Shown piece by piece: positions 1-64,000 of a stretch of DNA of 64,000 bases. Positions within the stretch are counted from its first letter, which is position 1, and every line of letters begins with the position of its first letter. The stretch spans positions 62,001 to 126,000 of the forward strand of contig JAODTK010001221.1 of the NCBI GenBank assembly GCA_026419785.1. The letters are read 5' to 3'. The DNA comes from Sclerodactyla briareus (lineage: Eukaryota > Echinodermata > Holothuroidea > Dendrochirotida > Sclerodactylidae). The notes beneath the pieces were generated by a model that was given only the letters and a program-made list of their open reading frames with translations, was not told where the DNA came from and did not search any database. The translations under genes were made by a program, and so were the position numbers.

Positions 1-120
1 CCGAACACTTCCCACCCGGACAATTTCCCCTCAACGGGATGTTTTTTTGTGGTCAGACGTAGGGTTAGGGTCTAAAAGTTATTGGGTCCAAGTTTGGGGG
101 GGGAATTGTTCGGGAACGGG
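1..120. mobile_element. Short foldback element, copy 1 (cut by the window edge)
   Basis: The left arm (about 8-30, core CCCACCCGGACAATTTCCCC) is an imperfect inverted repeat of the right arm (about 100-120, core GGGGAATTGTTCGGGAAC). The interior carries GTGGTCAGA near 50. The reverse complement of 7005-7113 aligns over both arms and this interior word, so the two are copies of one family in opposite orientation. There is no coding capacity. It is probably a MITE-like element; the superfamily is unknown because the left flank lies outside the window. Confidence 0.55.
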
Positions 121-1600
121 AAAATGCATATCGACCATATTTTTTCCCTTATATATACTTTAATATATAATATACTGTAGACACTAATTTTACTGCCAAA
201 AAAAGCATAGCAAGCATAGCAACCACCAGACGGCAATTTGGAATCTCGACCTATTCAAGAATACCCCCACACCCCCCCCCTCCCCTTTAGACTCTCAATG
301 GTGGGAGCTCAACAAATTTCCTTGAAGTGTGCCCCCCCCCCCCTTTGAACTCACTGTGCTTCCCCAGTACTGTGCCCTCCTCCCAACTGATAAGTTAGTG
401 TCCCTCACCCCCCACTACGAATGTAATCTGAATATGGCACTGATACTCGTAGAATCTGTACATGTTCCCTGCTAAATCAAATTTAAAGATTAATGTCAAA
501 GTTGGCCAAGAAGTTCATACTACAGATGCAGGATTGGCATGACAACCATGAGCCCGTAAAATGACAGATTCACCCAAGTACAAACACTGAGAGTGTCCAG
601 GTAAGCGGCATTGGTCTGCAGAGCAAGACGACAGGTTCCATAGTGGCAAAAACATTCACTTCCTCAAAAAGCCACATGGGAACATTAGAATTTCTTTAAC
701 TATATGTGGTCCAAGTGGTCAAGTGCTACCTAATAAATTACAATCATGTATAACTGATATTGTGGGTTTAATTATTCACCAACTTTGGCTCAGTAGCCCT
801 CATGACTTCATCTCCGCTTACCATCTGTTAACCAAGAATAACCAATATTTGTTGGCCTACATTTGGGCATTAAGTGTCAAACCCCTCTTTGATTCAAGTG
901 GGCATCGCTGACCCAGGAAAGCCAAAAAAGCTATTGAGTGGGGTCGTATGTTTGTGTTCTGATTGGATGACACCAAGAACCAAGAACATTTCCAAGAAGC
1001 GGCCCCTGTGTATATCCCCCCCGCATAACTAAATGACAAGTGTCATCTCATTTGATTGAATTGGGAAAACAAAACATTGATGACCCGATGGAAAGTCCCA
1101 GAACGTGCCACTGAGGAGGTCCATCATGGGAATTCATGTTAGTTTCGAATCATTGTGTGCAGTCTGTTCTCAGTGAGGGCCGCATGTGGGGGGCTCATAA
1201 TATGCAGGACTTTTGTCATCTCGTAGTTAAGTAACTGCAACTTCACCTTACGAAAATTATCGAGCTCTTGAAATCAAGTGGCCCTCAGCAGGATTAGCCG
1301 CACACTTGTTCCATATCTTTTTTTTCGTATTATAATTCAATGCATCATCCTTACCGTGTGTACTTTTTTTCCAGAAATTAACTTTACTCACGCAGCGCAT
1401 GAATCTGGTGGATAGTTGAACCTTCTTTTTTCACTAGTGCACATAAAGCTTATTCTAACCTATTTTTGAGAGAGCCTTGCCTATAATTAATTCAAGCTAA
1501 ATTTCACAGAGATTTATGAAAGACCATCATGCCCCCAACTCTCCTGGTCATTGTGACAATATTGAAGGTTATTCACATGTAAAAGTTTTCAAAAATCTCT
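121..1600. other. Unassigned non-coding stretch
   Basis: No gene or repeat unit is recognised. C runs of about 9-10 bases occur near 278 and 341. Open frames are under 65 codons and resemble nothing known. Confidence 0.5.
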
Positions 1601-2530
1601 CACAAAAGCGAGTTTCCATGCACCGCGGCGGGTGGCCGCTTGCAGCGGGGTGGTCACAGCGGGCTGTCATGTAAAATTGCTCCCCATACTTTCAATATAC
1701 CCGGTTTCCATGCCGCGGGGCCGGGCAAGGCAGTCATTTTCCGTCTCCTCGAATCGGTCATGGTACGATTTTATCCTCCCGCCCACACGACCACCCGTCC
1801 GCCCGCGTGGTAATTTTCAAATCGATTCCCAGGGATTTCCCTGCAATCTTACTGGTTTTAGCCGATTGGTGCATTATAGAGAACATGTTTGTTCAAACAA
1901 ATCATTTTCCGAACACACTCCATAATGTTTTCCAATCACACTTTGTATTGATATCTTGTACAATTTTTCTCTATTTTTATAAAAAAATAACCGGCCAGAC
2001 AACCCTATTTGAAACACATATTTGATGTTTTAAATCATTGACGTGTCGATAATGCTATTAAAAAATCTCAAACCCTGTCGATTGTGGAGTTTTAATAATA
2101 TTTCAGCATGCGCTATCGTTGCCCTTTGACATTTTATGATTCTTTAGGAATTAAACAAACCCGTTTCCATGTTTACACACTATACTGCTCCGGTGCTTGA
2201 TAAATGAGAACAATAATAATAATACTAAATATAATAAATAAATACTAATAATAATACTGATCATAATAATAATAAGAATACAAATACACGATTCTTATAT
2301 AGTGCATACATACTAAATTTGGGAAGCAGTGCATGATGTGGTTAAAATATTCGCGCCCTGCCCGCTCGCTTGCCCCCGTCCCCCCTCCCGCTTGCCCGTC
2401 CTCCTGCTTGCGCCCGTCCACTGCTTGCCCGTCCGCCCTCCCCCGTGCAATTGAACGGGTTACACCCCCCGTGCCCGCCCGCCTGCCAGCGTGCCCGCGT
2501 GCCATGGAACACAGCTTAACTTCATCGAGA
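1601..2530. repeat. GC-rich low-complexity block with repeated GTTTCCATG ends and an AAT microsatellite
   Basis: GTTTCCATG followed by C/G-rich sequence occurs near 1612 and 1704, and again without the GC-rich tail near 2163. The inverted form, CCATGGAAC, closes a degenerate CCCGCCCGCTTGCCCGTCC-like stretch at about 2350-2515. Between them, 2210-2282 is an (AAT/ATA)n-rich microsatellite. This may be one transposon with GC-rich subterminal repeats or several nested pieces. Proline/cysteine-rich open frames here are a by-product of the composition. Confidence 0.5.
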
Positions 2531-5500
2531 ACGCTGCCTGCAATAGCGAAGTATTCATTCGTGGTGTATGTGAATTTCCCCCCTGAAAATAGCACATGGG
2601 TCTGGGCAGCCCGGTAGGGCATAAGGTAACCGATTATAGTGAACGTAGAGACAGTTGGAACTGGGCCAATGAACGGAACCATGGGGAAATGTGCAACTCT
2701 AAAACCCCCTCCCTCCCCCTTCCTCTCTTACTCCCAGCTCGCTCCAAAGGTAGGGGAAATAATGGGAATGTTGGTTTACAAACACCATTTGGTCTCAATA
2801 AGGCCCCCCCCCCCCCCCCTGTAGCCCCCCCCCTGAGTAGTTGTGTAGGGGCCTAAATTTTATTCCCCTTTATTATCTTATTAGTATTCACTCTCTTGGC
2901 CACTGTGGTCCTTTAATGTGCCATTTGTGTAATTCTGGGTCCTGACCATGGGGCCCGTTTAATGTGGCCCGGATAGGAGCTGCCAGCTGACTGGGACCAG
3001 GGTTATTGGACATTGTCAAGGAATCTACCAAATTGGGGAGCAGTGGGCATACAGGATTTCATTGGCTGTCCTGGATGGTGTCCTCAGGAAATTTGGAATA
3101 GTTTTCATATATACTAGGGCATGGTGGAGGGATATGTTAGGTGGATGTAAACTTTATGGTTAACATATGTCCCCCTGCATTGTGCCTTCTAACATGCAAG
3201 TCCCACCAACTACATAAACAGGTCATAAATTTGCACCCCAGGGCAGTGGAGCCGAAACTGCCTGGTCCTACATATTATGGGAGATCCAGGTCAATACCAT
3301 TAGCCATGAGGCCACTTCATTTGAATGGTCCTATCTAGTTCTCAATAACACAGTTCTCTTTGTGGACATGCTATCTATACACACACAATTGCTTGTATAG
3401 AACAATGGGACTCATCCTGGGTCCCAGATCCCTGGGGGAAGAGGGTCTCTGAAATATGTTGTAAATTTTGAGTAAGGGACTTGCATCGGGGGGGTCCCAG
3501 CAGTGGCAAATAGATTTTGTTTCAGGCTTTGAGGGGGGGGGGGGGATGCTGGTACAACCTTATCCAAGCGGAGTGCACCTTTGGTGGGCCGCGGAATGTT
3601 TGCCTGTACATTTAGGATTACCCTTCAGATGGCCGGAAAAGGCACTCGCTGGGTGTTTTGAGATGTTCTCAACTCGGTCTGGAATATGTATCTCAATGTC
3701 TGCAATTTTCATTTATTGATAACAAAATAATCATCTAATATAAATGTTAATACATATCCGATGAGTCGAGATGATCACAAGAATCATACTACCACGCATC
3801 CTCTTTCATTCATTCCATACTTGCCCTTCATATCGCAAGTTAAATTTGTCCATCAGCCCAATCCATACACAAGGCCTCATGTCCTCCGAACTTGTCCCTA
3901 AATTTGAAATCATAATTCCCCGCACTGATTTGCTAACAAACACTGGAGACAAATCGTCGTCAATTGTCAGGGGCATCAATTTGTATTACATTTTTTGGGG
4001 AGGGCAAGATGTGGTTTAGTAAGCGTCGAAGCCAAGCGCCACCATCATTTGACGCTAGCATCGAAGAAAAAATGTTGTACACAAAACCCCCCGATCCAGG
4101 AAATGGCACTTCTTCTCGGGCCTTATGGCAGTGCGCAACCATCACTGAAATTGACAATGAATTTCCAAAAACAAAAGTTGGTCTTCAAACGATCGTCACA
4201 CTTCAAACGCGCAAATTAGGCGACAGAAGTCAGTTCAACAAAAAGTCCAAAATGGGTCGCGTCCAAGCGGTCAGCGGTCGGGTGGACGACCACTAGTTAA
4301 CCCATTCAAGATTTTTCATTAGACGATCATGTGTGAAAACTTCCATATCAATTCACTTTCTTGACTTCTCGTTAGGGAATCATGGCCTCAAATGAGAAAC
4401 TCAATCCCCAAGGCTATAAAAAAAAACAAAAAAACTTAGACTCACTGCATTACTACCATACACAGAATGTGTCAGTCTGCCAACGAAACCTTGAAATAGT
4501 GTTTGTTGTGCATTTATTAATAGTTAGCCCTAACCTAAATCAATGTGACCAAGTGAAACCCATGGCTATTCCCCCAAAAGAGGCCCCTGGTTTTTTTGTT
4601 TTTTTCTATATTTAATCAGGACCGGGGCTTGATGTAATTTGGGGGGATGATAGGATACCACCCACTGGGCTCCCCCGCTTATCGTGGAACCCTGTTGCAA
4701 CAATCAGCCTCCATAGTGTCAAAATCAAATAAAGATTCAAAAATTCATAAAATATGGTTTAAAATGGGCAGGTAGCATAAAATAGCTTAAAATTGAAGGG
4801 TAATCATAAAATCATACAATTTTTGATAAAAACTGATGTATTGTGCTTATAAATATCTTTCTCAATCCTTAATGTCTCGCCTGAAATGCATGTGTGTAGG
4901 CTGCATATGTACTCCACATAGTCCACAGTTGGGATACAACTTGTGCCTTCAATTGCCTCCTTGCATTGTCAATACATGCACATGTCATGTTCAGCCGCAA
5001 ACAAAATGATGTACAAGTGAAGGGTCATCTGGGGATTTTAGAAATTGTGGTCGAAGATGCATCTAGGGGTCAGTTTTTGGCCATTTTTTGTGTGTCAATA
5101 TGCCCAATGCTTTTTCTCCTGCAGATTAAGTGGATTTTGTTAACTATTGTTCAGTAGTGTCCTTAACTAGTCATACCTATAGGGTAGGGCCAATTATTTT
5201 CCGTGATGCATAAAAACGGAAAAAATCGGCGGCAACCATTGTAAACGCGAATTCAGAAATTCCAAAAAAACATTGTAAAACATCAACTTCGTCACTGAAA
5301 AAAGAGAAAAATATAGCTTCCTCACTGATTTTTTCAATTCAAAGACGACTGAAACATAACAAACCCGTAACATTATTGGATCCCTTCTAATGGCTTGAAA
5401 ACAGCGGGTCACTCGTGGCACAATCTGAGTTGAACAGATCGAAACTCGCAAGCGAGTGGGCTTTGCACACCAATAGCTTCGGCTCGCAACACCGCTGGCC

Positions 5501-6540
5501 CTTCGTCCAACGATCAGCTGAATCCAACTTGTATAAGAGAGAGAGAACAATTTGGCTTAAAAGCAGTATCGTTTTCAAGTCGCTCGCTACAAAGCCTATT
5601 GCATTTGTTTGACAGCCGGCAGCCAATCATAGCGCTGTTTTAATATGCCGCAAACATGGAGCTGACAATAAAGCCAGCACTAGGCCCGATTATTTTAAGG
5701 ATCGCCGAAGAGTTGCCTGGCCTCCGCAACAGCAATTACAAGTCACATTCTGGCAATGGCCATGAATTCCCACCGCTCTACAAGCCCGTATAATCTCTAC
5801 CTTCACTTTTTCAGTGTTTTGTTCGCCGTAACGAAACACGTGTCATGGTCTACGTGCCAGACTGCCAGCGCCGCTGTACACAGTAGCAATATTGATAGCT
5901 CCTGAATGGATTCTTGTTACGCCCCGACGCCCCGGACGTTAAAAATGAAATATTTATAAACTGCGATATAAAAAATTTTTTCAACGCGAGCTACATGTCT
6001 AGAAAATTGACAATGCTAAGAGGAACGTTGTAGCTTTCGAACCATGCAAACTGCGCATCATTAACTTTCATATCCAGAGATATCGTAAATTGAAAAATGT
6101 TTGAAAAAAAGTTTCGATCCCGCGCTGCCTTGCTATTTCCTCCTGCGAGAGAATCTGTACACTGCATCACTTGCGATCCCGTACGGACGACACTTTGAGT
6201 GTGAAAAGACTAAGCGGGAAAATTTGATCTTGTGTCTCTTAGCAAGGCTGCTTAATAAAAACATGAAAATAGATTTACAATAGCTGTTAAATATATTTTA
6301 TCTTTATACTTCACACATGCTCAACACTTTTTCCAGAATTGATAATCATGCATTACACCCATTCCACTATGTTTATTACTTGATACTGTACAATACAAGG
6401 CATGAATCTAGCAAAACATGAACTGCTATTTTGCAAACGGAATTTTGCCAATTTTTGGAAAATGGAGAAAATGGAATTTACCAATTTTAGAAAGTGGAAT
6501 TTGTTGATTTAGAAAGTGAAAATAAGTGGGGCCCTACATA
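2531..6540. other. Unassigned stretch with homopolymer tracts and one CpG-rich segment
   Basis: A C16 tract lies at 2804-2819 and a G13 tract at 3533-3545. From about 5400 to 5960 CpG dinucleotides are clearly denser than in the flanks, and a CCAAT motif lies near 5625, so a promoter is possible, but no adjoining exon is recognised. Around 6430-6520 there are short diverged repeats of GGAATTT and CCAATTTT. Confidence 0.4.
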
Positions 6541-6544
6541 GGGT

Positions 6545-6998
6545 GTTAGAGGGATTTCAAAGAATCATTTAGGGTGGTTTTTTGACCCCAAAGGGTTATT
6601 TTTGGGGGTCAAACGGCCACAATGCTTCATTCTTATACATATTGAATGGGGGGTGTCAGGATATGGTGGTCAATGTCATCACTGACCTGTGGGGCATATG
6701 GGGTGTTCAGGGAACTTGGGGTCAAGGGTTCCTTTGGTGGTCACAATGGTCATTTGGGTCAACAGTCAAAATGATACTCCTATAGATGGATTTTTGGACT
6801 ATTATGAATCGTCATGTCATCACTGACCAATGTACATGTGGGAGGTTCTAAAATTTGGGTATTGGTCATCTAGTTCTCACTTTGAACCCTTAATGGTTCT
6901 TTTGGGGTGAAAAGTCGAATAACTGAACTGCTTCTCTGCTAAGTGGGGATAGTCATGATATGTGCTCAGTTGGGCCATCACTGACCAGTGGTGCACAC
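6545..6998. repeat. Diverged tandem repeat with CATCACTGACC units
   Basis: GTCATCACTGACC or a close variant recurs near 6676, 6815 and 6974, about 140-155 bases apart, each followed by a T/G-rich segment. The units are diverged, and the array runs straight into the foldback element at 7005. Confidence 0.5.
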
Positions 6999-7004
6999 GG
7001 TTCC

Positions 7005-7113
7005 CGGACAACTCCCACCCGGCCAATTTTTATTCCCTGCCCGCTAATCTGACCACAAACAGTCCGTGGAGGGGGAATTGCCCCGGGTGGGAAATGTCCC
7101 GGTCACGGGTGCA
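7005..7113. mobile_element. Short foldback element, copy 2 (complete)
   Basis: The left arm, GTTCCCGGACAACTCCCACC at about 7011-7030, and the right arm, ending TGGGAAATGTCCCGGTCAC at about 7107, are imperfect inverted repeats of roughly 28 bases. GGTGCA flanks both sides (near 6989 and 7108) and could be a short target-site duplication. The interior CTGACCACAAACAG is the complement of the interior of 1-120. There is no coding capacity. Confidence 0.6.
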
Positions 7114-8767
7114 TGTGAGGTCCATGATGACCATTTTTGTGAAATCACAAAATCCTTGTGCTTTCACAATGAAGTTTGGCATTTTCTCAATAGTTTTGGC
7201 AGTCATATAATTGACTATTTGGTTACTAATTTCAATGCAAAGTTGTCGGCGGAAGAAGAGACATTTGATATCAAGCAATCAAGAGGCTTCTAGGTTGATG
7301 GTAGGTGATTTGACCGACAACATTTTTGTCACAATCAGTCCAATTAACATTTAATAGATGGATAATACGAGCTACAGCACCTTTGATGCTTCTTGTTTTT
7401 AGCTCAAAAACAGGGGTAAATATGCCTGGTACAATGATTTAGCAGTAAATACATTTACACACCATCAATTGTCCACCTAGAGTCTTGTCATGTTTATTAA
7501 GTGCCTTTTAAAAGTGTACCCCTATTGAAAAGCAAAATATTACTGATCATATTTCTATAGTAATTTGGACGGGAATGGGCTCTAAGCCTACTCATGTGTT
7601 TTAATCTTAACTTGATCAGGCAAACGCAAAGTTCCTGTGTTTATCATAGTTTCAAACTACTTGCTCCCTGTGTTTGACATGAGGGAAAGGCCATCTGAGG
7701 CAGGTGATTTGCAAATGTTAGCTGTTAGATCACTTAGCTATATCGATAGAGTTCAACTTCAAATTGGTGTGTTCGGAGCATAGCGTTGGTTGTGCTTTTT
7801 GATTTTCATAAACGTGCCACTTGGTAAACTACAGATGGCTGAATGAAACAATGGTTTTGAAAACTACTGCACCACAGGTGCTCTTGTTTATGACAGTATC
7901 CCATGCATATAGGGCTTATCGGGGTAGGCTTCTAAAGTCAGTCCAAAGCTTCATTAGTGAATAGTGACCTTATCTTCAATTCCAAATGCTTCCATTAATG
8001 TAAAGAAGCATGGAGGAAATGGAAATTCCATTCAATGTTTTTCTCAACAAACTCCACACCCAATGTTGGTTGGTGTGAGCATAACAATTGAAGTTTGGGA
8101 ATAGGCCACTTCCTTTTTTCAGGAGATACAGACGGTTGAATTGCCAATATATGGGAAACGACCACTTACTGTGAATCTTGGATGGGAGAATTCCCTGGGT
8201 ACAAGAGTGTCAACGGTGATACCACCAGTGCATACGAACTATTAGTAAAACCCCCCCCCCCCCGCCCCCAAAAAAGGAATTCAGAATTGGTGGCTCTAGT
8301 CTTTCTCTCGATGAACGATCACATGGTAAGGCAAGTTCAGCTTAAAGAGGCTGTGAAAGTACAGTTCAAGTCAGGATAAAAGGTTTTTTTTTTCCCCAAC
8401 GTTTCGAAGTAGCTTTTATTGATGAAAGATTAATTCATTCTGAAGGTTGAAAGTGTTCCAAGCATTAAAAGTTTTTGATCCACCTACTCCTTAGCAAGCA
8501 CAAAGATGATGCAGAGTGCTCCAGATGTATTTCCCTGATTCTGATATTGCAAAAGAACCATAAAAAAGAAGACAAAGATGAAGATGGTGGTCAGTGTGCA
8601 TAGTACCCATATCTAACAAAGGTTGATCGTTGAACATTCAGAAATCCCATTTGCCTTCAAAGTTGGATGAAACACAAACCTCGCAGAAAAAGCAGCAGTA
8701 TGATGGATACATGCAAGTACCTGTACTGATCAAGAAAGAGAAGAAAAGGGTTGTGATTCGTTTTTGC
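7114..8767. other. Unassigned stretch
   Basis: No gene is recognised. A C13 tract lies at 8251-8263, just downstream of a short unremarkable open frame. Confidence 0.45.
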
Positions 8768-9775
8768 AGATCCTTTTTGTCTCGCTGAACTTTGTTAAGG
8801 GAGAGACATAGTGGTCACTTTGTTGGTCTGTCTCTGTATGTCGTCATCCGTCCGTCTGTTGGGTAGTCTGTCCGGCTGTCCGTATGTGCCGTTCGATATC
8901 TCCTGAACCGTGAAAGGCCATCATGCTGGGACCTTTTTGTGGAGGTGCTCGGTGAAGTGGTGCCGATGTGCATCCACTTTTTTGTCCCGAAATACCATAC
9001 TCATTTGCATAAATTTTTGCCTATTCAAATAAAATTGGCCCAGAACTTTGTGGCCAAGGATTCTCTCTCTCGATCGGTAGATGCCTTGGTGATGCCGTTC
9101 GTAGTATATAGTAACTATGAAGAGTACACGAATCGATCAGATTCCTGGCATGATAATGCTAATTAAGTAGTGCTAATTGCAAATTTCTGTGATATTTTTG
9201 TAAGTTTGTTGGATTTTTTGACGACTTGGTGGTGATGGTTTAACTATAGTCCCAATGAATTTTTACAGTAGGAAACGTAGGGCCCATAGGTCATTTATTT
9301 TAAACTAATCGCATTTCCAATAGTCGAATTTGCATCATTATGCATATTTTAAGTTGGTTGAATCCCCATGAAACTGGTGATACCTGTGAGGCTGGTGGTT
9401 CACCATTGTGATATAATTGTTGACCTGCATGTGTGTGACCTCTGAACTCATTTGACCTCCTGTCGAGTGGTCATGTTGTTAAAGGTTGTTCTTGAATACA
9501 TGTGCTTATTTAAGGAGTTAATAGACACTGGTTATTTTTGGATATGTGAAGACCTTGGTGTGCTTAATGGAGGAGACCAACTCCCGCTTCGTACGGACAC
9601 TTCGGTAGTTACAATTGTCAAGTTTAATTTAATATTTTTTCCGCAATAACATTGGGCCTTTTCATTGGAATGCAATATGCTTCTAGGAGGTGGATGCATA
9701 TATGGGAGTAAACATTTTTTATAAAAACGCCAGTCTGACGGTCATAAAGGTCAATTAGGGTCAAAAACTGATTTT
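8768..9775 (+). repeat. Dispersed repeat R1, unit 1
   Basis: The unit begins TTTGTCTCGCTGAACTTTGT, passes through a GTCTGTC/GTCCGTC-rich block (8828-8885), ATATCTCCTGAACC, an AATTTGCAT-rich middle and TTGGATTTTTTGACGACTTGG, and ends in AGGTCA-like half-sites followed by TCAAAAACTG. The same landmarks recur in order from 9776. It has no reading frame of note. It looks like a non-coding dispersed repeat duplicated in tandem. Confidence 0.75.
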
Positions 9776-11375
9776 TGTCTCTCTGAAACTTTGTTCAAGG
9801 CGAGAAAATAAGTGGCACTTTGTGGTGTGGCTCGGTCTGTCTGTCGTCTGTCCGTCTGTCGTCTGTCTGTCCGTATGTGCGGGTAGATATCTCCGAAAAA
9901 GTGGGAAGCATCATGCTATTGGGACTTCTTGTGGAGGTGAGCGGTGTGAAGAGTTGCCGCATGTTCATCCACTTTTCGTCCCAAAAGGACATCTCGTTGC
10001 ATAACTTGGAATATTTAATGAAAAATTGGCCCCGGAAACAGGGTACAAGATATCTATTTGATCGGTGAGGCATGGTGATGCTGTTTCAGGGTATTAAACA
10101 ACTACGAAGAGTACACAAATGATCAGATTCCTGGCATTGTATATGCTAATTAAGTAGTAGAATTTGCATACTTTGCGATATTTTTGAAGTTTGTTGGATT
10201 TTGACATAACTTGGTGGAGATGGTTATCTATAGTCCCAATGAATTTTTCAGTAGAGACGAGGGCCCCAGAGGTCATTTAATGTTTACTAATTGTCATTCA
10301 AAAGGTCACGTAGGGCGTCAAAAAAACAAAAAAAACAAAACAAACTGTTTCCTGGCCATAATCGGAGAATTGAATATCCGTGAAGGCTGGAAGGTTCACC
10401 ATGGGATATAATTGTGGACCGGCATGGGTTGTACCTCTGAGCTCAATTTGAACTCTGGCGGGTGTGGTAATGTGGTTAAAGGTGAGTATTGAATACATGG
10501 CTTATTTAAGAGGTACGGGCAAAAAAAAAAATGAACACTGGGTATTTTTGGTATGTGATAGACCTTTGTGTGCTTCATGGAGGAAACCAACTAGCGCTTC
10601 GATCGGACGCATACGTTGGTAGTTACACGGGGTCAAAGTTTACTTAATAGCTTTTGCAATAACATTGGGGTGTTCATTGGAATGCAATATGCTTCTAGGA
10701 GGGGGCACTCACATGGAGAGTAACAATTTTTTTTAAAAACCGCCATGTCATTGAAGGTCCATCAAAGGTCAACTAGGGGTCAAAAACTGAGTTAGGACTT
10801 TTGGCAATAGCACTGGGTGTGTTCCACAGAATGCAAAATGCTTCTTGAGTGGAGGTATCACATGGAGAGTTCCAATTTTCATAAAAACTGCCACGTCATT
10901 AAAGGTCATTCAAGGTCACTGAAGGGTCAGAAACTGTTTTCTTGCCATAATCGGAGAATTGAATATCTGTGAAGGCTGGAGGGTGCACCATTGTGATCTA
11001 GTGTTGACCTCCTGTGGGTGACCTCGGACCTCAATTTTACCTGTCTGTTCGGGTGTCCATGTGTTAAGGTTTGAGTCCTTGAATAAATGGTGCTTAGTGA
11101 AGGATTTCGGGCAAAAAAAAAAATAGAAACTGGTTTTTTGTTAGTGATAGTAACCTTTGTGTGCTTATGGAGGCGAACCAACTCCCGCTTCGATCAGACA
11201 CTTTACTTTGGTAGTTACAAGGGGTCAAAGTTTATTTAAAACTTTTCCGCCAATTAACATTGGGCGTGTTCATGGAAGCAAGATGCTTTAGGAGTGATTG
11301 CATAACATGGAGTGTAACCATTTTTATAAAAACCGCAATGTCATGGAAGGTCATCAAAGGCCAGGTAGGGGTAAA
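9776..11375 (+). repeat. Dispersed repeat R1, unit 2 and partial units
   Basis: This second copy starts TTTGTCTCTCTGAAACTTTG and repeats the landmarks of unit 1. Its distal part is itself duplicated: CCATAATCGGAGAATTGAAT occurs near 10352 and again near 10946, and the module containing GGAATGCAATATGCTTCTAG occurs near 9670 and 10678 with diverged forms near 10828 and 11275. Half-site clusters close each submodule (10754-10782, 10901-10928, 11347-11372). Copies are about 75-85% similar by eye. Confidence 0.75.
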
Positions 11376-13844
11376 ATGAAACTCTGATGTGGACATGGCA
11401 AGAGGACTATGCATCTGTACAGGAAGCCGTGTATGAAGGCATTATGCCACATGTCTTTTAAGGTGGTACTGGCTATAGCACTGAAGCCAGTTGGATCTCC
11501 CGTATTCTAGAACAGGGAGAAGAACTGCAGAAATAAATGAATAAAGGTTGCAATTTTTATTCACCAATGACATGGGGGCTTACGGTTTGACAGATAAGCA
11601 TTGTTCTCACCAGGTGTTGTTTTCAAATCATAGCAATTTACACTAAGATGGTATAAGATTGACCATTCAAAATTGCAAACAGTGCATAAATAAGCATAAA
11701 ATCTCCATGAATGAAAATGCAATTAAAGTTATTAAATTTAAAAAAAAAAAAAATTTTACCAAACTTCTGGGAGGGCCTGCTGAACAATTAACTGCATGGT
11801 CCGATGATAATGTCATGACGTCAAGGTAAAATGCAATGGGTTTTTTTCTCTCTCTGGTTAATGCTTGGATCCTTAGATGAATGAAATGCCTCGTTGATGT
11901 CCAGGACAGAGCCTGTAGATGTCTGGACTGGACAGATTACTCCTAAATGTCGATTTACATCTACGGGTAGGTTTAGAGTGGTTTGTTGAAGTAAACAGAA
12001 TAATGAGGATGCCCTGGATGAATCGCAGGAGGCCATAAAGGGGATAAGATCATTCGCAGGCGGAAAGAAGTGTATATTCTTTTTTTAAGGAATCAACAAG
12101 TCAGTTCTTATGCTGATTCGAGTGTCCACTTCATGAAGTACATAAGCAGTCACCAAAAAAGAAAATAAGAAACACCAAGTGTCAGAGTCCTACAGAGCTT
12201 GATCTTTCAATTGATAAAGTCAGGACTTGCTATGCAGGAGTGGCCTTCTTAATGTTCCACAGCAAGTGAAACGGAATGGACTGCTCAAACTATAAAAATT
12301 TATAAATGAGTACTCTCTGGGAGAACTTCGAAAGAAAAGACATTTTCAAGGAAGGCAGTTCACGGTTGAGTGTTGAATCCACATGGAGTCCTTGAATTAT
12401 TGCATCGTAGCGGCATTCACGATTTAACTGTCACCCAGGCCTCAGAACAGTACTAATTAATCCCACTTATAATTTGTATGAACAAGGGTTCAACTTCACT
12501 AGAAAGTTGGGCACGGTTCAAAGCAAGTTAGGGTGGACCAATATCACTTAGAGCTGTCTCGATACGTTGACCTAAGAATGACCCTAATGGGAACGTATTT
12601 CCCTATTTTAAGGTGTACCATACTTGCTGATCAAGTCTGTTCTGTGCCATAGCACATGTATCACACAGATGATATTCAGGGGCGGCCGCCAGTGGGAGGG
12701 GGGGCGGGGCAACCACTGCACCCCGGATGTCACTCCTCTTGAAGCTTTTAAATGAATGCAAAGGCGGGGGCTCAAAGTCAGGGTCAAGTTCAACGATTGT
12801 AACCTTAATGGAATGCAATCTATGTATCCCAATGCAACAACTGGTGAGAATACCATCACATCTTGTAGTGTGATATTTGAAGACAAACCTGATGAATGAA
12901 TAATAGATTTCGCAACCCAGTATGACACTTGAATGAACTTGTTCCACCCAGGCAGTAGTGGGTCAGTGCGATAATTGATATGGGATCTGCACTTTTATTT
13001 TTCCTCGATTGATTTCACAGTAAGCAGTTGCCACACTACAGTATCTAGTTGAACAGTATGGGGCTCATTTGTTCATATTGGCATGGGGCCTGTAGTCTTT
13101 GGTTGGGGAGGAGAGGAGAGGTAAGGAGGGAGGTGGGGGGAGGGGAGGCGAGGGGAAGGGGGGGAGGGGGTCCAACAGGGCTGCAATGAGCCTGCAGTCG
13201 TAAGTGTGGGGAGGAGTCCCCATAGGGCATTCAAGCAAGTAAGAATTTTATACCAAGTGCATTGAGTTTGTTAGTCTTGTTCAGACGAGATTGTCCTCCT
13301 GCCCTCAAAGCCATGTGTCATACCTAAAATCTAATAGTGAATCCTCGAGCCCTAATCAGAATTCATCAGGAATCTTAATGATACATGGAGGCCCTCACGT
13401 CAATGTGTTCAGACGTTCTTGAATATTCAAACTTGGACTGACCACCGTCACAACAGTACAAGACTCCTGGGCATTGTTTCAATTATTAAATTGACGTCCG
13501 TATCCACTGTAGGTTAAGGCATGTGTTGCCATGATGCGCTCTCATTGGGCAGCCCGTGAGTGCCACAGCCAATAAGTACTCACATATAGGTTAAATGAAT
13601 ATGGTTCAAGTTTAATTAATAATATCTGCCACATACATGACCATGCTATGGGCGGCGTTTGATCAGCCCTAAGACGCGACTACTGATGACCTGACTATCA
13701 GCGAGAGTTCAACTAGACGTTCGGATTGAAACAGATCGATGAATAACTTCGGTGTAGGACAGTTTAGAAAGGAGCTATTGAGACTGAATTTTGTTGAAGG
13801 CGGCCCATAGAGATCAACCCGTCTTGGACAAGAGTTTGAGGAAA
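11376..13844. other. Unassigned stretch with a polypurine tract
   Basis: No gene is recognised. 13100-13170 is almost pure purine (GGGGAGG-rich), a candidate triplex or G-quadruplex former. 12689-12717 is a G-rich segment bounded by CAGTGGG and CCACTG. Confidence 0.45.
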
Positions 13845-14195
13845 TGAAGCCCGTTCGTGGTTGCTTGTGCCACATGCTCACAGTACTGTTCAGGGGAACA
13901 GGAGATTTCCCCCATAGCAATACGGACTTATTTGTCTGTTATTGCTATTTGTAACTGTCATCCACTATGGGAAAACGCAACCAATTCATCCCATGAGTTC
14001 CGGATGTTTATGTTGATAGTATGGGGGGGGGGGGGGAATCTGGTAAGTTTTGTTGGCAGGATTTGTGATTTTTGGCAGGGACGCTTCGAAAGATCGTTCT
14101 GCCCACCGTACCTCAAACGTCGAACTGGTGTTCGCTCATGACCTTCGACACATATCGGTATCTCATTATTAAACTGTAAACTCTCCAACCTGGCT
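13845..14195 (+). repeat. Dispersed repeat R2, copy 1
   Basis: It aligns in order with 18490-18840: ATGCTCACA, GTTC..GGGGAA, CCCCCATAGCAATA, TTGATAGTATGGGG, AAAGATCGTT, TGACCTT.GACACATATC, CATTA..AACTGTAAACT and CTGGCTTATAG. A G14 tract (14023-14036) replaces a GGGG in the other copy. Non-coding. Confidence 0.7.
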
Positions 14196-15384
14196 TATAG
14201 GCAGATACTTGTGAGCTGTGTATCTAATGAAAGTGTGCACTCCAGAGAAGCCTATTATAAATTGGAGCAGGAATAACATTTTTTTTTCCGGCGGGACCAC
14301 CATTTAGCCCGCCGTGAAGTTTCAGAGGATGAAAAACTCTGAATAATGCAACAGTGAAAACCCCAAGTTGTGAATTTGGTCATGTGTCTGTGGATTCAGG
14401 GGGGGGGGAATACTCTTTGGGTTTTTCTAGCATCAGATGGGTCCTCAGTCGTTAACTAACAAACCAAGACTTCACTGCTACCTACGAAGGATTTTGATCC
14501 CTCCCTATCCCTCCTGGATAAACGGTTCACTCTTAGTTTCTAGCAGAGGGGCACTGTCGGGTCTCAGATATTTCCTGGGGAAGAAATGTGTGGAACTTTC
14601 TTTCTGAAAAGCTGGTGTATCTATGGTTCATTGTGGGGAATGTGATGCTTACACATGGATCACATCATTGTTGTTGATGCACTCCTCCCCCCCCCCCCTT
14701 CCCTTCCACCATGGGTTCTACACACTGGGGCGTTTGTTCCTTGCCCCCTTGCTAGCACCCCTGCCAGCATTCAGTGTCACCCAAGAGCCCCGCTGTTCTG
14801 ATCTACATCAAGTAATGTCCATTATCTCTATGAGCCCACTGTATGCCACTCACTGGCTATGAAGGGGCCAACCTTGAAAATTATGCAACATTTTCCTCCA
14901 TGGCATTTGCACAGTCATCTGCTAACATGAAAGTTGGAACCACCTCCAATAAAACTAGATGAAGGAGTCTTCAACAGGCCATCCATGTTGGTAATAATAT
15001 CCATTGAGAATCATGCTTTTAGTTACTTGGGCAGAAAAGAAGTTGGACATTGCCCAGATCACATCGAACCTATGTCAATGTAGTGTAGGTTGATATTCAG
15101 CAATGCTGCCTTGCAGTGTCCTCACATTTGTTGGCAGTGAGTGAAAAATGTCATTTTTGGTGACTGGAAATTTTGGTGATGAAGTCCCAGTGTGGTTGGT
15201 TTTAAATATGAAACACTTTTCAACTTCTCTCTCTGAATGCCAGTGCCACCCAAGTTGTGAGGCGCACTGGGTCAGAAATGTGTCTTGATTTTGATTCCTT
15301 GACTAGTCAGAGGAATCTATGCTGTCATGATAGTGTGTGTGTGTTATAGTTGTGTGTGTGCGTGTGTTGCCTGGCTTGTGAACA
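14196..15384. other. Unassigned stretch
   Basis: No gene is recognised. 14289-14314 can form a hairpin (CGGCGGG ... CCCGCCG, 12-base loop). A (GT)n-rich segment lies at about 15329-15368. Confidence 0.4.
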
Positions 15385-15800
15385 TTAAAACTCGCCCTAC
15401 CCTGGATGGATCAGATCATACTTGGTTATGCGGGTTCCCCATATTGAGTACACAACCCTATGTTTTAGGAATAGGTCAAAAGTCATCTGAGGTTCAACAG
15501 CAAGTCAAAGTTGGAAATCTTGGAACACGATAAGTCCAGGAATGTTTGGCCCAATCAAGCTTGAAAATTCGGTGCAGCTATCTTATGGGGAGTACAAGAC
15601 CTAATAAATTTTGGAAAAAATTGGAAAAATTGGAAGAGTTGATATTTTGTTGTGATCACGGATAATTTGACCCCGCCTGGATTGATCAAGCTCATACTTG
15701 GTATGTGTAGCTCATACTGGTATGTGGGTTCCTCAAAGGAGTAAAGTAAATTAACCCTGTTGTTTGGGTTAGGTCAAAGGTAATATGAAGATGACAAACT
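15385..15800 (+). repeat. Two-copy diverged tandem repeat, about 280 bp unit
   Basis: The order CCTGGATGGATCA, CTCATACTTGG or close, TATG.GGGTTCC, ACCCT.TTTTAGG and TAGGTCAAA in 15400-15510 recurs at 15675-15790. Some sites inside the second unit are duplicated again (CTCATACTTGGTATG and CTCATACTGGTATG). Confidence 0.6.
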
Positions 15801-16559
15801 TTAAGTGAAAGGTTCAGGAAGGCGTTGTAGTTGATGAAATCGTATTGTCTCTGGGGAACTGCAATAAGAGAACGAAGTTATGGTTTCGTAGAACCAACAA
15901 ACCGCACAACATCTCCAAGAGACCGATACACGGTCCGTAGTACACGAGGCCGTATGTGTCACAGTGTGTGTGGCCATGGAGTAGTAAAAAGAGTTACTCC
16001 ATGGTGTAACCAGAGATTGGGGGATTTAGTGAACATTGTGTGGCTGATATATTGGACAGTTAGAAATGTAGTGGTCTGTGGACACTCTTATTGGGGTCCC
16101 TGCTACACAGTCCTCTTGAGTTTTTATTGGTGATAAGACCTCCCCCCCACCCCGACCGTCCGTATGATGCACAATGAATGTGTGGACAGGAACTATTACA
16201 CGTGTGACCCCGGTACTTAAGTATAGTACACTCCCACGCATTGTTGTTGACTATACGCGCCGTGGAGGGTAACTATTGGTTTAAAAATGGATTGGAACTC
16301 CACTACATGCCACTCGCACTATTTATTGGTGTCATTCACTTGCATGAATCACCCTGGAAGCAGCATCGTCAGGTAATGGGGTGATTGTTCGAATGATGAA
16401 GAGATGACAACATTAAGGGGTGGGCTCACTCTCTTAAAGGCCAATGGTCTGTAACAGCTTTGCTGTAAAACTAGCGCTAGGTTGAAAAGTGGGACGCGTT
16501 AAAACCCGTTACACCCCAATTTTGAAGGTTTCGCATGTTAAGTTATGAGATATTCTTTG
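15801..16559. other. Unassigned stretch with a perfect hairpin
   Basis: CCATGGAGTA at 15974-15983 and TACTCCATGG at 15995-16004 form a perfect 10 bp stem with an 11-base loop. Nothing else is recognised. Confidence 0.45.
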
Positions 16560-16815
16560 AATTCGGTGAATGATTCTGTGGTTTTTATATGGATTCCATC
16601 CATAGTTTGTTTGTTACAATATTTCCAAAAGTACATGTTCACATTGACTTGTATTATAGGGGATTCTGCGCTTCCCCCATGATGTCACAAGGACAAATTT
16701 TGAATAGCGGACTGTGCCTTTCGGACATTCGAATTGGCTCTGAAATTCGGTCTGGAGGTATGGCTGCCATAATGTCACAAATAGAAAATACCAAAGTTGC
16801 AGTCAGACATACAGG
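16560..16815 (+). repeat. Dispersed repeat R3, copy 1
   Basis: It aligns in order with 29712-29915: GTGAA.GAT, TGGATTCCATCCATAGTTTGT, a TGTGATGTC-like segment, CAATTTTG.AATAGC.G, TGTGCCTTTCGG, ACATTCG..TTGGCT, AATT.GTCTGG and GGCTG.CAT. The open frame across it is not conserved between copies, so it reads as non-coding. Confidence 0.65.
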
Positions 16816-18489
16816 CCATTGGCCTTCAAAGCGTATCAATTGTGAGTAATATTAGTGACTGAGAGGGTGGGTCAACAACACTCAACAATGTACATTTCAT
16901 GACTAGCGTTGAATAGTGCCAGACCACTCTGTGTAGCCATTTGGGGAGGGAGTTGTAGAAAACCTGTATGCACTTCCAAAAAGTGTGTTGTAGCAATATT
17001 GTCATTGAGGCTCATTTCGCGATGCTTACACCAGCTGTTTGTCGAACGCTTGTCCATGACCCACTTGTGACAATGATTCGCCCTGTCTAGAGTATAGGGC
17101 TAACAGCATAGGGAGGGGGCATTACAGGCTGACGTACTCCCACCTGTCGCTTGGAGGCAGCTGATGGCTGTATTAGAATACCTATACTAAATATTGTTAT
17201 CTGTTGGTTATAAAGTAAAATGGAGACGGATATTCAGGTCAGGCTCGCTGGTTGGAGGAAGGGGTGGAGAGGGGGGCATGGTTCTTTGGAATCAGTGACA
17301 GTCCATGGTTGTATGAGACAAAGGAGCCAGGGGTGGGTCATACGAGGAGTAGGAGTCGATTGCATGACAATTCTTAGAATTGTAAGAATAAATAAGTGCA
17401 GCATTAATTGACTTCAAAGAAAAATGTTAAACTGCGTGAACTCGATAGCCATAACACTCATTTTGCTCCCCGGTGTTTTGATGTCCATTGGCGCAGTACA
17501 ATTGTATTGAGAATAACATACCAATCTCTCTAAATTGTGGAGTCGGGGTGATATTCAAAGTGGCCCTATTCATTAGAAAAGTGCAAGCAAGCCACTGCCC
17601 AATTTCTGATATGGGTGTTTAAACTTCCACTTCACAGACCCTACTGAGTGCCCCTATAACCACTATGATGCAAGGCTATATGCCTATATACCCCACCAGC
17701 ACTTTTGCTGGAATCCTTTGACCCGCGCGATCTTGGTTATGTATTAACCCAAATGTACTAATTTAGCAGTGTTAGTAGAAGATGGGAGGCAAAAGCCCTG
17801 TCCTATATAGGGTCGTTACAGTATGTGTTTGGCCAGTGCCCTCGGATGTTTGTTTTGAAGTGGATCATGCTTAAAGCGAACACACAAAACAAGGACAGCT
17901 TTGAAGCGTGGGTTTGTGTGCTGCATTTCGTAGTGTTAATGATTGCCCTCATTTTGGGTTGGAGGCTTTGATGGCTAGGAGGCTTGAAATAGGATAGCTG
18001 ATTGATGGCCAGTTATGGATTTTTACCACCCCAAGTTAGCAATATTATGCTATTGAGCGCAGTATATTCGGCTGTTGGTCAGATGCACATAACCATCTTG
18101 TAATGGAAGCTCAATGCACGACTGCATTACATGTGAGCATGCACGTGCATTAGTACATGATTTGCGGGAACCAGTGCTTGTATGAAACAATACATCATAC
18201 ATATATGTGCAAGCCACATCATGCTAACAAACGGAGTAGATAGGCATACACAAACGTGGAAGAAAGAAAAACCTCATATTGAACAGGGGCCAAATTGTGT
18301 GGTCATTTGATCGACAAAAAACCGAACGGAACTTGACAAGAAAATGGTTCCAGAAATTCAGTCCCAATTTTCACTGGGCTTGTAACAGTACAACAAAATC
18401 AGTGGGTAAGAAATGCAGGTGGGTTTTCACGTATAGCATCTGCTTCTATAAGAGTGGAATATGGTATGGGCATGCCCTAATAAGCCAGT
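16816..18489. other. Unassigned stretch
   Basis: No gene or repeat unit is recognised beyond short direct repeats. Confidence 0.4.
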
Positions 18490-18840
18490 TGGTTTAAGTG
18501 CGTATGCTCACACAGAACAGTTCGGGGGAATAAACAAGATTCGGTCAGATTCCCCCCATAGCAATATCGTTTACGGCTTATTTGTAAACTGTCACCACTA
18601 TTCGCAAACGATCATCCCATGTTGGTGGTTGTCATTGTTGATAGTATGGGGAGAAAATTTTGTAATAGCAGGATTCATAAGTTCGGTATTAGTAGAGGAA
18701 TTTCAAAAAGATCGTTTTGCAACACTGTCGTTCAAGTCAAACTGCGGTCATTCGCCTATGACCTTTGACACATATCATTATCATCTCATTAACTGTAAAC
18801 TACGACTGGCTTATAGAGGGGCTCCTGTTTTCAGCTACGC
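18490..18840 (+). repeat. Dispersed repeat R2, copy 2
   Basis: Partner of 13845-14195 in the same orientation. It contains TGACCTTTGACA near 18758, a direct repeat of nuclear-receptor half-sites with one-base spacing; the other copy has TGACCTTCGACA. Confidence 0.7.
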
Positions 18841-19985
18841 AAATTCGGGCCTTATTTAACCTTTTTCTGATCACAAAACTGGAACACTTCTGATGCAGGT
18901 CTGGCTTCAAAAAATGGCGATTCTGACCACATTTTGGATATAAGAGAACTTGGAGCACAATAGACTAGGACACTGTTAGTGTGGTTATAAAAAGGTAGGT
19001 TACAGCGCTAACGGCTGTTCTGGAAGAACAATCCATGGCATGATGGCAATACGGTGGGAAAAAACCTGTTTTATTGGGGCATCTCTTGCAGTGCGGCACT
19101 AAGCAACACCGTAGTGCCATAAACGCATTCCAATGTAGTGAGAGAAAAAAGGTTCATTGTCACCATGCAGAGTGCGCGTGTCATAACACGTCATTCTTGA
19201 CGGACAGTGGTTATTGTGGATCCGTCTGACCTGCTGTGATTTATGATACCTCGGAAATACTTGGTATTAAAACTGCTTCATGAATTGGGGGCTTAAATGA
19301 TTTATGGGTTAGTTGGAGTTTAGGTTTGTTAACTTCTTTGTAGGTATCTTTTGCCTGCCATCACTCCGTTAGCCTAGAAAGGGTCGGAATAAGCCTAACT
19401 AAGAATAAAATAGTGTATGGCTAGAACGGGCGGAGGAGGTATAACAAGAAGGGAAGATGAATGAAGGCTGATACTAACACAAGTAGTTGGATTTGAAAGG
19501 AGAGGGATCTCCTATGCTGTTGAGCTATTGCGATGCCCAAGACATTCTATCTATCCATCTTTGGACCACCAAATGTGTCGTGCTTCGATGGATCTTGACA
19601 CGCTTGGGTCACAACGTTCATTGACTGCTGGGTGACCTTCGACCCAATAAATATCAAGATCAAAGAGCTTGAAAGGGCACGATAGGCCATTATGTGAAAA
19701 AACGGCTAATGCTACTTACTCTGCAGATTAGGTCAGATAGCCTTACATACATGACCAGTGTAATCGTTGACTAGTGGGTACGGTAACTATGCTCCCGAGG
19801 AAGGAATTGAAGTGGAGGTATGTTAGTGAGTTAATTCCGTTTTTTTAATTTAAATTGTAGGAATTAATATGCAAATTGCAGTTTTTAGCCATTTGGGTTA
19901 AGGCTGGATGAGTTGATCTAAGTGAACATAATATTCAGTTACTGCTGGGTGACCTTTGACCATTAGAGGGTAATATTAAATGTGG
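18841..19985. other. Unassigned stretch with repeated CTGCTGGGTGACCTT
   Basis: CTGCTGGGTGACCTT.GACC occurs near 19625 and 19942, about 317 bases apart, followed by AATAT or AATATTAAA. The second contains TGACCTTTGACC (19950-19961), a consensus DR1 site on paper. No gene is recognised. Confidence 0.45.
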
Positions 19986-20160
19986 TTCCTAAAAAGGTCC
20001 ACATAGGCTGTTACTGCGACGATATGCACATCAGCGGTCTACCCGCTGTCATGTCCAGTTTAACGTGCTTACTGCTTCCTCTAAACGAGGTCCAAGAAGC
20101 TGTTCCTGCCAGAGATATACACGCGGGCGGTTTATCCGCCTGCACATGTCTTGTTGTATC
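19986..20160 (+). repeat. Repeat R4, two tandem copies of about 93 bp with a small hairpin
   Basis: AGGTCCA starts units near 19995 and 20089. Each continues with AGCTGTT or GGCTGTT, GATAT.CAC, a stem-loop and ..ATGTC. The stem is AGCGG/CCGCT (20033-20037 and 20043-20047) in unit 1 and GGCGG/CCGCC (20126-20130 and 20136-20140) in unit 2, with five-base loops. The end base pair thus changes from A-T to G-C while pairing is kept. A third copy is at 31985-32066. Confidence 0.6.
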
Positions 20161-20291
20161 TGTAACCTACAGAAGCTACAACCAGCTATATCGGCACAAA
20201 TGAATGGTAGGGGAGGTCGGGTAATGTTTTGCAAACACTCATCAACATACAATGGATGCATGGCTCCTGTTACTATGGTTAAAGCCTGCCA

Positions 20292-20362
20292 CAGCAATCC
20301 AGCGATAATGCTCCCATACTGGATTGACGCTGGTATTTGTAGCCCTGTAGTGAACAAAGAAT
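20292..20362 (-). repeat. Dispersed repeat R5, copy 1 (inverted)
   Basis: Its reverse complement matches 43905-43975, with the core GTCAATCCAGTATGGGAGCA shared exactly and similar flanks. On the minus strand both copies would encode a SIQYGSII-like peptide. Differences are few and not clearly confined to synonymous sites, so I treat it as a repeat rather than a conserved exon. Confidence 0.55.
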
Positions 20363-20399
20363 CATGTGCAGCCAAACTCCCACATCTGCTGCGGAGCTG

Positions 20400-21283
20400 C
20401 CCTACTATAGCCTAGATGAAAAAAGATCCCCCACGCACCCATGCTGGAGGGTGATTACACTTACCTTTTCAAAAGGAAGAGCCCCTGGTTCATGGATCTC
20501 GCATCGGTCCAGGGGTTTATGTTGTAGGACAGGGGCACCGATTCACTTTCTCGACTTCTCTCTGGGCTCATGTTTTCGTGAACCCTGCCATCCAGGGTGC
20601 TCTACCGAGAATTTGTCTATGCAGCTTCATTGCACTTATAGGTGGAGACCGGTAAGGAAACTGAACTTTATGTTGTGATCGTGTTGCACATACAAATGCA
20701 AATTGCGGTTGTTCAGTTAATGCCGGGACATTTTGTATTTTGAACCAGTTACATGCATTTGCCTGTCGTTGCCTAGCTACATTAAAGCGGACAGTGACGG
20801 CTTGATACAACAGAAGTTATATAGTGGAGAATGGAGATTGTATCTATAGGTCCAAACCCCCCATTTCAATTGATTCCTATGTGTGGAGGGTTATTGGCCT
20901 TCACGTTGGGCCCAATGAGCAAAGAATTGGAGAGGATCCTAATTGCACAAAATGCATGATTCACACATCGAAAACACAGGAATTATAGGTTATGAATTCA
21001 TGGTTTCATTATGTTGAATACGTCAACATTTTGCAGAAGTTAGTTGTCTTCTTCATTCAAAGTAACCATCAAACACCTACCAAATACTACAAAAAACAAA
21101 AAAACCAAACAATCCTTTACCATAGACTAATGCTTTTCGAGGTGAAGGTTGATGTTCGAATTTCAATAGGGGCAAACAAAGAATGCTGGCAGGGTTGTGT
21201 TTGAAAGTCTGACTCATTATTATTGCCTGATGGGATGCCTTTCGATCTTGTGCAATCCGCATGCTTCAAAAAATACGGCAAAT
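20400..21283. other. Unassigned stretch
   Basis: Nothing is recognised. Confidence 0.4.
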
Positions 21284-21387
21284 TTCAAAGGGACTATAAC
21301 TTCCCTAACGGAAGTCGTTGGATGACGCATTTTTTTAATCGTATATTATATGCGCCTTTATGAATCATCCTGGAGTTGTCCTTTAAT
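21284..21387. mobile_element. Possible ~104 bp foldback element
   Basis: The left arm (AAAGGGACTATAACTTCC ... GGATGACGCAT, 21287-21330) resembles the reverse complement of the right arm (ATGAATCATCC ... GGAGTTGTCCTTT, 21360-21383). The arms are imperfect and no target-site duplication is clear. Confidence 0.35.
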
Positions 21388-22300
21388 AACCGTATTCATT
21401 CCGCTAATCACCCATCTCCCGTAAGCGCACACCCAACTTTTTCAAACTTTGAATATAAGCTGATATGCGCAGCCGAAAAAAAGCCTCTGTGAAAATATTT
21501 TTTGTGACATTGCTCGATTGATTGAAGTGCATACAGCCATACAACATAACACACAAAAAAACATGGTATTAAAGCCGAATCGTCGAGGCGCTCGCCATCG
21601 CCTCCGTGATAACGATGATATTGTCCTGTGACTCTCGTATAGGACCTACGGTTACTCATTAATGAATGGAGTGATTCAACATTGTTCACTGGATAACAAT
21701 ATTATGAATTAGTAGTTTTTAGAATGATTTTTAGGCACTTTCACAATCAAAGTCCAAGCCGTTGTCTTTGATCGTATCCATGCCAATCGAGGACTGGTGA
21801 GGGGCATGCCAGTAGTGTCCGTAAGCCTCTATTATCATAGCCCATTCGTAGTTTTAGTTTAGGCGTGTTATATTTGTTGCGCAGATGCATAGCAAATAAA
21901 CTGGTATATTACGGCCGAATATATGAAATGAAAAATAATTCTTGTGAAGTTTTCTTTATCGGGAAGGGCGGGTGAAGAGGGACGGTTACACTGCTTGTGG
22001 AAATAGCAAGGCATTGTTTGTTTCAACTTATGCGATGTTTTGAATGTGTGTTTACGAACACAGTGTCAGGCCCGCAAAAATACACCCAGAACGGTTGTAA
22101 AGTTATACTCTCGTAAGCGCCAATCCAAATTTGCAAGCGCCCTGGGCGCTTAGGGAAGGAATACCGGGTAATTGGCTCCATGGGTAGATGTCCGCTCTAT
22201 CAGTGACCTCTTTTTGACAGACGAGGAATACTATGGCATATTTTAAAACCCTGACCACAGAGGGAATCACAACAGCGGCCCCAAACTAGAATACCCCTCA
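21388..22300. other. Unassigned stretch
   Basis: No gene is recognised. Confidence 0.4.
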
Positions 22301-22432
22301 GTCTACTACGCATGTATACTCCAACCCATATTGGCAACATTGTACTCTAACCACAATCTAGCAATCCTGGCAAATGTGAAGCACGCCTTGGCCACATACA
22401 TCATCCTTCTAAATTTGCCAGTCTTCATGACA
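22301..22432 (-). repeat. Dispersed repeat R6, copy 1
   Basis: It aligns over about 130 bases with 38177-38314 (TCTACTACGCAT, GCAACAT, AACCAC.ATCTAGCAA, CCTGGC.AA, TTTGCCAGTCTT). Read on the minus strand, both copies share a KTGKF segment, an arginine/methionine cluster and an FARIAR or LARVAR segment, and both frames are open. Substitutions fall at all codon positions, so coding is unproven. Confidence 0.6.
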
Positions 22433-22599
22433 ACAGCTTTCTGATACCATAGACTAACTTTTTTCAAGTTATACGCTGTTTTGTGTGAAGTTTGCGGGGC
22501 GGTTCTACTGAGAGAAGTACTGATCTCCCTGGCGTGGTGTGCGGCGGTTCCTCCAGATCCTTGATAAGTACAATTAGATGATTTTTGTCCGTATGACCA

Positions 22600-23040
22600 A
22601 ATTCAGGAGAGGACTTAGCGATCACTTTGTTGTGTGTGTATGTGTGAGTGTATGTGTTATGTGTGTATCTATTTGCATAATTCATTCCAAATTTCAAAAT
22701 TTGTTAGATTTTCATGAAGCTTGATGGATATGGTCCATCTTTAGTCCCCTAAATTTTCAACATTGACTTGAGTTACTGGGGGTTATTCTATGTGTATAAT
22801 TTGCATCAGTGCAAGTTGTTGGATTCCATGAAACGTATTAGGTGTTGTCCACCTTTGGTCCATAGATTTAAAAGGAGAAAATAGTTAGATGGAAGTTGAG
22901 TATTGTGTCTAATTTGCATAATTTAAGCAATATTAAGCACATTTCGCAAAAATGATACTCCTTCGGTGGACTCGGTCAACAATCAGTCCTTATGAATTTG
23001 AAATTTTTCACTGATTGTAAGCTGTTTAAGGGTTAAAAGC
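22600..23040 (+). repeat. Diverged R1-related repeat
   Basis: It shares with the 8.8-10.3 kb units a GT-rich block (22628-22668), AATTTGCATAA, TTAGATTTTCATGAAGCTTG, GGATATGGTCCATCTTTAGT and a second GTTGGATTCCATGAAAC. It is more decayed than those units and lacks the half-site tail. Confidence 0.55.
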
Positions 23041-23567
23041 TGATTTTAAAGCGACACATGGCATGCCTTGTAAATGTTTGCAAGGTGACTGATGGAAGAA
23101 GCAAAGAAAACTACTGATCGCCACAACAGGCAATACACTGGAGGCGATCGCCTTGCTATCAAGATCAACCGGGAGAGGAAGGCCCGGTGGGAGAAGAGCA
23201 AGGAGAAACGGAAAGGCTCATTTGATCAAATCTGGCCCGGGGGTGCTATTTGAAAGTATTCACAGATACAATTGCAAGGGTGGGGGGGGGGTTTGTCTTT
23301 TGGGGGTTTCGGGATTTTTGGGCTCAAGGTCCATCTGGGTTGGGGTGTTATTTTTTAGTCAACATAATTTTTATTTGCGATTTGTAAGAACTGCATTGTA
23401 TGGTTTATGTTTATTTGTTATGGTATATTTACAGCAGGAATCTATGCAGTGATGGCAGTATGTCACAGGCATCTATCCATCTTCAGCCAAAAAAAAATAC
23501 GTGTGAAAATGAAAAATAAATTGAGAGCATCTCAAATGTGGTGGGGGGGACATTCTTGTACATCCCA
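23041..23567. other. Unassigned stretch
   Basis: Nothing is recognised apart from a G run near 23281. Confidence 0.4.
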
Positions 23568-23704
23568 TACCCCGGACAGGTTGTGTCGTTGTCAGAGGTG
23601 AGTCATACAATTATTTCTTGTGTACATTGATGACACCTCCTATACCCGGACAGGTTGTGTCGTTGTCAGAGGTGAGTCATACAATTATTTCTTGTACATT
23701 GATG
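23568..23704 (+). repeat. Near-identical tandem duplication containing a splice-donor motif
   Basis: About 63 bases beginning ATACCCGGACAGGTTG recur with a ~73 base period (about 23568-23632 and 23642-23704). The copies are almost identical, so the duplication is recent. Each carries CAGAGGTGAGTC (23593 and 23667), a full-consensus 5' splice site. No exon before it is recognised. Confidence 0.8.
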
Positions 23705-24039
23705 GCCCCCCCAGTCACTCAGATGGCTTACAGATCCTTGAAATTTATCTACCAGTTGGTGAGCTTTCTCCTAATATTTTTCCACATAATTTGAGCAACT
23801 GACCACACCCCTGCGGTGACTTCGTGATGACCCATTTAGGTACAGTGATGCCCATGTGAGTCACTTTGGAATTGACAATGACCTGCCTCTGAGCCACTAT
23901 GCCCAGGCTATAAGGGGTGCGGCGTGCAACTGAAAAGTGCATTACGAACAGAGGCGTTTCAATCATGGCTGACGGAAACAGAGAAGCTTTCAATGACTGC
24001 AATCAGGGGATAGCAATAATTTTTCTCGCCTTTCTACAG

Positions 24040-24104
24040 CCGTCGCTCCAGCCCCTTCTGGCCTCATTTAATGCAACTGCCTCCCCAGGGTTTATGACCA
24101 TGAG
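24040..24104 (+). CDS. Possible short internal exon, function unknown
   Basis: A pyrimidine-rich acceptor (TTTTTCTCGCCTTTCTACAG, ending 24039) precedes 65 bases that are open in one frame (begins PSLQPLL, ends GFMTM) and end at a full-consensus donor, ATGAG|GTGAGC, at 24105. The segment is too short for the open frame itself to be informative; the case rests on the paired splice consensus. I do not recognise the peptide. The tandemly duplicated donor motif 440 bases upstream could belong to the same transcript. A chance pairing of splice-like sites is a real alternative. Confidence 0.25.
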
Positions 24105-27100
24105 GTGAGCCTTTGGACTATAGATGTGGTCGAGGCTTCCAGGAAACCAACACTGGCTGATGAATGGGAGACATTAATGATGAGGTTGCTTAAGAATTCA
24201 CTGAGACTGGAGTTACCTTCACAGAGGTGTGGGCTTAACATTGTGGTTATTGAGGAATTAAAGGGCAGATCCAAGGGTCGAGTCACATACATTGAGTGAA
24301 AAGGACAAAAAAGTGGTACCATTCCAATTGCAGTTTTTGTGAAGAGGCTCCTCCTTATGGTACAGTATATAAGCTGTGCGTAGAGACTGCTGTATTACCA
24401 AGAAACCTTTCCATTCAGTAGCAACAGGCGGAGAAACAACAGCAAAGTTCGCAAGTTACTATGAAGCAGGGGTGGCCCAGGACCGGTCAAAGATTTTCAG
24501 GCTTCCTCAACAGGAAGGGCATGAAATGTTGAACAAATGAGACCCACAAGCTCGTGTATATATTATATACTTTTGGAGCCAACATATCTGGGATCATGTC
24601 AGGAAGTCCACACTTTGCATCTCGGCCCTCTTAGAAACAAAAATTATTCAAAGGGGAGGTACCCCTAGACCACTCCTCCAGGACGACAGTCACTATAACC
24701 CATCTTGCGCCTCCCCATCCCAATTCTAGATCTAGCTACATCCCTACCCTGAGACAGTTTGGAATGTCCCCTGATGCTTGTATCAACCTGGGCAGTTATT
24801 ATGACCCCAGGGAGTAAGCCACTGTCATCATGGAAAACTTTGTACGTGTGTACTTGCAAGGGTGCAACCACTTGTGATGTTGAAACAGGGGCCCAAACAA
24901 GTGGGCAATAAAAAGCAATGTTGTTGTCTTAGCAAAAAACGTAATGTTCAGTCGGCTAACAGAATGTAGACACACTACAAATTAATAAGATTCAGGGAAA
25001 CAGAGTTAGGGTAACACCCTAGGAGTCCGATTAGATTAGTGATGGTCTAAAAATTCTGTACACGATCAGCCTCTTATGGAGGTCGTCATGAGAGGTCATG
25101 GGCCTAGCCACTATTCTATGGTATCCCCTAGATGGGAGAAGTAGCAGTCTCCGTTTTTTTTTTCCACAAGTTATTGAAAATAATGGTGTCCATGTGCCCA
25201 TGAAATGGAGTTTGGCATGGAATAATTCAGTAGTTGGAACATTTGTCTTGAAGTTTGTGTGAGTATCCACCCGGTAGCCTAGATTTACTGCCCCTCAACC
25301 CTGGTAACAAAATAAACCAACCTGCTATAAATAAACCTGAATTCTTCAAACTTTTCTACTCACTTATTTGACCACCATAAATTACACTACCATATGGTGG
25401 TCATCACCATAGAATAAAGCTTGGATGTACAATTGTACATTGCAAATGATCGAGTAGGGGAGTTTACTACCCACCGTATTCATCCTAAATAGCGCCCTCA
25501 GCTTCCGGGCACCACCCGAAAACTCGCAGAGTGGGTGCTGATGAGCCCCTATTAAACACAGTAGGCTAACGTTAGGCTAATGTTATTGTTATGCATGATC
25601 ACATGTATTGACAATGGGCACAACAATGTTTTATCCTGCATTTTTCCTTCTAGGTTGTGTGAGTGCGGCTGGACGCGGCTTGTATACATGATATGTGGAG
25701 GACGCAAAGTCGGACTGTACTTGTATTTGGTTGATGGATTAACCGTATTGAGTAGATGTTTCCTATTGTTTTGGGAAGAGGTCATAGGTTATTTGGGATC
25801 AGCAGAGGCAAAGAAGTGAATTTTTTAAGCAGCTTCATCTCCGTGCCCGTTTGTCAAATTGTGGAATAATTTTAGGTAGATTAGTAGGAAGTGGAAATAT
25901 AGTGATATTACCTGAATTAATCTGAAAGGGTCGAAAGTTCCAAAAGTGATCTCCTTTGGATATTTCATGAACGAAACAATAGGGGGATGTCCTAATGGAA
26001 AGTTTTGTTCATTAATATGCGAAATACATCTGTGACCTTTTTGACCTTGTGGACTTTTTGGACACAACTGGATTTGTCTCGCAGAAATGGAACCAAAAAG
26101 GCAATATCAATTTGTTGTACCACTCAAGTGATCAAATGAGAGTGCCCCCCCCCCCCAGTCGCCGCCTACCCGTCACCGGTGTCCGACACTGCTGAACAGT
26201 AAACACGTACAACCCAGCAGCTGCAGTATTAAATATTTGTGTACACGTTGTATGCAGCAAATGAAATAAGAAAACTGAACGTGTGCACGGTGCACTGTTC
26301 TTTCCGTTTTCTTTCACAGCTTAACTGAACGTGGTTCGGTTTATTCCTGCGATTTTATTCGTAAATGCTGATGTATGATGTACCTTTCTATTGTGCTCAT
26401 AATTCAAGTTATTGAGGTTTTAGTGAAAGGTCATGAAAGCACACTCCTCTAAAAGGGCTCTGACTTGAGACCAGAAGATCCGGTGACTCGCCATTTAATG
26501 TATTGAAATAGGTTTGTCGACCTCAACCTATTGACCTTTGCACGAAGGTAGAAATGTCAAAGGTCAAATTCTCTAAAGAAAAGTGCCACCATTTTAAGAG
26601 AAAATGGATGTGGAAATGAATTAGCCACCACACCTTTGATATCTGATGACACGGATGAAGTTTGTGATTTAAACCAATCCCAGCACTTTCTAACCTCCCT
26701 ATCTCCCATTCTCGAGTTGATGTCCTAATGTTAGTAGACCTAAATAGAACCTCCAAGCACCAACCTCCAGATTTCTTGAATTTCTGAAGGTTTACCGTTC
26801 ATTTAACACCATGAAAATTGTAAAACTCTTTGGCGTCATTTGAGGTCATTTCATTTATGCTGTTTAAATGTTCATATCAGTCAAACGCTGATGCTATGGA
26901 ATGATCACGCCTGCTTAATATACCATTCCACCCCCCCAAAAAGCAAGGACTCACTACGCAGCGTTGTGTTCTTGTTGACTAATTTGACAAAGCTGTATCA
27001 CCTGAATTTCACTGACCAGTCCAACATCGTCTCCGTACATTTGTGTAATAATCATTATTTGCAATGATCAATTTTTTTTTTCGGGGGAACTTCTCCTTAT

Positions 27101-27458
27101 TTTCAACGGTATCCTTATAGCTGTCTACCTAAAATGAATTAATGGTGTTCTCAGGAAAAAATGGCAGGCTCAAAGCCACCTGTTCCTTAACTAAATAACC
27201 ACAACCTGTAATTGATTGAAAGTAACCATTGTTTTGCTTCCATAGCCAGGAAGGACCTTTTATGGTCAGGCAGGGGTGTGTATTGAATCATATTGCCTGA
27301 ATCATATTCGAAAAGCCCCCTACCCTCCCCCAACAGAAAAGACGGACAGATTTATCTGTATTGGGTGTGTAGAGAAATTGCCAGTATAGGATCCATCTGG
27401 GGGATTGTTTCAGCTCAAATTTTCCCAGTATGCTGCAAATCTTAGTGGTGACGCCCGC
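24105..27458. other. Unassigned stretch
   Basis: No gene is recognised. A 64-codon open frame (24105-24299) has no family resemblance and would start in the intron of the candidate exon above. A C12 tract lies at 26145-26156. TGACCTTTTTGACC near 26032 is two half-sites with three-base spacing. Confidence 0.4.
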
Positions 27459-27878
27459 TTAAAGGGAAATTCCAGCCAAAAATATTCAAATGTCATATGA
27501 TTGGCCTTAAAATTCATGCCAATCAAACTTTGTTTCATGTTCATAGCATGTTCCGTTATGAAGTTATGAATTTTCGAAGATTAACAAATAATCACTGCTA
27601 ATTTGGCAATTTGCAAATTGGCAACATTTGATTAAGTCATATCTAATCTAACCATTTGAGAGAAATTTAAAAATAAGGTCTTTTCCCCTTATGATTGGTA
27701 GATAAGACGTCACATAAAGGTTGCCAGTTTGCCGAAATCAGCAAATTATATGGAAATTTGAGAAGCCATAACTTTTCAACCGAACCAGCTATGAACCTGG
27801 AACAAAGTGATATTTGAATGATTTTTTATTCTCTTCAACTTAAGAAGAGTAATAATTTTGGCTGGAATTTCCCTTTAA
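27459..27878. mobile_element. 420 bp MITE with 28 bp terminal inverted repeats, TTAA at both ends
   Basis: The first 28 bases (starting TTAAAGGGAAATTCCAGCC) and the reverse complement of the last 28 match at 27 of 28 positions. TTAA occurs at 27459-27462 and 27875-27878. If TTAA is the duplicated target site, this fits piggyBac-type insertion, although the termini would then read AGGG...CCCT rather than the usual CCCT...AGGG. If TTAA belongs to the inverted repeat, the superfamily stays open. There is no transposase frame, so it is non-autonomous. The interior is AT-rich. Confidence 0.88.
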
Positions 27879-29711
27879 TAGACAACTTAATATGCACTTG
27901 TATGTAGTCTGATGGATATCACCAGCAATTTTGCATCCCCCCCCACCCCCTGTTATTGATTACAGCCATTATTTGATTTTTTTCTTCATTCAACGTTCTT
28001 CATGGTTAGGATCTGCTATGGTTAGACTTGGCTAGCTGGTAAAATCTGGCTTTGTCTCCCGTATTTTGAACTGTTGAGTAGGGATCAGCTCAGATGACCA
28101 ATCTTGATTGAAGCTGCTCATACAGTGGCTATAACTATAGTGTTAGAGTGGCAATGTGTCTGTTAGCTCAGGCATTTGATTGACCATTGGTTTGGCTTGA
28201 CCACTGGATTTGGACAGGTGCACCCCTCCCTTTCATGAGATCCTGCATTAGCAGTCATTATTGACGTCAATGATGTTCTGTAACCACTGTTCTCTTTTAG
28301 TGGCATTTGTCAAGACTAGAGCCCTAGGTCAAAGGCTGAAGGTCCTTTGTCTTGACCACAAGAATGCTTTGATGGATGGCCTGGATTCCTGGCCAGGGTC
28401 AGGACCACATGAACAATAGCAGTAGCTCAGGGGTGTGGTGCTGAATAATTAGTTTCATTCAACATGAGAGTGGACCATAAGAACACATTGATCCTGTAGT
28501 TTGGTGCCTGAATAGTCCCCAAGAAGTGAGAATGTTTCTACCAGTTCAAAGCAGCATGGGCATAATATAAGCTTTGTTGGCAGAGGTTTGTCACTGTGTG
28601 ATGCAGGAAGCTGCTGGAGGGGGTGGGGGGCTGTTCACGGGGAAGGGGTTAGGTGGTGGCAACTGTCTAGTTCCCAGATCAACAGGTTTTCACATTCAAC
28701 AACAATTTTGGTTTTCTTCGGACTATTCAATTTAGGTCATGGACATATATTATATAGATGATATATATTAAGGTTTGCATTTCCTATCGCTTCTTTTTGA
28801 AGGGATGGCTGAGAATTTCTTTATTTCGGGCCATTCAAGAAGAACAGGTTGCAATTAGAATGTTTCTAGTATGTGCAATAAATTGTACCACTTTGGCATG
28901 TAAGGGCTACCCCTGCCTGACAGACAGATAATAATGGCAGGATGTATATATATGTGACTACATTGACACAACCAGTGACATCGCCAGCTATGAAAGTTTC
29001 GAGGAGGGGGACTCCAGTCTGTTTCCCCCTCCACTCTGAGAATTTTTCTTTCCTAATGGAGGGCTGTCATGGATCAATATATCTATAGTGAAGCAAATAC
29101 AGATAAGGTGAATTTTAGTTGACTCCCATTAGAGGCTTCTCCTATACTAAATATCCAACACATTAATATTACAACATGTTTTTTTGAATACCACGTATGC
29201 ACAGAGGTCATGATTTCTCTGCCAATTACAAGTTGCTTGGGCAATCAACCTTTCTTTTTCCCTCTAAATTAGGGCAAACCAAAAAAGAATTCATGCCTTG
29301 CAAACAATAATTTTACCAGTATATATTATTTATCTATTGTGGTTTCAATAATTACAAATGGCAAAATACTGACTTGAATAGTATAATTCTTTTAGTTTAA
29401 TTTTGAATTCCAATACATCAGTGTTGAGAATCTTCAGTTTTGCTGACTTGCCTATGCTCCACTCCAGCAGATTTGTTCAAATGAACAAAGGCGGACATAT
29501 CCAAACCCAACACCCCAAGTTGGCGCATGGTCTGCATGTTGCCTTGTTATATTTATGATATTTCAATTTACTTCTGGAAAATTTGAGGAACCTATGACAC
29601 CACAGGGGAACAATGCAAAGGCCACTCATTGACCCTATACAGTATATACTTCTTGTTTGTGACATGATACCAGGAAGACGAAAGAAGGTTTTTACTTCAA
29701 GATTCTTGTTG
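27879..29711. other. Unassigned stretch
   Basis: No gene is recognised. CTGTCATGGATCAATAT near 29066 and GGTCATGATTTCTCTGCCA near 29209 recur in the same order and similar spacing near 38540 and 38671, suggesting a further weak dispersed repeat pair. Confidence 0.4.
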
Positions 29712-29915
29712 GACTATTTCGTGAACGATGTTGTAGGTATTTTGGATACCATCTATAGTTTGTCTGGTACACGGTTTTAAAAGCCCTGGGGTTCCCTTTG
29801 TGATGTCCTGGGGCCAATTTTGTAATAGCTGGTTGTGCCTTATCGGTACACTCGCATCGGCTGGAATTTGTCTGGGGTTTCAGCTGTTATGAGGAATAAA
29901 TAAAAAAGTACCAAA
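29712..29915 (+). repeat. Dispersed repeat R3, copy 2
   Basis: Partner of 16560-16815 in the same orientation. Confidence 0.65.
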
Positions 29916-30663
29916 AGAAGTCCAATTATATTTACACAAACATTGGCCTTTAGAAACATAACTGCCATGATTGATTGATCGCAGTCTAATCCAAAAACAA
30001 AAAGAAATCAAGACAGTTCTTCCCAATTTCGGACAATTTATGCTTGTGAACACAATAACAAGATCATCCACAAACATGCCCCAAAATTCCAGGAATTCAT
30101 GCTGTCTCACTACTTGACACAAGGTTCCAGGTGGCAATTATGATCGGAGCGATGTCACGTTCGAACTGGCTGTACTCATGTAAGCCTTGTTTTATATGAC
30201 GCTGGCCCTTGGCCGGCTGGACACGCGTTGCGCGTGGATGAGGCTGATTAACGGCCTTTAAATATGTGCGTTGGTTGTATGGGAAGATCAATGTTCCGTT
30301 GCCATGCCCAGAGGGAGAGTTGGCCATTGCATGCTTCATAATGAGGTGGGCAGTGAGTATCGTTGTTCGCATAGTCCAGGACCCGCGGTAATTACATTGT
30401 GATGGGTCGTTTCATATGCTGACTTGCGGGGTAGCAGCTTAATAAGAGAGGAGTTAGGGGAGGATGCTGTGGGCACACAAGGAAATACAGCCTGAAGATG
30501 GTGCCTGCGTGTCGTTTGAGGAACATACCGGAAAGAACCCCCCACCCCTACCCTCAAGAGTGATCGGGGGGGGGGGGTGAAAAGAATTTCATGGAGGGTT
30601 GTCTCCGGCCGCCAAAAAAGTTGATTAGTAGCCCCAAGTAGGTGAGAAACAAATGGTAGTGAA
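29916..30663. other. Unassigned stretch with an unrecognised minus-strand open frame
   Basis: A 91-codon frame on the minus strand (30097-30372) is open with ordinary amino-acid composition but has no motif I recognise and no clear splice boundaries. A G10 tract lies near 30567. Confidence 0.3.
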
Positions 30664-31042
30664 CAGTGGGTACGTAAGAGGGGGGGAGTTGGGGGGTTGG
30701 AGTTGGGGTCAGAACCCCCCCTTGACCTTGTGACCACTCAATTTTCAACACAAAAACAACGGAGGGGGGGGGGGGGAGGTGGGGGGGTTGGAGTGGGGTT
30801 CAGAACCACCCTTGACCCTTGTGACCACTCAATTTTCAACACAAAAAGAACTGTATTAACTCTCAGTAGATGGTTTACAGATATTGGTAATCAAATGGTG
30901 CAGCCACATGTGTCACTGTCTGGGCCCATAAATTGCATTTATTTGCCAATAGGGAGGGTGGTGGGGCTGGCGATGAACGCAGGCCACACTTCCCTTGGGT
31001 CTGAACTGCAGCCCATCAGACGAACCTCTAGGTACACTACTG
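30664..31042. mobile_element. hAT-type MITE (G-rich family) with internal tandem duplication
   Basis: It starts CAGTGGGTACGT and ends GGTACACTACTG, an imperfect inverted repeat with CAG...CTG termini. The flanks are GTAGTGAA (left) and GTCAGTGAA (right), an 8 bp target-site duplication with one inserted base, as expected for hAT insertion. Inside, an ~85 base unit (GGGGTTGGAG...TCAATTTTCAACACAAAAA) is present twice, at about 30679-30760 and 30761-30851, with G-run length differing. The relative at 54181-54480 shares the G-run, TCAGAAC, TTGCCAATAGGGAGG and CACACTTCCCTTGGGT. There is no transposase. Confidence 0.75.
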
Positions 31043-31684
31043 GTCAGTGAACACCAGAGAGTTACGGTAGCTCTGCAACAACCAAACCATCGATGATGTT
31101 GTACTCCCATCCTACCAGTCATAATTGGGGATTGTGAGGAGCCTAGAATATGATCTGTGCTAAAATGGCGTATTTTACATCTCACTCAGGATTGTTCAAG
31201 TGTGTGCCCACAATTCCCATGATCGGAAGGGCGCAAGAGCACTTCGGTTGTGAAAAATGTGCAGTATAGGCAATATACTCTTCACAATTCAATCCGATTG
31301 GTCGGAACTTGGTACCCATGTCTGCTCTGTGGAATCTCTGATGAGATTCAGAAAGTGGGCATTGCTACATGTCCCCTGCTCTCTATTTTGAGGGTTTTAC
31401 ATGAAAATACAGAGTTTGTCCGATTTACACGGAACTGAAATTTGATCCCCCCAAAAACTTGACAGTGATTTCTTCTGCTTCTGCTTGGTACTCGTTAAAA
31501 CCTCTTTCGGGTATCACAACGAGGATGTTGAACATCACGCAGCAATAGTAACTGTGTGTGGGCAGGCTGGCCCTAAACTGAGGCTTTCCTTACTGGGTAG
31601 GTGTAACATCTGGATCATTCAGTATGTCATAGTTTGGGGTAGAACTGCCGGAAGGAGTGTATTAGTGGGATTTTGATTAGTGGC
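31043..31684. other. Unassigned stretch
   Basis: Nothing is recognised. Confidence 0.4.
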
Positions 31685-31935
31685 ACAGGCTACCAATTCT
31701 CAGTTCATCCGGAACTGCCACCAGAGGTCAAATTTGTATTTTTTTTAGATTTGCAACTTATCAGATTTAAACAAAAGTTGTCAGATTTGAACAAAATTTG
31801 TGGATGTGGACTGTTGTTGGTTCTAAACAAACATGAAAGTTCATTCAGGTCCAAACTTGCATAATTATGCGATTCTTTAACTTTGTCGTATTTTAACGAA
31901 ACTTGGAGGATTGTGGACTACAGTTGGTCACGAAC
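31685..31935 (+). repeat. Decayed R1-related repeat
   Basis: Repeated TCAGATTTGAACAAAATTTG-like segments, CTTGCATAATTATGC and GTATTTTAACGAAACTTGG followed by GGATTGTGGACTACAGTTGG correspond to the TTGCAT and TTGGATTTTCATGAAACTTGG landmarks of R1. Confidence 0.5.
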
Positions 31936-31984
31936 AACAGGTAAGTCACTCGAGGTTGAATGGAACATTGTGTAATGTGTTCTC

Positions 31985-32066
31985 TCCAAATGAGGTCCAC
32001 AATGGTAAGCTCTGTGGATATATGCACATGGACTGTTTACCCGGTGCCTGCACATGTCGAGTCTTG
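31985..32066 (+). repeat. Repeat R4, third copy
   Basis: It contains GAGGTCCA, AAGCTCTG, ATATATGCACATG, GTTTACCCGG and GCCTGCACATGTC, collinear with 19986-20160. The hairpin survives only partly (ACTG/CGGT with a G-T pair). Confidence 0.6.
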
Positions 32067-33545
32067 GCTTTGCCACCCATGAAATCTACGAGGCTCAGTT
32101 TGCATCGATTTATGTTATCGCTAACATTCAGATAACGTGAGGTCAGCTAGATCAATAAGGTGCCGCCAGCGTTGGCCTGGCCAATCGGCTATGCCTTTGT
32201 CTCTACATTAATTAGAGCAGCTGTGTAATGTGGCCTGTGACAAATCAATATCACACTGGATGATCCTCCTTGTGGCAAGTAAACAGTAGCAGTGCACAAA
32301 GGTTGTATCTTATATTGAGGCATTAATAGCAGCTATTATTATAACATTGTTGTAATGTTTGTGGTGGTGTGTCCATTTTCCTGATGAATTCTGAGCGTGC
32401 TACATTATTCAAACTTGGAAGAGGGTATACATGCTTCCATGATTGTGGGATGCCTGAATAAATATCCGGTACGTACACACACACTAATATATAACTACCA
32501 ATAGTGGAGTATAATGCGGTGTATAAATATCCATGCTTGGTGGGGTCGCAAACAAGCCATGGTGTAAGGTGGGCTTTGAAGGATTCTGAATTGACGATGG
32601 CTATGGAGTAATGGTGGTTCCACGCCAGTGGACAGCCATTATTATGTGGCATGGAGTCCTTTAAGAAGTTGTCTTGGAGGGACAATTGGTAGTGGTTTAA
32701 GTGCAGTCATGCTTAGCTAGTTGGAGGGATGGTTGTCTGTCGGAGCGTGAATGGGTTTTGGTCGAGTGTCATGCACCATTAGGCACTCTCCCTTTTGAAG
32801 AATGTTGCAGGCGCGTCATGCCTCGGTGCATAAGAACCGTTGTCTCTGTCAGGGAGTGATAATGGAAGGTCATAATCAGTATTGTATCCCAAGTGGGGTT
32901 TGCTTTCTAATGATGGTATCGGCAATCATGTTGTTTTTGCCACAGTTGGACAACTGCTCTGTTTATAGTTCATGAGGGGACAACGTGAATATTAAATAAG
33001 CTATAGGTTCTAAAATCCGCATCACTAGCAAACCGTTACAAGTTGAACGTTCAACATGGGACAAGAGCACTTTGTGTTCATATTATTCTTGTGCGGCAAC
33101 CTATGGAACATTTTTTTCCTAACTCTACAAATTTGACCCAAGACTTCTGTTAACTATCTGAATTCTTCTGAATCGGGATCCACCCCCCCCCCCCCCTCTC
33201 ATGAATACCCCAACTATTTTCCAAGGTGTGGAAGTGCTGGTGGAACAGTGAACAACTAGAACGAGCAAAACGTAGGCTAACGTTAAAAGTGGTCCCATGT
33301 TCGGCTTTGTTCAATGGTGCAAAGGTCATGGTCAGTAGTGGAATTATGTTGGGAGAGCTTTGTTTACTCGCTAACGAATGCATGAGCCACATCGTTTAAT
33401 GGCAATGGTATGTGATTTTGGTGGCGGAAATTACCTGGGAGGGGTGGTCAGTTGGTTGCCAGTCGCCAATCTTCTGTTTTCCGTCAGATTAGGAGTAGGA
33501 AATATGACTTAGCATATGGTGTACAGGTAAGTATTCTCCTCAGTT
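32067..33545. other. Unassigned stretch with an isolated consensus splice donor
   Basis: A C14 tract lies at 33183-33196. GTACAG|GTAAGTATT at 33527 is a full-consensus 5' splice site on the plus strand, but the upstream sequence is not open in a convincing frame. A non-coding first exon is possible. Confidence 0.35.
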
Positions 33546-33574
33546 AATTCCCCTACCAATTAGTTAGGGGAATT
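33546..33574. other. Perfect 10 bp inverted repeat
   Basis: AATTCCCCTA (33546-33555) and TAGGGGAATT (33565-33574) flank a 9-base loop. It lies 14 bases downstream of the splice donor at 33527-33532. Confidence 0.6.
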
Positions 33575-33675
33575 TAACCCTAACATAAGGTCAAACATCC
33601 ACGTCCCGTAAGTTAGCTAGGACCTTCTTCAATGTAATAACTCTATACAACAAAGGCATTCATTAAACCCCCAGA

Positions 33676-33759
33676 ATCTTACAGTGCTGGATAAAAATCT
33701 TATAGTGTTCGATAAAAATCTTACGGTGTGGATGAAAATCTTAGTGTTGGGATATAATC
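33676..33759 (+). repeat. Minisatellite, about 21 bp unit, four copies
   Basis: Units read ATCTTACAGTGCTGGATAAA with substitutions and small length changes, four in tandem. Non-coding. Confidence 0.8.
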
Positions 33760-36700
33760 AACTGGTTGGCATGTTGATTCCCGAGATAATGTACCAGGGA
33801 AACAAGGGGACTGTGTGTAGCACTGTTGATGATGGAAGATATAGAACCTAGTCAGGACCTGATTGATGGAACAAAATGCTGCATCAAATACTGAATAAAT
33901 CCCTAGCCATGGTAGCTGCCCTGCATGTCATGATGCCATCAGAGATCACTAAAGGGGTGGGAATCGTCCACCTGGGACTAGCTACCCTGGAATAAGCCCC
34001 TATCCTCCCCCTTCCTCCCCTTACACCAATGGCTGGTGTCAGTCTCCCGCTTACCTGGCATGGATATGGGATACCATCAGCATGTTCTGTGGCCCCCATC
34101 CCCCTGGCCTCCCCTCCCCAGACACTCCCTTTACGGCACCATCTCTAGATCCTGTCTTTGGATCCATCCACACCTCTCCTGAAACCTACCAGTACCCCTC
34201 TTTTATTCTAATCCTCTCAGCAATTTGTCTCTCGTTGCTTCGGACAAGTCCACCTATGCAGGGAACAGTCTTGGCTCACAAAACAGTCAACTGTCAATTC
34301 CTCTTCTCACTATTGCACATGTTTGACCGCTGCATCTCATAATCTGTGTGTTTTGCATACCTAGCGGTCCATCCGTTGGCGCGGACATCCTGCCCCGAAC
34401 AGTGCATACATAATGAAGGGCTCACATTACCTGCGCCAGCATAGCAGCGTGGAGGCCGTGGGTCTGTTAAATGGATGTGCCAGAGCATTCACGTTTCCTG
34501 AGCTTGTGTGCTGGAAAGGAAGGTAGAACTGACCTCTCTCATCCTATGACAAAAAGTCATTAAATGAAAACTGACCACTGGTCATTGACAGGCTCAAAGA
34601 ACTGACCATTATTAATAATACTGCAGGCGGCTGTTGGCCACTGGAAAATTACTTAATTTTGTAGATAAATGCCCGAGGGATTAGTCCAATTGGGTTCACA
34701 AAATAGGTTAGGCAGGTTGGGGAAGAATGCTGTCAGCAACTGTGAGGCTAGCGGGAGGGTTTTATATAAAGGTCCCCTTTGTTCCTTCACAGGCTTTATA
34801 AGTAGGTTATGGCTGGGCTCTGTTTGTTTATGTCAATGGAGAAAGCTGTCAGTGCTTAGAACATTAGAAGGGGAGGTCAGTGAAGAGAGGAAGATGGATG
34901 AAACATCAGGGGATGTGGCTCCGTGGCTGCTGGTCGGTGGATGGGCAGCTGTCATATTAGAATGTTCTGCATACTGACGTGACATAGAGGCATGCCAATC
35001 GCTTTGTTGGGGCAGCTGGGTGGCCAAGCTGTTGTGTAGTAGTAGTAGGCACTAGAGGATTGGCGGTGATTAGTATGTAATCTGGCGTCATACAGCAATG
35101 GCCCCAGCCCACATCACACAGAAAATTTGTCCATGGGATGGGGGAGGGGGAGGGAATGGAAGTTTAAGATCAAGAAATTTTTTTTGCAAACTGCCAGTGG
35201 GTGCACCACTGTAGGGGGATTGATCACTGGTGTTTGCGGTGTGGTGGTAGTCGATCAGGGGGGGGGGGGGGGGGGAGGGCAGGGGTGGTCATGGGTACAG
35301 TGGCGCACATCCATGGGGGGGCGGCAGATTGTGATGGGCCCTTGCCTTGAACCAGGCATTACTGTGTCAAGGAAGCATCGCCAGAGAGTGGGGGTTAATG
35401 TCTCCCATTCCCAGCGGGATGTGCGCCCACGCTCGGTATGACAAATTTTCATGGGGGTGGGTATTTCAAGCAACATGGCGTGCTAAGGTGTGTATGTCTA
35501 CGAGTGAAATTGGCATTACTCAAAAAGAGGATGGGGGTGATACCTTCCCACTTACTGCCTAATATCAATTAATCTGGGTTTTGAGATGGTCAAGTTTGCT
35601 TCTACAGGTAAAAATTTTCCCATTCAAAACAATGTATGTCACTCTCACTGACTTAGAGTGGATGAAGAGGTCTTTAGGTGGGGTCTCGTTGGTTGCAGTA
35701 GGCCTCAGAACAACCAAATTGACGCTTCAAATGGTTCCATGGGTTCCGGGGAGGGAAGGAAAATCTATGATTACAGAGGACTGAACTTACGAAGACAGGT
35801 GAAAAGTAGAAAAAACCTAAACTGTATGATATAATGAGCTCCTAATACCCTAATAGAAAGTGAAGTGTGTAGGATAACAGAATGAAAAAAAAAACAGTCA
35901 GAGTCAAAATTTATTGGTCTCCCCTTGAACTTCGCTAACACAATGGTGTCTGTTGTCGTAAAGTAAAGAAGTGCCCAATCTCATGCTGGGACCGGTGACC
36001 TATCTACCCCTATTTCTATGGATGTAGACAGCATCAACTGAAGGCAATGTTGGGTGTTGAAGAATCGCATTTGTTGTGGTACGGACTCTCCTCCTCATGA
36101 ATGACAAGGAATGCCGTCCCGGCAGTCAACCAAAGCACTGGTGAGCACGTATCTGAACATTGACGGCACTTTATTACGGTGTACTGCTCGCCATAATAAG
36201 TCTAATACCCTATTGATTCTTCATGTGTCCGGTCTACGCCCTAAATACGTACGCCTGTGTTATAATACTTTGTTCCTTGTTCACCGTTAGCGAATTGTTC
36301 GTGACGTATATTACAGTATGGGAAACGTACATCGGGTATGTTTTAAACACATCTCTAACATACACCTAACGTGTAACCCATAATTTCCCGTACGTTAAAA
36401 TTTTTGGGCATTGCCAAACAATTTTTTGGGGGTCTCTGCGTACTGTAACCTTAAAAAAGGCGTTACTCACCGATTCTATGACTACACCCAGCTTCCTGTA
36501 GCTGGTCAGCGTTGAGCGGTGTGGGCGGAAAAATTCATAAGTTACTTAAAAAAGCACACAACTTGGAGACAAGTTGTCGACTCTAATTTGTCTATTAGTA
36601 CAATTCTTGCCGATGATCCAAAAATGTGTAAAAATTTGCAAGAGGAGATTCGCCTGATTGTGAGCCATTGCCTCCCTCTCTTACCTCCTGGGTGCCCATG

Positions 36701-38176
36701 CAAAACAGTTCTGGGAAAATATATATTCCACCATTAGACCATGAACTGGTATAAAGAAACACTCTAATGGGCCAGTTCACAGTAGCATTAGTTTAATACC
36801 CCAATTTCACACATTAAAAGTGAAGGCAGGTTGTACAATTTTCACACTTAAAATGTTTATCTTTGAAAGGCAAGTTGTTGTCCAATTTTCACACATACAA
36901 GTTTGAAGACAGTGTTGTCGAACATCAATCACCCCTTCTTCACCCCCCCCACTCTCGCCCGCCAACAAGTCCTCCACCACTGGGCTCTTCTCTCCCCTGG
37001 CCTCTCTCTTCTTTTTTCTCCCCAACCCCCTCACTCCTCCCCTCAGAATTGAACCTCAGTTGAAAATTCCTTTGGTGCAGCCTTGGCTCCTGTGCACTTA
37101 GGCCCTGAACATTGCCAGAACCGTCCTGTTAGGCATGTAGGTGGTAAATTTTCTAACAGTCTTCAGCCAATCTAGCACCCTTTAACGGTGGCTGGATTGA
37201 GATGTACAAGTGGGTAACCTTCAACACTGGGGCTGACCTGTTTAACACAATGTGCGTAGCCCTGGCTCTGTTGGACAGCGGTGGTAACATGGTAGGCAGT
37301 CAGTACGGTGGAGTAGCGGAAGCCGCTCCAGGTTGAATGGAAGAGAGGGTGACCCTATGAGTGACAATCGCCCCTGATTAATTAACAATAACAGTCAAGG
37401 TCCCCATCTAGTTATTATTAGGTTATGGCCAGCTCCTGAGCACCTGGGCACACTTTACGGCACAAGTCACGGAACGTCCAGGGGTGCATTTTGGGTACCT
37501 CACTCACTCAACCTCTTGGGTTTTCAGACCTAATTAATGATAGCATGGTAATCTACTGTAGTAATAATCATAGCATTCTTTCAATTGTCTTTTGGAGCTT
37601 GTAATTAAATAATTCATTCAATTCATTAATTCGATCTTTACTTCATAGTAACATATGAAACAGTACATTACATAAATAAATTTGTACAATAGCAAGAAGT
37701 GAGAGAAGTGAACTGAAAAAAAACACTGGTAAGCTTGTGAAAGGCCACTCTCTGTCTCGGAGTAAGGAAATACATGGTATAAACTATACAAAAACCTGAT
37801 CATCCCAATAAAAACCCTCCCCCTTCCCAATACAGGAAACCTAATAAATGATCATGTCAGTACATCAACTCTGCAAGTACACAACATGTTTACACCTATT
37901 CAAGTTAACCATTACAAAAATGAGCATTAGATAGTGAACATATCCAAGTCTGGAAATTCACTCATGCTCACTTTGAAAGCATATACCATTTTACTTCAAT
38001 TTCAAAATGGGAAATATTGATTAATATCTCCGAATCCGCATTTAATACCCAAATTTTCAAAGCATTGGCAAACAGTTTGTATTTAGGTTGTATTTCATCC
38101 CTGGAGATCCTCAGTCCATTCTGAACACCTCCTTGTACCAAGTTTTTATCCTATGAAGGCACATTTGAAGGATCAA
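33760..38176. other. Unassigned stretch with long G and pyrimidine tracts
   Basis: A G18 tract lies at 35258-35275, the longest homopolymer I noted. 36938-37046 is strongly pyrimidine-rich and ends CCTCCCCTCAG, resembling a splice acceptor, but no convincing exon follows. No gene is recognised. Confidence 0.4.
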
Positions 38177-38314
38177 TCTACTACGCATTCTCAACTTATC
38201 CATATCATTGCAACATGTACCCATTAACCACCATCTAGCAACCCTGGCCAATTTGAAGAGCTCCTCCGGCCACACCATCCTCCTTCCAAATTTGCCAGTC
38301 TTTGCGACTGACAC
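38177..38314 (-). repeat. Dispersed repeat R6, copy 2
   Basis: Partner of 22301-22432 in the same orientation. The minus-strand frame stays open for 67 codons from 38314 to 38111, beyond the aligned segment, and is rich in Arg, Met and Leu. Family unknown. Confidence 0.6.
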
Positions 38315-39760
38315 ATTGTAGGCTGGATTTCCTCCTTTCCCAAACTCCTTTCAAAAACATTAAAATTCTATAGGAATATTAATCCAGGGCTAAATGTGCA
38401 AGTCCTTCGACTGAAATTCAGAAGGGGGATGGTGTGGCCAGATGGAGCCTTCAAATTTGCCAGGCAATGTTGCAATAAGTATTCATAGCTCGCAGATTCA
38501 CAACACGGTGCCGGTTTATGGATTTGCTGCCTTCAAATTGCTGTCATGGATCAATATCTAAAGAACACAATGACCCAGATACCTATAAATGAACTACCCC
38601 GGTAAGCCAGAGGTCCAATCGGGGATTACACGCCACCACACTGAAGTGCGATTCTACTGGGATACCAAAAAGGTCATGATTTCTCTCTGCCAAAAAAGAA
38701 TGTTGAAATATTGTGTCAATCGAACACTTTTCCGGAATTACAGCAAATCATAACGCCTACCAAAAAATCATCTTACTGATATGTTCTAACGTAATAGTGA
38801 ACTCCAAGCCAATTATTAATTAAATTGAAATATTTCTTGTATCTTTCATCCAATTTTAGGCTATCAGATTTTTTTAACATGTGCGTCGGTCATACTGTAC
38901 CCAAGCCTGCAGTGCACTGCAGTAATTATGTGCCGTTTAGCTATCATTCTATAGAAAAATTGAACTTTTCAGTATTTTATCGAGTTGTTATAGGTGCCCT
39001 GGAGATTCTATAAAAACTTTAGGGATTTCCCCAAAATTATGGTCACATCTCAAAAATATCATTTGAATATCTCTTTCGTTGCTCAAGTACACTAAATAAC
39101 AACTTTACGCTGTCAGCTATCGAAAAACTGGGTACCCAGTTTTTGTTGAGGAAGCGCTCCATGAAGCCTTTATTATGTCCTCTCTTTCCAGATGAAGGTA
39201 CCGTACGTAGTAATACTGGTAGAGGAAAGACATTGAAAACTACAATTGAAAAAAAAAAAACTGTTGAAATGATGGTGTTAGGTAAAGGTTAGTGGATACT
39301 CTGTGGACGAAACAAAACACATTGGCGTACAGGCTGCCAATTTTTTGAGAAGTCCCGACTGATCACCATTCGCAAATAGAAACGATTGAGTGCTGTAATT
39401 TCGAATTGGAAGTCCTTCTTGTAGAGTGCTACCGAAACCAGCATTAATTTTCAATGTTATTGATGCTCATTTTCTTAATATTTTTTAATAACGGCTGGAG
39501 GGACGGTTTGGGGAAACCATCCAAAAGAATTTTGTTTCCACTGTAGTTATCATTCCTCCCAGGAAATAATTAGACTGGGTTCTCCCTAAGGACAGATTTC
39601 ATTTTGTATTCAGGATTATTCATAAGAGTAGTTTATCCTCAAAAAGAAAAGGAATGAAATATTGAACTGGCTCTCTATAACTCAGGTTATAATTCTGTAG
39701 AGTTCCTGATCATTTCCTGTGGTTCCCCAAGACTTACCCCTGGTTCCTACTCTCTAGAAC
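38315..39760. other. Unassigned stretch
   Basis: Nothing is recognised beyond the weak repeat pair with 29066-29230. Confidence 0.4.
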
Positions 39761-40013
39761 CAGTGGTTTCCGACCTTTTTCTACCCATTCCCACTTGGCC
39801 TTTCGCGTGAAGCCGTTCACCTGATGAAATACCTTATAATGGAGGTTGAATAGGGGGGAGATGAGGGGGGAGGGGAAAGGGTTTTTAAAACTTGTATTGA
39901 TTGTGTTTGTAAACAACTCGAAAAACCGGCAAAAATTTACCTTGTATTACAGGCCTCCCCTGAAACCTTGAAATTTTCCCCGGGGGAAAATTCCCACTGG
40001 TTGGGAACTACTG
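39761..40013. mobile_element. 253 bp hAT-type MITE
   Basis: It begins CAGTGGTTTCCGACC, and the reverse complement of its end begins CAGTAGTTCCCAACC, a typical hAT terminal pair. The flanks are CTCTAGAAC (39752-39760) and CTCTAGAC (40014-40021), an 8 bp target-site duplication differing by one inserted A. The right subterminal region has a perfect palindrome (AATTTTCCCC-G-GGGGAAAATT, 39972-39992). There is no transposase frame. Confidence 0.88.
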
Positions 40014-40021
40014 CTCTAGAC

Positions 40022-43000
40022 TACCCAGTGTTCCTAAGACATAACCCCCTGGTCCCCCAAAAACCTATGAAAAGGCTGGATTTGATGCTTCTTTAACGTG
40101 ACCTGGTGGTGATGGGTCATAGTAAAGAGTGCTTGAAGCACTGAGGCAACAATAAAGGCTTCCGGCTACTATATGATTTGTTTTGGAGGGTTCTCTATAG
40201 TTAGTGGTATGTTACTAGGCAGGCATTGTGACAGGCATGTGCATTGAAGGTCAGTGATGCATAAACTCAATGCTGAGGTGGCTAGGCTGGACTGTCTATG
40301 GCTGTTGGGTAAAGAAGTACTATATACTACACCCACGTCCCGCTCCATGTTGTTGAGCCACTCAGAAGGATTCGGAATAGGTGGTTTTAAAAGCCAGTGT
40401 GCACAGAGACTGCACATTAGTGTGATAAATTGAAACTACAATTGATTGCCCTATGCTGTGCGGGGCTGATGAACCAATTGACATATCTAGGAATGTATAG
40501 GGTGGTATTACTGCAACCAATTTTGACTTGGAATTGCTTCCGATATGCAGTTGGATAAACACATGCCTAACAAACAGGATAGATTGTTACGTCTTCAATG
40601 GTTGTAGTGGAACTAATCAGGGGAATGAGATAAATGTTACTTAGTTCTTCTGTGTAAAGTACAGTTGACCTTCTATATTCACAATGGTTGGAATTCAATT
40701 TCTTGTTGGGTTGTGGCATCACATCACAGGGGAGTCAAATTTAATTGTTTTGGATAATTGCCCATAAATTGGCCCTCATTGTTTTTCTAGTCCTGGTTTC
40801 TCCAGATTATACTTGAATATTTGTCAGGTAGGTACAGAACATTCGGTGAATTTGTTTATCGACTGCTGTCTGTGTGCACACGCCGCGATCTGCATGATTG
40901 TCCGCCTGTTGTAGAATACAATGATCAAGAAGGACTGTATTGTACCACTTGGAAGGCTCTCAGAGCAACAATTGGATCACTGATTAGTATCAGGGTTGCT
41001 GTTTGGCGGAGTCAATGCCAAAAAGAAGAATTTTGGCGTTTTTTTCCATTTGGAATTTTCCCTGGAATTTTTTTTAATTTGCGTTTTTTTTTTTCATTGG
41101 TGTCAAATTTTGACGTTTTCAGCGGTGTGTGACCAATGAAAACCTGGCAAACCTGCCCAGTATTCAGGTTTTCCAACTTGGATCGTGCTAGGGAACACAC
41201 ACATGCGGTTTGTGTGTGTGATACATGTGCTTTCTAACTAAAAAAAATGGCGCGGACTTCATCTAAGGGTTTGGGTCTGAGTTGATGACACTTCTGAGGG
41301 CCTAAAAATTGGAAATTAAAAAAAGAAATTTTACCAGAAATATTAGTAATTTTTCAACATTTGCCTCAGAGGAGACAAGAAATGGTTGATTATGCATGTA
41401 CCATGAATAATTCCTATTTGGCAGGGCATTCATTCCTTAGTGGTATTCAAATGAATATAGTATAATAGTGTACTGGCTAGTGTAATGCTTGGTAAGTAGT
41501 GAAGAGCCTCTGACAAGGGGTCAACTATAGTTCATGTTAATGGTGATTGGCTTTACTTCAGATTTGAACCATGACATCCTTCAAAGCTCCTAATTAATCA
41601 TCAAGCACGTAATGTACAATAGATAGAACAGTGCTGTTTTCCAAATTGAAGGGATCCTTTTTGACCACTCCAAAGCCAGAACCAAAATATAGTTCTTTTG
41701 TCTCCTTCGAGTCTGTAAACCATGACCAACCTGGAAATTACTTCAATATTTGCAAGATGCGGGAAGAAGGTGGGGGAGGGAAAATGCAAATATCAGGAGG
41801 AAGCTTTTTTCACAGTTTTTTTTCACATTGCAACTCAAGTGTTGGCACTGTATCGTGGTAGTTCATGTGGATTCCTTTTTCATCTCTGGATTTAATTTTG
41901 TTTTCTGTTTAACTGTTGGGAAGTGGGATCCTGTTAAATTCAGAATAAGTAAGCACAGAAAAAAAAACAATGCTTTTGGGGAATAACACACTTGTCATAA
42001 AATTGGTAGTATATAACTATAATTTTTCGAGGTTGTCATTGAAAACTTGGACTATATTTGAACATATTGTTCATCACATTGAACCATGGGATATTTTGCT
42101 ATGAGGCACTGGTGCAATGTATAAATAATATAATTCGGCCACTCCTGCAGATTTGGCCATATGCCCAGACTTGACCTCTGACATATTTATATGCGTAGAA
42201 AAAAATGTGTTCAGAGTCTCTAATCAATACCTGCTGCGTCCCCAAATGTGTTCTTAGTGCCAGACTTCAGTCACATACAAGAATGAATCATTATTTCCAT
42301 TTCCTCCCCCCTGAAAATGACTTAATATGCATAGGTTTAAGCAATATTGAATATGTTGCATTATAGAATAAACACATCCTGTGTGTGCCCAGTAGGCATG
42401 GGGGATTATGAATGGAATTAGGTTACTGGTGCAAAACACTCTTCAACCAGGTCAAAATTAACATGGCACATATATACATTTCCTGATGTCATTTTGGTCA
42501 AACAATATTAATCCAGTGGATTTCTGGCTGGGCTGCTGTTGACCGCCAAATTGGTCAAATAATAGGCCAGTGGCATTGTGTAATAAAGCGGTTAATAATC
42601 TGTGTGTGAGGGAGTATATCTGTTTTGTACAAACTTGCATGAGGCCCCGCCCCCAATAGCCCTGAGAATATTTCATTGGTTCAACTTTTCACAAATTTCA
42701 ATTTTTTTAGAAGGATTTGCAGATGACTCACCTTTGTTTCACTTCATTCTAATTGTCAGTCACTAATGTGAGGCTAATTGGGGCGTTTCATCGTAATTTC
42801 CCATCAACTGAGTGATGTGTGTTGCGAGGTGTGCCTTGACAGTTGTCAAAGTGACTGTTATGAGTCAATTTACACATGAATAGTGTGACACACCATGTTT
42901 TGAGGGAGTGGTGAGTTGGACATAGCCTGTGTGCCATGCTGAGGGCTCAACCACTTGTTGAACGTTGATGGGGGAGGGGTGGCAATGAAAGTTACGAGAG

Positions 43001-43904
43001 GGGGCTTTAGAGCAGTAAAGAGCGAACATTCCCATGAGAAAAGTGAAATGAGGCATGAACACGTCCAGATCTCCACCGTCCCTGCTCCCCAACAACCCAT
43101 CCCATAGTTCCGCCCATTGTCTATACCATGGTTTTTTTTGCTTAATACCGAGTCATTCCTCACCACTCACACTTGTGTGTCCATATGACTTCATAATTGA
43201 ATTTTAATAGTGATTCGAAACATGTGACTGGCAGTTTGTGTTAACATTGTCTGGAGACCATTGATTTCTATGTTCCTGAAGGCCCTTGTAGGCCAGACAC
43301 CTCAATCTGTGATAGGATCCCCTGATCAATTGGGTGGGGGTCGTAAAACCTTTTGTAGGTATGCTTTATAGAACATTACTTTATGATAGGGTGACATCAG
43401 GGTGGCATGTTGCGAGAGATGAATGTCTAATTCCCACCCCCCTAACACATATTTGATGAATCATCCTTTTCGATCATTCCCCACTTCGGGTATATTATGG
43501 TTTTACCTTCACTGCTGCTGGCACTACGTGCGCCATCAGAAAATTTTTTTTGTGTTTCCGTAATTGCGTAATAACTTTACAACCCGTTTCACTGATTGTT
43601 TTGAAACTTACACAAAGGAATGTTGAAGGGTTTTGAAAATGGGCTGAGCCTGACGCCATATCGTGTGACCGCTCTCTCAATTTTCAATGTTTTATCGCAG
43701 ATGTAAGCATTTCAGAACAAGATGATCATTTCGAGACAAACTCTGCGTAGAGCAACATGGAAGTTGAAAGTGCCAGTATGTGTGTATAAGGTATCAATGC
43801 AAGGAGTGCAGTTGCCTTCCAGCACGGGTCAGGCGGCTGATGCTGTAAGTCGGTTGACTGCTTGCACTAGGCGTAGCAAAAGTTACAAAAAAATGATGTA
43901 TTGT
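40022..43904. other. Unassigned stretch
   Basis: No gene is recognised. A 103-codon plus-strand frame at 40821-41132 has no identifiable motif and runs into a T-rich tract at its 3' end. Confidence 0.35.
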
Positions 43905-43975
43905 TCATCTCTCCAGACTACACGGCAATGTCAATCCAGTATGGGAGCATCATCACTGGATTGTCGGGGCTCGGG
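43905..43975 (+). repeat. Dispersed repeat R5, copy 2
   Basis: Matches the reverse complement of 20292-20362. Confidence 0.55.
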
Positions 43976-45604
43976 ATTACAACTTGTGTGTCAACCCGCA
44001 GGCGATGGCCAGTTTTCACATCAACCTCCCCCCCCCCCCCTTCTACTATTGGGACAGATTGCTGCTATTGGAGTTTGGACAGAAGTTTACTGCTTAGGAT
44101 TGTCCCCCCCTCCTCCCCCACTTCCCTAACACAATTAAAAAAAAAAAAATGTGTGGTTGCATGTAGACATTAATATCGATATTCGTCGGCTATGAAAAAA
44201 TGAAACATCCTATTAAACACTGTGCCTAACTGCTATAATCTGTATGTGTTAGCGCAGTTTGCACCGCAACCCTAGAGCATTTCAAGGTAATCCCAAGAGG
44301 GGGCAAGTTGGAAAGGTGACACAACCCCTACCTCATAACACCCAGTTCTCGCAAAGTATTAAAACCTTGTCCACCACACCAATTCAAACCCCATTCCCCC
44401 CCGCCAGCAGAGCAGCCCTGCATTCAGCCAGTGCCGCCTCCCGCAGGCGCTATTGATATCAGTAAGTATAGTTCATAATACCTGCTGTCATGGCTTATAT
44501 GGACTTGAGTTTTGTTGTCATGTGTTTGTGTTAAATACATGTTTTGTACCATATCTCTCTCTTCCCTCTTTCCTCCCCCCCCCTCTTCCCTCCCCCCCTC
44601 CCCCCTCCTTACCCCATTGCCTCGACCCACATCCTTCACAAATAACCATTCTCCTTGTCAACCTCTCCCTCAAACCAACCTGTCCTTCACTTGAGCGATT
44701 CACTTATATAAAGCCCCAACATGTGAGGAGGAAATCTGTCAACAAGTCTCCCCAGCAATTGTTTCCTGTGTGGGATCGTTAGAGACCTTCACATGTTAGC
44801 TCTTTGAATTTATGCCACACAGTGTTGTGACCATAACGCTACCGAAACTGTTCGTGACTTGACTATCTGCGCAAAGGTCGCTTAGGATCATCTGTTACGG
44901 TAGTTCCTACGTCGCCCCCCCCTATTCTTCTTTCGCAAGATCGCTCGTCAGGTACTGAACATTAATGCCCCGCCCAGTTATCAGTACCATTGGTCAGTGG
45001 TAGTACTGCGCACCATTCCCCAGATCATCCAGTCTGTTTTGTAGAGGTAGAAGCCCCTTAGCTGATTCAAATGAATGGCTGAAATTGACCCCCTAGAAAC
45101 ACCCTAAATTCACGAACACCACATTATTACCGTTAGTTACGGTTACCCGGAACTTTGTTGGTCAAAAAGAGGGTAGTTTAGAAAGAAATGAACAAAACTA
45201 ATGAGGGACCCAGATGTTGTTTTACTGTGGAAACTATCAGAAATGTACACCTTTTATAGCTTTGTCAGGGCTTTTCCTGATGATCTGGGGGGGGGGGAGG
45301 ATGGTGGGGGCTAATTTTCTTTTCAAAAGCTTATGGTGACACTCTGTTTAGATGGTCACATTCATAGTAAGCCCACTCCCCAGCTATATTACTCATATAA
45401 TGGTGTCTGTTGATCACTATTTACTTCCTTCTTTCAGGACCACAATCTTGTGTGAGTGGAGTGCATGGTTGACAGCATGATATGATTTAGTGACATATAT
45501 ACATTGGCACAATAGGATATATCTCACTAAAACTACTTTCTTCAGTCATATCATTCCTCGCAAATACCCCATGGAGTTTTTTTCCTCTCTCTTCGCTCCT
45601 GCAG
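43976..45604. other. Stretch upstream of the zinc-finger exon, probably intronic
   Basis: A donor-like GTAAGTATA lies at 44462, a polypyrimidine tract at 44550-44621, and an acceptor CTTCCTTCTTTCAG ends at 45437, followed after 14 bases by GTGAGTGG. The last pair could bound a microexon, but nothing confirms it. The acceptor of the zinc-finger exon is the pyrimidine-rich run 45577-45604, ending CTCCTGCAG. Confidence 0.35.
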
Positions 45605-47787
45605 TAACAGATGTTCGCCATGGTTTGATGACTACTGCTGGATTTGAATGGCTGACGAGGAAACTGTACGATTATCCAGTACGCCAAGTTCCCGATCCAG
45701 CCTATCAAGTGGTGGCCCGCAGAGACGTCGTGCAGCCGCTACCGCCGACTATTGACCTCACAAACAGGCCGCTCACCCCCAACGGCCAGCAGAGGAAGTT
45801 GTCATCATCATCATCATCCATTTCCAGTGGATCTGGCTTCCAGTGCAAACTCTGTAGCCTGGTGGCTTCTTCCCAGAGTGCATTGGATGAACATATGAAT
45901 ATTCATACTGGGAGCCGCCCCTACCAATGCCTGGAGTGCGGTTTCAGTTGTTCTCTTCAGGGCACCTTGACACAGCACCGTCGCAGTCCACAGAGTAGAG
46001 ATAGCAGCTCTCTGCTCATAGCGCTCGCCGTCGATGTGAAGAGATGCTAATCACCAAGGGATCAGCCCCTTCACTATACCCAGAGGTCCCGCGGACACTA
46101 GCTATCTCTAGCGCAGCGCCCCGATGCTCCACTCTGAGGAACTCATCCCGGTTCCCGCAGTGCCTGGGCCCGTTGGGGTTTTCCCTGATCAGAGCCGGTT
46201 ATTCCAGTGCAGCGCTGCACGCACATTTCTCCAACAAAGACTCACCTAAATGAGCACATGAATATTCATTCAGGCACGAAAAGCCTTACAAGTGCCTGGT
46301 GTGTGGCTTTAGCAGTGCCTTTCGCAGTAGCCTCATGCGTCACCTCATTGTGCCACGGGTACATCCAAGCAGTTCAAGTGTGATCAGTGCCACTATCAGA
46401 CCCCCTACAAGTGTAACCTGCAGGCACATCGTCGAAAGCGCCACAACTCTGTTGAGAACTCGGAAGTTCCGGAGACTAGTACCAACACTACCCAGCTGCC
46501 TGTCGAGGTCGCCAAAGTCCACACCCCTAACTCCAACCATTCGGATGACAGTCCGAGCGGGATGGGTGTTTACCCCTCCTCGGACATGTCCTCAGTTGGC
46601 TTCCCTTACAGCCAAGCTAACCAGGGCGCTGTGATGGGGGGGATCAGTGACCGTGACAGTCTCCCCAATGGTCCAATGAGGAGCAGCAGGGTCAGGAAGC
46701 TCAGGAAAACGTCTACCTCAGGGACAGTTGATGCCAACATAGCTGTAAAGAAAACGGCTACTCCTCTGCACCGGAGGGGCCATTACTGGTGTCTGCTGAC
46801 GAAACCTCATCACCAGCGACCAAACATGGCAGTAACGGAGGCAGCCCTGTTTGTGGGTCGGGTCCCGTCAGGAACATGGTGGCTACGTTGCTGAACATCA
46901 CTCTCAGGCTTCCTTCTCCCCACCAACATCAACGGAGAATGGCGATGGGGTCGCCCCTGACTCTGCAGGATCGGCGATGCTTGCGATGGGCGAACCAACT
47001 CCTACCTCTGCCTCGCCGATCGCCTCTCTCGCCAGATGGCAACCAGTCACTCGCCCCTGACTACAGAGAGCATTCCGGCCACCACCATGTGGCCTTCCAG
47101 TGCCGGGTTCCCAATCTTCATCAAGAAAAAGAAGGAGGGTGCCAAGAAGCGGAAACGCCCACCCCTTCCGAAGCGTGACCTGATGATGTCTCCCGAGCAG
47201 GAGATGTGGGTTGACACCCGCTCTGACAGTGGACGGATGATCGGGGACAGTCATCGACCATACTTCATCAATCTCCCTGGCGGCCCTACCAGCTGAAACC
47301 AGAAGAAGATCACGTCGCATATCCAGACCAGAATGGGGTTGACCTCTCAGCAAGCATCCCGAGAGACGATGATCGGGCAGGGACTCGTGCTGAACAACCA
47401 CAATTCGCCATCCGGGTGGCCCGTCACACAAGCCGCCACAAGCACTCGGAAGAGCCCCCGAAGACAAAGAACGCGGATTCCGTATCATTGTACCCCACCA
47501 AGCTGGGGTGCAGATGGGGGGTAAGGTCACCATCAGGTTTCTACGGGTACCCAGACAGATCAGTCTCTTCCTACCAAGGCTGATGGTAAGTTGGGTGATA
47601 GCATACCTCCTCAGGCTTCGAAGTGTCCCATTGTGAGACATACTTCACAGACCAGGTGATGTTCACTCTGCACATAGTTGCCATTGCTGGCCGAATCCCT
47701 CCGTTCCAATGTGGCATTTGCGGGTACATGTGCGGCGACAAGATTGAGTTCACTTGCCACATCACTCGTAGCAAGCATTTGAGGTAG
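45605..47787 (+). CDS. Ikaros/hunchback/TRPS1-type C2H2 zinc-finger transcription factor, terminal exon with frame breaks
   Basis: Seven C2H2 fingers are visible. Fingers 1-2 are at 45844-45991, fingers 3-5 at 46208-46444 and the C-terminal pair at 47624-47778. Fingers 1 and 3 are C-x2-C-x12-H-x3-H, and finger 5 closes with H-x4-H as in the last DNA-binding finger of Ikaros proteins. A lysine/arginine-rich segment (about 47122-47160, KKRKR) is a likely nuclear-localisation signal. The C-terminal pair (CETYF.DQVMFTLH, then PFQCGICG and CHITRSKH) matches the dimerisation fingers of IKZF proteins, hunchback and TRPS1. A serine run precedes finger 1. The exon starts after a strong acceptor, and the stop is TAG at 47785. 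About ten single- or two-base shifts break the frame, yet no finger Cys or His is lost. By family it should act as a nuclear DNA-binding regulator; the closest subfamily (Pegasus/IKZF5 by the finger spacers) is a guess. No GATA finger is seen here. Upstream exons are not found. Confidence 0.85.
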
Positions 47788-47947
47788 TCGGTTCTCAGGT
47801 GACCAGGGGAGGGGGCAAACCTCATTAGGGTTTGCCAGGTTTCCTCTGAACAAATTCAGGGCTAAATAGTAGAACTTATATTGAAGAAAGAAAAACATGA
47901 GATAATTTCGAAAAAAAATTATTTTGTAGCATATGTAATTCTGCAGG

Positions 47948-47953
47948 AATAAA
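47948..47953 (+). promoter_or_regulatory. Poly(A) signal of the zinc-finger gene
   Basis: AATAAA lies 160 bases after the stop codon, followed by a T/G-rich stretch, which fits a short 3' UTR. Confidence 0.6.
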
Positions 47954-48131
47954 GAATACCTGTCTTTGTAAGTACAGTCTAAATCTAAGATAGTTGTTGG
48001 CATATTTAATGTTTCAATCTACGTTCTGTTCTTTCTTCATTTTTCTATCAGAGCGAAAGTTCCTGACTGTGCTAACATATTAGTTTCCTCAGGATGGCAG
48101 GTTCACAACTTTTTGTTTAGCCGTTACTTTC

Positions 48132-48142
48132 AATATATATAT

Positions 48143-48176
<34 letters not shown>
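48132..48176. repeat. (TA)n microsatellite
   Basis: About 45 bases of alternating AT with one interruption. Confidence 0.95.
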
Positions 48177-48179
<3 letters not shown>

Positions 48180-51100
48180 GTAGCCCCAACTACATGAGTA
48201 CAAAGTATCTATATGTGTCTATGTGTGTTTAGTGAAAAGTCCCCCAATTTACGGCTATGGTTTTTAATTGGCCAATTCCCTCAACTTGAATTAGATCTAC
48301 CATAACTTTTTGAGTTATGCTTCCTTCTGATCCTAACACTTGTATGTTTTGTCTGTAATTTGTAGGAATGTTGCCTGGCTTTGTCTGTAGTGGAATTGTG
48401 GTTGTTTCAGACTCTCTGCTAATTGCGGACGACTCTAATGTCCCAGGCATGATCAGTAAATGTGAGGGTCAAACCAGAGCGACACACATGCGAGTCAATT
48501 CCCCAAAGGATCAGTTAGGGCGGGGTGTGCCAATTAAACATGGATCATGTAGAAAATTGCAGATAGGGGGGGGGGGGGGAAAGAACAATGGAAAGTGCAT
48601 ATATGGGTCCAGTCATATTGAGGCAACATGATCTATCATCAACAAAGATCTGGGTCTGACCAAAGTTGACTTTGCAGTAAAAGTACATTGAAGTTGGCTG
48701 ACCTGCATCAATGGTGAAATCATAGTCTGATGAAGTGTCATCACATTCTGTTGTTTCATGTTGTGGTGCTGTTCGTCATACGGGATGTGTAATTTATCGG
48801 TGATGTACCAATTAGAGGTGGATCCATAGGGCACACCAACACTGTCACGGAGTTTTTGACACCTAGCCTTCTACATTAAATACGGCTGCTTGTACCTGTG
48901 TGTCAAACCATTGACATGAAACAATAGATGGAATCACAGTAGGGAACAATAGCATCTATTGAGGAGGTTGTTGCATAACACAGGGAAGGGACAAGGATCC
49001 AAGTAAAATACAAGTCATAGTGTGAATGTAGAATGAGTGGGACCTGGGTACACAAGATAGGGCGAGATCAATCATAGTTGTAGGAAATAGCAGACTGAAT
49101 GTACCCAAACGGGATAAACCCAGTGATCAACTGTCCGGGACTCCTGGCAAAAACCACAATTCACCATCGTGAGCACTTGAGCAACCATGGGATTAGATTC
49201 AGTGCTATTAAGGATTGTTATAATCTTTGTTCCTCCTACTAGCTCATTCAGTACATACCGCAACAGATTTCTTGTATTTTAACATAACTCCATTACCATG
49301 GGGCCGGGTGCCCATCACATCCTTTCTCTTATTCTGAAGGTCAAGTGTCCATAAAAGTGCGATTATTCAGCGCTACGCCTTCAGTCAATGTTTTTTCTTT
49401 TTAGACAGAACTTTAACTGCAATGAAAGCCACGATTGAATATCAAATTGGTAAAATGCAGAGTGCCAGGGCTAGAGGGACCGTACGGCGGCGCCGTCACC
49501 ACCTTGGTGCGTTGGGGTGCCGTGTTGGACCGCGCAGAACAACTACTCAATTGCATGTCTAATATGCCCAATTGGAGGAGTGAACAAGTGTTCACCAAAC
49601 GGGCATTCACTTGAGATGTTTCATAATACCAGTATACTACCAAATTCTCGAGGGAAAAATGTCCCACGTATATGAGATCTGGATCACCTATAATTTACAC
49701 TCCAAGATCTATTCTGGCAGTCCCTAATATAGGGTAAAGACAGTCAGAGACTAATTAGAGAAATAGTTGCAAAAACCAGATTTCCAGAAAAAAATCTAAA
49801 GCTCAATATTTTAGCACCAACTTTAGAGAAGATTCCTAAGGTCAATGCAATCATTGTCATATCATCAAAATGTGAAGGCTGTTACGCCAATTCCAGGAAA
49901 TCTGAGTTGCGTCAGTCCAAATTGTCTGAAAAAGCAGCTTTTTACCACCAGCATTTGTCTAGTCAATTATGCATCAGCCCGCAGTTCAATGCTTTCCCAT
50001 CTGCACAAAATCATACACTAAAAAAAGTATGCTAATTAATAGTATGAATAATTGTTGATTCTCGGAATTATCATTATTAGTACACAGAAGAGAGAGCTCA
50101 TTTTCTCCCTTCTCTCCCTTGGCGGAAACATTCAGTGGCGCTATGTGATGGTTGGCTATTATTAATTCTGAGGCATATCCACCATTTGCACTATAGTGTG
50201 TGCTGATGCTGACTCTGTATTCCAGCATTTCATGTGACCCCAACCACTATGCGGACTATCTAGCCCAGTGTAATCATGTAGCGCAGGCATCATCCGACGC
50301 CACTGCGCAAGCCCACACAAAACACAAACTGAATACTAGCAGTGACCAATTTGCTGATACACTTCCAACTAACATAGAGGCTCCCTCGGCAGTGATGAAA
50401 CGATGATATGTGATACACCGGTTTCCCCACAAGCCCTCCTGCATCGGCCATTAAGGTCTTGGATTCACGTTGCAGGTCCCTCACCTTAGTCCAGCTTGGG
50501 GGTACATTAAAACAACAAATTTATGAGCGCTGCTAGCTGTGCGAAAATTATGAAGCCTTGGTGGTACATAAGCCTGCATGCTGCTGCCTGTGGTTGTGTG
50601 TGTGCTTCCGATGCTTCAGTGTGTGTGTGTGGGTGTGTGTGTAACCCCCAACCCAGAAGCTGACCTATGTGAATCATTGGAGCATGGATATTTCCCTCTG
50701 CCTAGCAGCACAGTGGCTCTATAATGTTGTATTGGCAGCATAGGCAGGGTTAGTAGTATGTAGTTTAAGGGTTTATAGCTTACAGTGTTGGGGTTGCATA
50801 GGGGGATTTGGTGTATTTGGTCATTGTGGTGTATAGGTAAACACCCACTTGGAGATATAGCATCATGGTTGTATCTGACATGGATATTGACATTCGTTAC
50901 ACACCTGGGGGGGGGGGGCAGGAGTGGGAGAGGGGGGTAGAGGGGGTGATAAACAAACCGTGTTCAAAACTTCTATGACTCAAGAGATGGTAGTGGCATT
51001 TAGGCTATTTCAGTCTTTTCCAAAATTACAAATGGGCAGATATGGTGCGACGGGAGAAATGGGGGATGTGTTTCGCACCCAGTTCACTCGGCCTCACATT

Positions 51101-52424
51101 CGGTGCTTCAGTTTCTCCACCACGAGCATGATAATTCTAGCACTCTGCTTTTCCTGGTATTAACCATGTAACTCCTACCCTGGAGTTGTATTTCACTGCG
51201 GAATTGACCTTAAGAAATTACCTGTGGAGGGTTTGGGCTTCTGGGGGCAATGTTGTCTGTGTTAATGCTGACTTACTATTAGTCTGGCTAGTCACTAAAA
51301 CTATTGTTTTTAATACGTAATTTGCCTGTGTGTTGTTTAGTATGTAGGTATGCCTGTGTGTATCTATGTATGGTGTCCGAGGAGAGCGTAGATCGTCTTT
51401 CCATTGTCTTTTTGTATTATCGATATCCATTTAAACCAACAACTACCTCATCAGGCCCTAGTGATCAATCTAGTTATACTATCACCAATGCTTCATATGT
51501 GGGGGCAGAACAAAACAGTTTTGCTCCTGCTCCTGCCAAAAGACCAAGTTCAGGGACATATTTAGCATGTATGGTTCAGGGAGGTCATCAAAGGGAAATC
51601 AAGTACATAATTTGTAATATTAATCTTTATTCAGAGAAGTTCAGATTGAAAATTTTATAATTCTTTTTTTTTTTTGAATGTCGATTGGTTTCCCTCGTTT
51701 TTGTTTTTAAATCTGTGGAAGAAGCCGCACAATCCAAGTTGGCAACTAATAACTGACCTGGTTTTTTACCCGGTCAATCTCAAAATACGCTGGGACATGT
51801 TCATTATAGGGGGAGTTGGTTTCGGCTGTCACTCATTGCAGATGTTTTTGTATCCGATGATCTTTTCAATAAGAGTTATACATAGCACGGTTTTCCTCTG
51901 TGCAGAGCAAGTTCTCAGAAATATTTGTGTCGCTAATCTGACTAATGCTACCCTGGGACCCTTAATGATGGGCAAATTTGTTATGATAAGCTGAAATAAA
52001 CATACTTCCTGCTGATTTGGCAAGGGCAACCACTTGGTTGCAGCCAGAGAGCACAATGCTTCATGTGGACAAGAAATAAGCCTTCAGGAATGGTGCGCGG
52101 GGGGGGGGGGGGGGTATGTATGTTTGGCACCTGGTCTCCTGGAGCTGCCCCATTGGTATTTCTCTGTTGTTGTGATTTAATGACCATGGCAGTGAAACAT
52201 CTAAAAAACTGGACAAGCCATGTATACTCCAGTTGTAAATAGTGCTTGCCGCAATTAGATGCCACCCCCACCCACGCCATGTCACCCCTCCCACCTCAGC
52301 AATGTCAATGTCACTTGACTGTCACAATGACTTGATGTGTCACATTGTCCATTTTGTCCGTTGATGTCAATGTCACACTAGATGGACATACAGCTACCAC
52401 CAGCCACCCTGATTCAATGAGGGT
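48177..52424. other. Unassigned stretch with possible unrecognised exons
   Basis: Two plus-strand frames read like protein but match nothing I know: 50227-50406 (60 codons after a weak acceptor, ending in a stop) and 51411-51660 (Ser/Thr/Pro-rich, then APAPAKRPSS, ending in a stop). G tracts lie at about 48567-48578, 50905-50917 and 52099-52114 (G16). GT-rich segments lie at 50595-50642. Confidence 0.35.
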
Positions 52425-52692
52425 TGATCCAGCCATTGTGATTGTGTGACATTGATCCAGCCACAGTGATTGTGTGACATTTATCCAGTCAGTGATCCAG
52501 CCACAGTGATTGTGTGACATTGATCACGTTGTAGTGGATCCAGCCACAGTGATTGTGTGACATTTATCCAGTCACAGTGATCCAGCCACAGTGAATGTGT
52601 GACATTGATCCAGCCACAGTGATTGTGTGACATTTATCCAGTCAGTGATCCAGCCACAGTGAATGTGTGACAGTGATCCAGCCACAGTTATT
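52425..52692 (+). repeat. Minisatellite, 28 bp unit (ATCCAGCCACAGTGATTGTG)
   Basis: About eight units are interleaved with a shorter ATTTATCCAGTCAGTG variant, giving a higher-order alternation. Substitutions are few. Non-coding in all frames as far as I can tell. Confidence 0.92.
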
Positions 52693-54180
52693 GATCCAAA
52701 CTGTTGAACTCTTACAAATTGAGGTGATTCCCTCCAGAACGAAAGTTGTCCCCAACTCTGGGTGGGTCAATGAATTGGAAAGGGACACGATCGGTGAGGT
52801 GAAACCAAGCCAGATTGAAAAAGAGCTGATGAATTGTCCTCTATTAACTAATATGTCTCCAACGACATAAGAGGTACAATTATCTCAATAGTTGTTCAAT
52901 TTGTTGCAGTTGCCACAGCAAATGCTACACAAGGGGGATGTTTCAGCTATTGCCTTTATCACGCAGCTCAAAACCATTGCTGTTCCACCATTAAGTATGC
53001 AAGTCGACAGAGTGCTACAGAGGACTATACACTACTAGTGTGCACCATACAAATGTGTTGTTTATAGGTTTAATATGTATGGTTATACAATCCAGAGTAT
53101 CTCACCCCTGGAGGGGCATTATTCATGTACTATGGGGTCAAGTCCCACCTTCATTGTTACCTTTGAGTCAAAAAAACCACAAACGACCCACTTCCCTGCT
53201 GTCACCCCAGATTCCACATGACTACTGATATCCATTGAGCATTATCACCATCTATGGAGGGGTATGGAATACTGCAGTCTGCAGGGACCATGCTATTATC
53301 TATTATAGGGAGAAGGAGCCTAATAATGCCTATCAGAATTTTGGAAAGCATGCTACCCTCAAAGTGGGTGGTGGCACTGTGTAGAGTCGACTATTAGATC
53401 ATACTGACATTGAAACTTCAATTTGAGCCTAATGCCGGTGATTGGTATGTAGGTATTATAATATATCAAAGGCACCTGGGAGAGAGAGCAGTCAGTCTTG
53501 GATCAGCTTTTTTTCTACTTTCAGAAACTGTAAAATAGTTTGCGTGCACTAAATGGAATTGGGCGAGCACAGAAAATGGCACATGGCTAGAAACGTTTCT
53601 TGTATAATCTGTGTGTCTTTTTAATTCAGAAGTCTAGAGCCAGTCATTTCAATTATCGAACTATGATATTTCACTTAAAATGCTTACATTAATGACACTT
53701 ATATATCCATGAGTAATTTTCACCACTGATGCTTTATGTCTATTCAGGGATTTTTTTCTTCAGCAATGTAAACCACTAACAAAGTGCCAAGGGTGGCCCC
53801 CTCCATTGCCTCCGAGAGACATGAATTGGTTGTTTGGAGCAAAAAAGTTTTTGACCACAGTTCGTTTTCACTGAGCTCCTTGGCTGACTATGGCCTCTCC
53901 ACCGCTTTAGGTGGGTATTATGGGTTTGTCGGACGGAGACCGCCTCTCATTTCCAACGAGCAATCTGGCCGACTACGGCCCTCTCCATCCCTCTGTAATG
54001 GGAATCATCAACAGATTGAAAAATGACTTGTGTGTTTGTCACGTCTCCTTGGTGCACGCCATTCTCCAGTCAATTCACCTATCCGAACATGAAACAAGTC
54101 TAAAATTTATATTAATGGCTGTCACTCAGGTGATCCTGGGACCTAAATTGTCAGTGAACAAATACAAAGTTTGACTTGTG
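52693..54180. other. Unassigned stretch with a diverged ~78 bp duplication
   Basis: 52693-53060 is open in more than one frame and no family is recognisable. At about 53865-54010 two diverged tandem segments each contain CTGGC.GACTA.GGCC.CTCCA; both would encode an LADYG peptide, in different frames as the sequence stands. Confidence 0.35.
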
Positions 54181-54480
54181 CAGTAGTGGCGTCACAAGTT
54201 GAAGGGCGGGGGGGGGGAGTGGTTGGGGGTCAGAACCCCTTTGGCCAGTGTGACTAAATACATTTTCAGCCAAAAACACCATTTTGTAAGGGTAAGTGGT
54301 GTTTCCTAAGCTTTGTCAGATTAAATTTGCAGGATAGTTAGAGCAGCACATGTCTAGGGGCCAAAAATAGCATTCATTTGCCATAGGGAGGCGGAGGATA
54401 TAAATGGGGCACACTTCCCTTGGGTCGTGACCTCATACCCCCCCTTCCCCCCCCCACGAAGCACTAACAGTACGACACTG
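54181..54480. mobile_element. Probable 300 bp hAT-type MITE, relative of 30664-31042
   Basis: It begins CAGTAGTGGCGTCACAAG, and its reverse complement begins CAGTGTCGTACTG. The interior shares a G-run, GGGGTCAGAACCCC, TTTGCC.ATAGGGAGG and CACACTTCCCTTGGGT with 30664-31042. No clear 8 bp target-site duplication was found, so the ends may be off by a few bases. Confidence 0.6.
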
Positions 54481-55000
54481 TTTGGTGTCAGTTCACAGAA
54501 GTGTTATGACGTACCTCCTCGGACAATGACATACACATGTCAAGGATATAGGGGTGTATGTCATACAATTGAGGTGTTCCAAACAGAGGCCAGGCTGAGA
54601 TTGTAGATAGACTGAGATGTTCTGTATCTAATATCATTTAACCAATATCTGGGGAAGGTGAGAGTTCATTATGTATCCAATTCAATATTTGAACCAAGGG
54701 AATGTGGTATTTAGGCCAATCAGATTAGGTTGTTGAGCTTATTTTGCAGATTGCATCACTTGCTGGGACAGGTCATATTGTGTGATAGCGAAAGTTGAAC
54801 CGAATTTGACTCAGGAAAATGTAGACACCTCATTGTTATGGTCACATTTGCTACCTTGTGCTATTGTGCCATGTTTGAAGTTATTAACGCCTACCTGAAG
54901 AAATTTCAGCTTTTGGGTTGTGTCATGTCGCATTGTTAGACTAGGGTTGGTAATAGCATGTTGCCAGTTGTTGTCAAAGGTTTATATCATGTTGATTGTG
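54481..55000. other. Unassigned stretch
   Basis: Nothing is recognised. Near 54930-54970 there are degenerate forms of the minisatellite that follows. Confidence 0.4.
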
Positions 55001-55153
55001 AGGTTGGCTCAGGTTATATCATGGTGCAATTGTTGGAGGCTCGGGCTATATCATGTTGCATTGTTAGGCTGGGGTTATATCATGTTGCATTGTTAGGCTG
55101 GGGTTATATCATGTTGCATTGTTAGGCTGGGGTTATATCATGTTGCATTGTTA
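55001..55153 (+). repeat. Minisatellite, 29 bp unit (TTAGGCTGGGGTTATATCAT)
   Basis: Three almost identical 29 bp units lie at the 3' end, preceded by two diverged ones. The gradient from diverged to identical suggests recent expansion at the 3' side. Confidence 0.92.
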
Positions 55154-58100
55154 GCTACAGATGTTCATGTTCCTTCTTAAGGCTAGTGTTCGGGAGATAT
55201 CAATGCTGGATCCCTCCCCCCCCCAAAAAAAAAACGTGGCAGGAATGGAAAATTAGTCCATATTGCCCCCAAAAATTCATCCCAATAAATGAGATGAGCT
55301 CCGAGATTGAACATTCACCTCTTGTATCAACTTACATTGATGGTACCACAATTGGAACCTAATGGAACATCCTCCCTAAATGAAGTCGACGTCCATTTCC
55401 ATGTTAGTTGCAAAGTAATATTTATCATTCTGCGTCATTACATTTGCTCTCTTCTAAAATCTTTGACCTTCACAAAACTGTGATTTTAACATCTAGGCCA
55501 CATCCTGCATTGGCTGGTACCTGTGGAATCTTGGTCCAATTTTGCCACTACGCCTCCGCTGTTGTTATACACAAGATACGGGAAAACACAGGTCACCTCA
55601 CAAATTATTTCTTGCTCCTCCAAAAAATTCCTCAATGGAAATCAGGATCACAAATTTTGTAACGGTAAGATTGTCATCTGATCTTTTAGATAGTCCAGCA
55701 GCTAACTCTCCACCTGGTACTAGGGTCGACTTTTGTGAATAAAACATCTGGCCATCTTGTTTCTCCATCCATTGTTTTGGTATATTTCAGTCTGAAAATC
55801 TGTGACGCATGTCTCACTGATCAGTAGCCGTGCTCGATTTTTATGAAAAATGAACTATCAATGCTATAACGAACCCAGGGTTGTTGAGTCTTCTTTTACT
55901 AAATTATACCTTCTGTTTTGGGCATATTTGTTTCTGTTTTTAATTGTTTTACCGAGTGCGATTCCCCTGGATGGGCCAAGACATTACTTACCTCTTCATG
56001 TCAATCAGGACACACTTTCGGTTCAACAATAGTCATATTTCCTTTTTGTACAGTGAGAATTTTTGGAAGATGGTATTTTCAGCACTTTTCTCTTCTTTTT
56101 CTTCAAATATCTACAAATTTCTATCAGGTTCAAATTAATGAACGGGAAAAGAATTGGAGTATCTTGTCAATATTCTATTCAACTGGTTTTTTAATCTATA
56201 CTACCTCTTAATGAGAAAATTTGTACTGTGTTCCTTTTGGTTTGTGAGGACTGGGCTGCCAGCACCCTTCTGGCACCGAGTGCAAAATGATAGAGTAGGA
56301 GACCTCAAAACCTCAGGCAACAAACTGTGCTTTGGGTATTGCCTCCGGATTTGGGAATTCAATAAAACTGCTTGCTCAAGTTGGTTGCTTCTGTGTCCTG
56401 TGAACAGTCATTGTATCTTTGGATCGATCACAGGACTTCGATGCTATCTAGTTATTCCCAGTACATCATGCATAGTCCTGTTTTATCGTCTGAGTAGCCA
56501 TATTGGCTTTTCCGTGAACGCTGTTCCTTATTCGTTCTCCGGTTTTTGAGGATACTCATGTTGTAAATCACTAGAAGTTGAGTGTCTGTTTGAAGAAGTA
56601 AAATATCTTGTGACTCAGGGATTTTTTGTGTGTAATATAATTTGTAGAAGTTTTCTGTTGAGAGAGAAAAATCCTTCCATTTTCAAAATCCTATTATTGA
56701 CTGTGGTTGTATGCATAAGAGAAAGGTTACAAAACTTGTTGGCATGAACAGAGAGTTATATAATTTTGTCAATGTCTTGATGGATCCAACTCTTGCGAGT
56801 CCAAATTGTGAATTTGTGTCTTTGTTATTAAACTTCATTATTTTTCTTTTCCTTTGTTTCCCTCTTTTTACCCTTTCTTTTTATAATATTTTAACAATAA
56901 TTATTATTCATCATGGCAGTAGCTTTTGAGGGGGGGGGCTTTGTGAGTTGGAGCTCCTGTCTGCATGTAGAAATGTATGTAAATATAATCTGTAGTTTTA
57001 GTGAAATGGGTAAAATGTTGAAATATTTTCACAATATTTGAGTTGCTTTTGGAATTGTCTGGATACATCTCTACCAATTGCCTGGCAAGGAGGTTGTTCC
57101 CCTCAGAATGCATGATGAACATACTGGGCATTAGTAACACAGTATTTTGGATGTCAGTCAAGGTCACACAAAATGGTTATTGTATGTTTGGTTGCGACTC
57201 GTCGTAAAACACATCCTCATAAAAATCACTGCCACGTCCATCTGTCATTTTCCTATTAAAGGTATCGTCATGCGTATATGCAGAGATATCGAATCGGATT
57301 CGTCTGTGAGAAAATGAGTTGAAGGCAATTTTGTGGTAGCGTAAAGAACCGGTATGCTAAATATAAATTTACCCAAAAGGGACTTGCCGCTGCCAGTTCG
57401 GACCCTTGATCCTACAGCAGTAATTGAATGCTGTAAAAGAAATTGATATGTCAACATTTTCGTTTTACGCCTTTCTTACAATCCAATGTCTAAATATCAG
57501 TCACAACACCGCTATTGTAAATATTTAAAATAAAAAATCTCTTCTGGGTAATATTGCTGGATTCGCACCATCTGAATGCTTCTTGTTTCTCCCCTCTCAG
57601 CCAAACTGGAATTGTGATTGGAATGCTAGTATCCAATCAGTTGGCATTATTCACCAGTGCTCTGAGAGATTAATCGCTTGATAAGAATCGGGAATTTCTA
57701 ATCTTGAATTCTTCATATACCCCATTTAAGGGAAAAAAACTGGTAGCCAATCAGGTTTGTGTAACAGAAGACTCCGTGATGGCACTAATTTGCATAAGGG
57801 AGCATCCCCTACAATTTTGACCATTTAAATAAGTCCTCTCTCTCTGGGAGCAAACGACCGGAAAAGCACTGGCAACGACATTGCAAAACAATGGAAAATA
57901 GTCCCAGTTCAATTTGATACTATAGCACCGTCCGTTTTTCGATGGACGTTGAGAGAAGACAATACCACTTCAAAGCTTCATTCCGCCTTTGCTATATTCA
58001 AGAAAATGAGCATCATTGATACTGAGAGTGAATGCCATCGTTTGATAGCTCGTTTACAAGAACTCCAGTAAAAAAATACAGCACTCAAAAATGAGTTCTG

Positions 58101-58300
58101 GTTAGAGAAAATGGTGATCAGTTTGCAAATTTCAAAAAAAGCCGCCCGTCAGTAACAAATATATTTGTTTCACCACAGGGACCTATTCCACCAAATTACG
58201 AATTTCAACCTATTGCTATCGTTTCAACGGATTTTTTTTCTTCAATTGTAGTTTTCATATCAGTCAACACAATAGATTACTACAGTCTGAGTAGCTTTGT
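55154..58300. other. Unassigned stretch
   Basis: A strong acceptor-like run (CTTGTTTCTCCCCTCTCAG, ending 57600) is followed by 22 open codons to a stop (QTGIVIGMLV...), possibly a terminal exon but too short to judge. Several longer plus-strand frames at 55.4-56.9 kb are rich in Phe, Leu and Cys and look like T-rich background. Confidence 0.35.
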
Positions 58301-58436
58301 GGCTGGAAGGAGGACATGGAAATAAACTGAATGGGACTGAATAGAGCAATGCAGTAAGTATGTAAGGGGTAGTCCCTGAGCCCTACTGTTGTGTTTGATA
58401 TCTCGCAGAGCAATTTCTCCCTCTGTGACCGCTCAC

Positions 58437-58564
58437 CTTGACAGAGTTCCATAAAACTGTGTTTTTTTAGGTCACGAATAGCATGGCACCGTCTGCCCCA
58501 CAGGCGAGGGGTATGCGTACCTCCATCGTAGAAGAAACTACCCAACAAGATCCGGGGACGCCCT
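58437..58564 (-). CDS. Possible internal exon, minus strand, function unknown
   Basis: Read on the minus strand, the acceptor CTTCTCATTCTAAG leads into an open segment (contains LLGSFFYDGG and HAIRDLKK) that ends at a full-consensus donor, CAAG|GTGAGC. A further acceptor-like TGTCCTCCTTCCAG ends at 58303, 134 bases downstream of the donor. The distance to the exon candidate upstream (58623) would be only about 58 bases and the phases do not join without an indel, so one of the two boundaries may be wrong. I recognise no domain. Confidence 0.28.
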
Positions 58565-58622
58565 CTTAGAATGAGAAGAGCAAAAAGGAAACTTTTCAAC
58601 ATTTGGATGGTAAATTTCTTAC

Positions 58623-58965
58623 TTGAGTGATGACCTTCATGCAAAGTCTGTGGAACCTGACCACCTCACCTCTCTGTTGGCGGTTCTTTTTCGGGATGAG
58701 CCAATTAAGGGCTGAGAAAAATCTCTGCGGGGTGCACCACACACTTGCAAAACAATCCGTGGAAGTTTTCACTCTTGAATGAGAGCTACCCCCCTGGACA
58801 GAAAGTTGTTGCCTGTTGGTGTATTTTATGGCTGGCAAACAGCTGCTCAGTGTACATTCAGCAATCTCAGCAGGATCAGGTCTGGCTAAACTTGCACATG
58901 TTTTATTGTACCTGAAGAACATTCCCAAATAGCCCTCTCGATATGAAATTCCTGTTGACATAACG
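58623..58965 (-). CDS. Possible internal exon, minus strand, function unknown
   Basis: On the minus strand, an acceptor (GTTAATTTCCTTTCAG) is followed by 343 bases open in one frame (114 codons) and then the donor CTCAA|GTAAGA. The peptide contains MFFRYNK, DPAEIAEC, IKYTNRQQL and RFHRLCMK. It has normal composition but no motif I can assign. By chance 114 codons stay open in one given frame less than 1% of the time, but many frames exist in 64 kb. The paired splice consensus is what raises it above background. Confidence 0.35.
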
Positions 58966-60655
58966 CTGAAAGGAAATTAACCCGATGGTGCCTAATGAAG
59001 ACATTGCTTTTAAAATCATCTAGCAAGACTCCCAACCTAATGACTAATTTTTGGGAACTCCTCCAAACATTTATTGCAGTTGTGTGTTTGAAATAGATGA
59101 ATAAGCCACAACAATTTGCACTCTACTTTGGGGATTGTACTCGTTGTCTACATTGCCAATATTGCCTCAGGTCCCTTATAGTGTGCTGGCAATCACATCA
59201 AAATCTATTGTCCATCTGGTGGTCAATTGATCAAGTTGGGGTTGCAGAGGGGTATTGAACAAATGACAGTGTTTCCTCCTTCTGTGAAACGTGTTTCACA
59301 GAAGAAAAAGGACGCCTTACTTCGAGGCAGAAATCATTTGGAATCCGTTCTCTTCGCCAGTCCATGCTCCCCAGTAATCACACAGGTGTTCTGACCCCCA
59401 GAGGCAACCTTCAAAAGACAATACTTTGGTCTTCGCCTAATCGGGAAATTACCTCATCTGGCCAAGGTCTATCCAAACATACCAATAGCTTTCTACCTCA
59501 TTAGCCCAAGGATGAAGAAACACCGTTGCACTCTACCTCAGTCATATCTAGGCAGCTCTCGGATGTAATGACCCACTATTGGACCCTCTGGCGATGTGCG
59601 TCATTGTTCAGTCATTTACCGGACATTCGTGCCTCGGGGGTACTGGCACTCTCCACCAATTGTCAGAGTGTAGGTGCGTCAGTGGCATTCACTGGAGGAC
59701 AGTCATTTCAACCAATGGTATGTCAGATTCCCAGCGTGCGGTGCTTGTTTTCCTTGGGTCTGTCCCATTTCCTGGGGTTGTGTGACATGGGTGACAGATA
59801 TTGACTGTCCTGACCTGAGGGGCCCCCGATGGTCGGTCATACAAATGATGGCTGCATACATAATATACGGACCTCTGATCTTCTGCAGGTCAAAACAAGG
59901 AAATGTTTTTTTTATATTTAACATTGCTCCACCAGAACGGTAATGACCCGAGCCCACAGCATCTAGAAGAATACACGTGTGGAGCAGTAATTTGAGTGGC
60001 ATACAGAACATGCATTGTAATATATTCCAAGATGAAAGTTTGACCAGTTACAGGTGATCCTGTGAATTGCACCTTTACCACTACCTGCCTTATAATCTGT
60101 CTCTTCTGTCTCCTAGCAACTTCCTGGAAGTATGTATGATGGACTTGTGTAGCAATCAGAATCAGAATCTTTGTATAGCTTCTAATCTAAGATTTTATCC
60201 AGAAAGGGTTGAGAATGTCAAGGCCGTTTGTGTAGCATGATCTTCTATAGATGAAGGCGGAAGGTTTCGCAGAGTTGGTTTGTTTCTTAACATTCGCCCA
60301 TCGGAAACAACTCTCTTGTGTGATGTCGGCCACAGAATTATAAGATATAGAAGTAGATGCTCAGATGGTCACCAAGACAAAATACAACATAAGAATGTTT
60401 AGGCAATTCACAGATGCCACTGGGCCCCAATACAGATCTGTGTAGCATAATGTCTACATTACAGCTGGCACTTAACCCACAGCCGCCATTGTTGACGTCT
60501 AATTTCGAACCATTTATTGTACATCATGACCTTTTTATCCAATCATGTGTGTTGTTATCCTGGTGCTGGTAGTATAACCCATTGATTGACAAATTTTGCC
60601 CAATTATTTTGCTACCTTTCTTTTCCTCATTTCTATCATTCTTCATCTACCTCAG
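58966..60655. other. Unassigned stretch with a 26 bp palindrome
   Basis: 59279-59304 is CTTCTGTGAAAC-GT-GTTTCACAGAAG, with perfect 12-base arms around two bases. No gene is recognised. Confidence 0.5.
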
Positions 60656-60850
60656 ATATAATGGGACATGTTGTAATGGACATGTCAGGTGTTCTTAATA
60701 AATATAAGGGTTTCAAACCTAGTACCAGTCATCTTGCTTTCCTCATTCTATTAACATCTGTTTGGGAATTGAAATGGTTACATTTCACTATAGGTTTTAC
60801 CCTGTTGGTGATTGTGAGGAAGGCACCCCAGAAGGAAGAAACTGAGACAG
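60656..60850 (+). CDS. Possible internal exon encoding hydrophobic segments, function unknown
   Basis: A long pyrimidine-rich acceptor (60613-60655, ending CTACCTCAG) is followed by 195 bases open in one frame and then GACAG|GTTAGC. The phase is the same at both ends. The peptide has two hydrophobic stretches (HLAFLILLTSVW and LHFTIGFTLLVIV) followed by a charged RKAPQKEE segment, so a membrane protein is plausible. I do not recognise the family. A chance T-rich open frame is the main alternative. Confidence 0.3.
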
Positions 60851-61545
60851 GTTAGCAGAGGTCAATCAGCTCAATTGTACAGCCCTGGACGATAAGTGGG
60901 AGTTTTTTTTTTCTCTGCGCTCTGTTGGGCCTGCAGTTGTCTCATCACCACTGTAGTGGGTGGGCACCTTGTGAATAGTAAAGAGCACTCTAACAATAGG
61001 ATGAGAGGAGGGAGGGGTGGGAAACAATAACATCTGTATCATCATTACGGACCCCAAAACAGTCACTTTGATGGATGTGACCAAACGGACCCAATGGTTC
61101 ATTGAACTGACATCAAAGGTCATTGGAGAGACACAATAGGCCACTGTATATACGAAAGTGCCATTTAGCTCCCCCAAACAGTCATTCTTTGTTGATGGAT
61201 GGATGTTCAAACTTGGACATAATGTTCATGACCCAGGAAATATGTTTGATATTATGGTTTGGCCTTCGCCGTTACCGCCGCATCCGGTGAAGGCAAAAAC
61301 AATAATATCCCCGAAGTGGGGATATAATAACTTTTTATTGACTGCCAAGACATCTTTGCCATACAAAAATCGAGGTCCAGGTCAGAGGAACATAGGAAAT
61401 CATTTTTTTTGCAACTGCCTTCATGTTCATTATCTTGAACATTTACACATGATTATATCCCCACTGTATATTATAGTTTTGCATTCGCCGTAACCGCCAC
61501 GTCCACTACGGAAGATTTTTCATGTAAGCGCAATAAGTCTTTAAC
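60851..61545. other. Unassigned stretch
   Basis: CCCCGAAGTGGGGATATAATA (61310) and later ATATCCCCACTG (61456) form weak inverted matches. Two segments with TTCGCCGTTACCGCC or TTCGCCGTAACCGCC (61266 and 61484) suggest a short duplicated sequence flanking 61280-61480. Confidence 0.35.
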
Positions 61546-61735
61546 GCTTTATTAGCTGACATGATGCGTCATGGCGTCTGTGTCCATCTCTACGCCGACG
61601 ACTCGCAGCTGTATCTGCCTTACAAGGTCACTGATCGCGCCAATGCTGAACGTCCTCTTGTCTCCCAAATACAGTCCTGTTCCTGGCGGTAAGAACTTGA
61701 ATGACAAGGCATAACTTAAAGCAAAAGGAAGCACA
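61546..61735 (+). mobile_element. Non-LTR retrotransposon (LINE) reverse-transcriptase fragment, decayed
   Basis: The translation contains MMRHGVCVHLYADDSQLYLP, carrying the YADD catalytic motif of reverse transcriptase in the context typical of CR1/L2-type LINEs, where the line usually reads H.YADD.QLY. After a frame break, MTRHNLKQ corresponds to the W-M-x-x-N-x-L-K-x-N block that normally follows. The rest of the element is not recognisable, so this is a short truncated relic. Confidence 0.8.
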
Positions 61736-62064
61736 TTAAATTATGTCCATTTGACCTCCAGTAACAACAGTCCACACCGAGATATCATTTGGGCGGACAT
61801 GTGTACCACTTTTTCCGATCATCGGATAAAGCTTTACAGAGTTATGGCGCTAACGCCAAAGTTTTCCGAGCGGCGGCTACCCACCCAAACCAGAATTCCC
61901 CGGACACTACTTGTGTCGCGGGATATAATGAAGACATAACAAATTTTGCATGTTACGTCTGAATGCTACAGCACTAACTGGTTCAATCTCTCAAAATCGG
62001 CGATGTTAACTGTAAATGTGTCAAGTCATGCGGTAATATTGTTTTGTTTTTTGACAATACTCTA
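61736..62064. other. Unassigned stretch, possibly more LINE debris
   Basis: Nothing further is recognised. Confidence 0.3.
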
Positions 62065-62072
62065 TCAATAAG

Positions 62073-62223
62073 CAGGATGTAGCCTAGGCCGGCACCTCCG
62101 AGGCCGAGGCCCGGCTAAGCGTTTCACCTGTACACTGTGGTTGGTGGCCTCGGCAAAAAACCAGGTCCGAGGCCGGGACGAGGGCCGCAAAATCGGCCTC
62201 GAGCCGGCCTCGACTACACACTG
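62073..62223. mobile_element. 151 bp hAT-type MITE with perfect 8 bp target-site duplication
   Basis: TCAATAAG flanks both sides (62065-62072 and 62224-62231). The element begins CAGGATGTAGCCTAGGCCGG, and its reverse complement begins CAGTGTGTAGTCGAGGCCGG, so the terminal repeats match with few differences and have CAG...CTG ends. The interior is made of GGCCTCGG/CCGAGGCC words and is far more GC- and CpG-rich than the surroundings. There is no coding capacity. Confidence 0.92.
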
Positions 62224-62231
62224 TCAATAAG

Positions 62232-64000
62232 TTCAAATTAGTGTCATTTGTAGAAGTGCATATGTCTACCTCAAAATATTACAGCTCTTCGGCAAAATGC
62301 TGACACGTCTGAGACGGAAAACCTGGTCCATGCTTTTGCATCCTCTAGGATCGTCTCAATCATACTATTTTATATGAAATCCCACTCAATGCTCTTGCTC
62401 CCCTGCAGTGGTGTACGCTACATTCAGGCAGCAACAGGCTCATAAAAAAAAAGTAGGAGAAAAAAGTATTTGAAATTTGCCAAAAGTAGGAGGAAATTAG
62501 GATTTTAAATCAGAAAAGTAGATATTCTCACAAGTAGTTTCTGTCAATACTCACTTAACCGGGATTTTCTATTGGTCATTTCATTAAACCTCTGCAATAT
62601 GACCTGGATAGAGGGAAGTCAACATAGCAAGAGCTGTTGCAAAGTAGTTCATGACTTTCCTGCATTTCCTTTCTCGCCAATGTCGTTCTTATCTCTCTGA
62701 CAAGACGCACAGATTTTGAACACAGTGGTGTCCTCCTCGATCCTGCAGTAAGTGATTTCTGCTCAATCACTGTGCCTATGAGGTAATGTGATGGTGCCTG
62801 TCATTCTACCATCTAATCTAGTATTCAACTTGTTAGCAATTGCCCTTTGATGGATGTTACCAACTTGGAATCAATTTTCACGGACCCCTGGGATATTTCT
62901 GCTCTGGAAGTTCAGGTCAAATGTTACCTGAAGGGCCATAGGCATGATGTGATGTAAGATATCAAATATCTTTTCAGCCATTTTCAGTGGATTGGATTTT
63001 TCTGAAACTTTGTCATGAAGTTCCTGGGTGGTGCTTCCTTCAGCTCGTTTACAGATTCAGGATGTGATGTCATATAATATCATCAAAACAGTAACATCGG
63101 TTAAAAAGAAGTAGTATGGGCCGGCCCCTAAACAGTCAACCCATTATGGAAGTTGACAAACTGGGAACAATGTTGGTCATTGACCCCTGAAACATATTTG
63201 ATCCAACATTAAGGCAAGTTCACAGGCAACAAGTGGGCACAATCAGCCATTGTGTGAAAGAGAGAGTATTAGGGACAATTTGTTGATATTACACTTGCAA
63301 GCCTGAATGTTGTAGAAGAAGGAAAACAGGAGGAAGGCCAAAGCATTCAAAGGTAAGAAATTTATTAAAGTAAAGAGGAATGGACATCGACACAGCATGT
63401 GAGCTGCTTTGATACAGACAATATAGTTGAATATGCCCCAGGGGTCAATGAACACTATGACTGGTTGGAACCATTCTTTGCACCAGATGTTCTGTTTTAC
63501 TCAATGATTATACCGACACGCATCCAAAAATCTGTGAACCACAGAAAAAAAACACCTGCATTTGGAGTAAACTGCCTTTGTGCACATTGGTCATTCTTCG
63601 AATATATTTGTACTTTGTGTAAAACGTTGCAAACAAGAGCACCTATGATGCTGAGCCCAACCCATACAAAATGTGTGAAATATTTCATTGCAGACCAATG
63701 CGCAGCTAGGGTTGAATGGTCGATAACATCCAATTAATTTTCACAAGACTCCACACATGCCTGAATTAACTTGAATGTTTTTCATTTCATTTCTACACAC
63801 GAGAGCACCAGTGGTGCAGCAGCTCAAACCACCCAATTGTACCAAATTTTCATGCAATAGATCATGTGCGGGTGAGAGATGATGTTTGCAATGTTTCACA
63901 CAAAAGCTAATTTGACTGTCCTATTCAATTGGATTCTTATAAACATCATGTGAAAAGAGGCACACTCTAGAAACATGGACAAAATTCAAGGACTTGTATT
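62232..64000. other. Unassigned stretch
   Basis: No gene is recognised. A 112-codon plus-strand frame (63399-63737) has a reasonable composition but no identifiable motif. Confidence 0.35.

Follow-up and report, generated by a model that had tools for sequence, protein, structure and literature searches.

A frame-damaged, probably functional Ikaros-family gene with a 2+3+2 zinc-finger layout, leaning towards Pegasus, in Sclerodactyla briareus

The DNA analysed here, hereafter the window, is a stretch of 64,000 bases (bases 62,001-126,000 of one contig) of the Sclerodactyla briareus draft assembly, whose 319 Mb in 3,171 contigs were also searched. Seven C2H2 fingers, grouped 2+3+2 and ending in an Ikaros-type C-terminal pair, lie at 45,605-47,787 on its + strand, and the locus is genuine. 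The fingers were designated N1-N2 (N pair), M3-M5 (middle triple) and C1-C2 (C pair), and the features are listed below, with finger ends approximate wherever the frame breaks.

45581..45604, + strand: splice acceptor, a long pyrimidine tract ending in CAG; exon start
45605..47787, + strand: coding exon whose frame is broken in the assembly (three-frame decode, printed frames)
45838..45906, + strand: finger N1, four ligands in a single frame; the N pair is above the Pfam zf-C2H2 cut-off
45922..45991, + strand: finger N2, whose second His requires a frame slip near 45990; the N pair is above the zf-C2H2 cut-off
45992..46201, + strand: spacer between N2 and M3, about 70 codons (210 bases), without a clean open frame; GC 0.584, no good donor
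46202..46269, + strand: finger M3, read through a frame break that separates its two Cys
46287..46356, + strand: finger M4, read through a frame break that separates its two His
46373..46444, + strand: finger M5, H-x4-H, single frame
47123..47176, + strand: Lys/Arg-rich stretch read from the sequence, probable nuclear localisation signal
47621..47684, + strand: finger C1 of the dimerisation-type pair, frame breaks inside
47704..47778, + strand: finger C2 of the dimerisation-type pair, H-x5-H (HITRSKH)
47785-47787, + strand: stop TAG, two codons past the last His of C2
47948..47953, + strand: AATAAA, a possible polyadenylation signal by its sequence

The 2+3+2 order, the spacer after the second finger and the basic segment ahead of the C pair all agree with a first-pass annotation of this DNA. 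That annotation also held that the fingers could be counted directly; the count of seven was borne out, but only three of the seven (N1, M5 and C2) fit the strict C2H2 pattern in an unbroken frame, and the zinc ligands of the other four (N2, M3, M4 and C1) were read via frame switches inside or beside the finger, with frames picked by eye. Likewise, the H-x4-H that it gave to the last finger is right for M5, but the very last finger, C2, has H-x5-H, which is the Ikaros spacing. Approximately 390 codons separate the fifth and sixth fingers, and the lysine-rich stretch falls within them. One frame of this long linker carries VDLS (47338-47349), which is partly like the CtBP-binding motif, PxDLS in Ikaros.

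In Pfam, the N pair and the middle triple matched only generic C2H2 models, and the C pair nothing above cut-off (four weak families); NCBIfam, a prokaryote library, had no match for the N pair or the C pair. Among the best 60 of 130 PDB matches for each of the C pair and the triple, generic fingers stood at the top, and a provisional Ikaros C pair found two PDB matches at E <= 1e-6, both generic fingers. Alignment-free fold prediction gave a poor model of N1-N2, with a mean pLDDT of 47.5, which was left out of the argument.

With the AG sites of the window graded by a simple home-made measure of the pyrimidine tract, the acceptor ending at 45,604 came in the top 3 out of 3596. There are two candidate start codons, ATG 45628, which shares the frame of N1-N2, and ATG 45648, in a different frame; alternatively, coding may enter from an upstream exon. 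The GC content of the spacer (0.584) is exon-like against 0.427 for the window, where of 324 bins, each 197 bases long, only 5 reach that value, and the best splice donor within 45900-46200 has 6 of 9 consensus letters. An intron in the spacer was judged unlikely on this evidence. One exon, as the first-pass annotation had it, is thus favoured, with the three-frame decode described below pointing the same way, and the C pair and the DNA-binding finger cluster would then share one exon and one protein. The same stretch bears on whether N1-N2 and M3-C2 might instead belong to two adjacent genes or to exons of different transcripts. The spacer, the messiest part of the locus and without a clean frame, would suit such a split, but its exon-like GC, the want of a good donor and the likeness between N1-N2 and this gene's own M3-M4 all speak against it, and we give it very little credence.

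Coding potential was assessed by a codon scan, with 25 finger ORFs of other loci in the same genome as its training set, in which the best segment of the window was 46,334-46,867 (35 bits), compared with 17.6 bits for the best outside the gene. Three-frame decoding of 45648-47790 scored +78 at the lowest shift penalty, against -85 for the best of 78 equally long controls from the window, and the ranking was unchanged at two other shift penalties. Read on the antisense strand, 45648-47790 scored -14.5, also above the controls, and base composition therefore accounts for part of the coding-score excess. The automatic decode departs from the frame chosen by eye in M3 and in the middle of the C pair. 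In the rest of the 64,000-base window no segment exceeded 17.6 bits, which may reflect short or frame-broken exons. Tandem-repeat arrays lie at 52424-52693 (units of 28-68 bases) and 54982-55154 (unit of 29 bases).

Family placement was sought with provisional comparator sequences of IKZF5 (Pegasus), IKZF1 (Ikaros), TRPS1 and hunchback. With the window pair read through its breaks, the C pair scored 172 with Pegasus, 161 with Ikaros, 154 with TRPS1 and 109 with hunchback; against 46 other finger pairs from retrieved loci of the same genome, it never exceeded 70. When a provisional Ikaros-type C pair was used as a genome-wide query, the locus came first of nine matches (E 2.1e-10; next 0.0011); a provisional hunchback C pair also found it first, of 12 and weakly (E 0.0017). 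The first-pass assignment to the Ikaros/hunchback/TRPS1 group by way of the C pair is upheld by these scores, far above those of generic pairs, and by the genome-wide query. Membership of this superfamily is sound, provided that the comparator sequences are right. No second Ikaros-type C pair was found in the assembly, where one with a break inside the pair could be missed. A search of bacterial and archaeal contigs with the N pair gave 321 pattern matches, none of them confirmed, and viral contigs searched with the C pair yielded no relative. COX1 had no match in the assembly, from which the mitochondrial genome is perhaps absent.

The middle triple, again with provisional comparators, scored 174 with IKZF5, 133.5 with IKZF1 fingers 2-4, 118.5 with hunchback and 109 with IKZF1 fingers 1-3, and 18 generic triples of the same genome reached at most 132, a value that Ikaros hardly exceeds. 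With the provisional Pegasus triple as a genome query, other finger genes ranked above the locus: the N pair came ninth among 58 matches, and at E <= 0.001 the frame-broken triple itself was unlisted. A tree from fingers and C pair had been suggested as the way to place the gene; in small four-taxon tests using the provisional comparators, the triple and C pair leaned towards Pegasus but rejected no placement (concatenated p-AU 0.84, 0.23 and 0.18). The C pair alone did not separate Pegasus from Ikaros, and with TRPS1 replacing hunchback the TRPS1 grouping was level or slightly ahead (0.56 vs 0.54). Pegasus is the best lean within the superfamily, but no alternative is excluded by these small trees.

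TRPS1 shares the same type of C pair and drew level with Pegasus in that one tree test; it is, however, defined by a GATA finger. Such a finger, which the first-pass annotation had proposed looking for upstream, was absent from the six frames of the window as the pattern C-x2-C-x16-19-C-x2-C, although one that is frame-broken, or that lies in an exon beyond the window, could be missed; this result speaks against TRPS1. Hunchback has separate finger clusters with a middle cluster of four, and the succession at the locus, from N pair through middle block to C pair, resembles these split clusters, so that the gene might be a hunchback orthologue minus one middle finger. Against this, hunchback scored lowest of the four comparators for the C pair and second lowest for the triple, and the middle cluster of the locus has three fingers rather than four; we find such orthology scarcely credible. 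Greater weight is due to the idea, overlapping with the one we prefer, that the gene is a stem member of the family outside all vertebrate subgroups and is Pegasus-like through retained ancestral features. Trees without a firm placement and the sole Ikaros-type C pair found in the assembly would fit a stem position, but both triple and C pair score highest with Pegasus, and we regard it as somewhat unlikely.

Pegasus has a three-finger DNA-binding cluster and a C pair at the protein end, and its provisional sequence gave the top score for both the triple and the C pair. In Ikaros, the C pair ends in HITR-x2-H and the last DNA-binding finger is H-x4-H; the C-pair ending and M5 of the locus match both. 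According to PMC10291195, IKZF1 has six fingers and IKZF5 has five, with the site GNNTGTNG, and PMC8689071 describes Ikaros as having four fingers at the N terminus and, at the C terminus, two for dimerisation. The locus differs from Ikaros in having 2+3 fingers before the C pair, and from Pegasus in having seven fingers, with an extra pair upstream, and a long lysine-rich stretch ahead of the C pair. The family is described in PMC12506653 as having four DNA-binding fingers plus the C pair, and the same paper gives nine fingers for HBL-1 of C. elegans; the family is thus already known to exceed the vertebrate finger number in some members, and the locus resembles hunchback and HBL-1 in its C pair and in a finger number above that of vertebrate members. 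Further hunchback/Ikaros-like genes of C. elegans, ehn-3 and ztf-16, are named in PMC3962486. Among the titles listed in literature searches, none concerned a 2+3+2 layout, and we make no claim that it is unpublished.

The extra N pair scored 140 with M3-M4 of its own gene and 121 with IKZF5 fingers 2-3, the best family pair in a provisional set without the hunchback N-terminal fingers, compared with at most 102 for 46 finger pairs of the genome. When the genome was searched with the middle triple, N1-N2 was the best match beyond the triple's own site (46% identity; E 6.8e-11, against 4.5e-7 for the next match). With N1-N2 as the query instead, M3-M4 was unlisted at E <= 1, an absence that its frame breaks presumably explain. 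Since N1-N2 is closest to M3-M4 of the same gene, its simplest reading from sequence similarity is that it is probably an internal duplication of M3-M4. The DNA-reading helix positions, taken from the sequence and numbered in the customary way, differ between N1-N2 and M3-M4, so the two need not read the same DNA. The first-pass suggestion of an intermediate between Ikaros and hunchback is unsupported on three counts: hunchback gives the worst C-pair score of the four (109 vs 172 for Pegasus), the triple leans to Pegasus (174, where Ikaros fingers 2-4 reach 133.5 and hunchback 118.5), and the N pair is nearest to its own M3-M4, pointing to duplication within the gene. Within a well-known family, the gene is an unusual variant and not a missing link. 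It seems very unlikely that its layout of separate N-terminal pair, DNA-binding cluster and C pair, kept or re-created in the animal's sole gene of the Ikaros/hunchback type, represents an ancestral arrangement that gave rise to Pegasus, Ikaros, TRPS1 and hunchback through loss and gain of fingers.

In the three-frame decode, the frame switches approximately 8-13 times in 2.1 kb, the number being set by the shift penalty, and one in-frame stop was taken at the two higher of the three penalties. Such damage is what a recently dead Ikaros-family gene, a unitary pseudogene with real breaks and without a working protein, would display. For comparison, GPCR loci of the same draft were examined, using 126 PF00001 matches from which 44 rows with near neighbours were chosen by eye. 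All 16 neighbouring pairs that overlapped or lay at most 44 bases apart, at 14 loci, differed in frame, a figure that is not a rate because same-frame neighbours would have been merged; part of these 14 frame-broken loci may be real pseudogenes. In the finger array at C198:158500-161500, nine of the 12 listed units slip frame; their linker A run is longer than that of the in-frame units, and their spacing is 85 vs 84 bases. This slip could be an old one later amplified rather than an assembly error. Outside C198, 33 of 35 finger-to-finger links at 32 loci are in frame, in a count that fingers broken inside escape, and the Ikaros-type gene is therefore more broken than most, as a dead gene would be. 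Histone matches (four) were too few for judging frame quality.

On the other side, each of the seven fingers shows its zinc ligands when slips are allowed and frames are chosen by eye, the coding signal continues over 2.1 kb, the splice acceptor is strong, and assembly searches found neither a second nor an intact parent copy of the gene. As similar contiguous breaks occur at the 14 GPCR loci of the same draft, some of them possibly pseudogenes, assembly error, although unproven, is the likelier cause, and the gene would then be intact in the living animal; we consider a dead gene distinctly unlikely.

The explanation that we favour, and hold to be reasonably probable, is a single-copy Pegasus-like Ikaros-family gene in which N1-N2 was duplicated from M3-M4, with breaks that are assembly errors and a gene intact in the animal. 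On this explanation, the M3-M5 DNA-binding triple and the C1-C2 dimerisation pair would be standard family parts, to which N1-N2 would have been added upstream by copying M3-M4 inside the gene, and one exon would encode one protein from N1 to C2. The basic stretch would serve nuclear entry, M3-M5 would make the main contacts with DNA, and N1-N2 would be an added module that adds or alters contacts. By analogy with other members of the Ikaros family, the protein would self-associate via C1-C2 and switch target genes. The locus is thus probably a functional, frame-damaged Ikaros-family transcription-factor gene, leaning towards Pegasus.

The gene, the only one of its kind found in the assembly, joins an Ikaros dimerisation pair to an enlarged, apparently duplicated DNA-binding region. 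It bears on the origin of separate finger clusters, and alone does not settle the relationship of hunchback and Ikaros. If the layout holds true in the transcript and in relatives, it would mean that fingers have been added in this family through copying within the gene.
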